Shown one piece after another: positions 1 through 64,000 of a DNA stretch of 64,000 nt. Every line of letters begins with the position of its first letter. Position 1 is the stretch's first letter. Origin of the DNA: Paragemmobacter ruber (GTDB taxonomy: Bacteria; Pseudomonadota; Alphaproteobacteria; Rhodobacterales; Rhodobacteraceae); the NCBI RefSeq assembly GCF_009908315.1, contig NZ_JAAATW010000001.1:310001-374000 (forward strand). Reading direction: 5' to 3'. The notes under the pieces are model-generated. The model saw only the letters and a program-made list of their open reading frames with translations. It was not told the DNA's origin and did no database searches. Made by a program: the position numbers and the translations under genes.

Positions 1-927
<927 letters not shown>

Positions 928-979
928 TTAGGGTCGGCCCCCCCTGCAATCAAGCGATATCAGAAGAAGGAGAGGCAAG

Positions 980-1384
980 ATGGCGGAACATGGCGAGACG
1001 ATGCTGGAATTCACCGACGACGTGGCAACCTTTGGCGACCGGCTGACGCATGCGCGCGAGGCGGCGGGTCTGACAGTGGCGGGGCTGGCGCGGCGGCTGG
1101 GCGTGCGCCGCCCGCTGGTCGAGGCGTGGGAGGCCGATCAGCGCGAGCCGCGCGCCAACCAGTTGCAGATGATGGCGGGCCTCTTTGGCGTGTCGCTGCG
1201 CTGGCTGATGACGGGAAGCGGCGGGCGGGACGAGGCCCCGCCCGAGGGTGGACCGCTGCCGGAACAGGCGCGCCGCGCGATGGGCGAGTTGTCGCAGCTG
1301 CGTGCAGAGCTTCTTGCGCTCGCGGGCCGGATGGGCGAGTTGGAGGCCCGGTTGAGGGCGGATCTGGATGCGGGGCAGGCATGA
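980..1384 (+). CDS. XRE-family helix-turn-helix transcriptional regulator
   Basis: Small cytoplasmic DNA-binding protein of 134 residues. Residues about 17-70 form a Cro/C1-type helix-turn-helix (DRLTHAREAAGLTVAGLARRLGV, then PLVEAWEADQREPRANQLQMMAGLFGVSLRWLM). The C-terminal third is a charged helix (LSQLRAELLALAGRMGELEARLRADL) that looks like a coiled-coil dimerisation segment. Its stop overlaps the start of sdhE in an ATGA, so the two are probably translated from one mRNA. Target genes cannot be read from the sequence. Neighbouring sdhE suggests a housekeeping rather than phage setting. Confidence 0.85.
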   Translation: MAEHGETMLEFTDDVATFGDRLTHAREAAGLTVAGLARRLGVRRPLVEAWEADQREPRANQLQMMAGLFGVSLRWLMTGSGGRDEAPPEGGPLPEQARRAMGELSQLRAELLALAGRMGELEARLRADLDAGQA

Positions 1385-1656
1385 CCGAAACATCGGAAGC
1401 GCGGCTGAAGCGGATGACGATGCGCAGCTGGCGGCGTGGCACCAAGGAGATGGATCTGGTGCTGGGACCTTGGGCGGATGCCCATCTGGCCGGTCTGGAT
1501 GAAGGGCGGCTGGCGGTCTATGACCGCCTGCTTGAGGAAAACGACCAAGACCTGATGGCGTGGATCCTTGGGCAGGGCCAGGCCCCTGCGCCCATCGCGC
1601 CGCTGCTGGCCGAGATCGCCGCCTTCGCCCGCGCGCGGCTGGCGGCGCGGGGGTAG
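1381..1656 (+). CDS. sdhE: Succinate dehydrogenase assembly factor SdhE (FAD assembly factor, YgfY/Sdh5 family)
   Basis: Protein of 91 residues that helps attach FAD covalently to the SdhA flavoprotein subunit. The family signature is visible: RLKRMTMRSWRRGTKEMDLVLG near the N-terminus (the RGxxExD-type motif is RGTKEMD) followed by LDEGRLAVYDRLLEENDQDLMAWI. Length matches the usual 80-95 residues. The start ATG overlaps the stop of the upstream XRE gene by the ATGA arrangement, which decides the start and implies translational coupling. In Rhodobacteraceae sdhE commonly stands apart from the sdh operon, as here. Confidence 0.9.
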   Translation: MTETSEARLKRMTMRSWRRGTKEMDLVLGPWADAHLAGLDEGRLAVYDRLLEENDQDLMAWILGQGQAPAPIAPLLAEIAAFARARLAARG

Positions 1657-1713
1657 GTGTTTGATCCCACAGTTTGATGGTGCGATCCTTTCGCCGGGAT
1701 GGAAGGAAGCATC

Positions 1714-1836
1714 ATGGGACAGGTTCGTCACCGCGGCGCCACGACCACGTTCGCCGTCAGCGCTGCAATACAGCGATCGCAACCCTCGCTCGCGCAACTG
1801 AGCCGGGAGTAGGGGATCAATCCGAAGACGGTGGCC
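1714..1836 (+). mobile_element. Remnant of an IS481-type transposase, N-terminal part only
   Basis: From the ATG at 1714 the frame reads MGQVRHRGATTTFAVSAAIQ, then RSQPSLAQLSRE, a TAG stop at 1810, and GINPKTVA. This is the N-terminal helix-turn-helix of IS481/IS3-like transposases (family pattern: MGQ..H..ATTT..VR.AIQ.SQ.SL..L....GINPKTV.KW). Only about 40 codons remain, with a nonsense codon where the family has Leu, and the reading then runs straight into toxin-like sequence. No catalytic DDE domain follows. It is a dead scrap marking a past insertion or recombination. Confidence 0.72.
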
Positions 1837-2042
1837 TCAGGAAGCTGTGTGTCGCCCGCGACGGCGGCGGCAAAAGCGGCGGCTACTGATCCATCCACTT
1901 CTACGCGCCGGGGCGTGGCCTGCCGGTCTTCCTCCTCACCGTCTTCGCCAAGAACAAAAAGGACAACCTGACCCCGACCGAAGCCACACAGATGCAAGCC
2001 TGCGGCGGCCGGATTGCCAGAACCTACGGAAGACGATCATGA
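1830..2042 (+). pseudogene. RelE/HigB-type toxin remnant, 5' end lost and interrupted by a stop
   Basis: The frame ending at the TGA 2040-2042 reads GGLRKLCVARDGGGKSGGY, stop (TGA 1887), then SIHFYAPGRGLPVFLLTVFA and KNKKDNLTPTE. This matches the C-terminal half of HigB/RelE-like toxins (GG.RK.R.A..G.GKSGG.RVI.....P.FLLTVFAKN.K.NLT..E). The first half is missing, replaced by the transposase scrap; a TGA stands where the family has Arg (GGYR), and the tail after LTPTE is scrambled. The stop overlaps the antitoxin ATG (ATGA), the usual toxin-antitoxin coupling. Function is almost certainly lost. Confidence 0.75.
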
Positions 2043-2346
2043 GCGAAGCCTTCGACCGCATCATGCAACGCCTCAAAGAGGCCGAGGCCTACCTCAACGG
2101 CCAAACCTCTGGCTCTAACACCCACCATATCGACGTCCCCACCCCCGACGTCCGCGCCATCCGCGCCAGCACCGGCCTCAGCCAGGCCGACTTCGCCCGC
2201 TCCATCGGCGTCAGCAAAGGCACACTCCTGAACTGGGAACAGTCCCGCCGCACCATCGACGGCCCGCCTGCGCCCTCCTCGCGCTCATCGCCAAGAAACC
2301 CGGCATCGTTCGTGCAGTGGATGCTCCACCCTTAACCCCACCTTAA
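2039..2346 (+). pseudogene. HigA/NadS-type antitoxin with C-terminal frameshift
   Basis: Helix-turn-helix antitoxin partner of the broken toxin. The first 75 residues are intact: MSEAFDRIMQRLKEAEAYLN, then VRAIRASTGLSQADFARSIGVSKGTLLNWEQSRRT, a typical XRE fold. After the codons for DGP near 2265-2272 the reading frame shifts. The original frame yields a proline/serine-rich tail and stops at 2335. The shifted frame restores the family C-terminus (ALLALIAKKPGIVRAV) and stops at 2346. The DNA-binding half could still be made, but the pair as a whole is decayed. Confidence 0.72.
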
Positions 2347-2387
2347 CCCTCCCCACCCCACACTCCCCCTTGCCCGGCAACTTAATG

Positions 2388-2395
2388 TATGCATA
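2388..2395 (+). promoter_or_regulatory. Palindrome TATGCATA directly before brnT, candidate BrnA operator
   Basis: An AT-rich island (2381-2400) in otherwise GC-rich DNA holds the perfect palindrome TATGCATA four bases before the brnT ATG. No Shine-Dalgarno sequence precedes that ATG, so a leaderless or very short-leader transcript is plausible. BrnA antitoxins are known to autoregulate at palindromes over the brnTA promoter; assigning that role here is inference. Confidence 0.4.
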
Positions 2396-2398
2396 TAA

Positions 2399-2674
2399 AT
2401 GTGGGACTGGGACGAGACCAAGCGCCAGCACAACCTGCGCAAGCACGGCATCGACTTCGCCGCGCTGGATGGGTTCGATTGGTCCACCGCAACCCATGAG
2501 GCAGACACAAGAACCGATTACGGCGAAGCGCGGATCGTCACCACGGGCTATATCGGCGACAGGCTCCACATCCTCGCCTGGGCACCCCGCCACGGCCGCA
2601 TCCGCATCATCAGCTTGAGGAAGGCAAATGACCGCGAACAGAAAGCATGGCACAGCCTCCGCGCCCCTCACTGA
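2399..2674 (+). CDS. brnT: BrnT family toxin (type II toxin-antitoxin ribonuclease)
   Basis: Protein of 91 residues with a RelE-like fold that inhibits translation by cleaving RNA in the known Brucella homologue. The family hallmark is at the N-terminus: WDWDETKRQHNLRKHGIDFA followed by ALDGFDW. The central GEARIVTTGYIGDRLHILAW and C-terminal RIISLRKANDREQKAW (family: RIIS.R.A...E...Y) are also present. Length is normal. Its 3' end overlaps the antitoxin gene by 47 bases, the standard brnTA layout. Intact, unlike the broken toxin pair just upstream. Confidence 0.9.
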   Translation: MWDWDETKRQHNLRKHGIDFAALDGFDWSTATHEADTRTDYGEARIVTTGYIGDRLHILAWAPRHGRIRIISLRKANDREQKAWHSLRAPH

Positions 2675-2939
2675 CAGGCAGGGCGAGGTCCGCGAACTCA
2701 CCGCCGCCGATTTCGCACGCCAGCGCCCCACCGCCGATTTCCCCGAACTCGTCGAAATCCTCGAAGCCCATGGCAAACTCGGCCGCCCGCCCCTGCCCGC
2801 TTCCGAGCGCAAGCAACGCGTCACCCTGCACCTTGATCCCGATGTCCTGACAGCCCTCAAGGCCGAGGGGCGCGGCTGGCAGACCCGTGCGAATGCGGCC
2901 CTGCGCCGCGCGTTGAACCTGCCTGCCACCAAGTCCTGA
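2628..2939 (+). CDS. brnA: BrnA family antitoxin
   Basis: Cognate antitoxin of BrnT, 103 residues. The N-terminal part carries the family signature LTDRQGEVRELTAADFARQRP; the C-terminal part is a ribbon-helix-helix DNA-binding segment (KQRVTLHLDPDVLTALKAEGRGWQTRANAALRRAL). The start at 2628 is supported by GAGGAAGG a few bases before it, inside brnT. BrnA binds BrnT and represses the shared promoter. The sequence shows no damage, so this module should be functional. Confidence 0.9.
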   Translation: MTANRKHGTASAPLTDRQGEVRELTAADFARQRPTADFPELVEILEAHGKLGRPPLPASERKQRVTLHLDPDVLTALKAEGRGWQTRANAALRRALNLPATKS

Positions 2940-2985
2940 CCAAAACGTGATATCCTTGGCCCCGCATCCGTCCTATCGTTTGCGG

Positions 2986-3687
2986 ATGCGGCACTGGCTC
3001 CTCCCCCTCGCCTTCCTTGCCACGCCCCTCCACGCGCAGGAGGTGGATCTGGAGCTTGTCCTTCTCGCCGATGCCTCCGGCTCCATCGACCAGGCCGAGA
3101 TCGACTTTCAGCGGCAGGGCTATGCGCAGGCCATCACCCATCCCGATGTGCTCTATGCCATCTCCTCCACCCTGACCGGCTCCATCGCCGTCACCTATGT
3201 GGAATGGGCCGCCAATCAGGCCGTGGTGGTGGACTGGACCGTGATCGCCAACCCACAGGATGCCGAGGCCTTCGCCGCCAACCTGCTCGTCCCGCCCCGC
3301 CTTGCCTCGGGCCGCAATGCCATCGGCGCGGCGCTTCTGGAAGGCAAGCGCCTGATCGAAGAGAACAGCATCACCGGCCTGCGCCGCGTGATCGACTTTT
3401 CCGGCGACAGCGCGAACAACTGGTCCGGCCCCAGCATCGTGGAGGCGCGCGATCAGGTGGTGGCAGCGGGCATCACGATCAACGCCCTGCCCATCCTGCG
3501 CGACGGCGTGTCCGAGGTCAGCGGCGAGAACCTGATCGAGCTTTACACCGACCGCGTAATCGGCGGCCCCGGCGCCTTCATCGTGGCGGCCGAAAGCGGG
3601 GCCAGCTTCACCGCCGCCGTGCGGCGCAAGCTGATCCTCGAAATCGCGGGCAGCCCGCCCGCGGTGATCCCCACCTCCGCCCCCTAA
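2986..3687 (+). CDS. DUF1194 domain-containing secreted protein (VWA-like)
   Basis: Periplasmic protein of 233 residues from the ATG at 2986. A GTG at 2947 is in frame, but the signal peptide (MRHWLLPLAFLATPLHAQ) begins at 2986, so I prefer that start. The mature part opens with VDLELVLLADASGSIDQAEI, a von Willebrand A-type metal site (DxSxS as DASGS). Then come VTYVEWA, a SGRNAIG loop and VIDFSGD, all standard for DUF1194. The molecular role of the family is not established. It is transcribed after brnTA but carries its own character and is not part of that module. Confidence 0.8.
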   Translation: MRHWLLPLAFLATPLHAQEVDLELVLLADASGSIDQAEIDFQRQGYAQAITHPDVLYAISSTLTGSIAVTYVEWAANQAVVVDWTVIANPQDAEAFAANLLVPPRLASGRNAIGAALLEGKRLIEENSITGLRRVIDFSGDSANNWSGPSIVEARDQVVAAGITINALPILRDGVSEVSGENLIELYTDRVIGGPGAFIVAAESGASFTAAVRRKLILEIAGSPPAVIPTSAP

Positions 3688-3787
3688 GGGCAGTGTTCAC
3701 CCCGCCGCATCCGTTAGCAACCCGTCACCCCACCGCCCGCTGCGTGCATACGCCCGTCTGCACTGCCGTGCTGCACCGCCTGCTGCC

Positions 3788-4207
3788 CTAGTTCTGCAGC
3801 GTCTTCAGATGCTCGGCCAGTTCCACCAGACGGATCGGCGTCGGCGTCATGATCCCGTCGCCCCCGTCATAAGGCACCAGCGCCCCATCCAGCAGCGCGC
3901 TGAATTGCGGCATCACCCGGCCCCCGTCCCGCCCGCCGGTATAGCCCCAGATCTGCGCCATCACCCGCGTTGTCGGGAAGGTGCCGCCATTGCGCGCGGC
4001 CAGTTGCGTCAGGTCCGCCGGGCGCTGCGGCAGGCCTGCCGCCATCTCGCCATCCCCTTTGCCGCCCGGCCCGTGGCAGCCCGCACAGAAGGCTGCATAA
4101 TCCCCCGCGCCGGTCGTCTGCCCGGCCCGCTCCGCGCCGGGCAGCACACAGGCCGCCAGAAGGAAAAGGGAAATCATCCCAATGGGATAGAGGTATACGC
4201 GCCGCAT
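3788..4207 (-). CDS. Lipoprotein c-type cytochrome
   Basis: Small class I cytochrome c, 139 residues, probably membrane-anchored on the periplasmic side. The N-terminus has a lipobox (FLLAAC, Cys20), so it should be a lipoprotein. Haem is bound by CAGCH at residues 41-45 and the likely axial Met is M99 in RVMPQF. The spacing and the GPGGKGDG motif after the haem site fit mono-haem cytochromes of the cbb3/CccA type. No oxidase or dehydrogenase gene lies nearby, so its electron partner is unknown. An internal ATG at 4177 would shorten the signal peptide and is less likely. Confidence 0.85.
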   Translation of the reverse strand: MRRVYLYPIGMISLFLLAACVLPGAERAGQTTGAGDYAAFCAGCHGPGGKGDGEMAAGLPQRPADLTQLAARNGGTFPTTRVMAQIWGYTGGRDGGRVMPQFSALLDGALVPYDGGDGIMTPTPIRLVELAEHLKTLQN

Positions 4208-4287
4208 CTTTGCCCCCGTTCATTCTTATTGATGAACAGTGAAGCACGATCCCGCCCGCGCATCAACGCCCGTCCCGCCCCCCCGGG

Positions 4288-4971
4288 CTACAGGCCAACA
4301 ATCCGCCCCTGATCCAGCCGCACCACCCGATCCATCTGCGCGGCAAGGTCAAGGTTGTGCGTCGCGATCAGCGCCGAAAGCCCCGTCTCGCGCACCAGGT
4401 CCATCAGCGCGCCGAAGACCTGATCCGAGGTCGCGGGATCAAGGTTCCCCGTCGGCTCATCCGCCAGCAACAGCTTGGGCTGATTGGCCAGCGCCCGGCA
4501 GAAGGCCACCCGCTGCTGCTCGCCCCCCGACAGTTGCGCCGGGCGATGCGCCGCCCGCCCCGCCACCCCCACCCGGGCCAGCAGATCGCGCGCCCGCGCC
4601 TCGGCAACACTTGCCGAAACGCCATTGGCCAGTTGCGGCAAGACGATGTTTTCCAAGGCAGAAAACTCCGGCAGCAGGTGGTGGAACTGGTAGATGAAGC
4701 CCACATCCGCCCGCCGCGCCTCGGTCCGCGCCCGGTCGCTCAGGCCGCCCATATCCCGCCCGCCATGCGCCACCCGGCCCCCATCCGCCGTGTCCAGAAG
4801 GCCCGCGATATGCAGCAGCGTCGATTTCCCCGCACCCGACGGCGCGACCAGCGCCACCACCTCACCCCGGGCGACGGCAATGCTTGCCCCGCGCAGCACG
4901 ATCACCTCGGACGGCTTGCCGCGGTTATAGCCCTTCTCGATCCCGTCCAGCGCCAGCACCGCCTCACTCAT
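4288..4971 (-). CDS. lolD: Lipoprotein-releasing ABC transporter, ATP-binding subunit LolD
   Basis: Cytoplasmic ATPase of 227 residues that powers extraction of outer-membrane lipoproteins from the inner membrane. Walker A is APSGAGKST (residues 43-51), the ABC signature LSGGE (147-151) and Walker B LLLADEP (167-173), with the Lol-type Q-loop [11 protein letters not shown]. Its ATG overlaps the end of the permease gene by 8 bases, so the two are translationally coupled. The adjacent permease is what separates it from other MacB-type ATPases. Confidence 0.93.
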
Positions 4972-6247
4972 AGCGCAGCGCCTCCACCGGGTTCATCCGC
5001 GCCGCGCGGCGGGCGGGAAACAGCGTCACGACAAAGGACAAGAACAGCGACAACCCCACCGCCGACAGCACATCCTGCAGCTGCAGCTTCGCCGGCAGCG
5101 CATAGATCCCCCGGATCGACGGATCCCAGACCCCGCCCCCCGCAAGGTAGTTCACGAAGGAAAAGATCGGGTCGATATAGATGGCAAACAAGCAACCCAA
5201 CACCACCCCTAGTGCCGTGCCCACCAGCCCGGTTGACGCCCCGCACAGGAAGAACACCCGCAGCACCGCCCCCTCGGTCAGCCCCATGGTGCGCAGGATG
5301 CCGATATCGCGGCCCTTGTTCTTCACCAGCATGATCAGGCCCGAAATGATGTTCATCGACGCGATCAGCACAAGTATCGACAGGATGACGAACATGATGT
5401 TGTCCTCCACATCCAGCGCGCGCAGGAAGGCGCCCGAACTGTCGCGCCACGTCCAGAGCATCCCCTCCGCCCCGGCAGCCGCCAGCAGCGCGGGCGCAAG
5501 GTCATCCACCCGCTCGGGATCCGCCACCATCACCTCGATCTCGTCCGCCATGCCTTCCTTGTTGAAATAGGACTGCGCCTCCTCAAAAGGCATGTAGATG
5601 CGGGTGCGGTCGATGTCATAGCGTCCGGCGGTGAAGATATAGACCACCTCATAGGCGTTCACGCGCGGGCTGGTGCCAAAGGCCGTCTTCACCCCCGATG
5701 GCGCGATCACGCGCAGCCTGTCGCCCAGCCCGACGCCCAACTCGCGCGCGATGCCCGATCCGATGGCGATGCCTTCGGGATAGCGGGCAAGGTCGCCCTC
5801 GGCATTGGCACCGCGCCCCACCCGCGGCAGCGCCTCAAGATCGGCGGCGCGCATCCCGTACACCTCGGCCCCGGTCGTGCCCTCGCCCGCCGTCACCATC
5901 ACCTGCCCCTTCACCAAGGGCGCGGCGCGGGTCACGCCCGGCACCTCGGCCACACGGGTGGCGATGGCGTCATAATCTGTGAAGCCGCGCTGCAACTGGC
6001 CCGTCTCGGTCACGCGGCCCGCGGAATAGACGGTGACATGGGCATTGGCGCCAAGGATAGTGTCCACGAATTCCGCCCGGAACCCTGCCCGCACCGCCAG
6101 CGTCGCGATCAGCGCAAAGACCGCCAGCGTGATGCCGACAAGGCTGATCCAGGTCATCACCGACACGCCGCCCTCGGCCCGGCGCGCGCGCAGGTAGCGC
6201 CACGCGATCATCCATTCAAAGGGTGCAAAAGGGGGGGTACTCGCCAT
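4964..6247 (-). CDS. lolC: Lipoprotein-releasing ABC transporter permease LolC/LolE
   Basis: Inner-membrane permease of 427 residues with a large periplasmic domain; partner of LolD. Starting from the ATG at 6247 ([19 protein letters not shown]), there is one transmembrane helix near residues 25-50, a periplasmic MacB-like domain, and three helices in the FtsX-type C-terminal half ([20 protein letters not shown]; the [12 protein letters not shown] coupling motif; the final [24 protein letters not shown]). Upstream in-frame codons to 6349 lack hydrophobic character. Alphaproteobacteria usually have one LolC/E-like (LolF-like) permease, which fits the single gene here. Confidence 0.92.
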
Positions 6248-6386
6248 GTTCTGCCCGTTATCCGGCCCGCTTCGGGCTTTGGCGCGGACAGTGTCGGCAA
6301 GACCCGCCCGCGTCAAGCCACGCCCCCGTGAAAGGCGCCCCACCGCCAAGGCGCCCCCCGGATGTCCCCGTGGCTACTGCGCAGTG

Positions 6387-7052
6387 TCAGGTGGCCACGG
6401 CGATGGCCACGGCGGCGAAATGCAGCCCCGCCGCCACGGCCACGCACAGATGCCAGATCGCGTTGTGGAACTTCAGCCGGTGCCAGCGATAGAAGGCCAC
6501 GCCCGCCACATAGGTGACCCCCCCGAGAACCAGCAGCACGAGCGACGGCCCCGGCAGGGCGGCACGGGCAGGGCCGATCGCGGCGATCCCAACCATGCCC
6601 AGCGCGATATAGGCCACCACCGCCAGACCATCGAGACGGCCGGGCCAGACCAGCTTCACCACCGCGCCAAGGATGGCACCGGTCCAGACGATGCCCGCCA
6701 GAACGGCCGCGAAGAGCACATTCTCGAAATGCACCACCACGGCCGTGTAGGTCCCCGCAATCATCAGGTAGATGGCGGAATGGTCGAACCGCCGCAGCAC
6801 CCATTTGATCGGTGACGGCGGAACCATGTTATAGGCCAGCGAAAAGCCGAACATCGCGAAATACCCCGCCGCATAGACGGCCAGCGCGGCAAAGGTGCCA
6901 AGATGCCCGGCGCCAAGGACATGGGCAAGAAGGATGGAAAAGGCGATCATCCCCGCCACCAGCGCCACCGCATGCACGATGCCATCGGCCAGCAATTCGC
7001 CCGGCGTGAAGGGGCGCTTCGTCAGGCGGGGATGATTGGCAGGCAGGGTCAT
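6387..7052 (-). CDS. Hemolysin III / PAQR family membrane protein
   Basis: Integral inner-membrane protein of 221 residues with about seven transmembrane helices. Family landmarks are the N-terminal GELLADGIVHAVALVAG (His in helix 1), SLAYNMVP (the NxxxP type motif after the third helix), FDHSAIYLMIAGTYT, and the C-terminal WHLCVAVAAGLHF, giving the three His/Asp metal positions of the PAQR fold. The start is set at the ATG 7052; the longer frame to 7124 adds a non-membrane tail. The name hemolysin III is historical, and no toxin role should be inferred. Confidence 0.88.
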   Translation of the reverse strand: MTLPANHPRLTKRPFTPGELLADGIVHAVALVAGMIAFSILLAHVLGAGHLGTFAALAVYAAGYFAMFGFSLAYNMVPPSPIKWVLRRFDHSAIYLMIAGTYTAVVVHFENVLFAAVLAGIVWTGAILGAVVKLVWPGRLDGLAVVAYIALGMVGIAAIGPARAALPGPSLVLLVLGGVTYVAGVAFYRWHRLKFHNAIWHLCVAVAAGLHFAAVAIAVAT

Positions 7053-7186
7053 GGCTGGCTCCGCAGATGTGCCGCCGCAGGATGCGCCACGCCCCCGTAC
7101 AGTCAATCCGCCCTTAGGTCGCATGACGCCACGTCAGAGGTCGCCCACCGCCCCAAACAGAAAGGGGGGAGCCCCGGCCTCCCCCC

Positions 7187-7207
7187 CGATTTTTCGAAGG
7201 AAAATCG
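7187..7207. repeat. 21-bp interspersed palindrome, downstream of proS (copy 1 of 3)
   Basis: Inverted arms CGATTTT and AAAATCG around a 7-base loop (TCGAAGG). Two further copies of identical size stand at 49301 and 49374. This one sits 15 bases beyond the proS stop, a terminator-like position. Confidence 0.65.
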
Positions 7208-7221
7208 CCACCCCCGCCCGA

Positions 7222-8559
7222 TCAGCGCCCGGCGTAGATCTGCGCGATGCGGTCCACCGCCGCCTCGGGCGACATCTCCTCGCTCTCGCCCGTGCGGCGC
7301 GAGGTCAGTTCCACCACCCCATTGGCAAGGCCGCGCGGCCCCACCGTGATCCGCCAGGGCAGGCCGATCAGGTCCATCGTGGCGAATTTCGCCCCGGCGC
7401 GTTCGTCGCGGTCGTCATACAGCGCCTCAAGGCCCCGCGCCGCCAGCGCCTTGTAGATCCCCTCGCAGGCGGCGTCCGCCGCGCCGTCGCCCTGTTTCAG
7501 GTTGACGATCCCCACCGGGAAGGGCGTCACGCCTTCCGGCCAGATGATGCCCTTGTCATCATGGCTGGCCTCGATGATCGCGCCCAGAAGGCGGCTCACC
7601 CCGATGCCATGCGACCCCATCTCCACCGGCACGCGGCTGCCATCGGGTGTCACCACGGTGGCCCCCATCGCCTCGGAATATTTGGTGCCGAAATAGAAGA
7701 TCTGCCCCACCTCGATGCCCCGGCCCACCTTGCGATGCGCCTCGGGCACGGCCTCGAACACCGCCGCGTCATGTGTTTCGTCCGTGCGGGCATAAAGCGT
7801 GGTGAATTCTTCACAGACCTTGGCCACTTGCGCGCGGTCGTCATAGTCGATGTCGCGCGCGCCCAGTTTCAGGCCCGTCACCCGGTCGTCGTAGAACACT
7901 TCCGACTCGCCCGTCTGCGCCAGCACAAGGAATTCATGCGTGTTGTCCCCACCGATCGGGCCGCTCGCCGCCCGCATCGGGATGGCCGTCAGACCCATGC
8001 GCTCATAGGTGCGCAGATAGCTGACCATGTGGCGGTTATAGGCGTGGATCGCGGCGTCACGGTCGAGGTCAAAATTGTAGCCGTCCTTCATCAGGAACTC
8101 GCGCCCCCGCATCACGCCGAAGCGCGGGCGCATCTCGTCGCGGAACTTCCACTGAATGTGATACAGCGTCAGCGGCAGGTCCTTGTAGCTGTTCACATGC
8201 GCGCGGAAGATGTCGGTGATCATCTCCTCATTCGTCGGCCCGTACAGCATCTCGCGCTTCTGCCGGTCGGTGATGCGCAGCATTTCCTGCCCGTAATCGT
8301 CATAGCGCCCGCTTTCGCGCCACAGGTCTGCCGGTTGCAGCGTGGGCATCAAGAGCGGGATATGGCCCGCGCGGATCTGTTCCTGATGCACGATCTCCTC
8401 GATCCGCTTCAGCACACGATAGCCCAGCGGCAGCCAGGAATAGATGCCCGCCGCCTGCTGCTTGATCATGCCCGCGCGCAGCATGTAGCGATGGCTCACG
8501 ATCTGCGCCTCGGCGGGGTTTTCCTTCAGGACGGGCAGGAAGTAACGGGTCAAGCGCAT
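7222..8559 (-). CDS. proS: Prolyl-tRNA synthetase (class II, short alphaproteobacterial type)
   Basis: Charges tRNA-Pro with proline in the cytoplasm. At 445 residues it lacks the editing (INS) domain found in the roughly 570-residue E. coli enzyme; alphaproteobacteria commonly have this short form. Visible class II landmarks are [20 protein letters not shown] (motif 1 area), [26 protein letters not shown] (motif 2) and [14 protein letters not shown] (motif 3). The anticodon-binding domain follows ([13 protein letters not shown] onward). The gene is a single transcription unit, divergent from the fasciclin gene. Confidence 0.97.
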
Positions 8560-8659
8560 GGGGCGTCTCCAGTCGATGCGCGCTTGGCTTACGCAATTGA
8601 AACAATCCCCGCAAGCCGATCACGCCGGATAACGCCTTTGCCAAGATCGTGAAACGAAG

Positions 8660-8688
8660 TGATCGTTCACACATCTTGCGGCGTAAGC
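8660..8688 (+). promoter_or_regulatory. Candidate sigma-E (RpoE/ChrR-type) promoter of the fasciclin gene
   Basis: TGATCG, 18 bases, TAAGC, ending 44 bases before the fasciclin ATG. In Rhodobacter sphaeroides the singlet-oxygen sigma factor RpoE recognises TGATCC and a TAAGA-type -10 element at about this spacing. Two mismatches from that form (final base of each element). Role inferred, not shown. Confidence 0.5.
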
Positions 8689-8732
8689 GGTCCGACAAGG
8701 CAGTGACGCCTGTCGTACCAATGGGGACTTTC

Positions 8733-9236
8733 ATGAAACTGAAGCTTGCACTGGCCGCTCTGGCCCTCTCCGCCGCCACCGCTCAGGCGCAGTCGATCGT
8801 CGACATCGCCGCCGGGGATGAGCGGTTCACCACGCTCGTCGCCGCCGTCACCGCCGCAGGCCTTGCCGAAACGCTGGCCGGTCCCGGCCCCTTCACCGTC
8901 TACGCCCCGGTGAATGATGCCTTCGCCGCCCTGCCCGCCGGCACGGTGGACAACCTGCTCAAGCCGGAAAACAAGGGCCAGTTGACGGATATCCTTCTCT
9001 ACCACGTCGATGACCGCAACCTTCCCGCAGCCGCCATCCCGGCCGGTTCGACCTATTTCAAGCCGCTGCTGACGTCGCAGCGCCTCTGCATCACCAAGGG
9101 TGACGCGGGCGTGACCATCGCCGACGGCACGGGCGAGGTGGCCAATGTCATCATCGCCGACATCAAGGCCGACAACGGCGTGATCCATGTGATCGACAAG
9201 GTGCTCCTGCCCGGCCAGCGCCCCGCCTGCCACTGA
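8733..9236 (+). CDS. Fasciclin (FAS1) domain secreted protein
   Basis: Exported protein of 167 residues. A clear Sec signal peptide (MKLKLALAALALSAATAQAQ) precedes one FAS1 domain with the H1 box (GPFTVYAPVNDAFAALPAGTVDNLL), the YHV motif (LLYHVDD) and the H2 box (NGVIHVIDKVLLP). The ATG at 8733 is chosen because the signal peptide starts there and GGGGA precedes it; the frame further upstream has no signal. FAS1 proteins act in adhesion or in handling of reactive molecules, and homologues in Rhodobacter have been linked to the singlet-oxygen response. It is followed by a strong terminator and so is probably monocistronic. Confidence 0.9.
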   Translation: MKLKLALAALALSAATAQAQSIVDIAAGDERFTTLVAAVTAAGLAETLAGPGPFTVYAPVNDAFAALPAGTVDNLLKPENKGQLTDILLYHVDDRNLPAAAIPAGSTYFKPLLTSQRLCITKGDAGVTIADGTGEVANVIIADIKADNGVIHVIDKVLLPGQRPACH

Positions 9237-9271
9237 TCCGGTCAGGCCTGATCCGATCGCACAAGCCCTGG

Positions 9272-9310
9272 GGAAGGCCCGGCTGCCATGTGGGGGCAGC
9301 CGGGCCTTCC
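9272..9310 (+). terminator. Strong hairpin terminator after the fasciclin gene
   Basis: Perfect 16-bp stem (left arm GGAAGGCCCGGCTGCC, right arm at 9295-9310) with a 7-base loop, 36 bases past the stop codon. The trailing sequence TGCTGTTT is only moderately T-rich. Confidence 0.75.
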
Positions 9311-9420
9311 TGCTGTTTGCGGCCCAACTTCCGCCCCGCGCCACGGTGGTTTCGGCCCCGCCCCTTGCGCCGCGTCGCGGCAGGCGTGATATGTTGCTCT
9401 TATTGCACCCGGAGGCGACC

Positions 9421-10512
9421 ATGGCCCTGCCCGTTCGGCAACAGCTTCTTTACTGGGGGATCGCGGCGGCGGTCTTTTTCCTGCTGCTCTGGCTGCTTGG
9501 GAATGTGATGCTGCCCTTCCTCGTGGGCGGGGCGATTGCCTATTTCCTCGATCCTGTCGCCGACCGGCTGGAACGCGCCGGGCTGTCGCGTGTGGGGGCG
9601 ACCGTCACCATCTCCCTGATCGCGCTTCTGATCGCGGTGCTCTTGATCCTCGCCATCATCCCCACGCTGATCCAGCAGCTGACGGGCCTGATCAACGCCG
9701 CCCCCGAAATCGCCCAGCGTCTGCAGGCCTTCCTCGTGGAACGCTTCCCCGAGCTGAGCGACAACACCTCCACCATGCGCCAGACCCTTGCCCAGATCGC
9801 CCAGACGATCCAATCCAAAGGCGGCGAGCTGGCCGAAACCCTGCTCTCCTCGGCCATGAGCCTTGTGTCAGCGGTCATCTTCATCGTCGTGGTGCCGGTT
9901 GTGGCCTTCTACATGCTGCTGGACTGGGATCACATGGTCGCCCGTGTCGACAGCCTGCTGCCCCGCGACCATGCCCCCACGATCCGCCGCATCGGGAACG
10001 AGATCAACGCCGTCCTTGCGGGCTTCGTGCGCGGGCAACTGTCGGTCTGCGTGCTCTTGGGCAGCTTCTACGCCATCGCCCTGATGGTCGCGGGGCTGCA
10101 ATTCGGCCTGATCGTGGGCGCCATCGCCGGGGCCATCACCTTCATCCCCTATGTCGGTTCGCTGGTGGGCGGCACGCTCGCCATCGGCCTTGCGCTGTTT
10201 CAGTTCTGGGGCGACTGGTTCTCCATCGCCATGATCGCCGCCATCTTCGGCGTGGGACAGTTCGTCGAAGGCAACATCCTGACGCCCAAGCTGGTGGGCA
10301 ATTCGGTGGGCCTGCACCCGGTCTGGCTGCTCTTTGCGCTGTCGGCCTTCGGGTCGCTCTTCGGCTTTGTGGGCATGCTGGTCGCCGTGCCGGTGGCCGC
10401 CGCCTTCGGCGTGATCACCCGGTTCGGGATCGAGAAATACCACGCCAGCCTTCTCTACAAGGGCTATGCCGCCTCCGACAAACACCAGCCCAAGGACGAG
10501 GCGGCGGAGTGA
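9421..10512 (+). CDS. AI-2E / PerM family membrane protein
   Basis: Inner-membrane protein of 363 residues. The start ATG at 9421 is fixed by GGAGG eight bases upstream. Hydrophobic segments: a pair near residues 10-55 (LLYWGIAAAVFFLLLWLLG; FLVGGAIAYFLDPVADRLE), one near 65-85, one after a helical soluble part (VSAVIFIVVVPVVAFYMLLDWD), and a C-terminal bundle with IVGAIAGAITFIPYVGSLVGG and FGVGQFVEGNILTPKLVG. These are family hallmarks. Members export small molecules or, in some bacteria, sodium; the substrate here is unknown. The stop overlaps the GTG start of hdaA, so the pair is co-translated. Confidence 0.9.
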   Translation: MALPVRQQLLYWGIAAAVFFLLLWLLGNVMLPFLVGGAIAYFLDPVADRLERAGLSRVGATVTISLIALLIAVLLILAIIPTLIQQLTGLINAAPEIAQRLQAFLVERFPELSDNTSTMRQTLAQIAQTIQSKGGELAETLLSSAMSLVSAVIFIVVVPVVAFYMLLDWDHMVARVDSLLPRDHAPTIRRIGNEINAVLAGFVRGQLSVCVLLGSFYAIALMVAGLQFGLIVGAIAGAITFIPYVGSLVGGTLAIGLALFQFWGDWFSIAMIAAIFGVGQFVEGNILTPKLVGNSVGLHPVWLLFALSAFGSLFGFVGMLVAVPVAAAFGVITRFGIEKYHASLLYKGYAASDKHQPKDEAAE

Positions 10513-11180
10513 TCCGCCAACTGGCCTTCGACCTGCCCACACGGCAAGGCTATCGGCGGGAAGATTTCTTCGTCTCGCCCGCCAATGCCGTGGCGCTGGC
10601 CGCCGTGGATGACTGGCGCAACTGGCCCGGGGGCAAGCTGATGCTGGTCGGCCCGCCGGGCAGCGGCAAGACCCATATCGCGCGCCTCTGGGCGGCCGAG
10701 ACCGGGGCCACCTGCCTGCCCGCATCCGATCTTGCCACGGCCGACCTGCCCGCGCTGGCCGCGGCCGGGGCGGTTGCGGTCGAAGATGCCCAGACGATCG
10801 CCGGGCAACCCGCGGCAGAGGCGGCCCTGTTCCACCTGCACAACCTTGTCACGCCGGGCGGGCGGCTGCTGGTCACCGCCGCAAGCCCGCCGCGCGACTG
10901 GGGGCTCACGCTGCCCGATCTGGCCAGCCGCCTGCAGGCCGCCCCTGTCGCCCGGATCGAGCCGCCGGATGATGCCCTTCTCTCTGCCGTGCTGATCAAG
11001 CTCTTTGCCGACCGTCAGGTCACGGTCCCCCCGACGCTGATCGCCTATCTCGTGCAGCGGATGGAACGCTCCATCGACGCGGCGCGCGATCTGGTGGCGC
11101 GGCTTGACGCGCTGGCGCTGGCAGCGGGGCGCCCCATCACCCGCCAGCTGGCCGCCGATCTGCTGGGCCGCGCGGATTGA
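10509..11180 (+). CDS. hdaA: DnaA-related regulatory ATPase HdaA (Hda)
   Basis: AAA+ protein of 223 residues related to the ATPase domain of DnaA but without the DNA-binding domain. It stimulates ATP hydrolysis by DnaA while bound to the replisome clamp, preventing re-initiation. The N-terminal QLAFDLP (residues 4-10) is the clamp-binding motif, Walker A is GPPGSGKT (48-55), Walker B is VAVEDAQ, and the sensor region is near SRLQAAPVARIEPP. Translation starts at the GTG overlapping the AI-2E gene. The placement before ppk1 is common in alphaproteobacteria. Confidence 0.9.
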   Translation: MIRQLAFDLPTRQGYRREDFFVSPANAVALAAVDDWRNWPGGKLMLVGPPGSGKTHIARLWAAETGATCLPASDLATADLPALAAAGAVAVEDAQTIAGQPAAEAALFHLHNLVTPGGRLLVTAASPPRDWGLTLPDLASRLQAAPVARIEPPDDALLSAVLIKLFADRQVTVPPTLIAYLVQRMERSIDAARDLVARLDALALAAGRPITRQLAADLLGRAD

Positions 11181-11295
11181 CCGCCCCCCGCCCCGGCATT
11201 TCGGCCAAAGCCAGGCGCGCGCGCTGGACAGGGCCCCGCAGCGATGATCATCTGTCACACAGTTGTTGTCATTCGTCCTTACGGCTTTGCGCACC

Positions 11296-13497
11296 ATGAC
11301 CCATGCCGATTTCCTGAAGTCCCCGTTCCCCGCCCCTGTGACCCTGCCCGAGGCGGAACGCACAGGCCCGCGCCGTTTCTTCAACCGCGAGCTTTCGTGG
11401 CTGGCCTTCAACTGGCGCGTGCTGGACGAGGCGTCAAATCCCAAGGTTCCGCTGCTCGAAAGGCTGCGCTTCCTGTCGATCTCGGCCACCAACCTTGACG
11501 AATTCTACACCGTCCGCGTCGCGGGCCTGCGGGCGCTGGTGCGCAACGGCAATGCCAGCCTGTCCGAGGATGGGCGCAGCCCGATGGAACAGCTGGAACT
11601 GATCCACGCCGATGCGCGCCGCCTCATGCAGACGCAGCAGACCGTGTTCAACAAGCTCAAGAAGGAAATGGAAGCAGAGGGGATCATCATCCTCACCCGG
11701 TCCAAGCTGACCGCGCGCGATCTGAAGCATCTGGAAGAGCACTTCCTGAACAAGGTCTTCCCGGTCCTGTCGCCACTGGCGATCGACCCGGCCCATCCCT
11801 TCCCCTTCATCCCCAATACCGGCTTCTCGCTCGCGCTTGAACTGGAACGCGAAACCGACCACCGCACGCTTCAGGCGCTGCTGCCCATCCCCCAGCAGAT
11901 CGCCCGCTTCGTGGCCCTGCCGGGCAAGCCCGGGGAAAACCGCTTCCTGCCACTGGAGGAGTTGCTGCTTCTGCATCTCGACATGCTGTTTCCCGGCTAT
12001 ACCGACCGGGGCCACTGCATCTTCCGCGTGCTGCGCGACAGCGATCTGGAAGTCGAGGACGAGGCCGAGGATCTGGTGCGCGAATTCGAGGTGGCGCTGA
12101 AACGCCGCCGCCGGGGCGAGGTGATCCGCCTGAAACTGTCCGCCGGCGCGCCGCCGGAACTGCGCGCGCTGATCATGGACGAACTGGCCGTGACCGAGGA
12201 CATGGTGGTCGAGGTGCGCGGCCTGCTGGGCGTGGCAGACCTCAAGGAACTGGTGCTCTCTTCCCGCCCTGATCTTCTGTGGCCCCCCTTCACCTCGCGC
12301 ATCCCCGAACGGGTGCAGGATCATGACGGCGATCTCTTCGCCGCGATCCGGCAGAAGGACATGCTCCTTCACCACCCGTATGAGACCTTCGATCAGGTCA
12401 TCCGCTTTCTCGAACAGGCGGCGCGCGATCCGAACGTGCTGGCGATCAAGCAGACGCTCTACCGCACGTCGTGGGACAGCCCCATCGTCTCTGCCCTGTG
12501 CGAGGCGGCCGAGGCCGGGAAATCCGTCACCGCGCTGGTCGAACTCAAGGCCCGCTTCGACGAGGCCGCGAACATCCGCCAATCCCGCCGCCTGGAACGC
12601 GCGGGCGCGCATGTCGTCTATGGGTTCATGCACCTCAAGACACATGCCAAGATCAGCACCGTCGTCCGGCGCGAGGGCGACCAATTGGTCACCTACACCC
12701 ATTACGGCACGGGGAACTATCACCCGATCACGGCGCGCATCTATACTGACCTGTCCTTCTTCACCTGCGATGCGGCGCTGGGACGTGACGCGACCAAGGT
12801 GTTCAACTACCTGTCCGGCTATGTGCAGCCCGAGGGGCTCGAAAACCTCGCCATCTCGCCCATCACGCTGAAACCCCGCCTGCTGGAACGGATCGCGCAA
12901 GAGGCCGATCACGCCCGCGCCGGGCGGCCTGCCGAAATCTGGGCCAAGATGAACAGCCTCACCGATCCCGAGGTGATCGACGCACTCTATGCCGCCAGCC
13001 AGGCCGGGGTGCGGATCAGCCTGATCGTGCGCGGCATCTGCGGGGTGCGCCCCGGTGTGCAGGGCCTGTCAGAGAACATCCGCGTGAAATCCATCGTTGG
13101 GCGTTTCCTTGAACATTCGCGCATCGTCTGCTTCGGCTCCGGCCACGGGCTGCCCTCGCAAAAGGCCAAGGTCTACATCTCTTCGGCCGACTGGATGGGG
13201 CGCAACCTGAACCGCCGGGTGGAGACACTGGTGGACATCAGCAACCCCACTGTGAAGGCGCAGATCGTCAGCCAGATCATGGCCGCCAATCTCGCGGACG
13301 AGGCGCAAAGCTGGGTGCTGCGCCCCGACGGCACCTATCACCGCGAATTGCAGCCCGCCGATGGCAACCTGTTCAACTGCCACCGCTTCTTCATGGAAAA
13401 TCCCTCGCTCTCCGGGCGCGGGACGGCGGGCGCGAAGGATGTGCCGAAACTGGCGCAACTGCGGGATGAAGCCCAGACCGGCGCACTGGACGGCTGA
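11296..13497 (+). CDS. ppk1: Polyphosphate kinase 1
   Basis: Makes long-chain polyphosphate from ATP. 733 residues from the ATG at 11296; a TTG at 11263 is in frame but less likely. Domains in order: N-terminal helical domain ([20 protein letters not shown]), head domain, and two PLD-like catalytic domains containing the phosphorylated-histidine region [14 protein letters not shown] and the DLSFFT segment, plus the second-domain [32 protein letters not shown]. All typical active-site stretches are present. Followed 140 bases later by ppx, giving a synthesis/degradation pair. Confidence 0.97.
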
Positions 13498-13637
13498 GGC
13501 ATCGCCAAGGCGGCGCCCCGCCGCCGCCCCATCGTGGCGCGACACAGGCCGCGCGCGGCCCGGAACCTTGCGTCAACCATCTTGACCGCGCAGGTCATCC
13601 GCGCCACCTTCCCCGCGCCAGACGAAGGACTGCCAGA

Positions 13638-15191
13638 ATGAACGAGACCGCCCCCGCCGCCGAACCCGGCAGTGATGATGATTGGGGCCCTTTTGGCCGA
13701 CCGCTGTTCGATGATCCTTCCGTGCGCGCGCTGTCGCGCGTGGGCGTGGTCGATGTCGGCTCCAACTCCGTGCGGATGGTGGTGTTTGACGGCGCCGCCC
13801 GCAGCCCGGCCTATTTCTACAACGAAAAGATCATGTGCGGCCTTGGCAAGGGTCTGGCCGAGACGGGCCGACTGAACCCGAATGGCCGCCTCCGCGCCCT
13901 TGCCGCGCTGAAGCGTTTTGCCCTGCTGGCCGAAGGCATGGGCGCGGCCCCCCTGACCGTCGTCGCCACCGCCGCCACGCGCGAGGCCGAGGATGGCCCC
14001 GATTTTCAGGCCGAGGTGCTGCGCGAGACCGGCCTCAGGATGTGGGTGATCGACGGCGATGAAGAGGCCCGCCTGTCGGCCCAGGGCGTGCTTCTGGGCT
14101 GGCCCGAAGCCAAGGGTCTGGTCTGCGATATCGGCGGCAATTCCATGGAACTGGCCCGCATCGGCGCGGGCGAGGTGGGCAAGCGCCTGTCCACGCCGCT
14201 CGGCCCCTTCCGCCTGCAACAGGTGACGGGCGGGGATGACAAGCGCCGCGCCCTGATCGAACGCATCCTGAAAACCGCCCAATCCAAGCTGAAATCGACG
14301 GGCGAGCGGATCTACCTCGTCGGCGGTTCGTGGCGCGTGATCGCGCGGCTTGACATGGAACGCCGCAACTATCCGCTGACCGTGCTGCACGAATACCGGA
14401 TGACGCCAGAGGGCCTGATCGACACGCTCGACTGGATCGCCGCCAGCGACCTTGCCGTGCTGCGGGGCCGCACCGGCACCTCGTCGGAACGGATGGAGCT
14501 TGTCCCGCTGGCCTGCGAGGTGCTGCGCGAACTGGTGCGCATCTTCAAACCGTCCGAAATCGACGTATCGGCCTACGGTATCCGCGAAGGCCTGCTCTAC
14601 GAACAGATGCCCCCCCGCCTGCGCGCCCGCGACCCGCTGATCGAGGCCGCCCGCATGGCCGAGATGACATCGGCCCGCGTGCCGGGCTTCGGCAAAAAAC
14701 TGTATGAATTCCTGCTGCCCCTGTTCAAGGATGCCGACAAGGAACGCCTGCGCCTGATCAAGGCCGCCTGCCTGCTGCACGACACCACATGGCGCGCCCA
14801 TCCCGATTACCGGGCCGAAGTCTGCTTCGACAATGCCACCCGCGCCAACCTTGGCGGGCTCGATCATCCGGGCCGCGTGTTCCTTGGCCTGTCGCTGCTG
14901 CACCGCTACAAGAATTCGCGCTCCGGCTCGCGTCTGGAACCGCTGTTCCGGCTGCTCTCCGAACAGCAGATGCAAGAGGCCGAGGTGCTGGGCAAAGCCA
15001 TGCGCTTCGGCGCGATGTTCTCGGTCGCCGATCCGGCCGAGGCGGGCAAACTGCACTGGAGCCCGAAGAAGCGCATCCTCGAACTGGACCTGACCGAACA
15101 TGGCCGCGACCTGTTCGGCGAGGTGGCGCAGGCCCGCTTCGCCTCGCTCGCGCTGGCGCTGAAGGCAAAGACCACCGTCAACAGCGTCTGA
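13638..15191 (+). CDS. ppx: Exopolyphosphatase / guanosine pentaphosphatase (Ppx/GppA family)
   Basis: Removes terminal phosphate from polyphosphate, or acts on pppGpp. 517 residues. The ASKHA-fold phosphate loops are visible: VVDVGSNSVRMVVFDG at residues about 36-51 and VCDIGGNSMELARIGAG further on. The C-terminal half is helical with an HD-like stretch (KAACLLHDTTWRAHPDYRAEVCFDN), a longer arrangement typical of alphaproteobacterial Ppx. Gene order ppk1-ppx supports the polyphosphate role over the GppA alternative. Confidence 0.93.
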   Translation: MNETAPAAEPGSDDDWGPFGRPLFDDPSVRALSRVGVVDVGSNSVRMVVFDGAARSPAYFYNEKIMCGLGKGLAETGRLNPNGRLRALAALKRFALLAEGMGAAPLTVVATAATREAEDGPDFQAEVLRETGLRMWVIDGDEEARLSAQGVLLGWPEAKGLVCDIGGNSMELARIGAGEVGKRLSTPLGPFRLQQVTGGDDKRRALIERILKTAQSKLKSTGERIYLVGGSWRVIARLDMERRNYPLTVLHEYRMTPEGLIDTLDWIAASDLAVLRGRTGTSSERMELVPLACEVLRELVRIFKPSEIDVSAYGIREGLLYEQMPPRLRARDPLIEAARMAEMTSARVPGFGKKLYEFLLPLFKDADKERLRLIKAACLLHDTTWRAHPDYRAEVCFDNATRANLGGLDHPGRVFLGLSLLHRYKNSRSGSRLEPLFRLLSEQQMQEAEVLGKAMRFGAMFSVADPAEAGKLHWSPKKRILELDLTEHGRDLFGEVAQARFASLALALKAKTTVNSV

Positions 15192-15195
15192 CCCT

Positions 15196-15825
15196 ATGCT
15201 CACGCTCGATCACCTCGCCATCTCGGCCCGCACGCTGGACGAAGGCACCGCCGCTGTCGAAGCGGCGCTCGGCGTGCCGCTGGCACCGGGGGGCCAGCAT
15301 CCGCACATGGCCACGCATAACCGCCTGCTGTCGCTCGGCCCCGATCTGTATCTCGAGGTGATCGCCGCCGATCCGGCCCAGCCCCGCCCGGCTTGGCCGC
15401 GCTGGTTCGATCTGGATCGCTTCACCGGCCCCCCGCGCCTGACGAACTGGATCTGCCGCTGCGATGATCTGGATGCCGCGCTGGCCATGTCGCCCCCCGG
15501 CACCGGCACGCCCGTCGCGCTGGCGCGTGGCGATTTCCGCTGGCGCATGGCGGTGCCGGACACGGGCATCCTGCCCTATGACAACACCTTCCCCGCGCTG
15601 ATCGAATGGCAGGGCGCCGCCCATCCCGCGCCGCGCCTGCCCGATTTGGGGGTGCGTCTGATCGGGTTGGAGATCACCCATCCCGATGCCGATGGGCTGC
15701 GCCATGCGCTCAAAGGGTGCCTCGCCGATCCGCGCCCCACCGATCCGTGGCTGACCATCAGCGCCGGGCCGCCCGGAATGCGGGCGCGGCTTTCCACCCC
15801 GCAGGGGGAAAGGCTCCTCGCATGA
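15196..15825 (+). CDS. VOC-superfamily protein with glyoxalase-like domain
   Basis: 209 residues, cytoplasmic. It opens with LTLDHLAISARTLDEGTAAVEAALGVPLAPGGQHPHMATHNRLLSLG, the first beta-alpha-beta-beta-beta unit of glyoxalase_3-like proteins (metal-ligand His in LDHL), and a second unit runs from RLIGLEITHPDADGLRHAL. The exact reaction is unknown. It is not obviously methylmalonyl-CoA epimerase, which is shorter and has different motifs. It starts five bases after ppx and overlaps the next gene by four bases, so it probably shares their transcript. Confidence 0.8.
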   Translation: MLTLDHLAISARTLDEGTAAVEAALGVPLAPGGQHPHMATHNRLLSLGPDLYLEVIAADPAQPRPAWPRWFDLDRFTGPPRLTNWICRCDDLDAALAMSPPGTGTPVALARGDFRWRMAVPDTGILPYDNTFPALIEWQGAAHPAPRLPDLGVRLIGLEITHPDADGLRHALKGCLADPRPTDPWLTISAGPPGMRARLSTPQGERLLA

Positions 15826-16310
15826 TCCGCGACGCAACCGTTGCCGATGCTCCGGGCATCGCCGCGATCTGGAACCCGATCATCCGCGACACCGCCATCA
15901 CCTTCAACGCGGCCGAGAAAACACCTGCCGATATCGCCACCCTGATCACCGACCGGCAAGCCGCCGGTCATGCCTTCCTTGTGGCCGAACGCGCGGGGTA
16001 TGTTGCGGGCTTTGCCACCTATGCCCAGTTCCGGGGCGGTGTGGGCTACGCTCGCACGATGGAGCACACCATCCTGCTGGCCCCCACGGCGCAGGGCGGC
16101 GGTCTGGGCCGCGCCCTGATGACCGCGATCGAAGATCACGCCCACCGCGCCGGGGCAATCAGCCTTTTTGCGGGCGTCAGCGCCGAAAACCCCGCCGGGC
16201 GTGCCTTTCACGCCCGTCTGGGCTTTGCCGAGGTGGCTATCCTGCAACGGGTCGGCTTCAAGTTCGGCCGCGCCATGGATCTGGTCCTGATGCAGAAGTT
16301 CCTCTCCTGA
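15822..16310 (+). CDS. GNAT N-acetyltransferase (phosphinothricin-acetyltransferase-like)
   Basis: 162-residue acyl-CoA-dependent acetyltransferase. The order of motifs is that of the Pat/MnaT group: MIRDATVADAPGIAAIWNPIIRDTAITF, the conserved VAGFATYAQFRGGVGYARTMEHTI, the acetyl-CoA loop LLAPTAQGGGLGRALM, and ENPAGRAFHARLGFAEVAILQRVGFKFGR. The family often acetylates methionine sulfone/sulfoximine-type amino acids; the natural substrate here is not known. The start ATG overlaps the stop of the VOC gene (ATGA). Confidence 0.88.
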   Translation: MIRDATVADAPGIAAIWNPIIRDTAITFNAAEKTPADIATLITDRQAAGHAFLVAERAGYVAGFATYAQFRGGVGYARTMEHTILLAPTAQGGGLGRALMTAIEDHAHRAGAISLFAGVSAENPAGRAFHARLGFAEVAILQRVGFKFGRAMDLVLMQKFLS

Positions 16311-16341
16311 CTTCTGCAAACAACCGGTCTATGATCTGAAT

Positions 16342-17040
16342 ATGTCTATCTGGACTCGCATCGCCGAAGCGCTATCCGCCCTCGCGCAAGGCGAGCCGCT
16401 TTCCGTTGTCTTCGAAAAACTGCAGGGCCGCGTCGACAATCACCCCGAACTCACCGTGGGCTTCACCATCGCCGTCATCGCGCTGGGGGCCAAGATCGCC
16501 AAGGCCGACGGTCAGGTGACGCGGGACGAAGTCACCGCCTTCCGCCGCGTCTTCACGATTGACGAGGCCGAGGCCACCAATGCCGCCCGCGTCTTCAACC
16601 TCGCCCGGCAGGATGTGGCGGGCTTTGATTCCTATGCCCGCAAGATCGCCGCGATGTTCGGCGAAGGTCACCGCGACGTGCTGGAAGACGTGATGGAGGG
16701 GCTTTTCCTCATCGCGCTGGCCGATGGCGCCTATCACCCCGGCGAGGATGACTTCCTGCGCGAGGTGGCCCGCATCTTCGGCCTGACAGAGAGCTGTTTC
16801 CGCGCATTGCGGGCCAGTTTCGTCGAAGGCGCGCCGCGCGATCCCTATGATGTGCTGGGCGTTCCCCCCGGCACGCCCATCGAAGAGGTCCGCGCCGCGT
16901 GGAAGGCCGCCGTCCGCGAACACCATCCCGACCGCCTGATCGCGCGCGGCGTGCCGGAAGAGGCGGTGAAACTCTCCGAACGCCGCCTGATCGCGCTGAA
17001 CGCCGCGTGGGAGGAAATCTCGGCCAAGGAAGCGGCCTGA
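16342..17040 (+). CDS. TerB/DjlA-like protein with C-terminal J domain
   Basis: 232 residues. Residues about 35-160 form a TerB-like helical domain (LTVGFTIAVIALGAKIAKADGQVTRDE; LIALADGAYHPGEDDFLREVARIFGL), an acidic metal-binding-type fold. Residues about 168-230 are a J domain (DPYDVLGVPPGTPIEEVRAAWKAAVREHHPDRL) with the diagnostic HPD. J domains stimulate the ATPase of a DnaK-type chaperone. There is no N-terminal membrane helix, unlike E. coli DjlA, so it should be soluble. Start at ATG 16342. Confidence 0.88.
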   Translation: MSIWTRIAEALSALAQGEPLSVVFEKLQGRVDNHPELTVGFTIAVIALGAKIAKADGQVTRDEVTAFRRVFTIDEAEATNAARVFNLARQDVAGFDSYARKIAAMFGEGHRDVLEDVMEGLFLIALADGAYHPGEDDFLREVARIFGLTESCFRALRASFVEGAPRDPYDVLGVPPGTPIEEVRAAWKAAVREHHPDRLIARGVPEEAVKLSERRLIALNAAWEEISAKEAA

Positions 17041-17044
17041 TCCG

Positions 17045-18157
17045 ATGGCCGATGGTCCAGTCAAGGATGGGCTGGCCAAAACTGGGCTGGCCAGGCGCGG
17101 GCTGCGGCTGGCCACCTACAATGTCGAATGGTTCAACGCGCTCTTTGATGACCAAGGCCACCCCTTGGCCGACCAGCACCCCGCCCAACGCTACGGCCTC
17201 AGCCGCGGGCGCCAGTTGGCCGCGCTGCGCACGGTCTTTGCCGCGCTGGATGCCGATGGCATCATGGTGATCGAGGCGCCCGATACAGGCTCGCGCCGGT
17301 CCACCACCCGCGCGCTCGAACATTTTGCCGCCGGGGCAGGCCTGCGCGCGCGCCGGGCGATCATCGGCTATCCTTCGGACACCGAACAGGAAATCGCCTT
17401 CCTCTTTGACCCCGACCATCTTGCCGCGCGGCATGATCCGCAAGGCGCGCCCGCGCCCCGGCACGGGGCCGGCGATGCCCCCCGCTTCGACACCGCCTTC
17501 CGCTACGATCTGGATGCCGATGGCGTGGGCGAGGTGATCCGCTTCTCCAAGCCGCCCCTCGAACTGGCCGTCACCCATGCGGGCGGGGCGCTGCGCCTGA
17601 TCGGGGTCCATGCCAAATCCAAGGCCCCGCATGGCGCGCAGGATGGCGCGGAACTGACCCGGATCGCCATCGACAACCGCCGCAAGCAGCTTGCCCAATG
17701 CCTCTGGCTGCGCCAGCGCGTCATGGCCCATCTCGGCGCGGGCGACAGCCTGATCGTCATGGGCGACCTGAACGATGGCCCGGGGCTGGATGATTACGAG
17801 AAACTTTTCGGCCATTCCGGCGTAGAGATCGTGCTGGGCCATGACGGCCCCGCCGATCTGCGCCTGCATGACCCGCATGCCATGATGGCCCTCACCCAGC
17901 GCCTTGGCGTGGCCCCGTCCACGGCGCGCTTCTTCATCGCGCCGCAGGACCGCTGGTTCGATGCGCTTCTGGATTTCATCATGGTGTCGCCCGATCTCTG
18001 CGCCCGCGCGCCGCGCTGGCGCATCTGGCACCCGCATGACGACCCCGCCATCGCCGCCAACCCCACCCTGCAGGCGGCGCTTCTGGACGCCTCGGATCAT
18101 TTCCCGGTCACGCTGGACCTTGCCCCCGTTGAAACCGGCGCCCGCGTCCCCATCTAG
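17045..18157 (+). CDS. Endonuclease/exonuclease/phosphatase family protein
   Basis: 370 residues of the DNase I-like fold. Catalytic stretches are present in order: RLATYNVEWFNAL (Asn), IEAPDTGS, GVHAKSKAPHG, VMGDLNDGPG (Asp/Asn pair) and the C-terminal SDHFPVTLDL (His). These support a metal-dependent phosphodiesterase on nucleic acid or another phosphate ester; the substrate is not evident. No signal peptide is seen. It begins four bases after the J-domain gene and ends five before the next, so these small genes probably form one operon. Confidence 0.87.
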   Translation: MADGPVKDGLAKTGLARRGLRLATYNVEWFNALFDDQGHPLADQHPAQRYGLSRGRQLAALRTVFAALDADGIMVIEAPDTGSRRSTTRALEHFAAGAGLRARRAIIGYPSDTEQEIAFLFDPDHLAARHDPQGAPAPRHGAGDAPRFDTAFRYDLDADGVGEVIRFSKPPLELAVTHAGGALRLIGVHAKSKAPHGAQDGAELTRIAIDNRRKQLAQCLWLRQRVMAHLGAGDSLIVMGDLNDGPGLDDYEKLFGHSGVEIVLGHDGPADLRLHDPHAMMALTQRLGVAPSTARFFIAPQDRWFDALLDFIMVSPDLCARAPRWRIWHPHDDPAIAANPTLQAALLDASDHFPVTLDLAPVETGARVPI

Positions 18158-18162
18158 GGCGC

Positions 18163-18549
18163 ATGAAACACGCAGCCCTCATCATCGCCCTAGCCCTCGC
18201 CCCCCTGCCCGCCCTCACGCAGCCCGCCCTGGCGCAAGAGGCCGCGCCCGCCGAACCTGAGGCGGCCGAGGAAGGCCCCAGCCTGATGGAGCGCGGCCTT
18301 GCGCTTTTCTTCGAAGGGTTCCAGCAGGAAATGGAACCCGCGCTGGATGAGATGGGCCGCGCGCTGGAACAGTTCGGCCCCGCCGTCGCCCCGGCCTTGG
18401 AACGGCTGATGGCCATGGTGGATGACATGACCAATTATGAACTGCCCGAGATGATGGAAAACGGCGACATCATCATCCGCCGCAAACCCGACGCCCCGCC
18501 CGTAGAGCCGCCCGCCGAGGGATCAGCCGAGGGCGAGGTCGAACTCTGA
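18163..18549 (+). CDS. Small secreted protein of unknown function
   Basis: 128 residues with a signal peptide (MKHAALIIALALAPLPALTQPALAQ). The mature part is acidic and alanine-rich at first, then helical (LMERGLALFFEGFQQEMEPALDEMGRALEQFGPAVAPALERLMAMVDDMTNYELPEMM), and ends in a proline/glutamate tail with NGDIIIRRKPDAPP. The pattern recurs in Rhodobacteraceae secreted proteins but I know no function. Last gene of the co-oriented run; a hairpin lies ten bases past its stop. Confidence 0.75.
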   Translation: MKHAALIIALALAPLPALTQPALAQEAAPAEPEAAEEGPSLMERGLALFFEGFQQEMEPALDEMGRALEQFGPAVAPALERLMAMVDDMTNYELPEMMENGDIIIRRKPDAPPVEPPAEGSAEGEVEL

Positions 18550-18558
18550 CAAAGAAAA

Positions 18559-18579
18559 AGGGGGGCTGTCTGCCCCCCT
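18559..18579 (-). terminator. Rho-independent terminator for mcm (also within reach of the plus-strand operon)
   Basis: 8-bp stem (AGGGGGGC with GCCCCCCT) and 5-base loop. Read on the minus strand it is followed by TTTTTCTTTG, a good T-tract, 68 bases after the mcm stop. On the plus strand it follows the secreted-protein gene but lacks T's. Confidence 0.75.
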
Positions 18580-18646
18580 CTTGGCCTGCGGCCAATTCAC
18601 CCGCCCCAAGGATACTTCGGCAACGGGGAATGGGCAAAACGCCCCC

Positions 18647-20776
18647 TCAGCCCCGCGCCGCGCGGATCAGTTTCAGGATATCGCGCGCGGCTTCCGGGAT
18701 GTTCGTCCCCGGCCCGAAGATCGCCTTGACCCCGGCATCGTAAAGGAACTGGTAATCCTGCTGCGGGATCACGCCGCCGCAGATCACCAGAATATCCTCG
18801 GCCCCCGCCGCCTTCAGCGCCTCCACCAGCTTGGGCGCCAGCGTCTTGTGCCCCGCCGCCTGGCTGGAGATGCCCACGACATGCACATCATTGTCGATGG
18901 CGTCCTGCGCCGCCTCTTCCGGCGTCTGGAACAGCGGCCCCACATCCACGTCGAACCCGATATCGGCGAAGGCCGTGGCGATCACCTTCGCGCCCCGGTC
19001 ATGCCCGTCCTGCCCCATCTTGACGACCAGCATCCGCGGGCGCCGTCCTTCCGCCTCGGCAAAGGCCTCCACGTCCTTCTGGATCTGGGCAAAGCCCTGA
19101 TCCCCCTCATAGGCCGCGCCATAGACACCTGCCAAAGTCTTCACCTCGGCCCGATGCCGCCCGAACACCTTTTCCATCGCCATGCTGATCTCTCCAACCG
19201 TGGCCCGGGCGCGGGCTGCAACGACCGCCGCCTCCAGAAGATTGCCGCCCTCTCCCGCGCGGCGCGTCACCTCGTCCAGCGCGGCCTGACAGGCCGCCTC
19301 GTCGCGCCCGGCGCGGGTCGCCTGCAACCGGGCGATCTGCGCCTCGCGCACCGCGACATTGTCGATATCCAGAATGTCGATCGGGTCTTCCTTGTCCTTG
19401 CGGTACTTGTTCACCCCGACGATCACCTCTTCGCCCCGGTCGATCATCGCCTGCCGCCGCGCCGCCGACTCCTCGATCCGCAGCTTGGGCATGCCAGAGG
19501 CGACGGCCTTGGTCATGCCGCCCATTGCCTCCACCTCTTCCATCAGCTTCCACGCCTCGTCGGCCAGTTGCGCCGTCAGCGCCTCCACGTAATAGGACCC
19601 GGCCAAGGGATCGACGACCTTCGTCACCCCCGTCTCTTCCTGCAGGATCAGCTGGGTGTTCCGCGCGATCCGGGCGCTGAATTCCGTGGGCAGGGCAATC
19701 GCCTCGTCCAGCGCATTGGTATGCAGCGACTGCGTCCCCCCCAGCACCGCCGCCAAGGCCTCATAGGCCGTGCGCACCACGTTGTTGTAGGGGTCCTGCT
19801 CCTGCAGGCTGACGCCCGATGTCTGGCAATGCGTCCGCAGCATCAGACTGGAGACCTTCTTCGCCCCGAAGCCTTCCATGATCCGGTGCCACAGCATCCG
19901 CGCCGCGCGCAGCTTTGCCGCCTCCATGAAGAAATTCATGCCAATCGCGAAAAAGAACGACAGCCGCCCGGCGAAATCGTCCACATCCATGCCCCGCGCC
20001 AGCGCGGCGCGCACATATTCCCGCCCGTCGGCCAGCGTGAAGGCCAATTCCTGCACAAGGTTCGCCCCCGCCTCCTGCATGTGATAACCGGAGATCGAGA
20101 TGGAGTTGAACTTGGGCATCTCCCGCGACGTGTATTCGATGATGTCCGCGATGATCCGCATGCTGGGCTCGGGCGGATAGACATAGGTGTTGCGGACCAT
20201 GAACTCCTTCAGGATGTCGTTCTGGATCGTCCCCGACAGATCGGCCCGCGAAACCCCCTGCTCCTCGCCCGTCACGATGAAATTGGCAAGGATCGGGATA
20301 ACGGCCCCGTTCATCGTCATCGACACGCTGATCTTTTCCAAGGGGATGCCGTCGAACAGCACCTTCATGTCCTCGACACTGTCGATGGCCACGCCCGCCT
20401 TGCCCACATCGCCCACCACGCGGGGATGGTCGCTGTCATAGCCGCGATGGGTGGCCAGATCGAAGGCGACCGACACGCCCTGCTGCCCTGCCGCCAGCGC
20501 CTTGCGGTAAAAGGCGTTGCTTTCCTCGGCGGTGGAGAAGCCCGCATATTGCCGGATCGTCCAGGGGCGGCCTGCATACATGGTAGCCCGCACCCCCCGC
20601 GTGAACGGCGCCACCCCGGGCAATTCGCCCATCTGCGGCAGACCCGCCACATCGGCGGCGGTATAGAGCGGCTTGACCGCGATCCCCTCCAGCGTGTTCC
20701 ACGTCAGGCTGTCGGGATCCGCGCCCTTCAACTCCTTGGCCGCCAGCGCCCGCCATTTTGCCAGATTGTCCGACAT
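18647..20776 (-). CDS. mcmA: Methylmalonyl-CoA mutase, single-chain cobalamin enzyme
   Basis: Converts (R)-methylmalonyl-CoA to succinyl-CoA, the last step of propionyl-CoA assimilation. 709 residues from the ATG at 20776, chosen for the match of [18 protein letters not shown] to the family and the GAAG-type SD before it; E. coli ScpA has 714. The N-terminal catalytic barrel includes [47 protein letters not shown]. The C-terminal B12 domain carries DGHDRG with the cobalt-ligand H592, then GISSQAAGH and ICGGVIP. Same strand as pccA and pccB and functionally linked to them. Confidence 0.97.
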
Positions 20777-20892
20777 CTCGCTTCCTTCCAATTTTCCGGC
20801 CATCACAGCGCCTTGTTCAGGCCCCGCCGACACCGGCATATCCCTTGGGTTTTCAGACCCCTGCGCTATATTCAGACGCAAAGGGGAACCGC

Positions 20893-21348
20893 ATGAACCT
20901 GCTCCGCATCGCGCTTGTCGCTGCCTTCCTTCCACTCTCGGCCGTCGCGCAGGATGCGCCCGCGCCGCCCACGGCCATCGCGCCCGTGGCGGCGGCCGAG
21001 GTGGTGTGGAACGATCTGCTCTATCTCAAGCGCCCGGTCGTCGTTTTTGCCGACAGCCCGAACGACCCCAACTTCATCCGCCAGATGGAACTCATCGCCC
21101 GCGACCGCGGCCAGTTGGCGGCCCGCGATGTCATCCTCATCATCGACAGCGATCCCGCCGCCCGCAGCGAGGTGCGCCAGAAACTGCGCCCGCGCGGCTT
21201 TTCCCTCGTGCTCTTGGACAAGGACCTGCGCCCCGTGATCCGCAAACCCCTGCCCTGGGACGTGCGCGAGATCACGAATGCCATCGACAAGTTCCCCCTG
21301 CGCCGGCAGGAAATCCAGCAGGGCGCAGGCCGGGGGCTGGGGGGCTAG
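20893..21348 (+). CDS. DUF4174 domain-containing secreted protein
   Basis: 151 residues with a signal peptide ([20 protein letters not shown]). The mature part contains [46 protein letters not shown] and [45 protein letters not shown], matching DUF4174, a thioredoxin-like fold without the CxxC motif. The role is unknown. The ATG at 20893 is where the signal peptide begins, with AGGGGA just before it. It is divergent from mcmA and convergent with pccA, a single plus-strand gene inside the propionate cluster. Confidence 0.83.
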
Positions 21349-21349
21349 A

Positions 21350-21490
21350 CCCCTCTCCCCGACCCTCTCCCCCCCGACCCTCTCCCCACGGGGGAGAGGG
21401 AGATGCGCCCAGACGCCCCCACGCTGCCTCTGCCCTGCCGGGCGCCCTTCCCTCTCCCCCGCGGGGGAGAGGGTCAGGGAGAGGGGGCGC
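21350..21490. repeat. Cluster of CCCTCTCCCC palindromic repeats between convergent genes
   Basis: Five CCCTCTCCC-type units on the plus strand and their complements form two strong hairpins (21378-21400 and 21450-21473), each pairing CCCTCTCCCC with GGGGAGAGGG. The placement between the ends of the DUF4174 gene and pccA suggests a bidirectional transcription stop built from REP-like elements. Confidence 0.75.
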
Positions 21491-21535
21491 CCTCCAGAGG
21501 CACCGCAGCAGAGCAGGACGCGCACCGCCATCGGC

Positions 21536-23539
<2,004 letters not shown>

Positions 23540-23581
23540 CTCTCTCCCCTTGCGCCGCGCCCGGGCCGGGGCGCGGAAATG

Positions 23582-23620
23582 CCAAAGGCCACCCGGGCAT
23601 CATGCCCGGATGGCCTTTGG
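23582..23620 (-). terminator. Long inverted repeat downstream of the glycine-zipper lipoprotein gene
   Basis: CCAAAGGCCA with TGGCCTTTGG, extended inward by CCCGGGCAT with ATGCCCGG, makes an almost perfect 19-bp stem-loop between the lipoprotein stop (23657) and the pccA start (23539). It probably isolates pccA from upstream transcription or serves as an attenuating barrier. No strong T-tract. Confidence 0.65.
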
Positions 23621-23656
23621 TGCGTTGTCAGATGCCGCCCGAAGGCGGCGGTCACA

Positions 23657-23869
23657 TCAATAGCGGGTGCAGGGCGGCAGGCCCGGCAGGCCGCAAGACG
23701 CAGCGCCGACAAGGCCGCCCAGCGCGGCGCCGGCAACCATGTTCTCGTCCGTGGCGTCCGCAATGGCCGCACCGGCCACAGCGCCGGCCAGACCGCGCTC
23801 GGTCGGCGTGGCAAGACAGCCGGACAGGCTGGTCGTTGCAAGGACAAGGATGACAAAATACTTCCGCAT
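23657..23869 (-). CDS. Small glycine-zipper lipoprotein
   Basis: 70 residues. The lipobox is LSGC (Cys18), after MRKYFVILVLATTS. The mature part ([32 protein letters not shown]) is a glycine/alanine zipper like those of outer-membrane-associated 17-kDa-antigen-type lipoproteins. It probably sits in the outer membrane and packs helices in the bilayer. No enzymatic role is expected. Repeated presence of such genes between pccB and pccA in this window is positional; no functional tie to carboxylation is evident. Confidence 0.8.
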   Translation of the reverse strand: MRKYFVILVLATTSLSGCLATPTERGLAGAVAGAAIADATDENMVAGAALGGLVGAASCGLPGLPPCTRY

Positions 23870-23999
23870 GGCTCGTTGCCTCTCAGGGTTGTTATTGACA
23901 CGCAGTTTATCCTGTTTGCCGCGCTGCGAAACAAAAAACCGCGTGCTGCAGGCTGCCGCAGCACCGCATCGGCAGAAGCGCGCCCATCACGGAAAAGAA

Positions 24000-24034
24000 A
24001 GTCCGGCCACCCAAGCTGCTGGGCGGACCGGACT
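24000..24034 (-). terminator. Hairpin followed by T-rich run, probable terminator of the minus-strand hypothetical gene
   Basis: AGTCCGG pairs with CCGGACT, continued inward by CCACCCA against TGGGCGG. Read on the minus strand it is followed by TTCTTTTCC. It lies about 165 bases past the stop at 24201. The rest of 23870-24200 shows no gene. Confidence 0.6.
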
Positions 24035-24200
24035 CCAGGGGAAGGGGTACAGTCTAGGCAGAGACGGGGCACAAAGCTTTGCCGCCCCGCATGAGTGCCA
24101 GACTGGCCGACCCTGCCGCGCTTGGCAAACGCCAAGACCGCCCCGCCCCGCCCCTGTGCGGAACCTTGCCGGAATGCGCTGGGGATCGGCAAAGCCATGC

Positions 24201-24608
24201 CTAGTCATCCCCCCCGTCATCGTCCCAACCATCGGAATCGAACCCGAAATCGGGCGCATCCTTGGCAAAGACCTCGGGGAAACTCGCCTCGGCACGCTTC
24301 ACGTCGATCCGCAGCAGCGCCTCATACGAACAGGGATCGAACGGATCCTCCGCCGGCACCACCTCACGCCCGAAAAGCCATGACAGCCGCCCGGCATCCA
24401 GATTGCCCCGCTCGAACGGTTCTTCCCCGAACTGCGCCCAGAGCGCCGCCATGAAGCCCTGATCGGCCATGCGGTCGGCATATTTGCGATCCTTGAACCG
24501 CTCGCGCCTGACGATCTTTGTCGGGCCTTCCTTGCGGTTCTCGCGCCGGATGACGAACTGGAAATCTGTCCCGGGCAGGCGCCCCGGAAAGCCGCGATGC
24601 TTCAGCAT
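24201..24608 (-). CDS. Conserved-looking hypothetical protein with acidic C-terminus
   Basis: 135 residues, soluble, no signal peptide. The N-terminus is basic (MLKHRGFPGRLPGTDFQFVIRRENRKEG, then IVRRERFKDRKYADRMADQGFMAALWAQFGEEPF). The C-terminus is strongly acidic (FAKDAPDFGFDSDGWDDDGGDD). Codon use and GC skew fit a real gene. I do not recognise a family. Length, charge layout and position in the pcc region are all that can be stated. Its own terminator-like hairpin lies downstream. Confidence 0.65.
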   Translation of the reverse strand: MLKHRGFPGRLPGTDFQFVIRRENRKEGPTKIVRRERFKDRKYADRMADQGFMAALWAQFGEEPFERGNLDAGRLSWLFGREVVPAEDPFDPCSYEALLRIDVKRAEASFPEVFAKDAPDFGFDSDGWDDDGGDD

Positions 24609-24701
24609 GTTCCGCCCCTTTCTGTGCCAAGGGGCGCGTCATGCCGGATCAGGCGGCCAAGGTCAAATCCGGCCCCGCCAAGGCAGGGGCCAGACAGAAT
24701 C

Positions 24702-24740
24702 GGGGCGGGCCAGGGCCAAACGGCCCCTCTGGCCCGCCCG
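24702..24740 (-). terminator. GC-rich hairpin terminator of the 45-residue lipoprotein gene
   Basis: GGGCGGGCCAG...GGCC pairs with GGCC...CTGGCCCGCCC around AAAC, starting seven bases after the stop codon (minus strand). Stem about 15 bp with one bulge; no strong T-tract. Confidence 0.6.
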
Positions 24741-24746
24741 GATGTC

Positions 24747-24884
24747 TTACTTGTACTTGCCGGTGTAGGTCGGCTCGGTCGAAACGGGGGTATCCACGTA
24801 AACGACTTCTTCTTCTTTGGCGGCGCAAGCCGCGACAAATGCAACCATGGCCAGGGCCAGCAGGGTTTTCGTGCTCTTCGACAT
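24747..24884 (-). CDS. Very small lipoprotein (45 residues)
   Basis: The frame from ATG 24884 to the stop at 24747 gives MSKSTKTLLALAMVAFVAAC, a lipoprotein signal with lipobox VAAC (Cys20), followed by AAKEEEVVYVDTPVSTEPTY and TGKYK. The mature peptide is only about 25 residues. The clean signal, codon use and the hairpin right after the stop support it as a real gene. Small lipoproteins of this pattern are common in Rhodobacteraceae; their role is unknown. An AGGAG lies at a suitable distance upstream of the start. Confidence 0.78.
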   Translation of the reverse strand: MSKSTKTLLALAMVAFVAACAAKEEEVVYVDTPVSTEPTYTGKYK

Positions 24885-25095
24885 CCTCTACTCCTATGTT
24901 CTTGGAGGGTCGGCCCGAACACAATGCTGGACCGCCCCCGATGCGAGGCATAGGCCGCTTGGGTTCGGCCTGATTGTACCTTATCCGAAAAATCAGAGAA
25001 AGCACACGCAGACATGTCCAAGTTGTCAGCCTGTGGCCGTGCTACATCAGGCGCCCCCCTGCGGGCAAGATGCATCATGCGCGGATCGGCGGACA

Positions 25096-25536
25096 TCAGA
25101 ACATCTCCCACACGCAAAGACCGTCTTCGATGCGGTAGGATTCAAAGAATTGCGTGGCCTCGGGCGCGGCTTCGCCAAAGGGGACCGGCACATCCGACAG
25201 CGAGATGATCACCTGCTGCGGCACCGGCACCTGATCAGCCAGACGCGGCAAGGCATAGGTGTCGCACAGATGCTGCATGTCCGCGCTGGCCGTCTCGAAA
25301 TCCACACCGCCCGCCGGGGCGATCCCGGGCGCGACGAAGCGGAACCGCATCGTCGCCCCATCGGGGCCGCGCGCGTTCCAGATCACATCCTGCAAGGTCA
25401 CCGCCTGCCCCGACGGCACCGCGATGGCCGCGCCATCGCCCGGCTCCACCCGCGCCCCGGCCGCATCGTCCTGCGCAGCCGCAGGCAGCGCCGCAAGGGC
25501 GGCCAGCAGCAGGGCGGTCAAGGGGCAAGCGCGCAT
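25096..25536 (-). CDS. DUF6497-type secreted protein
   Basis: 146 residues with a signal peptide (MRACPLTALLLAALAALPAAAQ). The mature part reads AIAVPSGQAVTLQDVIWNARGPDGATMRFRFVAPGIAP, then DMQHLCDTYALPRLADQVPVPQQVIISLSDVPVPFGEAAPEATQFFESYRIEDGLCVWEMF. Two conserved cysteines (HLC, GLC) probably pair in the periplasm. I associate this with the Rhodobacteraceae family DUF6497 from memory; function unknown. It starts 22 bases after the pccB stop and is very likely on the pccB transcript. Confidence 0.72.
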   Translation of the reverse strand: MRACPLTALLLAALAALPAAAQDDAAGARVEPGDGAAIAVPSGQAVTLQDVIWNARGPDGATMRFRFVAPGIAPAGGVDFETASADMQHLCDTYALPRLADQVPVPQQVIISLSDVPVPFGEAAPEATQFFESYRIEDGLCVWEMF

Positions 25537-25558
25537 CGGTCAGGGCCTCAGGCAGGTG

Positions 25559-27091
25559 TCACAGCGGGATGTTGTCGTGCTTCTTCCACGGGTTTGCCTG
25601 CTTTTTCCCGCGCAGGCTGGCAAAGGCCCGCGCCACGCGGCGGCGGGTGGAATGGGGCATGATCACCTCGTCGATGAACCCCTTTTCCGCCGCCACGAAA
25701 GGATTGGCGAAGCGGTCCTCGTAATCTTTCACCCGGCCTGCGATCTTGTCCTTATCGGCCAACTCGCTGCGATAAAGGATCTCCACCGCCCCCTTGGCCC
25801 CCATCACGGCCACCTCGGCCGTGGGCCAGGCATAGTTGAAATCGCCCCGCAGATGCTTGGACGACATCACGACATAGGCCCCGCCATAGGTCTTGCGCGT
25901 GACCACCGTCACCTTGGGCACCGTCGCCTCGCCATAGGCGAACAGAAGCTTGGCCCCGTGCTTGATCACCCCCGCATATTCCTGCCCCGTCCCAGGCAGG
26001 AAGCCCGGCACATCGACCAGCGTCAGGATCGGGATTTCGAACGCATCGCAAAAGCGCACAAAGCGCGCGGCCTTGCGGCTGGCGTCGATATCAAGGCATC
26101 CGGCCAGAACCATCGGCTGGTTCGCCACCACGCCCACCGTCTGCCCCTCCAGCCGGATGAAGCCGGTGATGATATTGGCCGCGAAATCCTTCTGGATCTC
26201 GAAGAAATCGCCCTCGTCCGCGATCTTGGTGATCAGTTCCTTCATGTCATAGGGCTGGTTGGGATTGTCCGGCACCAGCGTGTCAAGGCTCATCTCCACC
26301 CGCGCCGGATCGTCGAAGAAGGGCCGTACAGGGGCCTTCTCGCGATTGTTCAGCGGCAGGAAATCGAACAGACGCCGTGTTTCCGCGATCAGTTCGACAT
26401 CGTTCTCATAGGCCCCATCGGCGACCGAGGATTTCTTCGTATGCGTCGTGGCCCCGCCCAGCTCTTCCGCCGTCACCACCTCATTCGTGACCGTCTTCAC
26501 CACATCCGGCCCGGTGACGAACATGTAGGACGAATCCTTCACCATGAAGATGAAGTCGGTCATCGCGGGGGAATAGACCGCGCCGCCCGCGCACGGCCCC
26601 ATGATCAGGCTGATCTGCGGCACCACGCCGCTCGCCATGATGTTGCGCTGGAACACCTCGCCATAGGCGGCAAGCGAAGACACGCCTTCCTGAATCCGCG
26701 CCCCGCCGGAATCGTTCATCCCGATCACCGGCGCGCCGTTCTGGATGGCCATATCCATGATCTTGCAGATCTTCGCGGCATGGGTCTCCGACACCGACCC
26801 GCCCAGCACCGTGAAATCCTGCGAAAACACATAGACCATGCGGCCGTTGATCGTGCCCCAGCCCGTCACCACGCCATCGCCGGGATGCTTTGTCTCTTCC
26901 ATCCCAAAATCGGTGCAGCGATGCTGCACGAACATGTCAAACTCTTCGAAACTGCCCTCGTCGAGCAGCAGCTCCACCCGTTCCCGCGCGGTCAGCTTGC
27001 CCTTGGCGTGCTGCGCCTCCACCCGGCGCGCGCCCCCGCCTGCCCGGGCCACGGCGCGGCGGTCCTCCAGTTCCTGCAGGATATCCTTCAT
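25559..27091 (-). CDS. pccB: Propionyl-CoA carboxylase, beta (carboxyltransferase) subunit
   Basis: Transfers the carboxyl group from biotin to propionyl-CoA, giving methylmalonyl-CoA. 510 residues from the ATG at 27091 ([20 protein letters not shown]); the frame extends to 27271 but those codons overlap the regulatory motifs. Visible landmarks: the [22 protein letters not shown]-terminus, the oxyanion-hole glycines [11 protein letters not shown] and [12 protein letters not shown] of the first crotonase-like half, and [14 protein letters not shown] plus [10 protein letters not shown] of the second half. The ending KKHDNIPL is typical. Candidate PccR-type motifs lie upstream. Confidence 0.97.
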
Positions 27092-27162
27092 CGGCGCTCT
27101 CCCCCCGAACATCACGCGTGACGCCGGACCATAGCCGCCCGCGCGCAGGGCGCAAAACGAAG

Positions 27163-27205
27163 TTTCGCAAATTTGCAAATTATTGGCAGAAATTACCTTG
27201 CGAAA
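27163..27205. promoter_or_regulatory. Candidate PccR (ScfR-family) binding sites before pccB
   Basis: TTTCGCAAA (27163-27171) is directly followed by the palindrome TTTGCAAA (27172-27179), and TTGCGAAA lies at 27198-27205, all in an AT-rich patch 72-114 bases before the pccB start. ScfR-family regulators such as PccR bind repeated TTTGCAAA-like motifs. The regulator gene itself is at 29090. Assignment by motif only. Confidence 0.65.
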
Positions 27206-27285
27206 CGCATATCTGCTAACCCCTCGCCTTCCGCCCCCGCAAGGCGTAACCCATCCCCCACCGCAATCCACGACCCGAGGGCCCC

Positions 27286-27639
27286 ATGCTCAACCTCCCC
27301 GTTCCCGTCGTCACCATCGGCCTGCTGATCGCCTCGAACATCTTCATGACCTTCGCATGGTATGGCCATCTGAAGTACAAATCCGCCTCGCTCGTGCTGG
27401 TCATCCTTGCCTCATGGCTGATCGCGCTGCCCGAATATGCGCTGCAGGTGCCCGCCAACCGCATCGGCCATGGCCATTTCTCGGCTGCCGAACTGAAAAC
27501 GATGCAAGAGGTGATCACCCTTACCGTCTTTGCCATCTTCTCGGTCTTCTACCTGAAAGAGCCGCTCACCTGGAACCATGCGGTGGGCTTTGCCTTCATC
27601 GCGCTCGGCGCTTTCTTCATCTTCCACAAATGGGGCTGA
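27286..27639 (+). CDS. DMT-superfamily small membrane protein (DUF486)
   Basis: 117 residues and about four transmembrane helices ([75 protein letters not shown]). The motifs [12 protein letters not shown] and PANRIG match DUF486, a family related to drug/metabolite transporters. No substrate is known. It is divergent from pccB, so the ScfR-type motifs between them could in principle act on both genes. Confidence 0.87.
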
Positions 27640-27657
27640 TCCGCCCCCTGCCCCCAC

Positions 27658-27709
27658 ACACAGGCCCCGAACACAGGCCCCGCATACAGGCCCCGCACAC
27701 AAGCCTGTG
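27658..27709 (+). repeat. 13-bp tandem repeat, four copies
   Basis: Three near-identical units of ACACAGGCCCCGM (27658, 27671, 27684) and a fourth diverged unit (27697-27709), period exactly 13. It stands between the DUF486 gene and the Bcr/CflA transporter gene, outside any supported gene. Confidence 0.75.
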
Positions 27710-27759
27710 CATTCCGGCCCATGGACAGCGCGCAGCGCGAAGCATAGGCCGGGCAGGCA

Positions 27760-28971
27760 ATGACAGGCTCCCGCTTCCTTGACCGGCGCACGCCGCCGCA
27801 TATCGCCACGCTCATCCTGATGGCGGGGCTGTCGGCGCTGGCGATGAACATCTTCCTGCCCTCCCTGCCCGGCATGGCCGCCTGGTTCGACGCGCCCTAT
27901 GCGCTGATGCAACTCTCTGTCGCGCTCTACCTCGCGCTTTCGGCCGTCCTGCAGATCCTGATCGGCCCGATCTCTGACCGCTTCGGTCGCCGCAAGGTCC
28001 TGCTCGGCGCGATCTCCCTGTTCCTCATCGCCACCGTCGGCACCCTTCTGGCCACCGATGCCACCACCTTCCTTGTCTTCCGCATGGCGCAGGCCGTGGT
28101 GGCGGCGGGCATGGTCCTGTCGCGCGCCGTGGTCCGCGACATGGTCCCGGATGCCGAAGCCGCCAGCATGATCGGCTATGTCACCATGGGCATGTCCATC
28201 GTTCCCATGATCGGCCCCGTGATCGGCGGCGTGCTGGACGAAACCTTCGGCTGGCAGGCCAACTTCGCGCTCCTCCTCGGCCTTGGCCTTGTCACGCTGG
28301 CGCTGGTCTGGGCCGATCTGGGCGAAACCGCCACGATCCGGCGCGTGTCGCTGATGGATCAGATCCGCACCTATCCGGGCCTTTTGCGCTCGCGCCGGTT
28401 CTGGGGCTATGTGGGCTGCGCTTCCTTCACCTCGGGCTCCTTCTTCGCCTATCTCGGCGGCGCGCCCTATGTGGGCAATGCGGTCTTCGGCCTGTCCTCT
28501 TCGGAGGTGGGCCTGCTCTTCGCGATCACCGCCGTGGGCTATGCGGCGGGCAATTTCGTGGCGGGGCGCTTCTCGGTGCGCGTCGGCATGAACCGCATGG
28601 TGCTCTGGGGCACGCTCGTCTGCGTCACGGGCCTTGGCGCGCTGGCGCTGGTGACGCTGGCCGGGGTCCATTCGCCTTATGTCTTCTTCGGCTTCACCCT
28701 CGCCCTCGGGATCGGCAACGGCATGACCCTGCCCAACGCCAATGCTGGCATGCTGTCGATCAAGCCGGAACTCGCCGGCACCGCCTCCGGCCTTGGCGGG
28801 GCGATCCAGATCGGTGGCGGCGCGGCGCTGGCCGCCCTCGCCGGTGCGCTGCTGACAGAAGGCGCGACCGAGATGCCGCTTATCCTTCTGATGCTCGCCT
28901 CCGCGATCCTTGCGCTCTTCTCCATCCTCGCGGTGATCCGGCGCGCCCGCAGGCTGGGCCTGCCTACCTGA
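27760..28971 (+). CDS. Bcr/CflA-family multidrug efflux MFS transporter
   Basis: 403-residue inner-membrane proton antiporter with about twelve helices. Landmarks: LILMAGLSALAMNIFLPSLPGMAAWF in helix 1, the MFS motif A GPISDRFGRRKVLLG in loop 2-3, AVVAAGMVLSRAVVRDMV with the drug-antiporter-type Arg, and MGMSIVPMIGPVIGGVLDE (antiporter motif C). Bcr/CflA members export bicyclomycin, chloramphenicol-type compounds, sulfonamides or small peptides such as cysteine; which applies here cannot be read. Monocistronic and adjacent to pccR. Confidence 0.9.
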   Translation: MTGSRFLDRRTPPHIATLILMAGLSALAMNIFLPSLPGMAAWFDAPYALMQLSVALYLALSAVLQILIGPISDRFGRRKVLLGAISLFLIATVGTLLATDATTFLVFRMAQAVVAAGMVLSRAVVRDMVPDAEAASMIGYVTMGMSIVPMIGPVIGGVLDETFGWQANFALLLGLGLVTLALVWADLGETATIRRVSLMDQIRTYPGLLRSRRFWGYVGCASFTSGSFFAYLGGAPYVGNAVFGLSSSEVGLLFAITAVGYAAGNFVAGRFSVRVGMNRMVLWGTLVCVTGLGALALVTLAGVHSPYVFFGFTLALGIGNGMTLPNANAGMLSIKPELAGTASGLGGAIQIGGGAALAALAGALLTEGATEMPLILLMLASAILALFSILAVIRRARRLGLPT

Positions 28972-29012
28972 CCGCACCACCTTCCGGGCCACCTTTCCAC
29001 TTGACGCGTCCC

Positions 29013-29055
29013 AAATTTCTTCGAAGAAATTTGCAAAATTCTTCCCAAGAATTTT
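29013..29055. repeat. Two adjacent AT-rich palindromes before pccR
   Basis: AAATTTCTTCGAAGAAATTT (29013-29032) is a perfect 20-bp palindrome. AAAATTCTT CCC AAGAATTTT (29035-29055) is a perfect 9-bp inverted repeat. They straddle the TTTGCAAA motif at 29030. Possible terminator of the transporter gene, or operator structure. Confidence 0.6.
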
Positions 29056-29078
29056 CCACCCCGCGCGCCCTTTGCAAA
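29030..29078 (+). promoter_or_regulatory. Two TTTGCAAA motifs before pccR, candidate autoregulatory sites
   Basis: Perfect TTTGCAAA at 29030-29037 and 29071-29078. The second ends 11 bases before the pccR ATG, so a bound protein would block the ribosome-binding/promoter region. It is the same motif as before pccB, which suggests that PccR controls its own gene. Confidence 0.62.
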
Positions 29079-29089
29079 GCCGAGGTCCG

Positions 29090-30487
29090 ATGCCCACCCA
29101 GAAGCTCTATGCCGGGGCCAAGCTGCGCGAGATGCGCGCCCGCCTGTCGCTGACCCAGAAATCCTTTGCCGACAAGCTGGGCGTCTCACTGCCCTATCTC
29201 AACCAGATGGAAAACAACCACCGCCCGGTCTCGGCCGCCGTGGTGCTGGCGCTGGCGCAGGAATTCGGGCTCGACGTCACCGAACTGACCGTGGGGGAGT
29301 CCGAACGCCTCGTCTCCGACATGCGCGAAGCGCTGGCCGATCCCGTCTTTGCCGCCACCTCGCCGCCCTTGGCCGACCTGCGCCTTGCGGCGTCAAACGC
29401 CCCGGCGCTGGCCCGCGCCTTTCTCGATCTGCACCGCGCCTATCGCCAGACGCATGAACGCCTCGCCAGCCTGGATGAGGCGCTGGGTCGCGAAGATGCC
29501 GCCCTGCGCCCCAGCCCGTGGGAGGAAGTGCGCGACTTCTTCCACTACTGCGACAATTACATTGATGCCGTGGACCGCGCCGCCGAACATTTCGCCACCG
29601 CTGCCGGGGGACAGGCCGACATCGCCCGCACCGCCACCGCTGCGCTGGAACGGCGCGGCATCAGCATCGCCTATTCCGACCGTGCCGATGTGCGCCATTA
29701 CAACCCGGCAACCCACCAGCTCACCCTGTCCAACCGCACTGCCACGCCGACCCAACGCTTCCAGCTTCTCTTGCAGGTGGCGCTCCTCACCCAGAACGAC
29801 CTGATCGAGGCGACCCTAGACCTTGCCCGCTTCGCCACGCCCGAGGCGCGCGACATCGCGAAGATCGGGCTGGCCAATTACTTCGCCGGGGCGGCGCTCC
29901 TGCCCTACCGCGCCTTTCAGGCGGCAGCGCTTGAGACGCGGCACGATCTGGAACGGCTGGCCGATCTCTTCGGCGCCTCCATCGAACAGGTGGCGCACCG
30001 CCTGTCTACCCTGCAAAGGCCCGGTGCCAAGGGCATCCCCTTCTTCTTCGTGCGCGTCGATCAGGCCGGCACGATCACCAAGCGACACTCCGCCACGCGC
30101 CTGCAATTCGCCCGCTTCGGCGGGGCCTGCCCGCTGTGGAACGTCCACCGCGCCTTTGAAACGCCCGGCCATTTCCTGCGCCAACTGGCCGAAACGCCCG
30201 ACGGCGTGCGCTACCTCTGCCTGGCGCGGGATATATCGAAACCGGGCGGGGCCTTCCTCGCGCCCGTGCGCCGCTACGCCATCGGGCTGGGATGCGAGAT
30301 CACCCATGCCGCCAGCCTTGTCTATTCCGACGGGCTCGATCTCAAGGGCCGGTTCGAACCCATCGGCATCTCCTGCCGCATCTGCGAACGGCGCGACTGC
30401 CACCAGCGGTCTGTCCCGCCGCTCGAACGCCGCCTGAAGGTGGACCCCGATAAGCGCGGCCTTCTGCCCTACGACATCGCCGACTGA
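29090..30487 (+). CDS. pccR: PccR-type short-chain fatty acyl transcriptional regulator (ScfR family)
   Basis: 465-residue XRE-type regulator of propionyl-CoA metabolism. Residues 1-65 form the helix-turn-helix (KLREMRARLSLTQKSFADKLGVSLPYLNQMENNHRPVSAAVVLALAQEFG). The middle has the IrrE/ImmA-like fold of the family (LANYFAGAALLPYRAFQAAALETRHDLERLADLFGASIEQVAHRLSTLQRPG). The end has the DUF2083 cysteine cluster ISCRICERRDCHQRSVPPLERRL. In R. sphaeroides PccR binds TTTGCAAA-like sites and senses propionyl-CoA-related metabolites. Such sites are seen before pccB and before this gene. Start at 29090; the TTG at 29072 overlaps the operator. Confidence 0.93.
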   Translation: MPTQKLYAGAKLREMRARLSLTQKSFADKLGVSLPYLNQMENNHRPVSAAVVLALAQEFGLDVTELTVGESERLVSDMREALADPVFAATSPPLADLRLAASNAPALARAFLDLHRAYRQTHERLASLDEALGREDAALRPSPWEEVRDFFHYCDNYIDAVDRAAEHFATAAGGQADIARTATAALERRGISIAYSDRADVRHYNPATHQLTLSNRTATPTQRFQLLLQVALLTQNDLIEATLDLARFATPEARDIAKIGLANYFAGAALLPYRAFQAAALETRHDLERLADLFGASIEQVAHRLSTLQRPGAKGIPFFFVRVDQAGTITKRHSATRLQFARFGGACPLWNVHRAFETPGHFLRQLAETPDGVRYLCLARDISKPGGAFLAPVRRYAIGLGCEITHAASLVYSDGLDLKGRFEPIGISCRICERRDCHQRSVPPLERRLKVDPDKRGLLPYDIAD

Positions 30488-30502
30488 CGGCGCCCACCCG
30501 GA

Positions 30503-30739
30503 TCACGCCGCGATCTGCTTCCAGATCGCATCCTTCAACCGCATCCGCTGCTGGCGCAGGTCCGCCTCATGCGCGGCCGTGGTCGGCTCCACCCGCGTTT
30601 CGGCCCGGTGCACCGCGCGGTTGATCCTGTGATAGTCCTACACCATCCGGGCGAAATGCGGATCGCGCGCCTTCAGCGCGTGGATCGCCTCGGCCTTGCC
30701 CGGAAATTCCTCGTACAGTTCATGCGGTGTGTTCGACAT
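30503..30739 (-). pseudogene. YdcH/DUF465 family protein interrupted by an amber codon
   Basis: The frame from ATG 30739 reads MSNTPHELYEEFPGKAEAIH and ALKARDPHFARMV, then TAG (30638-30640, codon 34), then DYHRINRAVHRAETRVEPTT, AAHEADLRQQRMRLKDAIWK and QIAA, stop at 30503. With the TAG read as Glu (GAG, one base change) it is a normal 78-residue YdcH protein, family pattern HF..L...YH..NR..HR.E....P.....E..LRK.R..LKD.I. The rest is undamaged, so the mutation is recent, or it is a sequencing error. Confidence 0.8.
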
Positions 30740-30814
30740 GGGCCATCCTTTCCTGCCGTCCCTGCCCACAGGATGGCCCGACATCCGGCACGGCCGCCTT
30801 GACCCTGATCAATC

Positions 30815-31486
30815 TCAGCGTGCCGCGCGACGAAACCCTTCGGCCCGCGCCTCGGCCTCGGTGCAGAACCACCGCTCCCCCGCCCGCTCGTTGATCCGGG
30901 TCGCATCGTAATCGGCCTGCCCGGGCAGGTGATAGATGCGGCTCCCGCTGCGCGCGATATTGCCCTTGATCCGGCACCCGCCCGCTTGCTGCGGATCGGT
31001 CCCCTGCCGTTCGGCGCGATACTGTTCGGGCTGGACATAGGTCGATGCCCAAAGACCGATCCCATCCGCCCGCGCGGCGGCCTCGGCATCTGCATACCGC
31101 CCCGAATAGCGGCGATAGGCGACGGCCATGCCCTGCCGCACCATGCGCGCGGCCACATCCTCGCCCCCCGCCTCGCATAGCGCGACGATCCGGCCATAGC
31201 GATCGACATCCTGCACCGCGCAGGCCAGCCGCTGCCGCCCCACGATCTCGGCCAAGGCCTCACGCGCCGCCCGCCCGCAGGCCCAGCGCCCGCCCCCCCG
31301 ATCGCAGTGCTGATCCAGTTCCGGCGCATCAATTCCGAAGAGCCGCACCTTCTGCCCCGCCACCTCCAGCGTGTCGCCATCCACGGCGCGGGCACGGCCC
31401 GTCAGATCCCCCGCCGCCAGAGGCAGGGGCAGCGCCAGCAGCACCAGAGCCACAAGAACAGGAAGGGAACGAAGTCTTAACGCCAT
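30815..31486 (-). CDS. Secreted thermonuclease-family protein with C-terminal sunset-like domain
   Basis: 223 residues with a signal peptide (MALRLRSLPVLVALVLLALPLPLAA). The staphylococcal-nuclease fold follows: AVDGDTLEVAGQKVRLFGIDAPE (residues 34-56; Asp37, Asp39, Arg48, Glu56) and DRYGRIVALC (Arg99), matching the catalytic Arg/Glu/Arg set. The C-terminal 60 residues (CRIKGNIARSGSRIYHLPGQADYDATRI and ERWFCTEAEARAEGFRRA) form the small domain often attached to such nucleases. Expected to degrade DNA/RNA in the periplasm or outside. A CtrA-like box lies 43 bases upstream. Confidence 0.88.
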   Translation of the reverse strand: MALRLRSLPVLVALVLLALPLPLAAGDLTGRARAVDGDTLEVAGQKVRLFGIDAPELDQHCDRGGGRWACGRAAREALAEIVGRQRLACAVQDVDRYGRIVALCEAGGEDVAARMVRQGMAVAYRRYSGRYADAEAAARADGIGLWASTYVQPEQYRAERQGTDPQQAGGCRIKGNIARSGSRIYHLPGQADYDATRINERAGERWFCTEAEARAEGFRRAAR

Positions 31487-31528
31487 ACCCCGATCTCCCC
31501 CGCGAAAGCGGCGAAATCAAGGAAAGGA

Positions 31529-31543
31529 TTAATAATTCCTTAA
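31529..31543 (-). promoter_or_regulatory. Consensus CtrA box (TTAA-N7-TTAA) before the nuclease gene
   Basis: TTAATAATTCCTTAA matches the full alphaproteobacterial CtrA consensus. It overlaps a second palindrome (TTAACTGGTTAA, 31540-31551). It lies between the betA stop and the nuclease start, in AT-rich DNA. Binding is not shown. Confidence 0.5.
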
Positions 31544-31567
31544 CTGGTTAAGCACAAAACGCGAACA

Positions 31568-33226
31568 TCACCGCTGCGCCGTCCGCCAGTTCGGATGGAT
31601 CCATGGCTCGGCATTCGACCGTGGCAGGGGCGCGCGGCCCAGAAGGTGATCCGCCGCCTTCTCGCCCACCATGATCGACGGCGCATTCAGGTTGCCGTTC
31701 GTGACCTGCGGGAAGATGGAACTGTCGGCCACGCGCAAGCCTTCGACCCCGATCACCCGACATTCGGGATCGACCACCGCCATGGGATCGTCCCGCCGCC
31801 CCATCCGCGCCGTGCCGCAGGGGTGATAGGCGCTTTCGGCATGGTGGCGGATGAAATTGTCCAGTTCCGCATCGCTCTGGACTGCCGCACCCGGCTGGAT
31901 CTCGTGCTTGACGAATTCCGCCATGGCCGGCTGGCCAAAGATTTCGCGCGTCAGACGGATGCAGGTGCGGAAATCCTCCCAATCCTCGGGATGGGACATG
32001 TAGTTGAACACGATCTTCGGCGGCACTTTCGGATCGCCCGACCGCAGCGTGATCGCGCCCCGCGACTTTGACCGCATCGGTCCGACATGCGCCTGAAAGC
32101 CGTGCCCCTCGGCGCTGGCCTTGCCGTCATAGCGCACGGCTATGGGCAGGAAGTGGTACTGGATATCCGGATATTCCACCCCCGGCTTCGACCGGATGAA
32201 GGCGCAGGCCTCGAACTGGTTCGACGCGCCCAGCCCCTTGCGGGTGAACAGCCACTGCGCCCCGATCACCGCCTTGCCCCAGAGGTTCCAGTATTTGTAC
32301 AGCGTGATGGGCTTCTTCGATGCGAATTGCAGGTAAAGTTCCAGATGGTCCTGCAGGTTCGCTCCCACGCCGGGCCGATCCGCCACCACCGCAATCCCGT
32401 TGGCCTGCAGATGCGCTGCCGCGCCGATCCCTGACAGCATCAGGATCTTTGGCGTATTGATGCTGGACGCCGCCACCACCACCTCGCGCGCGGCCGCGAT
32501 CACCTCGATCCGCCCGCCCCGCTCCACCTCCACGCCCGTGGCGCGGCCATTCTCGATCACCACGCGGCGGGCAAAGGCGCGGATCACCTCGACATTGCCC
32601 TTCTTCATCGCGGGTTTCAGATAGGCATTGGCGGCACTCCAGCGCTGGCCGTTGAAGATCGTGGCCTCCATCGGCCCGAACCCTTCCTGCTGCTTGCCGT
32701 TGTAATCGGCCGTCACCGGATAGCCCGCCTGCGCCCCCGCCTTGATGAAGGCGTCAAACAGCGGGTTCTCCCGTGGCCCCCGCGTCACATGCAGGGGCCC
32801 CTTCGCACCCCGCCACGCCGGATCGCCCCCGTCCCGCTGGCCGTGCCAGTTTTCCATCCGCTGAAAGTAAGGCAGCACATCGGCATAAGACCAACCCTGC
32901 GCCCCCATCTCGGCCCATGTGTCGAAATCCCGCGCATGGCCACGGACATAGACCATCCCGTTGATGCTGGACGATCCGCCGATCACCTTGCCACGCGGCG
33001 TCGCCAGCACGCGCCCGCACAGATAGGGTTCGGGCTCCGAATGAAAGCCCCAGTCGTAAAGCGGCATGTTCATCGGATAGGACAGCGCGGCAGGCATCTG
33101 GATGAACGGCCCCGCATCCGTGCCGCCATGTTCGATGACGATCACCCGCGCCCCGCCCTCACCCAGACGATAGGCCATGGCCGATCCGGCCGAGCCCGCC
33201 CCGATGATCACGAAATCCGCCTGCAT
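31568..33226 (-). CDS. betA: Choline dehydrogenase (GMC flavoprotein)
   Basis: Oxidises choline to betaine aldehyde, membrane-associated, FAD-dependent. 552 residues from ATG 33226. The FAD loop is [17 protein letters not shown] near the N-terminus, the GMC signature 1 is [27 protein letters not shown], signature 2 [23 protein letters not shown], and the active-site segment [13 protein letters not shown] carries the catalytic His. The bet context (betI, betB) picks choline out of the many GMC substrates. Last gene of the betI-betB-dehydratase-betA run. Confidence 0.95.
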
Positions 33227-33242
33227 GTCCCCAGCCTTTCCC

Positions 33243-34256
33243 TTATCCCTGCGCCTGCCCGGCACGGGCCAGGCAATCGGCAAAACGCGCAACCGCGATA
33301 TTCGCGCCCGACGCGATGACCAGCACCACCCGCCCCGCCACTGGCACCTGCCCCGCCAGCACCGCCGCCAGCGCCACCGCCCCCGACGGCTCCAGCACCA
33401 GCCGCCATTCCTCGAACGCACGCGCCATGGCGTGCAGCACTGGCCCGTCGCCCACCGCCACGCCCTGAACCCCCGCCGCCTGACAGGCGGCCAGCGTCAC
33501 CACCCCCGGCATCGGCGCCTGCAGCGCGTCACACAGCGTGGGTCCCCCCGGCGCGGCGACCCGCGCGCCTGCGCGCAGCGATCGGCCCATCCCGTCATGC
33601 CCCTCGGGCTCCACCGCCCAGAGCGCGGCCGCGGGATGCGCCGCCCGCACCGCCAGCGCGACCCCGCCCAGCAACCCGCCGCCGCCCACGGGGCTTGCCA
33701 CCACATCCGGCACCGCCCCCGCCGCCGCCATCTGGGCCAAGGCTTCCAGCGCCGTCGTCCCCTGCCCCGCCACCACATCCGCATCATCGAACGGATGCAG
33801 CAGCGTCAGCCCCCGCTCCGCCGCCAGATCGCGCGCCCGCGCCGCCGCCACCACCTCGCGCGGGGCATCACCGTGATGCGACAGCACCACCTCCGCCCCC
33901 AGCGCCTCGGTCGCGCGCCGCTTCGCCTCGGGCGCGTCCACCGGCATCACGATCGTCACCGGCACGCCAAGCGCCTGCCCCGCCGCCGCCAGCCCCTGCG
34001 CGAAATTGCCCGACGAAAAGGCCACCACGCCCCGCCCGCGCGCCGCCGCATCCAGCTGCATCAGCCGCCACAGCGCCCCGCGCAGCTTGAACGATCCCGT
34101 CCGCTGCAACCCTTCCGCCTTCACGAACAGCCGCGCCGCCCCGACCTCGGCCGCCAGCACGGGCGACTCAAGCAGGGGCGTCTCGCGCACCGCGGCGCGC
34201 ACGCCCGCATGGGCGGCCGCGATGCGCGCGGGGCTGGGCAGATCAGTAAGGGGCAT
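33243..34256 (-). CDS. PLP-dependent threonine/serine dehydratase-like enzyme within the bet operon
   Basis: 337 residues, fold-type II PLP enzyme. The PLP lysine is in [11 protein letters not shown], the substrate loop in FSSGNFAQG and the glycine loop in [11 protein letters not shown]. This catalytic core without an ACT domain fits catabolic threonine/serine dehydratase or serine racemase-like enzymes; EutB of hydroxyectoine breakdown is a relative. The start overlaps the end of betB by 14 bases, so it is translated as part of the operon. A role in handling serine formed from betaine-derived glycine is possible; this is inference. Confidence 0.85.
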
Positions 34257-35697
34257 CCACCGGCCCCATGCCCACATAGACCGATTTCACCTGCGTGTAA
34301 TGCTCGACCGCCGCGCGCCCGTTCTCACGGCCCACGCCCGACATCTTGGCCCCGCCGAACGGCCCCTCGACCGGGGTCAGGTTATAGGCGTTGATCCAGC
34401 AGGTCCCCGCCTCCAGCTGCCCGATCACCCGATGCGCCCGCGTCAGATCGGCCGTGAACACCCCCGCCGCCAGCCCGAATTCGGTGTCATTCGCCCGCGC
34501 GACGACCTCCTCCTCCGTCTCGAAATCAAGCACGGCCATGACGGGGCCGAACACCTCTTCCCGCGCGATGGTCATGCCGTCGGTCACATCGGCGAACACC
34601 GTCGGCTGCACATAGAACCCGGTATTCAGCGCCGCCCGCCCGCCGCCGCAGATCAGCCGCGCGCCTTCGGCTTTGGCCGTGGCCATGTAACCCAGCACCT
34701 TGTCCATCTGCGCCGCACTCACCAAAGGCCCCATCTGCGTGGACGCATCCAAAGGATCGCCCAACACGATCCCCGCCGTCCGCGCCGCCAGCCGTTCCAG
34801 AAACCGCGCCTTGATCCCCTTCTGCACGAAAACCCGCGTCCCGTTGGAACAGACCTGACCGGCGGAATAGAAATTCCCCAGCATCGCCGCGCCCACCGCA
34901 TCCTCGACGCTCGCATCATCGAAAACGATCAGGGGCGATTTCCCGCCCAATTCCATCGTCACCGCCTTCACGCCATCGGCCGCCGCGGCATAGACCCGCC
35001 GCCCCGTCGGCACCGACCCCGTCAGCGATACCTTGGCCACGCGCGGATCGGTCACCAGCGCCGCCCCCACCGCGCCGCGCCCCTGCACCACGTTGAACAG
35101 CCCCGGCGGAAGCCCCGCCTCGATGAAGATCTCGGCCAGTTGCAACGCGCCCAACGGCGTCACCTCCGACGGCTTGAACACCATCGCATTGCCAAGCGAC
35201 AGCGCCGGCGCCGCCTTCCAGCAGGCGATCTGGCTGGGATAGTTCCACGCCCCGATGCCCACGCAAACCCCCAAGGGTTCCCGGATCGTGTAGACGAAAT
35301 CCCGCCCCAGCGGCACCGTCTCACCCGTCACCGTGGGCGCCAGCCCCGCGAACCATTCAAGCGAATCCGCCCCGCTTGGCCAATCTGCGACCAGCGTCTC
35401 CTGAATGGGCTTGCCGGTATCCAGCGTCTCCAGCCGCGCCAGCGCGTCGCCCCGGTCGCGGATGATCTCGGCCGCGCGGCGCAGGATGCGCGCCCGCTCC
35501 ACCGGTTTCATCGCCGCCCAAGCGCCCTGCGCCCGGCGGGCCGAGGAAAGCGCCCGCTCCACCACATCCGCCGTCGCCTCATGGACGACCGCGATCACCT
35601 CGCCCGTCGCCGGATAGATCACCTCGATCGCCGCGCCTGCCTTGTCCTCGACATAGACGCCATCCACGAAATGGCTGGCCTTCGGTTGCGCCTTCAT
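34243..35697 (-). CDS. betB: Betaine-aldehyde dehydrogenase
   Basis: NAD(P)-dependent oxidation of betaine aldehyde to glycine betaine. 484 residues. ALDH landmarks: [33 protein letters not shown] (cofactor site), GSVPTGRRV, the general base Glu in [11 protein letters not shown] and the catalytic C283 in [12 protein letters not shown]. The ending ([19 protein letters not shown]) is typical of BetB. Overlaps betI by four bases on one side and the dehydratase by 14 on the other, making a tight operon. Confidence 0.95.
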
Positions 35698-36278
35698 GCA
35701 CCCCGTCCCTTCAATTGCACGTCCAGATAATCCAGCGCCGTCCGCACGGCGGCACCTGCGTCAGGCGGCCCGCTTTTCAGCACCTCGCGGATGTAGAGCC
35801 CGTCGATCAACGCCCCCAGACCCTCGGCAACCTCGACGGCGCGCGCGCCCGCAAGGGGCCGCAGGCAATCCATCAGGTTCGACCGCAGCCGCCGCTGATA
35901 GACCGCCAGCAGACGCTTTGCCTCGGGCACCGTCTGGGCAAGGACGTAGAAATTCAGCCAGGCCCCCACCACCTCGCGCCGGAAATTCCCCGCGCTGAAG
36001 GACGCCGTCAGGATCGCCCGCAGCCGCGCCTCCGGCCCATCGGCCACCGCCAGCGCGCCCCGCACCTCGGCCCCGTAAAGCGTCAGCACATGGCGCATCG
36101 CGGCAAGGAAGATCTCTTCCTTGGATCCGAAATAGTGATGCGCCAAGGCGCTCGACATGCCCGCGCGCTTGGCGATCTGGGACACCGTCACATCCAGCGA
36201 TCCCACGCGCCCGATCTCGCTGATCGTTGCTTTGACCAGCGCCGCCTTTCGGATAGGCTCCATTCCAAGCTTCGGCAT
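35694..36278 (-). CDS. betI: Choline-responsive TetR-family repressor BetI
   Basis: 194 residues. N-terminal TetR helix-turn-helix ([56 protein letters not shown]) and a helical ligand-binding part ending in [29 protein letters not shown], characteristic of BetI. It represses the bet genes until choline is present. First gene of the minus-strand operon, divergent from choXWV, with a candidate operator in the shared intergenic region. Confidence 0.93.
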
Positions 36279-36332
36279 GTGCGGTCTGGCGTCCTCAGAA
36301 AATGCTTGCCAAACCGAATAAGCGTGAAGTCT

Positions 36333-36346
36333 ATTGACTCGTCAAT
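36333..36346. promoter_or_regulatory. Candidate BetI operator between betI and choX
   Basis: ATTGAC TC GTCAAT is an inverted repeat with a two-base centre, 26 bases before the choX ATG and 55 before betI. It is the only clear dyad in the divergent intergenic region and has the TTGA/TCAA character of known BetI sites. Binding is inferred. Confidence 0.6.
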
Positions 36347-36372
36347 CAACAAAAACCGACAGGGAGACTGCC

Positions 36373-37293
36373 ATGTTGAAATCCACCCTCCTCGCCGGCG
36401 TCGCCACGCTTGCGCTGGCTGGTGCCGTCGCCGCCGAAGGCTGCGATACCGTGATCTTCTCGGATGTGGGCTGGACGGACATCACCGCCACCACCGCCGC
36501 CACCACGCTGATCCTCGAGGCGCTGGGATACGAGACGGAAACGAAGGTCCTGTCGGTTCCTGTCACCTATACCGGCCTTGCCGAAGGCGACATCGACGTG
36601 TTCCTTGGCAACTGGATGCCCTCGATGGAGGCCGACATCGCCCCCTACCGCGATGCAGGCACGGTGGACACGGTCCGCGCCAACCTCGAAGGCGCGAAAT
36701 ACACGCTGGCCACCAACGAACACGGCGCGGCGCTGGGCATTTCGGATTTCACCAACATCAAGGACCACGCCGAGGCGCTGGGATCGGAAATCTACGGCAT
36801 CGAGCCGGGCAATGACGGCAACCGTCTGGTGCTGGAAGCCATCAGCAAGTACGGGATGGAGGGCTTTGAACTGGTCGAATCCTCTGAACAGGGGATGCTC
36901 GCTGAAGTGGCCAGCAAGACCGAAGCGGGCGAGCCCATCGTCTTCCTCGCCTGGGAACCCCATCCGATGAACGCCAATTTCAAGCTGACCTACCTCACCG
37001 GCGGGGACGATCTGTTCGGGCCGAATTTCGGCGGCGCGACCATCTACACCAATACCCGCGCGGGCTATGTCGCGGAATGCCCGAACACCGGCAAACTGCT
37101 CCAGAACCTCGTCTTCACCCTGCCCATGGAGAACGAGATCATGGGCGCGATCCTGAATGACGGCGCCGACCCGCGCGATGCGGCCAAGGCATGGCTTGCG
37201 GCCAATCCCACCGTCTGGGAACCCTGGCTTGACGGCGTGACGACCAAGGATGGCGGCGACGCCAAGGCCGCGGTCACGGCCGCGCTGCAGTAA
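36373..37293 (+). CDS. choX: Choline ABC transporter, substrate-binding protein
   Basis: Periplasmic choline-binding protein, 306 residues from ATG 36373, with AGGGAG before it and a signal peptide (MLKSTLLAGVATLALAGAVAA). The OpuAC-type fold shows DVGWTDITATTAATTLILEALGYE, VFLGNWMPSMEADI and FLAWEPHPMNANF; the Trp/Tyr residues of these stretches form the aromatic box for the quaternary ammonium group in ChoX. The next two genes encode permease and ATPase. Divergence from betI and the bet genes supports choline over glycine betaine. Confidence 0.94.
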   Translation: MLKSTLLAGVATLALAGAVAAEGCDTVIFSDVGWTDITATTAATTLILEALGYETETKVLSVPVTYTGLAEGDIDVFLGNWMPSMEADIAPYRDAGTVDTVRANLEGAKYTLATNEHGAALGISDFTNIKDHAEALGSEIYGIEPGNDGNRLVLEAISKYGMEGFELVESSEQGMLAEVASKTEAGEPIVFLAWEPHPMNANFKLTYLTGGDDLFGPNFGGATIYTNTRAGYVAECPNTGKLLQNLVFTLPMENEIMGAILNDGADPRDAAKAWLAANPTVWEPWLDGVTTKDGGDAKAAVTAALQ

Positions 37294-37345
37294 ACCGTCC
37301 CGCCCCGCGGCGACCCCCGGGGGCTTCGCGCCCCCGGACCCCCGC

Positions 37346-37369
37346 GGGGTATTTTCCGCCAAGATGAAG
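37346..37369 (+). repeat. 24-nt conserved intergenic element (copy 1), choX-choW gap
   Basis: GGGGTATTTTCCG followed by CCAAGATGAAG, preceded by a GC-rich hairpin (CCGGGGGC...GCCCCCGG, 37306-37338). A second copy lies at 47201. It forms most of the 90-base gap between choX and choW. Confidence 0.6.
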
Positions 37370-37383
37370 GGGGCTGGCTTCGG

Positions 37384-38217
37384 ATGGAGTGGCTGACCGA
37401 CAACAAGATCCCCGTGGGGCGCGCGGCCAAGGCCGTGTTCGACTGGATGAACACCCATCTCGGGCCGCTCTTCGATGCGATTGCCGCGGTGATGGAAGGC
37501 ATGATCGACGGCATCCTCTGGGTGTTGCAGGCCCCCCACCCCTTTGTGCTGATCGCGGTCTTCCTCGCCCTGACATGGTATCTGCAAAGGTCGTGGAAGG
37601 TCTGCCTCGGCGTGCTTTTGGGTTTTCTCTTCATCCTCAATCAGGGGTATTGGGAGGAAACCACCGAAAGCCTGACCCTGATCCTTGCCGCCTGCGTCGT
37701 CTGCATGGGGCTGGGCGTGCCGATCGGCATCGCCGCCGCCCACCGTCCGCGCCTCTATCAGGCGATGGTCCCGGTGCTGGACCTGATGCAGACCCTGCCC
37801 ACCTTCGTCTATCTGATCCCTGCCATCGTCTTCTTCGGCCTCGGCATGGTACCCGGGCTGATCGCCACGGTGATCTTCGTGCTGCCCGCGCCCATCCGGC
37901 TGACGCATCTGGGCATCTCCACCACCCCGCAGGCCCTGCTGGAAGCGGCCACCGCCTTTGGCGCCACGCCCCGCCAGCGGCTGTGGAAGGTGGAACTGCC
38001 CTATGCCTTTCCCCAGATCATGGCCGGGCTGAACCAAACCATTATGCTGTCGCTGTCGATGGTCGTCATCGCCGCGCTGGTCGGCGCGAACGGGCTTGGC
38101 GTGCCAGTGGTGCGGGCGCTCAACTCCGTCAACACCGCGCTTGGCTTTGAATCCGGCTTCATCATCGTCGTCGTCGCCATCCTTCTTGACCGCATGCTCC
38201 GGGTGACCCGCCAATGA
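37384..38217 (+). CDS. choW: Choline ABC transporter, permease
   Basis: 277 residues, inner membrane, about six helices. The N-terminal part is MEWLTDNKIPVGRAAKAVFD. The permease core includes LILAACVVCMGLGVPIGIAAAHRPRL, the helix LMQTLPTFVYLIPAIVFFGLG, and the coupling motif EAATAFGATPRQRLWKVELP (EAA loop), followed by GLNQTIMLSLSMVVIAALVGANGLG. All are typical of ProW/OpuAB permeases. The stop overlaps the choV start by four bases. Confidence 0.94.
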   Translation: MEWLTDNKIPVGRAAKAVFDWMNTHLGPLFDAIAAVMEGMIDGILWVLQAPHPFVLIAVFLALTWYLQRSWKVCLGVLLGFLFILNQGYWEETTESLTLILAACVVCMGLGVPIGIAAAHRPRLYQAMVPVLDLMQTLPTFVYLIPAIVFFGLGMVPGLIATVIFVLPAPIRLTHLGISTTPQALLEAATAFGATPRQRLWKVELPYAFPQIMAGLNQTIMLSLSMVVIAALVGANGLGVPVVRALNSVNTALGFESGFIIVVVAILLDRMLRVTRQ

Positions 38218-39257
38218 CCGCCCCCCGCAACGCTGTAGAGTTCGACCGCGTCTCCATCGTCTTCGGCGACAACCCCGACCGCGCCCTGCCCCTGATGGAC
38301 GAAGGCAGGACCCGGGCCGAGGTGCAGGCCGCCACGGGCCAGGTGCTGGGCGTGCATGACTGCTCCCTCTCCGTGGCCGAGGGCGAAATCCTTGTGCTGA
38401 TGGGCCTGTCCGGCTCCGGCAAATCCACGCTGCTGCGGGGGGTCAACGCGCTCAACCCCGTGGTGCGGGGCGAGGTGCGGGTCTGGGACGGCAGTCGCAT
38501 GGTCAGCGTGACCCGCGCCGATCCCAACACCCTGCGCAGCCTGCGCCTGTCGCGCATCGCCATGGTGTTTCAGCAGTTCGGCCTTCTGCCCTGGCGCACG
38601 GTGCGCGAAAACGTGGGCCTCGGCCTCGAACTCGCGGGCATCCCGCCCGAGGGGCGCCGCGCCAAGGTGGATGAACAGCTTGCGCTCGTGAACCTCACCC
38701 AATGGGCCGACCGCAAGGTAGGCGAGTTGTCGGGCGGGATGCAGCAGCGCGTGGGTCTGGCCCGCGCCTTTGTCACGCAGGCGCCGATCCTTCTGATGGA
38801 TGAACCCTTCTCCGCCCTCGATCCGCTGATCCGCGCGCGGCTGCAGGACGAACTGCTCGACCTTCAGGCGAAACTCAAGCGCACCATCGTCTTTGTCTCC
38901 CACGATCTGGACGAGGCGTTCAAGATCGGCAACCGCATCGCTCTGATGGAAGGCGGCCGCATCGTGCAATGCGGCACCGCGCGCGAGATCATCGCCAACC
39001 CGGTCAGCGACTATGTGGCCGATTTCGTGGCCCATATGAACCCGATGGCCGTGCTCACCGCGCGCGACGTGATGGAAAGCGGCACCTGCACCGGCCCCAG
39101 CGTCGATTGCGAACTGCCGGTCAAGACGGTGATGACCATGCTCTCCGAAGGCGCGACCGAATTGCAGGTGACCGAGGGCGGCCATCCCATCGGCATGATC
39201 CGGGCGCCGGCGCTGATGGCACGGCTGATCGACCCGCGCGGTCAGGGGCGCGCTTAA
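38214..39257 (+). CDS. choV: Choline ABC transporter, ATP-binding protein
   Basis: 347 residues. Walker A GLSGSGKST, Q-loop FQQFGLLPWRTVRENVGLGLE, signature LSGGMQQRVGLARA and Walker B ILLMDEPFSALDPL identify a QAT-family ATPase of the ProV/OpuAA type. An N-terminal extension (FDRVSIVFGDNPDRALPLMDEG) is standard for the family. The C-terminus after residue 270 is a short CBS-like regulatory tail (LTARDVMES to PVKTVMTMLSEGATELQVTE). Completes the choXWV uptake system. Confidence 0.95.
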   Translation: MTAPRNAVEFDRVSIVFGDNPDRALPLMDEGRTRAEVQAATGQVLGVHDCSLSVAEGEILVLMGLSGSGKSTLLRGVNALNPVVRGEVRVWDGSRMVSVTRADPNTLRSLRLSRIAMVFQQFGLLPWRTVRENVGLGLELAGIPPEGRRAKVDEQLALVNLTQWADRKVGELSGGMQQRVGLARAFVTQAPILLMDEPFSALDPLIRARLQDELLDLQAKLKRTIVFVSHDLDEAFKIGNRIALMEGGRIVQCGTAREIIANPVSDYVADFVAHMNPMAVLTARDVMESGTCTGPSVDCELPVKTVMTMLSEGATELQVTEGGHPIGMIRAPALMARLIDPRGQGRA

Positions 39258-39266
39258 GGGGCGGGC

Positions 39267-40349
39267 TTAGGGGCGCAGATAGACCAGCGTGTTCCCGCGC
39301 CCGACATAGGACAGCTCCATCCGCCCCCCGTCCACCGACACAAGGGCGTAGCACTGCTGATCCGCCGGATCGCCGCCCATCTGTTGCAGCCCCAGATAGA
39401 CGCCGCCCTCCGCCCCGCCACAGGCCTCTGACAGGGTCATCACCGACACCCGCATCACCTCGCCGCCGTAACGGTCGGTCTGTTCCGAACCCGCGATCTC
39501 GATCACCGATTGCGGATCGTCGGCGCTGACCCAGATCCCCTGCATCGCCGCGCGCTCGGCGGCAAAGGGATCCTCGCCCGGTTCCAGCGATGCAATCGCC
39601 GCCTCGGCGGTGATATCGCCGAAGAACAGCAGATCGCCGGACACACGCAGCGGCGCCCCCTGCGGCAGCGCCGCCATCGCCTCCAGCGCGGCGGGGTTGC
39701 TTGCCCCGGCGCGATAGGCGATCCAGCGCGCCCCGTCGGCATAGAAGGTGCAGCCCTCGCCCCCTTCGGTCATCCCGCAGCCCTGCAGGATCGCGTTCAC
39801 GAAAAAGGGCTCGCCCGCCTGCCCGCGCTCAAAGCTGGGGATGGCGGCGGCGGCCATCAGGCCCGCCACATCCTCGGCCTGCAGCGGGATTTCGTCAAAA
39901 GGCGCATCGGCGGGGGTGGCGGCGACCTCACCCTTCACGGGCGCAGTGTCGGGCGCAGTGTCGGTGAGCCGAAAGGTGAAATCCGGCGCCTCCGGCCCGG
40001 TGTCGATATGCGCGAAGGACCGCGCCTCCGCCCCCAGCGCCGCGCAATCGCCATCCGCCCTGGGCAGGGTGAAGGCCTGTTCCTGCGTGCAGAAACTGTA
40101 ACCTTCACCGGCAAAGGCGTCATCGCCCGACAGCGTGTAATAGTAATGCCGCTGCGTCAGCGCGCCCGCCTGCACCACCGCACAGGCCCCGGGTTCGATC
40201 CCCCACCAGCCTTCGGTCGTCCAGCTTTCCCCGTCCGCATAGGCGATGGCGACCGAGGCCCGCGCCGCCCCATCATTGCACAAGGTCAACCCCGCCTCTG
40301 CCGGACCCGCAGCAGCAACGACCGCCAGAACAAACAGACCCACACGCAT
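39267..40349 (-). CDS. DUF1036 domain-containing secreted protein
   Basis: 360 residues with a signal peptide (MRVGLFVLAVVAAAGPAEA). The DUF1036 signature follows at once: LTLCNDGAARASVAIAYADGESWTTEGWWGIEPGACAVV, then LTQRHYYYTLSGDDAFAGEGYSFCTQEQAFTL. After an Ala/Pro linker, the C-terminal half (AMQGIWVSADDPQSVIEIAGSEQTDRYGGEVMRVSVMTLSEACGG) is a separate beta-rich domain. Function unknown. The start is at 40349; the longer frame runs through the topA tail on the same strand and is a shadow. Confidence 0.82.
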   Translation of the reverse strand: MRVGLFVLAVVAAAGPAEAGLTLCNDGAARASVAIAYADGESWTTEGWWGIEPGACAVVQAGALTQRHYYYTLSGDDAFAGEGYSFCTQEQAFTLPRADGDCAALGAEARSFAHIDTGPEAPDFTFRLTDTAPDTAPVKGEVAATPADAPFDEIPLQAEDVAGLMAAAAIPSFERGQAGEPFFVNAILQGCGMTEGGEGCTFYADGARWIAYRAGASNPAALEAMAALPQGAPLRVSGDLLFFGDITAEAAIASLEPGEDPFAAERAAMQGIWVSADDPQSVIEIAGSEQTDRYGGEVMRVSVMTLSEACGGAEGGVYLGLQQMGGDPADQQCYALVSVDGGRMELSYVGRGNTLVYLRP

Positions 40350-40429
40350 GGCACCCTCGATTCTGCACCCCGCCGCCATCATGGCCGACGCAGGCGCCCT
40401 GTCCAGCGGCACAAGGCGCGGGGCTCGGC

Positions 40430-43042
40430 CTATTCCGCGGCGGGCTTGCGCGCGCTTGGCTTGGCTGCGGCCTTCGCCTTCGCCTTGGGCGCGGCCTTGG
40501 CGGCCTTGGGTTTCGCCGCGGCCTTCGGCTTGGCGGCGGCGGCCTTGGGCTTTGCCGCCTTCTTGCCGCCCGACTTGCCCGCCTTCTCGGCGATCAGCGC
40601 CAGCGCCTCGTCCAGCGTCACCGCTTCGGGTTCCACGCCCTTTGGCAGGGTGGCATTCACCTTGGCCCATTTGACATAAGGCCCGTATTTGCCGGGCATC
40701 ACCTGCACCTCGCCGCCATCGGGATGCGCGCCCAGCACCCGCAGCGGCCCGGCAGGCGCCGACGCGCCACGCCCGCGCGTGGCCTTCTGCGCCAGAACCT
40801 CCACCGCGCGGTTCATCCCGATGGTGAAGACCTCCTCGACATCCGGGATGTTGGCATAGACGGCCCCATGCTTCACATAAGGCCCGAACCGCCCGATCCC
40901 CGCCTCCACCAGCACACCATCCGCCGGATGCGGCCCGATCGGGCGCGGCAGGTTCAACAGCTGCAGCGCCCGCTCCAGCGTCATGCTATCGGGCGTCCAG
41001 CCCTTGGGCAGGCTTGCGCGCGGCGGCTTGGGATTGACCTCGCTCGCCTCGCCCTTCTGGACATAAGGCCCGAACCGCCCCGCCCGCAGCGTGATCGGCT
41101 GGCCATCCGCATCCTGCCCCAGCACCGTGCCATCGGCCGAGATCGCGCCGCCCTCATCGCCCCCCCCGATGGGGCGCGTATAGCGACATTCGGGATAGTT
41201 CCCGCAGCCGATGAAGGCCCCGCCCGACCGCGCCGTCTTCAGATGCAGCCGCCCGTTGCCGCAGACCGGGCAGACCCGCGGATCCGACCCATCCGCCCGC
41301 GCCGGATAGAGATGCGGGCCAAGGAATTCGTCAATCTTTTCCAGCACCTCGCTGATGCGCAGATCCGCCGTCTCGGCAATCGCCGCGCTGAAATCGCGCC
41401 AGAACTGCGACAGCACCTCCTTGTAATCCCGCTCCCCGGCCGAGACGTCGTCAAGCTGCGTCTCCAGCGCGGCGGTGAAATCGAAATCCACATAGCGGCG
41501 GAAGTAGTTGGTCAGGAAGGCCGTCACCAGCCGCCCCTTGTCTTCCGGGATCAGGCGGTTCTTGTCCTTGCGCACATATTCGCGGTCCTGGATCGTGCCG
41601 ATGATGCTGGCATAGGTGGAGGGCCGCCCGATCCCCAGCTCTTCCATCCGCTTGACCAGCGTCGCCTCGGTATAGCGCGGCGGGGGCTGGGTGAAATGCT
41701 GCTCCGGGCTGACCCCGCGCTTTTCGACCCCCTCGCCCTGCATCACCTGCGGCAGGCGCCCCTCATCCTCGCCATCGTCATCGCGCCCCTCGTCATAGAC
41801 GGCGAGGAAGCCGTCAAACAGCACCACCTGCCCGTTGGCCCGCAGCATCACCTCGCCATCCGCCGACCCGACATCGACCGCCGTCCGCTCCAGCCGTGCC
41901 GCCGCCATCTGGCTTGCAATCGTCCGCTTCCAGATCAGCTCATAGAGCTTTTTCTGATCCGCCTCGACCAAGCGCAGCTTCTCAGGTCCCGCCGACATGT
42001 CGGTGGGCCGGATGCACTCATGCGCCTCCTGCGCGTTCTTGGCCTTGTTCTTGTACATGCGCGGGCTGTCCGGCACATAGGTCGGCCCGAAACGCCGCTT
42101 GATCTCGTCCCGCGCGGCCATCACCGCCTCGGGGGCCATGTCGATGCCGTCGGTCCGCATATAGGTGATGTGGCCCGCCTCATAGAGACGTTGCGCCGCG
42201 CTCATCGTGGCCTTGGCGCCCATGCCGTATTTCCGGCTCGCCTCCTGCTGCAGGGTCGATGTCATGAAGGGCGGCCAGGGGTTGCGCGTGGCGGGCTTTG
42301 CCTCCACCGACTGCACGGTCAATGTCCGGGAAGTGACAGCCTTCACCGCCAATTCCGCCGCTTCCGCCGTCGGAATATCGAATTTTGAAAGCTTCTTGCC
42401 CCCCAGAACCGTCAGCGTGGCCTCGAACTCCTGCCCGCGCGGGGTGGCCAGCACGGCCTTCACCGTCCAGTATTCCTGCGCGCGGAAGGCCTCGATCTCC
42501 ATCTCGCGCTCGACGATCAGCCGCAGGCAGACGGATTGCACCCGCCCCGCCGATTTCGCCCCCGGCAGCTTGCGCCACAGGACGGGCGACAGGGTGAATC
42601 CCACCAGGTAATCCAGCGCGCGGCGGGCGAGATAGGCCTCGACCAGCGCCTCATCCACCTCGCGCGGTTCCTGCATCGCACGGGTCACCGCATCCTTGGT
42701 GATCGCGTTGAAGGTCACCCGCGCGACCTTCTTCCCCTTCTTGATTGACGCGGCCAGCGCCTCCTTCAGATGCCAGGAAATCGCCTCGCCTTCCCGGTCA
42801 GGGTCGGTGGCAAGGATCAGCGTGTCGTCGGATTTCAGCGCTTCGGCAATGGCACGGACATGCTTTTTCGACTCGGCCGCCACCTCCCATTCCATGCGGA
42901 AATCCTGCTCGGGATCGACAGACCCATCTTTCGGCGGCAGGTCGCGCACATGGCCGTAAGAGGCAAGAACCGTGAAATCGGGGCCGAGATACTTGTTGAT
43001 CGTCTTGGCCTTCGCCGGGCTTTCCACAACGACAACAGCCAT
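40430..43042 (-). CDS. topA: DNA topoisomerase I (type IA)
   Basis: Relaxes negative supercoils through a 5'-phosphotyrosine intermediate. 870 residues from ATG 43042 (MAVVVVESPAKAKTINKYLG, Toprim domain; ATDPDREGEAISWHL is the Toprim acidic motif). The active-site region is AGHITYMRTDGID with the catalytic Tyr. Near residue 620 is a four-cysteine zinc ribbon (CPVCGNGRLHLKTARSGGAFIGCGNYPEC), followed by further topoisomerase C-terminal repeats. The last 45 residues are a Lys/Ala-rich tail (AKPKAAAAKPKAAAKPKAAK), common in high-GC genomes and likely to bind DNA. The upstream gap to dprA is abnormally long. Confidence 0.97.
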   Translation of the reverse strand: MAVVVVESPAKAKTINKYLGPDFTVLASYGHVRDLPPKDGSVDPEQDFRMEWEVAAESKKHVRAIAEALKSDDTLILATDPDREGEAISWHLKEALAASIKKGKKVARVTFNAITKDAVTRAMQEPREVDEALVEAYLARRALDYLVGFTLSPVLWRKLPGAKSAGRVQSVCLRLIVEREMEIEAFRAQEYWTVKAVLATPRGQEFEATLTVLGGKKLSKFDIPTAEAAELAVKAVTSRTLTVQSVEAKPATRNPWPPFMTSTLQQEASRKYGMGAKATMSAAQRLYEAGHITYMRTDGIDMAPEAVMAARDEIKRRFGPTYVPDSPRMYKNKAKNAQEAHECIRPTDMSAGPEKLRLVEADQKKLYELIWKRTIASQMAAARLERTAVDVGSADGEVMLRANGQVVLFDGFLAVYDEGRDDDGEDEGRLPQVMQGEGVEKRGVSPEQHFTQPPPRYTEATLVKRMEELGIGRPSTYASIIGTIQDREYVRKDKNRLIPEDKGRLVTAFLTNYFRRYVDFDFTAALETQLDDVSAGERDYKEVLSQFWRDFSAAIAETADLRISEVLEKIDEFLGPHLYPARADGSDPRVCPVCGNGRLHLKTARSGGAFIGCGNYPECRYTRPIGGGDEGGAISADGTVLGQDADGQPITLRAGRFGPYVQKGEASEVNPKPPRASLPKGWTPDSMTLERALQLLNLPRPIGPHPADGVLVEAGIGRFGPYVKHGAVYANIPDVEEVFTIGMNRAVEVLAQKATRGRGASAPAGPLRVLGAHPDGGEVQVMPGKYGPYVKWAKVNATLPKGVEPEAVTLDEALALIAEKAGKSGGKKAAKPKAAAAKPKAAAKPKAAKAAPKAKAKAAAKPSARKPAAE

Positions 43043-43543
43043 AAAGACATCCCCTATCCGACCCGAAGCAACAGCGCGGCACCATGTGGGGGAACCTCGG
43101 CGCTTGTCAATGCAGCCCGGTGTCCGCAAACGGCCGTCGGGAATGTGGACGCGGGGTCGATGGCAGCGGCTGGCGCCACAGGCCGGGCGGGCGCGCCGCG
43201 CCGCCAATCATCGGGGGCTTTGCGACAGAACGGCGCGGCCCCGCGACAGGATGGCACCGTGGCCTTGCGGCGGCGGGGCAGAAGAGCCCGCGTCACAGCA
43301 GGCGGCGGCCGGGCGGCGCGGCAGCGACCTCGCACGTTCACGCCGCGGCACGGGCAAAGCGCAAGGGTGCAAGGGCGTGCGATGGGTACGGGCTTGCGGG
43401 CAGCACGGCTGGGCCACGGCACCCAGCGCCAAAGTCCGCCAAGGCAAGGGTCCGGCCCTGCACGTCGAGCGCTTCGGCACAGCGTGGCGGCAGGGCAGCG
43501 TGACGCTGGCATGGATAAAGCAGCGGCATGGGCATACTGCGGC

Positions 43544-43699
43544 ATGGGTGACGGTGCATGGGTTGACGGGGGCGTGGGTTGACGGGCGCGTGGGTTGCAG
43601 CGGCACGTGTTGATCAGGGCAAGGCTTGAGGGAGCGCGGGTTGACGGGAGCGCGGGTTGATCAGGGCAAGGGTTGCTGGGGGCAAGGATTGCCGGAGCC
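43544..43699 (+). repeat. 16-bp imperfect tandem repeat, about ten copies
   Basis: Unit close to GGGTTGACGGGRGCGY. Clear copies start at 43560, 43576, 43638, 43654 and 43670, with shortened or 17-bp variants between them (43592, 43609, 43624, 43686). The period is not a multiple of three and there is no gene. Confidence 0.75.
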
Positions 43700-43780
43700 A
43701 CCGATTAAAGGACACGGCATATCTTAAGGGCAGCACGTCGCAGGCCACGGCATAGTGTCAGGACGGCCGCTAGGGTCGCC

Positions 43781-43950
43781 ATGCGGTCATGTTGGCCATC
43801 CCGTTGTGTTGGCCACCCCGCCATGTTTGCCACGCCGCCATATTCGCCATTCGGCCATGTTCGCCACATGACCATGTTCGCCACCCCGCCAAGTGCACCA
43901 CACCGCCGTGTTCGCCACGCCGTCATCCTTGCCACGGGGGCCATGTTCCC
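43781..43950 (+). repeat. 17-bp minisatellite, ten contiguous copies
   Basis: Ten units of exactly 17 bases starting at 43781 and every 17 bases to 43934; consensus ACCCCGCCATGTTCGCC. Units differ at a few positions each but never in length. Since 17 is not a multiple of three, each unit shifts the frame, so this is not a protein repeat. Confidence 0.85.
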
Positions 43951-44143
43951 GGGGTCGCAACCACCGATACCGATCTGCCGCGTTCGGCCCGGATCGCGCG
44001 GATCTGCCGCGCCCCGGTCGGTGCGGCAAAACCCCCGACATTGCAGCAGGACCCCGCCGATCGCCGGCCGTCCCCCCGCAATCATCCAAGGGGCAAGGCG
44101 GGGCCGCCCGCCGCGCCATCTGGAACAGTCGGCACCCGCCCCC

Positions 44144-45703
44144 TCAGCACCGCGACAAAAGGCCACCCGCATGGCGCAAGACCTGCCCCTCCACCTCCAG
44201 CGCGACGAGTTCGCGCGCCACCGTCTCGGTCGGCAGGTCAAGATCACGGATCAACTGATCCTCGGGCACGGCATTTGGCCCCAGCCGATCCAGAATCATC
44301 CGATGCAGCACCGCCGTTTCGGCCAGCGACCGCGTGGCGGGAACAGGCCCCGGCAAAGTGCCGGCAAGGCCTGACACAGGCCGCATCGCGGGCGCCTTCA
44401 CCGCCGCCCCGACAGAGCCGGAGGGCAGCCCGGTCGTTTCGGCCAGCGGGCGCCTATCCGTGACAGAGCGGCCCGCATCGGAACGCATCATTTCTGGCGC
44501 CGCCGCGGCCACCCCGTCGGACGCAGCGGCCTCAACCGGCCCGCCACCACGTCGCTGGTCGCCGGGTCGCGCGCGGGCTTCCGAACGCGCCGCCACGACG
44601 GCAGACCTGTCCCCTCCCGGTCGTCCATCGCCCTCACCCGCCCCGGCGGCGGGCGCGTCCGATCCCCCGGAAGCGCCGCCACCGACCGGTGTCGCCTGCA
44701 CCGGCCCAGGCCGTTCCACCACCGCTGACCGGGCAACCGGCGCCACAGACACGCAACCGGGACCGCCACCCGCATCCGCCACAAGACCCGCACCCGCAGC
44801 AGGTCCCGCCATCGCCGCGCCGTCCAGCACGATGCCGCCCGCGCCCATGTTCCCCAGGGCCTCCAGCACGTCCTCAGCGCTCCGCACCAGCACCGCGCCA
44901 TCCCGGATCAGCATGTTGCACCCCGCCGCCCGCGCATCGAATGGATGCCCCGGCACGGCAAACACATCGCGCCCCAGATCCAGCGCATCCCGCGCGGTGA
45001 TCAGACTGCCAGACCGCGCCGCCGCCTCCACCACCACGACCGCGCGCGCCAGCCCCGCGATGATCCGGTTGCGCAGCGGGAAATGCCGCGCCTGCGGGAC
45101 CAACCCCATCGGCTGTTCCGACAGCAGGCACCCTTCCCGGGCGATCCGGGCCGCCAGCGCCACGTTCTCCTCGGGATAGATGACATCCACCCCGCCCGCC
45201 ATCACCGCCACCGTGCCCGTCTCCAGCGCGGCGAGATGCGCCTCGGTGTCGATCCCGCGCGCAAGGCCCGACACCACCACCTGCCCCGCCTCGCCCAGTT
45301 CCTTGGACAGCCGCCGCGCCATCCGCACGCCAAGCGACGAGGCATTCCGCGCCCCCACGATCGCGATCGCCGGGCGCGACAGCAGCGCCACATCGCCCAG
45401 CGCCCACAGAACCGGCGGCGCATCCGGCATCCCCTCCAGCGCCGCCGGATAGCCCGCGCCCCCCGGCACGATCATCCGCGCCCCGGCCAGCCGCGCCTGC
45501 GCCATCTCGTGCCGCGCCACCTCTACCGGGCAGGGGGCGTAATCCGCCACGCCCGCCGCGCGCGCCACATCCGGCAGGGCCGCCAGCGCCGCCCGCACGC
45601 TGCCATGTTCCGCCACCAGCCGATGAAACGTCACCGCCCCCACCCGCCGCGACCGGATCAGCCGCAGCCGATCCACCGGATCGTCATCCTGAAAATCCCG
45701 CAT
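44144..45703 (-). CDS. dprA: DNA-processing protein DprA with an enlarged Gly/Ala-rich linker
   Basis: Loads RecA on incoming single-stranded DNA in transformation and gene-transfer-agent uptake. 519 residues, against about 360-400 in most relatives. Residues 1-75 are a helical N-terminal domain. Residues 78-285 are the Rossmann fold (AIVGARNASSLGVRMARRL, VVSGLARGIDTEAH, HFPLRNRIIAGLARAVVVVEA, SGSLITARDA). Residues 286-460 are a low-complexity Gly/Ala/Pro/Arg linker. Residues 462-519 are the winged-helix C-terminus (ETAVLHRMILDRLGPNAVPEDQLIRDLDLPTETVARELVALEVEGQV). The linker contains a partial self-repeat (RPLAET / RSLAET). Confidence 0.92.
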   Translation of the reverse strand: MRDFQDDDPVDRLRLIRSRRVGAVTFHRLVAEHGSVRAALAALPDVARAAGVADYAPCPVEVARHEMAQARLAGARMIVPGGAGYPAALEGMPDAPPVLWALGDVALLSRPAIAIVGARNASSLGVRMARRLSKELGEAGQVVVSGLARGIDTEAHLAALETGTVAVMAGGVDVIYPEENVALAARIAREGCLLSEQPMGLVPQARHFPLRNRIIAGLARAVVVVEAAARSGSLITARDALDLGRDVFAVPGHPFDARAAGCNMLIRDGAVLVRSAEDVLEALGNMGAGGIVLDGAAMAGPAAGAGLVADAGGGPGCVSVAPVARSAVVERPGPVQATPVGGGASGGSDAPAAGAGEGDGRPGGDRSAVVAARSEARARPGDQRRGGGPVEAAASDGVAAAAPEMMRSDAGRSVTDRRPLAETTGLPSGSVGAAVKAPAMRPVSGLAGTLPGPVPATRSLAETAVLHRMILDRLGPNAVPEDQLIRDLDLPTETVARELVALEVEGQVLRHAGGLLSRC

Positions 45704-45750
45704 CTGGCCCGCCTTCTGCTGCCCTGTCCCCCAAGTTTGAAGCCGATTCC

Positions 45751-45765
45751 TTAATTCGCCGTGAA
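45751..45765 (-). promoter_or_regulatory. CtrA-like half-conserved box flanked by two GANTC sites before dprA
   Basis: TTAA-N7-TGAA, one base off the CtrA consensus, 48 bases before the dprA start. CcrM methylation motifs GATTC (45745-45749) and GAATC (45763-45767) flank it. In R. capsulatus dprA depends on CtrA, which makes the position suggestive. Confidence 0.4.
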
Positions 45766-45839
45766 TCCCCGCCCCCTTTCCGGGTGCGACGGAAATGCCC
45801 GCGCCGCTGTCGCCTTCGTCATTGAAGCCGCAGCGAAAG

Positions 45840-45849
45840 TTTGATCAAA
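45840..45849. promoter_or_regulatory. Perfect palindrome TTTGATCAAA before gabT
   Basis: Ten-base palindrome 52 bases before the gabT ATG in a GC-rich gap. Possible operator; I cannot name the regulator. Confidence 0.35.
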
Positions 45850-45900
45850 TGGTGATGATGTCTTGGGTCCGCGCCGGGCCCCCTTGGATGGAGCCTTGCC

Positions 45901-47178
45901 ATGCTGAACGCCGAAGTCGCCCGCCGCCGGGATGAAGCCATTTCCCGCGGTGTGGGCATGATGACCCAGATCTACGCCGACCGCGCGCTGAACGCGGAAA
46001 TCTGGGATATCGAAGGCAACCGCTACATCGACTTTGCCGCCGGCATCGCCGTGGTGAACACCGGCCATTGCCACCCCAAGGTCATGGCCGCCGTGACCGA
46101 ACAGATGTCGCGCTTCACCCATACCTGCCATCAGGTCCTGCCTTACGAAAACTACATCCGTCTGGCCGAACGTCTTAACGCCGCCGTTCCGGGTGATTTC
46201 CCGAAAAAGACGATCTTCGTGACCACGGGCGCCGAAGCCTGCGAGAACGCGGTCAAGATCGCCCGCATCGCCACCGGCCGGAACGCCGTCATCGCCTTTG
46301 GCGGCGGCTTCCACGGCCGCACCTTCATGGGCATGTCCCTGACCGGCAAGGTGGAGCCCTACAAGAAAGGCTTCGGCGCGATGATGCCCGACGTCTTCCA
46401 CGTCCCCTTCCCGATGGGGCCGCATGGCATTTCGACCGAGGATTCGCTCAAGGGCATCGAAAAGCTCTTCAAGGCCGATCTCGACCCGGCCCGCGTGGCC
46501 GCCATCGTGTTTGAACCCGTCCAGGGCGAAGGCGGCTTCTACGAGGCGCCGACCGACCTCGTCCGCGCGATCCGCGCGCTGTGCGACAAGCATGGCATCG
46601 TGATGATCGCCGATGAGGTGCAAACCGGCTTCGCCCGCACCGGCAACCTCTTTGCGATGCAGATGCATGGCGTGGCCGCGGACCTTACCACCATGGCCAA
46701 GGGCCTTGCGGGCGGCCTGCCGCTCGCCGCTGTCACCGGCCGCGCCGACCTGATGGATGCCGCCAATCCCGGCGGCCTCGGCGGCACCTATGCGGGCAAC
46801 CCGCTGGGCATCGCCGCCTCTCATGCCGTGCTTGACGTGATTGAGGAAGAACAGCTCTGCGCCCGCGCCAATGAACTGGGCTCGCGGCTCAAGCAGCGGC
46901 TCGAGGCGATCCGCTCCACCACCCCCGAAATCAGCGATATCCGCGGTCCGGGCTTCATGGTGGCAGTGGAATTCGCCAACCCGTCGAACCACGAACCCGA
47001 TGCCGGCTTCACCGGCCGCGTGCGGATGGAGGCGCTGAAGCGCGGCCTGATCCTGCTCACCTGCGGCGTCTATGGCAACGTGATCCGCTTCCTCGCGCCC
47101 ATCACCATCCCCGACGCGCATTTCGCCGAAGCGATGGATATCCTCGAAGAGGCCGTCGCCGCCGCCCGTCAGGCCTGA
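45901..47178 (+). CDS. gabT: 4-Aminobutyrate aminotransferase (class III)
   Basis: Transfers the amino group of GABA (often also 5-aminovalerate) to 2-oxoglutarate, giving succinate semialdehyde. 425 residues; GGAG lies 12 bases before the ATG. Class III landmarks: FAAGIAVVNTGHCHPKV, VTTGAEACENAVKIAR, GGFHGRTFMGMSLTGK, EPVQGEGGFYEAP, IADEVQTGFARTGNLFA and the PLP lysine K267 in TTMAKGLAGGLPLAAV. No gabD (semialdehyde dehydrogenase) is adjacent; the next genes are for biotin uptake. Confidence 0.94.
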   Translation: MLNAEVARRRDEAISRGVGMMTQIYADRALNAEIWDIEGNRYIDFAAGIAVVNTGHCHPKVMAAVTEQMSRFTHTCHQVLPYENYIRLAERLNAAVPGDFPKKTIFVTTGAEACENAVKIARIATGRNAVIAFGGGFHGRTFMGMSLTGKVEPYKKGFGAMMPDVFHVPFPMGPHGISTEDSLKGIEKLFKADLDPARVAAIVFEPVQGEGGFYEAPTDLVRAIRALCDKHGIVMIADEVQTGFARTGNLFAMQMHGVAADLTTMAKGLAGGLPLAAVTGRADLMDAANPGGLGGTYAGNPLGIAASHAVLDVIEEEQLCARANELGSRLKQRLEAIRSTTPEISDIRGPGFMVAVEFANPSNHEPDAGFTGRVRMEALKRGLILLTCGVYGNVIRFLAPITIPDAHFAEAMDILEEAVAAARQA

Positions 47179-47200
47179 TCGCGGGGTGGCCGGCGCCGAT

Positions 47201-47224
47201 TGGGTATTTATTGCCAAGATGAAG
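47201..47224 (+). repeat. 24-nt conserved intergenic element (copy 2), gabT-bioM gap
   Basis: TGGGTATTTATTG followed by CCAAGATGAAG, aligned without gaps to the copy at 37346. It lies 22 bases after the gabT stop. Confidence 0.6.
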
Positions 47225-47275
47225 CGGGGGCCGTTCCAACTGGAATGGCCCTTTCGCTTGCGCTAAGCCACAAGC

Positions 47276-48055
47276 ATGCAGCTGTCTGCCGCCATATCCG
47301 GCTTCCGTCTGACCGATGTTTCCGTCGAACTGGGCGGTCGGTCGGTGCTGTCCGGCCTGTCCCTGACCCTGACCGAGGCGCGCATCGGCATCCTCGGGCG
47401 CAACGGATCGGGCAAGACCACGCTCCTGCGCCTGCTGGCCGGGCTGATCGCGCCCAAGGCGGGCCAGCTGACGCTTGACGGCATCGACCCCTTCCGCGAC
47501 CGCAAGGCCGCGCTCGGGCGGCTTGGCATCCTGTTCCAGAACCCCGATCACCAGATCCTCTTTCCCACGGTGATCGAGGAACTGGCCTTCGGCCTGCGCC
47601 AGCAAGGCCGGACCGAGGCCGAGGCACGGGCCATCGCGCGCACCCGGCTGGCGGCCGAGGGCCGCGCCCATTGGGCCGAGGCCGCCACCGCCACGCTGAG
47701 CCAAGGCCAGCGGCACTGGCTCTGCCTGCAGGCGGTGCTGCTGATGGAACCCGGCACCATCCTTCTGGACGAACCCTTCGCCGGGCTCGATCTGCCCAGC
47801 CAGATCCGCCTGTCCCGCCATCTTGCCGCCCTGCCGCAGCGCCTGATCACCGTCACCCATGACCCGGCCAGCCTGTCCGCCGCCGACCGCATCCTCTGGC
47901 TCGACGGTGGCCGCGTCGTCCAGGACGGCCCACCCGCCGCCGTGCTGCCCGCCTTCACCGCCGCGATGGACCGTCTGGCCGCGGCCGACCGCGACGCCGC
48001 CCTCCCCGATATGACCCCACCCGCCACCACCCAGCCAGCCAGCCAGACTGACTGA
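47276..48055 (+). CDS. bioM: Biotin ECF transporter, ATPase BioM
   Basis: 259-residue ABC ATPase of an energy-coupling-factor transporter. Walker A GRNGSGKT (41-48), Q-loop LFQNPDHQILFPTVIEELAFGL (the ECF-type PDxQ motif), signature LSQGQ and Walker B ILLDEPFAGLD. The C-terminus is an Ala/Thr/Pro-rich tail. Followed by the EcfT (bioN) and the biotin S-component (bioY), the bioMNY set described in Rhodobacter capsulatus. A single ATPase gene suggests a homodimer. Confidence 0.92.
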   Translation: MQLSAAISGFRLTDVSVELGGRSVLSGLSLTLTEARIGILGRNGSGKTTLLRLLAGLIAPKAGQLTLDGIDPFRDRKAALGRLGILFQNPDHQILFPTVIEELAFGLRQQGRTEAEARAIARTRLAAEGRAHWAEAATATLSQGQRHWLCLQAVLLMEPGTILLDEPFAGLDLPSQIRLSRHLAALPQRLITVTHDPASLSAADRILWLDGGRVVQDGPPAAVLPAFTAAMDRLAAADRDAALPDMTPPATTQPASQTD

Positions 48056-48079
48056 CTACTGACGTCCGGATCCGCGCCC

Positions 48080-48679
48080 ATGCTCGCCCTCACCTCGCCC
48101 GTGGCAACCCCGCTCCATCGCCTGCCCGCAGGGGCAAAGCTGGCAGCGCTGGCGCTGTTCACCGCCGCGCTGTTCCGGTTTGACACCCTGCCCGCGCTGG
48201 CCGCCGCCCTTGGCACCGTCGCCGCGCTGCACCTGCCGGGGGGCCTGCCCTTTGCCAGCCATGCCCTGCGCCTGTTGCGCCCGCTCTGGCCCTTCGTGCT
48301 GATCCTCATCCTGTGGCATCTCTGGACCGATGACCTGCGCGGCGGCAGCGCCCTCCTGCTGCGCCTCATCACCGCCGTGGCCGCGGCCAACCTCGTCACC
48401 ATGACGACGCGCCTCTCCGACATGATCGCCGTGATCGAAGGCCTCGCCGCCCCGCTCGCCCGCCTCGGCCTGCCGCCGCGCACCCTTGCCCTGGCCATCG
48501 CGCTGACCATCCGCTTCCTGCCCGTCCTCTCCGACCGCCTGTCGCGCATCACCGAAGCCTGGCGCGCCCGCTCCGCCCGGCGGCCCGGCTGGCGCATCCT
48601 CGTGCCCGCCACGCTCGCCACCCTCGACGATGCCGATCAGGTGGCCGAGGCCTTGCGGGCGCGCGGCGGCGCAGGCTAG
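48080..48679 (+). CDS. bioN: Biotin ECF transporter, transmembrane coupling protein BioN
   Basis: 199 residues, EcfT family, several transmembrane helices (KLAALALFTAALFRFDTLPALAAALGTVAAL; LLRPLWPFVLILILWHLW). The two cytoplasmic Ala-Arg-containing coupling motifs are visible near the C-terminus (EAWRARSARRPG and EALRARGGAG); they bind the ATPase. It begins 24 bases after bioM and its stop lies next to the bioY region, so all three are one operon. Confidence 0.9.
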   Translation: MLALTSPVATPLHRLPAGAKLAALALFTAALFRFDTLPALAAALGTVAALHLPGGLPFASHALRLLRPLWPFVLILILWHLWTDDLRGGSALLLRLITAVAAANLVTMTTRLSDMIAVIEGLAAPLARLGLPPRTLALAIALTIRFLPVLSDRLSRITEAWRARSARRPGWRILVPATLATLDDADQVAEALRARGGAG

Positions 48680-48706
48680 ATGCCCGCCACACAGAAGGAG
48701 ACACCC

Positions 48707-49249
48707 ATGGAACGCAGCCTGTCCCACATCGCCCTCTTCGCCGCGCTGATCGCGGTCTTGGGCTTCGTGCCGCAGATCATGCTGGCGACGGGCGTGCCGA
48801 TCACGGCCCAGAGCCTCGGCATCATGCTCTGCGGCACCGTGCTGGGGGCCAAGCGCGGCGCGCTGGCAGTGCTTTTGTTCCTGCTGCTCGTCGCGCTGGG
48901 ATTGCCGCTTCTGTCGGGCGGGCGCGGGGGCCTGGGCGTCTTCGCCTCGCCCACGGTGGGCTTCCTCATGGGCTTTCCCATCGCCGCCTTCGTGGCCGGG
49001 CTGGTGGTGGAACGCAGCCGCGCCCCCATCGGCCTTGCCGCAGGACTGGGGGCCTTTCTCGGCGGTGTCCTCGTGCTCTATGCCTTCGGCATCACCGGGA
49101 TGGCGATCATGCTGGGCAAAAGCTGGCCAGAGGCGGCGCTCCTGATCACCGCCTACCTGCCGGGCGACGCGATCAAGGTGGTGCTCACGGGCCTCATCAC
49201 CCACAGCCTCGCCCGGATGCGCCCGGGCTTCCTGCCCACACGCCACTGA
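48707..49249 (+). CDS. bioY: Biotin-binding S-component BioY
   Basis: 180 residues, about six helices, binds biotin with high affinity. BioY landmarks: FAALIAVLGFVPQIMLATGVPITAQSLGIMLCGTVLGAKRGALAVLLFLLLVALGLPLLSGGRGG, then SPTVGFLMGFPIAAFVAGL and ITAYLPGDAIKVVLTG. The ATG at 48707 is chosen because GAAGGAG stands at the right distance; an ATG at 48680 abuts the bioN stop but has no SD. Supplies biotin to PccA and pyruvate carboxylase, both encoded in this window. Confidence 0.93.
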   Translation: MERSLSHIALFAALIAVLGFVPQIMLATGVPITAQSLGIMLCGTVLGAKRGALAVLLFLLLVALGLPLLSGGRGGLGVFASPTVGFLMGFPIAAFVAGLVVERSRAPIGLAAGLGAFLGGVLVLYAFGITGMAIMLGKSWPEAALLITAYLPGDAIKVVLTGLITHSLARMRPGFLPTRH

Positions 49250-49272
49250 TCCCACCACAAGGACGCATGGCA

Positions 49273-49300
49273 AAAAGGGCGGCCCCCCGGCCGCCCTTTT
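49273..49300 (+). terminator. Rho-independent terminator of bioMNY
   Basis: Perfect 12-bp stem (AAAAGGGCGGCC with GGCCGCCCTTTT), 4-base loop, T-tract within and just after it, 23 bases past the bioY stop. Confidence 0.9.
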
Positions 49301-49321
49301 CGATTTTTAGCAGGAAAATCG
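49301..49321. repeat. 21-bp interspersed palindrome (copy 2 of 3)
   Basis: CGATTTT and AAAATCG around TAGCAGG, directly after the bioY terminator. Confidence 0.65.
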
Positions 49322-49373
49322 CCCTTCCCCGCCACGCATCAACCCGCGCTCAGTGGACAGGACAGCCCTCCTG

Positions 49374-49394
49374 CGATTTTTCGCAGGAAAATCG
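49374..49394. repeat. 21-bp interspersed palindrome (copy 3 of 3), right after mraY
   Basis: CGATTTT and AAAATCG around TCGCAGG, four bases past the mraY stop on the minus strand. It probably acts as its terminator hairpin. Confidence 0.65.
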
Positions 49395-49398
49395 CGCC

Positions 49399-50481
49399 CT
49401 ACCGCACCTTCAGCGTGGCCAGCCCCACCAGCGCAAGGATCAGCGAGATGATCCAGAACCGGATCACGATCTGCGGCTCGGCCCAGCCCTTCTTCTCGAA
49501 ATGGTGGTGGATCGGCGCCATCAGGAAGACGCGCTTCCCCGTCGCCTTGAAATAGGCGACCTGGATGATCACGCTCAGGGCCTCCACCACGAACAGCCCG
49601 CCCACGATCGCCAGCACGATCTCATGCTTGGTGCAGACGGCGATCGCGCCCAGCGCGCCACCCAGCGCGAGCGACCCGGTATCCCCCATGAACACCGCCG
49701 CAGGCGGGGCGTTGTACCACAGAAACCCCATGCCGCCGCCGAACAGCGCCGCGCAGAAGATCAAAAGCTCGCCCGTGCCGGGCACGAAATGCACCCCCAG
49801 ATACTCGGTGTAATTGGCGTTCCCCACCACATAGGCGATCACGCCAAAGGTGCCCGCCGCGATCATCACCGGCATGATGGCCAGACCATCCAGCCCATCC
49901 GTCAGGTTCACCGCATTGGCCGCGCCCACGATCACCACCATCCCGAAGGGGATGAAGAAGATCCACAGGTTCAAAAGCAGATCCTTGAAGAACGGAAATG
50001 CCAGCTGGTTGGTCAACGGCCCGGGATGAAAGCTTGACGCCGCATAGCTGGCCAGCGCCGCGATCAACAACCCCGCCCCGAACCGCACCCGCCCCGGCAC
50101 GCCCTTGGTGTTCTGCTTGGTGACCTTGGCATAGTCATCGGCAAAGCCGATCAGGCCAAAGGCCAGCGTCACCAGCAGCACGATCCAGACATAAGGGTTG
50201 TCCCACCGCGCCCAGAGCAGGGTCGACACCATCAGCGCCGACAGGATCAAAAGCCCCCCCATCGTGGGCGTGCCTGCCTTGGCGAAATGGCTTTGCGGGC
50301 CGTCGTCGCGGATGGGCTGGCCCTTCTTCTGCCGCCGCCGCAACAGATCGATCAGCGGCCGCCCGAAGACGAAACCGAAGATCAGCGCCGTCAGGAAGGC
50401 CCCGCCCGCCCGCACCGTCTGATAGCGGAACAGGTTGAAGAAATCCCCGCCATCCGAAAAGGCCGTCAGCCAATAGAACAT
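49399..50481 (-). CDS. mraY: Phospho-N-acetylmuramoyl-pentapeptide transferase
   Basis: Transfers phospho-MurNAc-pentapeptide to undecaprenyl phosphate, forming lipid I. 360 residues from ATG 50481 ([24 protein letters not shown]), about ten helices. Landmarks: GKPTMGG equivalent as [13 protein letters not shown], the Asp pair [22 protein letters not shown] (catalytic Asp), [16 protein letters not shown] and the cytoplasmic HHHFEKKGW. Last gene of the cluster here; what follows on the plus strand is the convergent bioY. Confidence 0.97.
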
Positions 50482-50482
50482 G

Positions 50483-51925
50483 TCATTCCGTCCCCGAGTT
50501 CCTTGGCGCCACCGCCTGCCCCAGTTTGCGCAGGCCGTCAACGACCAGACTGACCTTGGATCCCTTGGATCCCTTCACCAGCACAATATCCCCGGCATCG
50601 ACCAGCGACCGCGCCCGCGGCGCAAGCTCCTCGGCCGTCTCCACCCACTGGCCACGCTGGCTGCGGGGCAGCCCCTGCCACAGCGCCCGCATCCGCGGGC
50701 CCACGCAATGGATCACCGTCACCGCCGCCAGCCCCGGATGGCGCGCGATGGCCGCGTGCAGATCGGCCTCCGTCGGCCCCAGTTCCAGCATGTCGCCCAA
50801 GACCGCGATCCGCCGCCCCGTGGCCAGCCGCCCCTTGCCGTTTTCGGGCTCCGCCGCGATCAGCACATCCAGCGCCGCCGCCATGCTGGCGGGATTGGCG
50901 TTGAAGGCATCGTCGATCAGATCGAACCCCGTCTCGTCCAGCGCATCCAGCACGATCCGTTCGCGCGTGCCGCGCCCGCGCGGCGGCGACCACTGGCCGA
51001 TATCGCAGGCAGAAATCGCCGTGTCGCACCCCATCGCCTCAGCCACCGCCAGCGCGGCGGTCGCATTGGCCGCGAAATGCCGCCCCGGCGACTGCACCTT
51101 GAACAGGATGGGCACGCCCCGCCGCGTGGCGCGCACCACCGTCGTCTCGCCCGCGATCTCGACCGACAGGATGCGCCAATCCGCCCCCGCATCGGTGCCA
51201 AACAGCACCACCCGCGCGCCCACTGCCGCCGCCTTGGCCCGCAGGATCGGCGCCGTGGCGATATCGGCATTCAGCACGGCCACGCCACCGGGGCGCAGGC
51301 CATCAAGGATCGACGCCTTCTCCTGCGCGATCCCCTCGATGCTCTCGAACGCCTCCAGATGCGCGGGCGCCACCGTGGTGATCATCGCCACATCCAGATC
51401 GGCCATCCGCGCCAGGGGCGCGATCTCGCCGGGATGGTTCATCCCGATCTCGATCACGGCGAATTCCGTCTCCTGCGGCATCCGGGCCAGCGTCAGGGGC
51501 ACGCCCCAATGGTTGTTGTAACTGGCCTCGGCCGCATGGACGCGCCCCTGCCCGCCAAGGATGGCGCGCAGCATCTCCTTGGTCGATGTCTTGCCCACCG
51601 ATCCGGTGATCCCCACCACCCGCGCCCGCGTCCGCGCCCGCGCCGCGCGGCCCAGATCCTCCAGCGCGCGCAGCACATCCGGCACCACCAGAAGCGGCGC
51701 ATCCTCCGCCACGCCCTCCGGGATCCGCGACACCAGGGCCGCCGCCGCCCCCTTCGCCAGCGCGGCCGCCACGAAATCATGCCCGTCGCGCACGTCCCGC
51801 AATGCCACGAACAGCTCGCCCGGCCGCAGCGTGCGCGTGTCGATCGACACGCCCGAGGCCGCCCAACCCCGCGTCACCCGCCCGCCCGTCGCCGCCGCCG
51901 CCGCATCCGAAGTCCACAACGCCAT
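50483..51925 (-). CDS. murF: UDP-N-acetylmuramoyl-tripeptide--D-alanyl-D-alanine ligase
   Basis: Adds D-Ala-D-Ala to the UDP-MurNAc-tripeptide. 480 residues. The N-terminal substrate domain ([32 protein letters not shown]) is followed by the ATP loop [15 protein letters not shown], the [14 protein letters not shown] motif, [10 protein letters not shown], and the C-terminal domain with [18 protein letters not shown] and VLGDMLELG. The start overlaps the murE stop by one base and the stop lies one base before the mraY start, so the three are co-translated. Confidence 0.97.
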
Positions 51926-53406
51926 CAGATCACCCCGTCCAAGGCCGCCACTGCGATGCTTGCCTGTTCCACATCGTCAAAGGGATAGACCTGCCCCGCG
52001 ATGATCTGCCCCGTCTCATGCCCCTTGCCCGCGATCAGCAGCGCATCGCCCGGCCCCAGCGCATCCACCCCGCGCAGGATCGCCTCGGCCCGGTCGCCCA
52101 CCTCATTGGCCTCCGGGCAGGCCGCCATGATGGCGGCACGGATCGTGGCCGGATCCTCGCTGCGCGGATTGTCATCCGTCACGAACAGCACATCGGCAAA
52201 TTCCCGCGCCGCCGCCCCCATCAGGGGCCGCTTGCCCCGGTCCCGGTCGCCCCCCGCGCCAAAGACGATGACGATCCGCCCCATAACATGCGGGCGCAGC
52301 GCCCGCAGCGCGGTGGCAATCGCATCCGGCGTATGGGCGTAATCGACAAAGACCGCCGCCCCGTTCGCCCGCGTCGCCGCAAGCTGCATCCGCCCCCGCA
52401 CCCCCACAAGCTTGGGCAGCACCTCGAAAACCTCGGCCGGAACCCCGCCCGCCGCGATCACCAACCCCGCCGCCAGCGCCACATTCTCGGCCTGAAAACC
52501 GCCGATCAGCGCCAGCCGCGCCTGATGCGCCTGCAGCCCCTGCCAGACATAGCGCACCTCCTGCCCCGTGGCCTCGGCCCGGCTCCCGGTGATCCTCAGA
52601 TCGCAGCCATCGGCATGTCCCACGGTCAGCACGCGCTGGCCGCGGGCGCGCGCCACTTCGGCCATGCGCGCGCCGTTCGGATCGTTCACATTGACCACCG
52701 CCACCCCATCATCGGGCAGCACCCGGCCGAACAGCTCCGCCTTGGCGGCGAAATAGGCCTCCATCGTGCCGTGATAATCCAGATGGTCCTGCGTGAAATT
52801 GGTGAACCCCGCCGCCGCCAGCCGCACCCCATCCAGCCGCCGCTGGTCCAACCCGTGGGACGAGGCTTCCATCGCCGCATGGGTCACCCCCGCCGCCGCC
52901 GCCTGCGCCAGCATCGCGTGCAGGGTGATTGCATCGGGCGTCGTATGCGATGACGGCGCCGACCACGCGCCTTCCACGCCCGTCGTCCCGATGTTGATCG
53001 CCGGATGTCCCAGCGCCGCCCAGATCTGCCGGGTGAAGGTCGCAACGGATGTCTTGCCGTTCGTCCCGGTCACCGCGACCATGGTCGCGGGCTGTGCCCC
53101 GAACCACAGCGCCGCCGCGCCCGCCAGCGCGGCCCGCACATCCTCGGCCACCACCAGCGCGGCATCGCTGCCCGCCAGCGCCTCGGACGCGATCCGCGCG
53201 CCCGCCGCATCCGTCAACACCGCCGCCGCGCCCATCCGCAAGGCCGGGCCGATGAACGCGGCCCCGTGCTGCGCCGCCCCCGGCAGGGCGGCGAACAGGA
53301 ACCCGTCCTTCACCGCCCGGCTGTCCAGCGTGATGCCGCTCAGCACCGGGTCGCGCCCGCCCCGCGCCGCCAGACCGAGTTCCGAAAGTTTCCTGCCCCC
53401 GGCCAT
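51925..53406 (-). CDS. murE: UDP-N-acetylmuramoyl-L-alanyl-D-glutamate--2,6-diaminopimelate ligase
   Basis: Adds meso-diaminopimelate to the muramyl dipeptide. 493 residues. Landmarks: GITLDSRAVKDGFLFAALPG, the ATP loop AVTGTNGKTSVATF, TTPDAITLHAMLAQAAAAGVTHAAMEASSHGLDQRR, the carbamylated-lysine region, DYAHTPDAIATALRALRP and the DAP-specifying motif DDNPRSEDP. The last motif excludes a lysine-adding ligase. Same operon as ftsI and murF. Confidence 0.97.
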   Translation of the reverse strand: MAGGRKLSELGLAARGGRDPVLSGITLDSRAVKDGFLFAALPGAAQHGAAFIGPALRMGAAAVLTDAAGARIASEALAGSDAALVVAEDVRAALAGAAALWFGAQPATMVAVTGTNGKTSVATFTRQIWAALGHPAINIGTTGVEGAWSAPSSHTTPDAITLHAMLAQAAAAGVTHAAMEASSHGLDQRRLDGVRLAAAGFTNFTQDHLDYHGTMEAYFAAKAELFGRVLPDDGVAVVNVNDPNGARMAEVARARGQRVLTVGHADGCDLRITGSRAEATGQEVRYVWQGLQAHQARLALIGGFQAENVALAAGLVIAAGGVPAEVFEVLPKLVGVRGRMQLAATRANGAAVFVDYAHTPDAIATALRALRPHVMGRIVIVFGAGGDRDRGKRPLMGAAAREFADVLFVTDDNPRSEDPATIRAAIMAACPEANEVGDRAEAILRGVDALGPGDALLIAGKGHETGQIIAGQVYPFDDVEQASIAVAALDGVI

Positions 53407-53428
53407 CTGCGCCCCTTACCCGTCTGCC

Positions 53429-55216
53429 TCAGTTCGCGACGGCTGTTAGCTCATCCACTGGCGGGGGTTCAACCACCGGCCGCAGACCCAGGAGCGGGGC
53501 CGCCCGGCGGATGATCTCGCCCGCCACCGGCACCGCCGTCCACCCCGCCGTGCGGCGCGGCTCGCTGCCCGATGTCTCCACCGGCTCATCCAGCGTGACC
53601 ACAAGCACATATTTCGGGTCATTGGCCGGGAACATGCTGGCGAATGTGTTCACCACCTTGTCCTCGTCATAACCGCCCTGCGCGTTGGGCTTTTCCGCTG
53701 TCCCGGTCTTGCCTGCCACCTGATAACCCGGCACATCGCCCAGCGTCGCCGTCCCCTCGGCCACCACGCCGCGCAGCATGTCGATCGACGCCGCCGCCGT
53801 CTCGGGGCTCATCACCCGCGCGCCGTTTTGCGGCACGCCCCCGCGCAACAGCGTGGGCGTCACCCGCACCCCGCCATTGGCAATCGCCGCATAGGCCACC
53901 GCCAGATGCATCGGGCTGGCCGATATGCCATGCCCGTACGAGGTGGTGATCGTCGTGATGTCCGGCCAGCGCTTCGGCACGATGGGCCGCGCCCCCGGCG
54001 CCTCCACCAGTTCGATCACCGTGGGATCCATGAACCCCAGCGACTGGAAGAACGCCGCCTGCCGCTCTGCCCCGATCATCAGCGCAAGGTTCGCCGTCCC
54101 CACGTTCGACGATTTCACGATCACATCATGCACCGAAAGCAGCGGGCCGTAATTCTTGTTCTGGAACTCGCGGATGGTGAAGCGGCCCCATTTGCGCGGC
54201 GCGTTGGCATCCACCATCGTATCGGGCGCCACCAGCCCAAGGTTCAGCGCATTGGCCGCGGTGAAGATCTTGAAGGTGGAGCCCAGCTCATACACCCCCT
54301 GCACCGCCCGGTTGAACAGCGGGCTGTCGCCCGGATCGCCCTTCACCAGCGGGTTCGGCCGGTCATTCGGATCAAACGCGGGCAGCGAGGCCAGCGACAG
54401 GATCTCGCCCGTCCGCACATCCATCAGGATCGCCGCCGCGCCCTTGGCATTCAGCATGGTCTTGCCGGTCTCAAGGATCTCTTCCACCGCCGCCTGCAGC
54501 GTCAGGTCGATCGACAGCGCCAGCGGCGTGCCCGCCTGCGCCGGGTCGCGCAGCCGTGCATCCAGCGCCTTCTCGATCCCCGCCGTCCCGATCACCTCGG
54601 CGCTCGACACGCCCTCGGCGCCGAAACTCGCCCCGCCCAGCACATGCGCGGCCAGCGTCCCGTTGGGGTAAAGCCGCATCTCGCGCGGCCCGAACAACAG
54701 CCCCGGATCGCCGATCTCATGCACCCGCTGCATCTGCTCGGGGCTCATCACCCGGCGGATCCACAGGAAGGACCGCCCGTCTGTCAGCCGCCGCTCCAGC
54801 GCCACGGGGTCGATCTCGGGGAAGATCTTCGCCAGTTCGCGCGCCACCCGCCCGGGATCGACCATGTCCTTGGGCTGGGCATAAAGCGAATTGGTCTGCA
54901 TGTTCGTAGCCAGAATCCGGCCGTTGCGGTCGGTGATATCGGCCCGCGTCGCCATGATCTGCGCCCCGGCCGAGGCAGACCGCGGCTCCACCGGCTCGGT
55001 CGCGGCCAGAAGGCCCATCCGCGCCCCGATGGTGGAAAAGGCCGCCAGAAACCCAAGGCTCAGAAACAACAGCCGCACCTCCGCCCGCGCCCGGCTGCGG
55101 TCACGGATCTCCTCATGCCGCAGGCGCAGGTTCTCGCGTTCGATCGTGTCCGGGTTCTCGCCCTTCTGGCGGGCCAGCAGGATACGGGCAAGCGGGCGCA
55201 GGGGGGTGCGGATCAT
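53429..55216 (-). CDS. ftsI: Septal peptidoglycan transpeptidase FtsI (PBP3)
   Basis: Cross-links septal peptidoglycan. 595 residues. One N-terminal membrane anchor (VRLLFLSLGFLAAFSTIGARMGLLAA), a pedestal domain (ADITDRNGRILATNMQTNSLYAQP) and the penicillin-binding domain with catalytic Ser in ELGSTFKIFT (SxxK), SSNVGTANLA (SxN) and AGKTGTAEK (KTG). A QGGYDEDKVVNTFASMFPA segment is typical of FtsI. Overlaps ftsL by four bases. Confidence 0.96.
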   Translation of the reverse strand: MIRTPLRPLARILLARQKGENPDTIERENLRLRHEEIRDRSRARAEVRLLFLSLGFLAAFSTIGARMGLLAATEPVEPRSASAGAQIMATRADITDRNGRILATNMQTNSLYAQPKDMVDPGRVARELAKIFPEIDPVALERRLTDGRSFLWIRRVMSPEQMQRVHEIGDPGLLFGPREMRLYPNGTLAAHVLGGASFGAEGVSSAEVIGTAGIEKALDARLRDPAQAGTPLALSIDLTLQAAVEEILETGKTMLNAKGAAAILMDVRTGEILSLASLPAFDPNDRPNPLVKGDPGDSPLFNRAVQGVYELGSTFKIFTAANALNLGLVAPDTMVDANAPRKWGRFTIREFQNKNYGPLLSVHDVIVKSSNVGTANLALMIGAERQAAFFQSLGFMDPTVIELVEAPGARPIVPKRWPDITTITTSYGHGISASPMHLAVAYAAIANGGVRVTPTLLRGGVPQNGARVMSPETAAASIDMLRGVVAEGTATLGDVPGYQVAGKTGTAEKPNAQGGYDEDKVVNTFASMFPANDPKYVLVVTLDEPVETSGSEPRRTAGWTAVPVAGEIIRRAAPLLGLRPVVEPPPVDELTAVAN

Positions 55217-55611
55217 GGAAACTGTCCGTCAACGGGGCTCGGGGCCGGTTCGGTGGAAAACTGCCCGGTCACATCGACCGGGTTCGAGATATCGGGAAAC
55301 AGGTCATCCCCCGGCAGCAGCATCGGCGCGGGATAGGACACCTGCGCCGCCGCACCGAACTGCACCGGCTCCAGCGGCAGCAGCCCCAGCCGGTCAAAGT
55401 TCAGCGTCGCCAGTTCGCGTAGCCGCTCGGGCCGGTTCAGATAGGCCCATTCCGCCCGCTGCAACGCCAGCGCCTCGCGCAAGCTGGCAATCTCGTTCTG
55501 CAACCGCCCCATGTCGCGCAGCGCGGCCTGCGTGGCATAGTTCTCGCGATAGGCCCAGAAGCACAGCGCCATCACGCCAAGGAAGGTGAGGACGAAAAAC
55601 ACAGGTCGCAT
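55213..55611 (-). CDS. ftsL: Cell division protein FtsL
   Basis: 132 residues. One transmembrane helix at the very N-terminus ([21 protein letters not shown]), then a periplasmic coiled coil (DMGRLQNEIASLREALALQRAEWAYLNRPERLRELATLNFDRLGLLPL), the layout of FtsL, and an unstructured Pro-rich tail. Sequence conservation in the family is low, so the assignment leans on this layout and on the position between rsmH and ftsI. Single-base overlap with rsmH. Confidence 0.88.
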   Translation of the reverse strand: MRPVFFVLTFLGVMALCFWAYRENYATQAALRDMGRLQNEIASLREALALQRAEWAYLNRPERLRELATLNFDRLGLLPLEPVQFGAAAQVSYPAPMLLPGDDLFPDISNPVDVTGQFSTEPAPSPVDGQFP

Positions 55612-56615
55612 CAGCGGCGTCCTTTCTTCGGTTGCAGGTCCGGCAGGCCCAGCGCCTCGGGCGCGATGGCCTGTGCCGGGGCATGGGTGCGGCGGGCCAC
55701 GCGCAGCTTGGCGCTGCGGGCGCGCGGATTGGCGGCAAGCTCCGCCGCATCCGGAGCCACCGCCTTTTTGGTGATCATCTCGAAGCGCGCCGCCTGATCG
55801 GCCCGCGCGGGCGCATAGCGGTTGGCATTGGCCTCGGCCCCGCTCGCGATCTGGAAGAACCGCTTCACGATCCGGTCCTCAAGGCTGTGGAACGTCACCA
55901 CCGCCAGCCGCCCGCCAGGCTTCAACGCCCGCTCCGCCGCCTGCAAGCCTCCGGCCAGACTGTCGAACTCCGTATTCACCGCGATGCGGATCGCCTGAAA
56001 GCTGCGCGTCGCCGGATGGCTCTGCCCGGGCTTCGGGCGCGGCAGGCATTTCGCCACGATCTCGGCCAGCCGCAGCGTCGTGGTGACAGGCTCCACCGCC
56101 CGCGCCTCGGCAATCGCCCGCGCGATCCGGCGCGAAGCCCGCTCTTCGCCATAATGATAGAGGATATCCGCCAGCACGCCCTCGGGCGCCGTGTTCACAA
56201 GATCCGCCGCGCTCGGCCCGTCCTGGCTCATCCGCATGTCGAGGGGGCCGTCCTTCTGGAACGAAAACCCCCGCTCCGCCCGGTCCAGCTGCATCGACGA
56301 CACGCCCAGATCCAGCACGATCCCATCCAGCGGCCCGCACGCATGGGCATCGAGATCGGCGAAATTCCCCGCCACCAGCCGCAGCCGGCCCCCATAGGTC
56401 CCCGCCCATCCCGCCGCCATCTGCAAGGCCAGCGGATCGCGGTCCACCCCCGTCACCCGCGCCGCACCGGCCTCCAGCAACCCCCGCGCATAGCCACCCG
56501 CGCCAAAGGTGCCGTCCAGCCAGTCACCCGCAACCGGGGCCACAGCCTCCAGCAAGGGGCGCAAAAGCACCGGGATGTGGGGGATGCGACCGATCTCCTG
56601 ATCGCTGTTGGCCAA
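55611..56615 (-). CDS. rsmH: 16S rRNA (cytosine1402-N4)-methyltransferase RsmH
   Basis: Methylates C1402 in the ribosomal P site using SAM. 334 residues. Landmarks: [35 protein letters not shown] (SAM loop), [33 protein letters not shown] and [17 protein letters not shown], ending in the [10 protein letters not shown] region. Start three bases after the mraZ stop. Standard second gene of the dcw cluster. Confidence 0.96.
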
Positions 56616-56618
56616 GGC

Positions 56619-57125
56619 TCACACCTCCGGCAGGTCGCCCAGCAGCGACAGGATGTCCATATCCTCAGGCAGCGTCGCCAGATCCGCCTCGGCCGCGCCA
56701 AGGATGTCGTCCTCATAGACATCGGCCTTCCACAGCTGGAACGTGTCCAGCGAACCGGCCAGCACCGCCTCGCCGCCCTCCGATGCCGTCATCCCGATCT
56801 TCTCGCGCACCTTGGGCGGCAGCACGATCCGCCCGTCATCGTCGATCTCCACCGTCGCCGACAGGGTGATCATGTTGCGCTCAAGAATGCGCCGCTCGCG
56901 CGACCCGATGGGTTTGCGGCGGATCATCGACTCAAGGCGCTGCGCGCCCGCAATCGTGTAACATTCCGCGAATTTCCGGCGCTCGTCGCCATAGACGATC
57001 ACGATGCGCTTGCGGGTGCTGTCAGGGTCTCCGGCCTCCAGAACACGGCGAAAGGCTGCCGGGATCAAGACCCGCGCCTTACCGTCCACCTTCTGGGTGA
57101 ACTCGCCTCTGAACGCCTCCGACAT
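56619..57125 (-). CDS. mraZ: Transcriptional regulator MraZ
   Basis: 168 residues with two SpoVT/AbrB-like repeats: FRGEFTQKVDGKARVLIPAAFRRVLEAGD and LSATVEIDDDGRIVLPPKVREKIGMT. MraZ forms rings and binds tandem TGGGN repeats ahead of its own operon in E. coli. The C-terminus (LATLPEDMDILSLLGDLPEV) is a normal alphaproteobacterial extension. First gene of the dcw cluster; candidate binding sites lie unusually far upstream. Confidence 0.95.
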   Translation of the reverse strand: MSEAFRGEFTQKVDGKARVLIPAAFRRVLEAGDPDSTRKRIVIVYGDERRKFAECYTIAGAQRLESMIRRKPIGSRERRILERNMITLSATVEIDDDGRIVLPPKVREKIGMTASEGGEAVLAGSLDTFQLWKADVYEDDILGAAEADLATLPEDMDILSLLGDLPEV

Positions 57126-57429
57126 CGGCCTTCCGGCCTCCTCACACGCAGCTCTTGCCCTGCTCCGTCAGGCCCCTGCCCGCCCCATGCGGACCCTGAA
57201 AACGGAAACGGCGGACCGAGCTGCTGCCACTGCTCGATCCGCCGCCTGTCCCATCGCTGGGCGTCCAGCTACGCGCGCCACCTGGGGGAGATGTCTGCTC
57301 GCTCGCGCGCCGGATCTCTGGTTTCGATGAAGGCGGGGCCTGTATGAAGCCTGCTTTCGCCTGTTCGGGGTCTTGTGCCGCCCCTGCTTTCGTCCTTCCC
57401 GTCCTCATCGTCGTGAAAACTGTATGCCT

Positions 57430-57442
57430 TGGGAAAACGTGG
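57430..57442 (+). promoter_or_regulatory. MraZ-type box (plus orientation), TGGGAAAACGTGG
   Basis: Thirteen bases identical, in inverted orientation, to the box at 57739-57751. TGGGA-N5-TGG fits the 10-bp period of MraZ sites, with the second repeat degenerate (TGGTA). Confidence 0.4.
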
Positions 57443-57528
57443 TACGCAACGGAAATTTTCGGGAAAGAACGGGCGAGAATGGGCCACATCTTGTTCAGCA
57501 CCCCCCGCCAACACAGGATTTGGTAGGG

Positions 57529-57537
57529 TTATCCACA
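57529..57537 (+). promoter_or_regulatory. Perfect DnaA box TTATCCACA
   Basis: Exact match to the strongest DnaA-binding 9-mer, about 400 bases before mraZ and between the MraZ-type boxes. Solitary, so not an origin; a regulatory or titration role is possible. Confidence 0.55.
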
Positions 57538-57613
57538 GGCCACTTCCCACAAATTGCAGCAGACCGATCAACTACACACAAAATCTAGTGACCCTTCGTG
57601 AAGGGCCATCCTG

Positions 57614-57628
57614 TCCCAGACTTTCCCA
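57614..57628 (-). promoter_or_regulatory. MraZ-type double box (TGGGA-N5-TGGGA)
   Basis: On the minus strand TGGGA AAGTC TGGGA, exactly the TGGGN-N5-TGGGN arrangement known for MraZ of E. coli, 490 bases before mraZ. Confidence 0.5.
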
Positions 57629-57702
57629 ACTTTTTTCGGCCCAAGACGTCAGGATGCCCGGTCCAGCGGTCAACGGGCGGCAATCACGGCAAGACTATGG
57701 CA

Positions 57703-57763
57703 GAATCCCCCAGAATCCGCCATCCGGCACCGCTCATCCCACGTTTTCCCAGATTAGTGATTC
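57703..57763. promoter_or_regulatory. Three GANTC sites with a second MraZ-type double box
   Basis: GAATC at 57703 and 57713 and GATTC at 57759 are CcrM methylation motifs. Between them (57737-57751, minus strand) lies TGGGA AAACG TGGGA. Clustering of GANTC near promoters is a mark of GcrA/CcrM-controlled cell-cycle genes. Confidence 0.4.
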
Positions 57764-58044
57764 GCGGCGTGCGCCCGTCCCGGCACATCCCACCCGGTCC
57801 CGGTCGCGCGGCCGCTTGGGGCGCGCAAACCGCGCCCCGGGCCTGACCCAGGACCCCGGATCACATCCCTTGCCGCCGGCGCGCCCCTCGACCGTATGGC
57901 ATGGCGGGGTTACGTCGCCACAAAGGCGCCGACGACCGGTTCCGCTCCATCGGGACGGATCAGCACGGCGGCGCCACCTCTGCCCGGCCTGTGCGGCCAC
58001 GCACGGTGAACCAGCCCCCGCCCGCGCAAAGGGCAGAAATCGGT

Positions 58045-58090
58045 ATGCACGCGCGTCTGCACGCGCGCCTGCACCCGTTCCTGCACACCT
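58045..58090 (+). repeat. 12-bp tandem repeat, nearly four copies
   Basis: Units starting at 58045, 58057, 58069 and 58081 share TGCAC; the first two differ only at their two ends (ATGCACGCGCGT, CTGCACGCGCGC). Confidence 0.65.
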
Positions 58091-58125
58091 GATTTCGCCA
58101 AACCGCTTGAAAAGGCCGTCAGAAT

Positions 58126-59199
58126 TTACGCCATCCCGCCCGCAATCAACCCCCGCGCCAGGCGCGCATAGGCCTCCGCCTCGGGCGCATCCGTCGCCGC
58201 GATGGGCGTCCCCGCATCCCCCGCCATCCGCACCGACAGCGCCAGCGGCAACTCGCCCAGGAACGGCAGCCCCAGCTTGGCCGCCTCCGCCTTCACCCCG
58301 CCATGGCCGAAGATCTGCGTCTCATGCCCGCAATTGGGGCAGCAGAAGGTGGACATATTCTCGATCAGCCCCAGCACCGGCACCTTCAACTTGGCAAACA
58401 TGTCCAGCGCCTTGCGCGCATCCAGCAGCGCCACGTCCTGCGGGGTGGACACCACCAGCGCCCCCGTCAGCTGCGTCCGCTGCGCCAGCGACAGCTGGAT
58501 ATCCCCCGTCCCTGGCGGCAGGTCGATGATCAGCACATCCAGCCGCCCCCACGCCACCTGCCCCAGCAGTTGCTGCAAGGCCCCCATGATCATCGGCCCC
58601 CGCCAGATGACCGCCTCATCCTCTTTCAGCATCAGCCCGATCGACATCATCGTCACGCCATGCGCCTGCAAAGGCTCGATAATCTTGCCATCCGGGCTTG
58701 CGGGGCGCCGGTTCACCCCCATCATGCGCGGCTGGCTCGGCCCATAGATATCGGCATCGAGCAGCCCCACCCGCCGCCCCTGCCGCGCCAGCGCCACGGC
58801 AAGGTTCGACGACACGGTGGATTTCCCCACGCCCCCCTTCCCGCTTGCCACCGCGATGATCCGGTCCACGCCCGATACCTTCTGCGGCCCGCCCTGCTGG
58901 GGCGTCGGATGCTGCCCGATCTTCAGGCTGGGCGGGGCGGCCTTCGCCGCCGGGCCATGCGCCGTCATCACCACCTGCACCGTTTCCACCCCCGGCAGGG
59001 CGCGCACCGCCGCCTCCGCCGCCGCCTGCACCGGCCCCAGCGCGCGGGCCGCCTCGGGGCTTTCCGCCTCGATCACGAAACGCACGGCGGCCCCGTCAAC
59101 AGTCAGCGCGCGAATCAGATCGCGCGACACCAGATCTCCCCCGCCAGGCAGGGGGACCCCCGCCAAAGCCCGCATGATTAACTCGCGCGCAACCGTCAT
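58126..59199 (-). CDS. mrp: Mrp/ApbC-type iron-sulfur cluster carrier ATPase
   Basis: 357 residues, cytoplasmic P-loop ATPase that carries Fe-S clusters to apoproteins. The N-terminal 100 residues are a MIP18/DUF59-like domain ([31 protein letters not shown]). The deviant Walker A is [22 protein letters not shown], followed by [29 protein letters not shown] and the cluster-binding CxxC in [10 protein letters not shown]. Start at ATG 59199. Transcribed alone, divergent from the DUF1127 gene. Confidence 0.94.
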
Positions 59200-59338
59200 C
59201 TGTTCTTCTCCTGCACAAGCTTTCGGCAAACCTCGCCATCTTTGCATCACACGGCAAGGTCAAGTTGACCATCTGCTCAGGTTTTCATCGAAACCCCTGA
59301 AATTCATGACATTTTCAAGACACACAGCCATGCGGTTG

Positions 59339-59383
59339 CTGCATGGCAGCATTGCAGACCCCGGCTATTGTGCAGCTGCAGCA
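59339..59383. promoter_or_regulatory. Overlapping TGC-rich palindromes before the DUF1127 gene
   Basis: CTGCATGGCAG (59339-59349, CTGC-N3-GCAG), overlapping GCAGCATTGCAG (59346-59357), and TGCAGCTGCAGCA (59371-59383). The CTGC-N3-GCAG pattern resembles TGC-rich sites bound by PhaR, the polyhydroxyalkanoate-linked regulator. The regulator is inferred from motif resemblance only. Confidence 0.4.
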
Positions 59384-59457
59384 TATGGCCCATGTTTCCG
59401 GTAACAGCGCAACAGAACGCTGTCCGGATATCGTGTAGCAAACTGAGGCTGATCGAA

Positions 59458-59673
59458 ATGGCTTATGTGAACTCTTCCCGCGCCGCGTCTTTCTCGCTGG
59501 CGGATCGCATCTCGGGCTTTGTCGCCCTGACGAAAGCGAACCTTGCCCGCCGCGCCGTGTACAAGCAGACGGTCCGCGAACTGAACGCGTTGACCGATCG
59601 CGAACTGGCCGATCTGGGCATTGCCCGGGCCGACGTCCTCTCCGTGGCCCGCGAAGCGGCCTACGGCAAGTAA
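59458..59673 (+). CDS. ccaF1: DUF1127 small protein (CcaF1-like), leader gene of the CcsR array
   Basis: 71 residues from ATG 59458 (MAYVNSSRAASFSLADRISG). The DUF1127 signature is at the C-terminus: AVYKQTVRELNALTDRELADLGIARADVLSVAREAA. Arg/Lys-rich and probably RNA-binding. In R. sphaeroides the DUF1127 gene RSP_6037 (ccaF1) is co-transcribed with the sRNAs CcsR1-4 that follow it, and its protein affects their processing. The same order here, with the first hairpin 10 bases after the stop, makes this the likely counterpart. I could not identify the heat-shock-type promoter expected upstream. Confidence 0.9.
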   Translation: MAYVNSSRAASFSLADRISGFVALTKANLARRAVYKQTVRELNALTDRELADLGIARADVLSVAREAAYGK

Positions 59674-59683
59674 GTTTCTTGCT

Positions 59684-59751
59684 GGGTCCCACCTCCTCCC
59701 GGGGCCCGTGGCAAAAGCGGCGGTGCTTCTCCTCCTCCCTGGCACCGCCGC
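59684..59751 (+). ncRNA. ccsR1: CcsR unit 1
   Basis: Short hairpin GGGTCCC/GGGGCCC (59685-59707) and long hairpin GCGGCGGTGC/GCACCGCCGC (59717-59751), both with CCTCCTCCC in the loop. Confidence 0.85.
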
Positions 59752-59802
59752 ACTTTGATCCGGAAGCTGCGCTGATGCGTATACTTCCATGACAGATCCG
59801 AA

Positions 59803-59871
59803 GTCCCCCTCCTCCTCCCTGGGGACATGCGGAAAAGCGGCGGTTCCGCTCCTCCTCCCAGGAACCGCCGC
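59803..59871 (+). ncRNA. ccsR2: CcsR unit 2
   Basis: Short hairpin GTCCCC/GGGGAC (59803-59826) and long hairpin GCGGCGGTTCC/GGAACCGCCGC (59837-59871). The 50-base spacer before it can fold on its own (GGAAG with CTTCC). Confidence 0.85.
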
Positions 59872-59908
59872 ACCCTTATTCGGGGCACTTGCCCCAACGG
59901 TGTACGGC

Positions 59909-59978
59909 GGCCCTCCTCCTCCTCCCTGAGGGCCATCGGACCAGCGGCGACCCCACTCCTCCTCCCAGGGGTCGCCGC
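59909..59978 (+). ncRNA. ccsR3: CcsR unit 3
   Basis: Short hairpin GGCCCT/AGGGCC (59909-59934), loop with one extra CCT, and long hairpin GCGGCGACCCC/GGGGTCGCCGC (59944-59978). Confidence 0.85.
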
Positions 59979-60016
59979 GCAAAGTTTCGGGGTGCAAACC
60001 CCACATGCTGTACGAA

Positions 60017-60086
60017 GGGCCCCCTCCTCCTCCCTGGGGCCCGTCGGACCAGCGGCGGCCCCGCTCCTCCTCCCTGGGGTCGCCGC
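60017..60086 (+). ncRNA. ccsR4: CcsR unit 4
   Basis: Short hairpin GGGCCCC/GGGGCCC (60017-60042) and long hairpin starting GCGGCG and ending CGCCGC (60052-60086). The spacing is the same as in unit 3 to within a base. Confidence 0.85.
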
Positions 60087-60100
60087 ACATCATTCGCGCT

Positions 60101-60166
60101 CGGCCTCTCCTCCTCCCTGGCCGGGTCGAACCTGCGGTCGGCTTCCCCTCCTCCCTGGCCGGACCG
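60101..60166 (+). ncRNA. Additional cuckoo-type hairpin pair (possible fifth CcsR)
   Basis: CGGCC/GGCCG (60101-60123) and CGGTC-GGC/GCC-GGACCG (60135-60166), each with CCTCCTCCC in the loop, motifs 38 bases apart. The stems differ from units 1-4, lacking the GCGGCG/CGCCGC form. Confidence 0.72.
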
Positions 60167-60173
60167 TTCGATT

Positions 60174-60209
60174 GCGGCGGCGCCCTCCTCCCTCTGGCGC
60201 CGCCGTTTT
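60174..60209 (+). terminator. Array-ending terminator that carries CCTCCTCCC at its loop edge
   Basis: Stem GCGGCGGCGCC with GGCGCCGCCG, loop CTCCTCCCTCT, followed by TTTT. The motif (60184-60192) starts in the last stem base and fills most of the loop. A Rho-independent terminator that doubles as the eleventh CcsR-type hairpin. Confidence 0.8.
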
Positions 60210-60331
60210 CCATTTCAGGGCAGGAAGAATCGCTCTGCGCGGCAAAAGCCTGCGCCCGCCGCGAAAATAATACAATTATATCAAGCAATTAGGCAGGAAT
60301 GGCCCGCCGCGCGGCGTGGTCAAAAGGCCAC

Positions 60332-62884
<2,553 letters not shown>

Positions 62885-62956
62885 GTATGCCAGCCTAGCG
62901 CCATCGGCGGCAAAGGAAAAGGTTCCGCAAATGTTCCGGGCGAAGTTTTCCACCCC

Positions 62957-63038
62957 GCTTTGCACCAGCAAAGCCATGCCTGCATATTTCGCAAAATTTG
63001 CATGTCATGCCGGTCGCCGCCCTTGCGCTGCATTGCAG
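62957..63038. promoter_or_regulatory. Candidate ScfR-type and TGC-rich motifs before pyc
   Basis: GCTTTGC-ACCA-GCAAAGC dyad (62957-62974), TTTCGCAAAATTTGCA (62987-63002, as in the pccB upstream site) and CTGCATTGCAG (63028-63038, CTGC-N3-GCAG). All lie in the 241-base gap between the divergent uvrD and pyc genes, closer to pyc. Regulators inferred by motif only. Confidence 0.5.
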
Positions 63039-63125
63039 CAGCCCTAAGGTGGGTCGATCCGGCTCGGTCCACGCACCCGGCGCCGGGGAAAAGCCCGCCT
63101 GACCTGCCGACATCCGGAGAGACCG

Positions 63126-64000
63126 ATGCCAGAGTTCCGCAAGATCCTCGTCGCCAACCGGGGCGAGATCGCCATCCGCGTGATGCGTGCCGCCAATGAG
63201 ATGGGAAAGAAGACCGTCGCCGTCTTCGCCGAAGAAGACAAGCTCTCCCTCCACCGCTTCAAGGCGGATGAGGCCTACCGCATCGGCGAAGGGCTCTCGC
63301 CCGTGGGGGCCTATCTCTCGATCCCGGAAATCATCCGCGTGGCCAAGATGTCGGGCGCGGATGCGGTGCATCCGGGCTATGGTCTTCTGTCCGAGAACCC
63401 CGATTTCGTCGAGGCCTGCGATCAGGCCGGCATCACCTTCATCGGCCCGCGCGCCGAAACCATGCGCGCCCTGGGCGACAAGGCCTCTGCCCGCCGCGTG
63501 GCGATCGAGGCGGGCGTCCCCGTCATCCCCGCGACCGAGGTGCTGGGCGATGACATGGCGCTGATCAAGAAACAGGCGGCCGAGATCGGCTATCCGCTGA
63601 TGCTCAAGGCATCCTGGGGCGGCGGCGGGCGCGGGATGCGCCCGATCCTGTCGGAAGACGAGCTTGAGGCCAAGGTCCGCGAAGGCCGCCGCGAGGCCGA
63701 GGCCGCCTTCGGCAATGGCGAAGGCTATCTGGAAAAGATGATCCAGCGCGCCCGCCATGTGGAGGTGCAGATCCTTGGCGACAAGCAGGGCAATGTCTGG
63801 CACCTGTGGGAACGGGATTGCACCGTCCAGCGCCGCAACCAGAAGGTGGTCGAGCGCGCCCCCGCCCCCTACCTGACGCAGGCCCAGCGCGAAGAGGTCT
63901 GCGAAATGGCCCGTCGCATCACCGCGCATGTGGAGTATGAATGTGCGGGCACCGTCGAATTCCTGATGGATATGGATGACGGCAAGTTCTACTTCATCGA
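63126..64000 (+). CDS. pyc: Pyruvate carboxylase, N-terminal part (runs off the window)
   Basis: ATP- and biotin-dependent carboxylation of pyruvate to oxaloacetate. 291 codons are visible of about 1,145. Biotin-carboxylase landmarks: RKILVANRGEIAIRVMRAANEMGKKTVAVFAEEDKLSLHRFKADEAYRIG, GYGLLSENPDF, KASWGGGGRGMR and the ARHVEVQILGDKQGNVWHLWERDCTVQRRNQKVVE segment. SLHRFKADEAY and WGGGGRGMR are typical of pyruvate carboxylase rather than acetyl- or propionyl-CoA carboxylases. The carboxyltransferase and biotin domains lie beyond base 64000. Confidence 0.93.
   Translation, partial: MPEFRKILVANRGEIAIRVMRAANEMGKKTVAVFAEEDKLSLHRFKADEAYRIGEGLSPVGAYLSIPEIIRVAKMSGADAVHPGYGLLSENPDFVEACDQAGITFIGPRAETMRALGDKASARRVAIEAGVPVIPATEVLGDDMALIKKQAAEIGYPLMLKASWGGGGRGMRPILSEDELEAKVREGRREAEAAFGNGEGYLEKMIQRARHVEVQILGDKQGNVWHLWERDCTVQRRNQKVVERAPAPYLTQAQREEVCEMARRITAHVEYECAGTVEFLMDMDDGKFYFI

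Follow-up and report, generated by a model that had tools for sequence, protein, structure and literature searches.

In Rhodobacter sphaeroides, the ccaF1-CcsR1-4 operon is reported to have an RpoHI/RpoHII promoter, RNase E processing and a Rho-independent terminator, and its CcsR RNAs are described as induced by stress, processed by RNase E, dependent on Hfq and affected by CcaF1 (PMC10253847, PMC8625941, PMC7866481, PMC8307010). CcaF1 (RSP_6037) is described as an RNA-binding protein of 71 amino acids that takes part in CcsR maturation (PMC10253847), and the CcsR RNAs are reported to target the flhR mRNA (PMC8307010). The cuckoo or alpha-r14 RNAs (NfeR1, SmelA075, SmelA099; RF02344) likewise consist of adjacent hairpins with variable stems around the same loop motif, which has been termed an anti-Shine-Dalgarno sequence and is reported as common to the alpha-r14 RNAs (PMC3927594, PMC10746234). 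Herein we analyzed a locus within a 64,000-nucleotide stretch of Paragemmobacter ruber DNA (the window), which shares with the R. sphaeroides CcsR1-4/CcaF1 system (RF02791) a 71-residue DUF1127 gene, a GC-rich terminator and a tandem series of two-hairpin units whose loops hold CCUCCUCCC, together with a putative RpoH-type promoter. It differs from that system in having four regular units plus a distinct pair with GGCC stems, and in carrying the motif in the terminator loop as well, whereas the alpha-r14-type RNAs in the literature are trans-encoded sRNAs with between two and four hairpins (PMC3927594, PMC10746234). The array adds a member to the known CcsR/cuckoo family; it is well conserved and of ordinary size, and is made up as follows.

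59458-59673, plus strand: ccaF1-like gene, 71 aa, DUF1127 (PF06568, 50.5 bits; relatives)
59679-59714, plus strand: unit 1 short hairpin, motif at 59692 (folds, Rfam match)
59717-59751, plus strand: unit 1 long hairpin, motif at 59731; unit 1 is CcsR1 (folds; Rfam match 59674-59756)
59762-59788, plus strand: motif-free spacer hairpin between units 1 and 2 (minimum-energy fold of 59660-60240)
59797-59833, plus strand: unit 2 short hairpin, motif at 59811 (folds)
59837-59871, plus strand: unit 2 long hairpin, motif at 59851 (folds)
59882-59895, plus strand: motif-free spacer hairpin between units 2 and 3 (same minimum-energy fold)
59905-59938, plus strand: unit 3 short hairpin, motif at 59918 (folds)
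59944-59978, plus strand: unit 3 long hairpin, motif at 59958 (folds)
59989-60002, plus strand: motif-free spacer hairpin between units 3 and 4 (same minimum-energy fold)
60013-60046, plus strand: unit 4 short hairpin, motif at 60026 (folds)
60052-60086, plus strand: unit 4 long hairpin, motif at 60066 (folds)
60093-60130, plus strand: extra pair, hairpin one, motif at 60109 (local folds only, otherwise paired in the whole-stretch fold; relatives)
60134-60167, plus strand: extra pair, hairpin two, motif at 60147 (folds, relatives)
60174-60209, plus strand: terminator-like hairpin, motif at 60184 mostly in the loop, followed by TTTT (folds, relatives)

The array stands directly 3' of the DUF1127 gene, as CcsR RNAs do, and the folds give each unit two stem-loops with CCUCCUCCC in the loops. 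The Rfam CcsR1 covariance model (RF02791) matched unit 1 with 100.1 bits against a cut-off of 65.3, a check that supports the CcsR/cuckoo identity put forward in the preliminary description, just as the PF06568 match supports the DUF1127 neighbour. Units 2, 3 and 4 scored 56.1, 56.2 and 55.2 bits, all below the cut-off, the terminator hairpin scored 18.4 bits (E 0.63), the covariance-model search gave no match of RF02791 to the extra 3' pair, and the best alpha-r14 (RF02344) score was 48.8 bits, under its cut-off of 58.8. A one-to-one correspondence of the four pairs with CcsR1-4, as first supposed, is not supported, given that only unit 1 exceeds the Rfam cut-off, that units 2-4 stay at 55-56 bits and that later units are duplicated within several lineages. 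CcaF1-like matches were obtained in 178 of 198 family genomes. For CcsR1, 121 of 149 genomes gave a match at E≤0.001, of which only 9 lie above the cut-off, with 1 of 14 control genomes also matching; in the array loci of genus and family that we examined, the array sits behind the DUF1127 gene. On the minus strand at 56619-57125 there is a frame that by eye resembles mraZ, the first gene of a division and cell wall cluster, with its start 2.3 kb from ccaF1; the long mraZ 5' leader of R. sphaeroides is reported to give rise to the sRNA UpsM (PMC5089854).

A search of the whole window retrieved 11 exact copies of CCTCCTCCC, all on the plus strand within 59692-60192 and starting at the motif positions listed above, with none on the minus strand and none in the rest of the window on either strand; 100 dinucleotide shuffles of the window contained 1.36 copies on average and four at most. 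All 11 motifs lie in a hairpin loop in local folds, with nine of nine bases unpaired in ten of them and eight of nine in the eleventh. The single minimum-energy fold of 59660-60240 places 10 of the 11 in a hairpin loop, the ninth (60109) being largely base-paired to a stretch that lies 3' of the terminator, and contains three motif-free hairpins that separate the four regular pairs. The hairpins are far from chance, since planting the motif at 2000 random positions of the G+C-rich window produced a comparable hairpin in 500 cases (25%), against all 11 in the array. Motif count and local folds bear out the eleven consecutive anti-Shine-Dalgarno stem-loops behind the DUF1127 gene, and the recomputed short/long spacing is the one given before (39-40 bases inside pairs, pair starts 119, 107 and 108 apart). 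A coding repeat was ruled out because only one of the ten distances between successive motifs is divisible by three; the open frames across the array are mechanical. The eleventh hairpin, directly followed by TTTT at 60206-60209, was absent from the output of a terminator scan, presumably because that scan allows loops of 3-8 only. At another locus, a lone strong hairpin, GACCCCGGGG-CTCCTCCTC-CCCCGGGGTC (L011:1491-1519, G000:C4:160148), has an anti-Shine-Dalgarno-like loop and sits between two frames, one resembling by eye the gene of a solute-binding protein and the other that of a permease.

Selection on the stems had been proposed from compensatory changes, which were set as a test beforehand. 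Within the genus the test took long hairpins anchored only by a left GCGGCG and the motif, covering 26 of 163 motifs and 11 distinct sequences. Their five inner pairs were paired in 98%, compared with a mean of 78% and a maximum of 91% after right arms had been swapped, while in other genera (57 distinct sequences, with more variable loop length) pairing was 78%, and 63% on average and 69% at most with swapped arms. Counting pairs over the 11 sequences gave 99.2% of cells paired, ten of them changed on both sides, and none of 500 shuffles was as high; three pairs carry a double change, a count that 29 of 500 shuffles also attained, and no variation occurs in six of the eleven stem pairs. Stem alignments that were slid pair in at most 74%. 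Arm swaps and pair count thus agree on the compensatory changes.

Paired motifs were found in 17 of 19 genomes of the genus, read as 18 loci of 17 genomes with one array split across two contigs. The genus arrays hold 6-15 exact motifs, some being cut by contig ends, and one contig-end fragment holds four; 62 further loci of the family set hold 1-17, and among 102 family loci that include distant DUF1127 genes, 30 are without any motif. Because genus arrays span 6-15 and family loci 1-17 motifs, the eleven of the window are mid-range, and the special expansion initially claimed for this array is rejected. A C. sphaeroides 2.4.1-type assembly (G069), so called because a plasmid stretch (L187) is 100% identical to C. 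sphaeroides 2.4.1 plasmids while another stretch had no match, has 14 motifs, and four or five pairs occur in the other four genomes of its genus, one of which has four on each of two contigs. Unlike the array here, the G069 array (L130, G069:C4:691.7-692.5 kb) consists of seven CcsR-like pairs, five of them nearly identical, with a changed terminator loop. Strain, assembly or naming may explain these seven pairs against the published four, CcsR1-4.

In a comparison of units across 17 genus loci, with the counts made by eye, the closest unit to unit 1 was another species' unit 1 in all 17, and in 16 the closest to unit 2 was likewise a unit 2. From the third unit onward there are 44 units, and 10 of them were closest to a unit of their own genome. 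The own-genome duplicates in G016 (units 3-5) and G013 (units 3-4) are identical across the compared stretch, and the best match of the window's last GGCC pair is the last pair of G010 (0.93). On these sequence comparisons, relatives carry counterparts of unit 1, of unit 2 and of the extra 3' pair, and the middle units have been duplicated within several species. The extra pair together with the GGCGGCGCC terminator was recognised by eye in 9 of the 17 genus arrays (G000, 003, 006, 007, 008, 010, 011, 016 and 018); the motif in the terminator loop is intact in five of these nine and changed in four, and G008 and G016 also have an altered first loop in the extra pair. Of 76 last motif hairpins, 26 are followed by TTTT, as are 17 of 567 inner ones, and motif-bearing terminators therefore recur. 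Of the extra pair and the motif-bearing terminator, put forward as exceeding a four-RNA picture with a putative fifth RNA or stable 3' fragment, the pair is supported by its counterparts in relatives; the terminator is not special, given that TTTT ends 26 of 76 arrays and that the loop motif is changed in four of nine in the genus. What emerges for the change of CcsR arrays is a conserved start and 3' end, a duplicating middle and a terminator hairpin with the same motif as the array, and four units are not a family constant.

We consider it very probable that the locus is a ccaF1-CcsR operon whose stress transcript is cut into two-hairpin anti-Shine-Dalgarno RNAs, with copy number serving as dosage; transcription, processing and targets are here taken by analogy from the R. 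sphaeroides work. Stress would act through an RpoHI/RpoHII-type promoter to yield a single transcript comprising the CcaF1 mRNA and a 3' UTR with five hairpin pairs and the terminator hairpin, and RNase E, with CcaF1, would cut between pairs to release short two-hairpin RNAs. The loop sequence resembles the anti-Shine-Dalgarno end of the ribosome and would pair with GGAGG-type ribosome-binding sites, lowering the translation of selected mRNAs, and tandem duplication of middle units would change copy number and hence, as we infer, dosage. In a further, putative element of the mechanism, drawn from comparative sequence, PhaR at about -60 and over the -35 would repress the operon until PHB granules draw it away. 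Perfect GGGAGGAGG occurs 2-14 bases before an ATG six times in the genome, versus three times for the reversed control, and two of the six sites have plausible long frames (L196, 351 aa; L197, 282 aa); a target list built on exact GGGAGGAGG before ATG, hardly above its reversed control, yielded nothing firm and was set aside.

The position of the array in the 3' UTR would also suit hairpins that mainly protect or stabilise the 3' end of the ccaF1 mRNA or slow termination, with the loop as a binding site for a protein such as CcaF1 or Hfq instead of an antisense element. The RNA binding of R. sphaeroides CcaF1 and its part in CcsR maturation (PMC10253847) fit such a role, as does the recurrence of one loop motif in all units with loop targets here that are only putative, but the reported targeting of flhR mRNA (PMC8307010) and the designation of the motif as an anti-Shine-Dalgarno sequence common to alpha-r14 RNAs (PMC3927594, PMC10746234) argue against it, and we regard it as unlikely. 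Tandem G+C-rich palindromes whose units duplicate could also be a cluster of dispersed repeats or palindromic elements devoid of RNA function; however, 8 of the genome's 11 copies of the long motif CTCCTCCTCCC are at the array locus, the array stands behind a DUF1127 gene in relatives, and the stems show compensatory changes and an Rfam match. This reading is highly improbable, and a dispersed repeat was rejected on the single-locus concentration of the long motif.

For the ccaF1-CcsR operon, the most interesting part of the locus is its promoter, which lies outside the span covered by the preliminary description. Alignment revealed a conserved block at 59326-59397, common to the upstream regions of 17 genus loci and C. 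sphaeroides, with the following elements.

59327-59347, no strand: conserved inverted repeat GCCATGC..GCATGGC overlapping the operator candidate, kept in the PhaR-less genus g150 (alignment)
59339-59349, no strand: PhaR-type operator candidate CTGCATGGCAG, fitting the published CTGCNNNGCAG (alignment, consensus fit, relatives)
59368-59383, plus strand: TTGTGCAGCTGCAGCA, with a putative RpoH-type -35 TTG (59368-59370) inside a second TGCA-rich conserved element (alignment, rules reported in PMC3441632)
59389-59397, plus strand: putative RpoHI/RpoHII-type -10 region CCCATGTTT (alignment, rules reported in PMC3441632)

If the TTG is set at -36 to -34, position -9 is the T at 59395; both are conserved as sequence, and transcription would start near 59404; the placement of TTG and of T at -9 is that reported for RpoHI promoters (PMC3441632). 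A sigma-70 promoter scan returned no match, and a strict long promoter pattern, matched by only 13 of 198 family genomes, was too strict to be useful. The operator candidate begins 29 bases before the putative RpoH-type -35. The R. sphaeroides PhaR binding sequence is reported as 5'-CTGCNNNGCAG-3', and PhaR is reported to repress the sRNA MmgR in S. meliloti (PMC12542648). The locus has in common with the PhaR regulons described for these species (phasin genes; sRNA mmgR) a CTGCNNNGCAG-type site near the -35, and with S. meliloti mmgR an sRNA as candidate PhaR target (PMC12542648).

Across 71 upstream regions, in which five genomes appear twice (L052/L125, L056/L127, L063/L128, L068/L135 and L073/L136) and which omit L082 (start unknown) and L147 (no array), CTGCNNNGCAG is exact in 44 and has at most one mismatch in 67, versus 0.2 and 5.1 in shuffles, and mostly begins 28-29 bases before TTGTGCA. 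L074 and L137 are without the site (two mismatches), although L137's genome carries it at a second locus. The genome of the array also contains CTGCAGCGCAG, some 54 bases upstream of a phasin-like frame that stands between phaC and phaR (L222; phaC and the phasin-like gene were identified by eye and from their position, PhaR by TIGR01848 at 159.6 bits). The PhaR-type motif alone is not evidence, because one of its best other matches lies between convergent genes (L219). Two further sites were seen in passing: a PhaR-like GCGCTGCATTGCAGCA at 63025-63040, about 85 bases before a frame that starts near 63126 and is matched by pyruvate carboxylase models over its first 471 residues, and the palindrome ATGCTGCATTGCAGCA (L220:1501-1525, G000:C2:452808) directly before a ParA/MipZ-type ATPase gene.

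Of 198 family genomes, 191 have PhaR; among genomes at least 97% complete, the count is 387 of 395. Five of the eight genomes of this second set that lack PhaR have a DUF1127 match, and the best locus of each carries an array, of 10, 8, 2, 3 and 3 motifs, with no PhaR-type site at up to one mismatch within 300 bases and no TTGTGCANNTGCAGCA within three mismatches. PhaR-bearing controls comprised 38 loci, taken in the order of the CcaF1-match list while skipping second loci of used genomes and the PhaR-negative G116, and 20 more from lower positions, chosen as counterparts to more distant proteins. The 27 array loci among the former have the site in 26 and the second element in 27, and the 10 among the latter have them in 10 and 9, so that each occurs in 36 of 37 control array loci, versus a site in none of the five PhaR-less ones. 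PhaR-bearing L250 is without the site (two mismatches), some one-mismatch matches lie off the usual place (e.g., L263, L264 and L300), and the CcaF1 proteins of PhaR-less G021 and G383 are more distant than those of most controls. Two incomplete assemblies, G116 (84% complete) and G183 (71%), keep the site with no PhaR match, which we put down to missing sequence; the PhaR-negative G051 (74%) is outside the site count. A CcaF1 tree of 71 columns, built from the 56 of 68 proteins with at least two motifs at their locus, has the site in 50 of 51 PhaR-bearing rows and in none of five PhaR-less rows. These five need three changes, at least two of them on well supported branches, and represent two or three lineages; a single PhaR-less clade is not rejected (p 0.339), and a sign test has only two independent pairs. 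The co-occurrence of PhaR and site is a strong correlation in the sequences compared, with few independent events and short of proof.

Another regulator, for example a LysR-type protein, could bind the conserved block, the TGC elements resembling PhaR sites by chance, a possibility to which we give rather less than an even chance. It draws on the PhaR operator being a candidate, and on similar sites being common at DUF1127 loci that have no array: where a locus has one motif or none, the site was present, exact or with a single mismatch, in 16 of 33 (omitting L119), 8 of 11 and 7 of 10 in three locus sets, a lower rate, and it may therefore be the DUF1127 gene, not the sRNAs, that the operator serves. 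In the PhaR-less genus g150 the inverted repeat and TTGTG are retained and the TGC elements are gone; the persistence of the repeat means that at least one more factor may act at the promoter. The PhaR-like TGC elements are, however, gone in all five PhaR-less array genomes and present in 36 of 37 controls, and the site copy in the same genome, flanked by phaC and by the phasin-like gene next to phaR, likewise speaks against a chance resemblance.

Among the matches listed, no paper links PhaR with CcsR, CcaF1 or DUF1127 or names ccaF1-CcsR as a PhaR target. The element looks like a PhaR operator, and PhaR control of ccaF1-CcsR is a new testable hypothesis. PhaR is a carbon-storage regulator, a repressor that polyhydroxybutyrate (PHB) granules pull away from DNA. 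We put at about even the chance that the operon is a conserved PhaR target across much of the Rhodobacteraceae, its sRNA supply gated by carbon storage together with RpoH sigma factors, and that lineages losing PhaR lost the operator. If true, a widespread stress sRNA operon would be wired to carbon storage, and the reported effects of CcsR on C1 metabolism and pyruvate dehydrogenase would be tied to polymer status.
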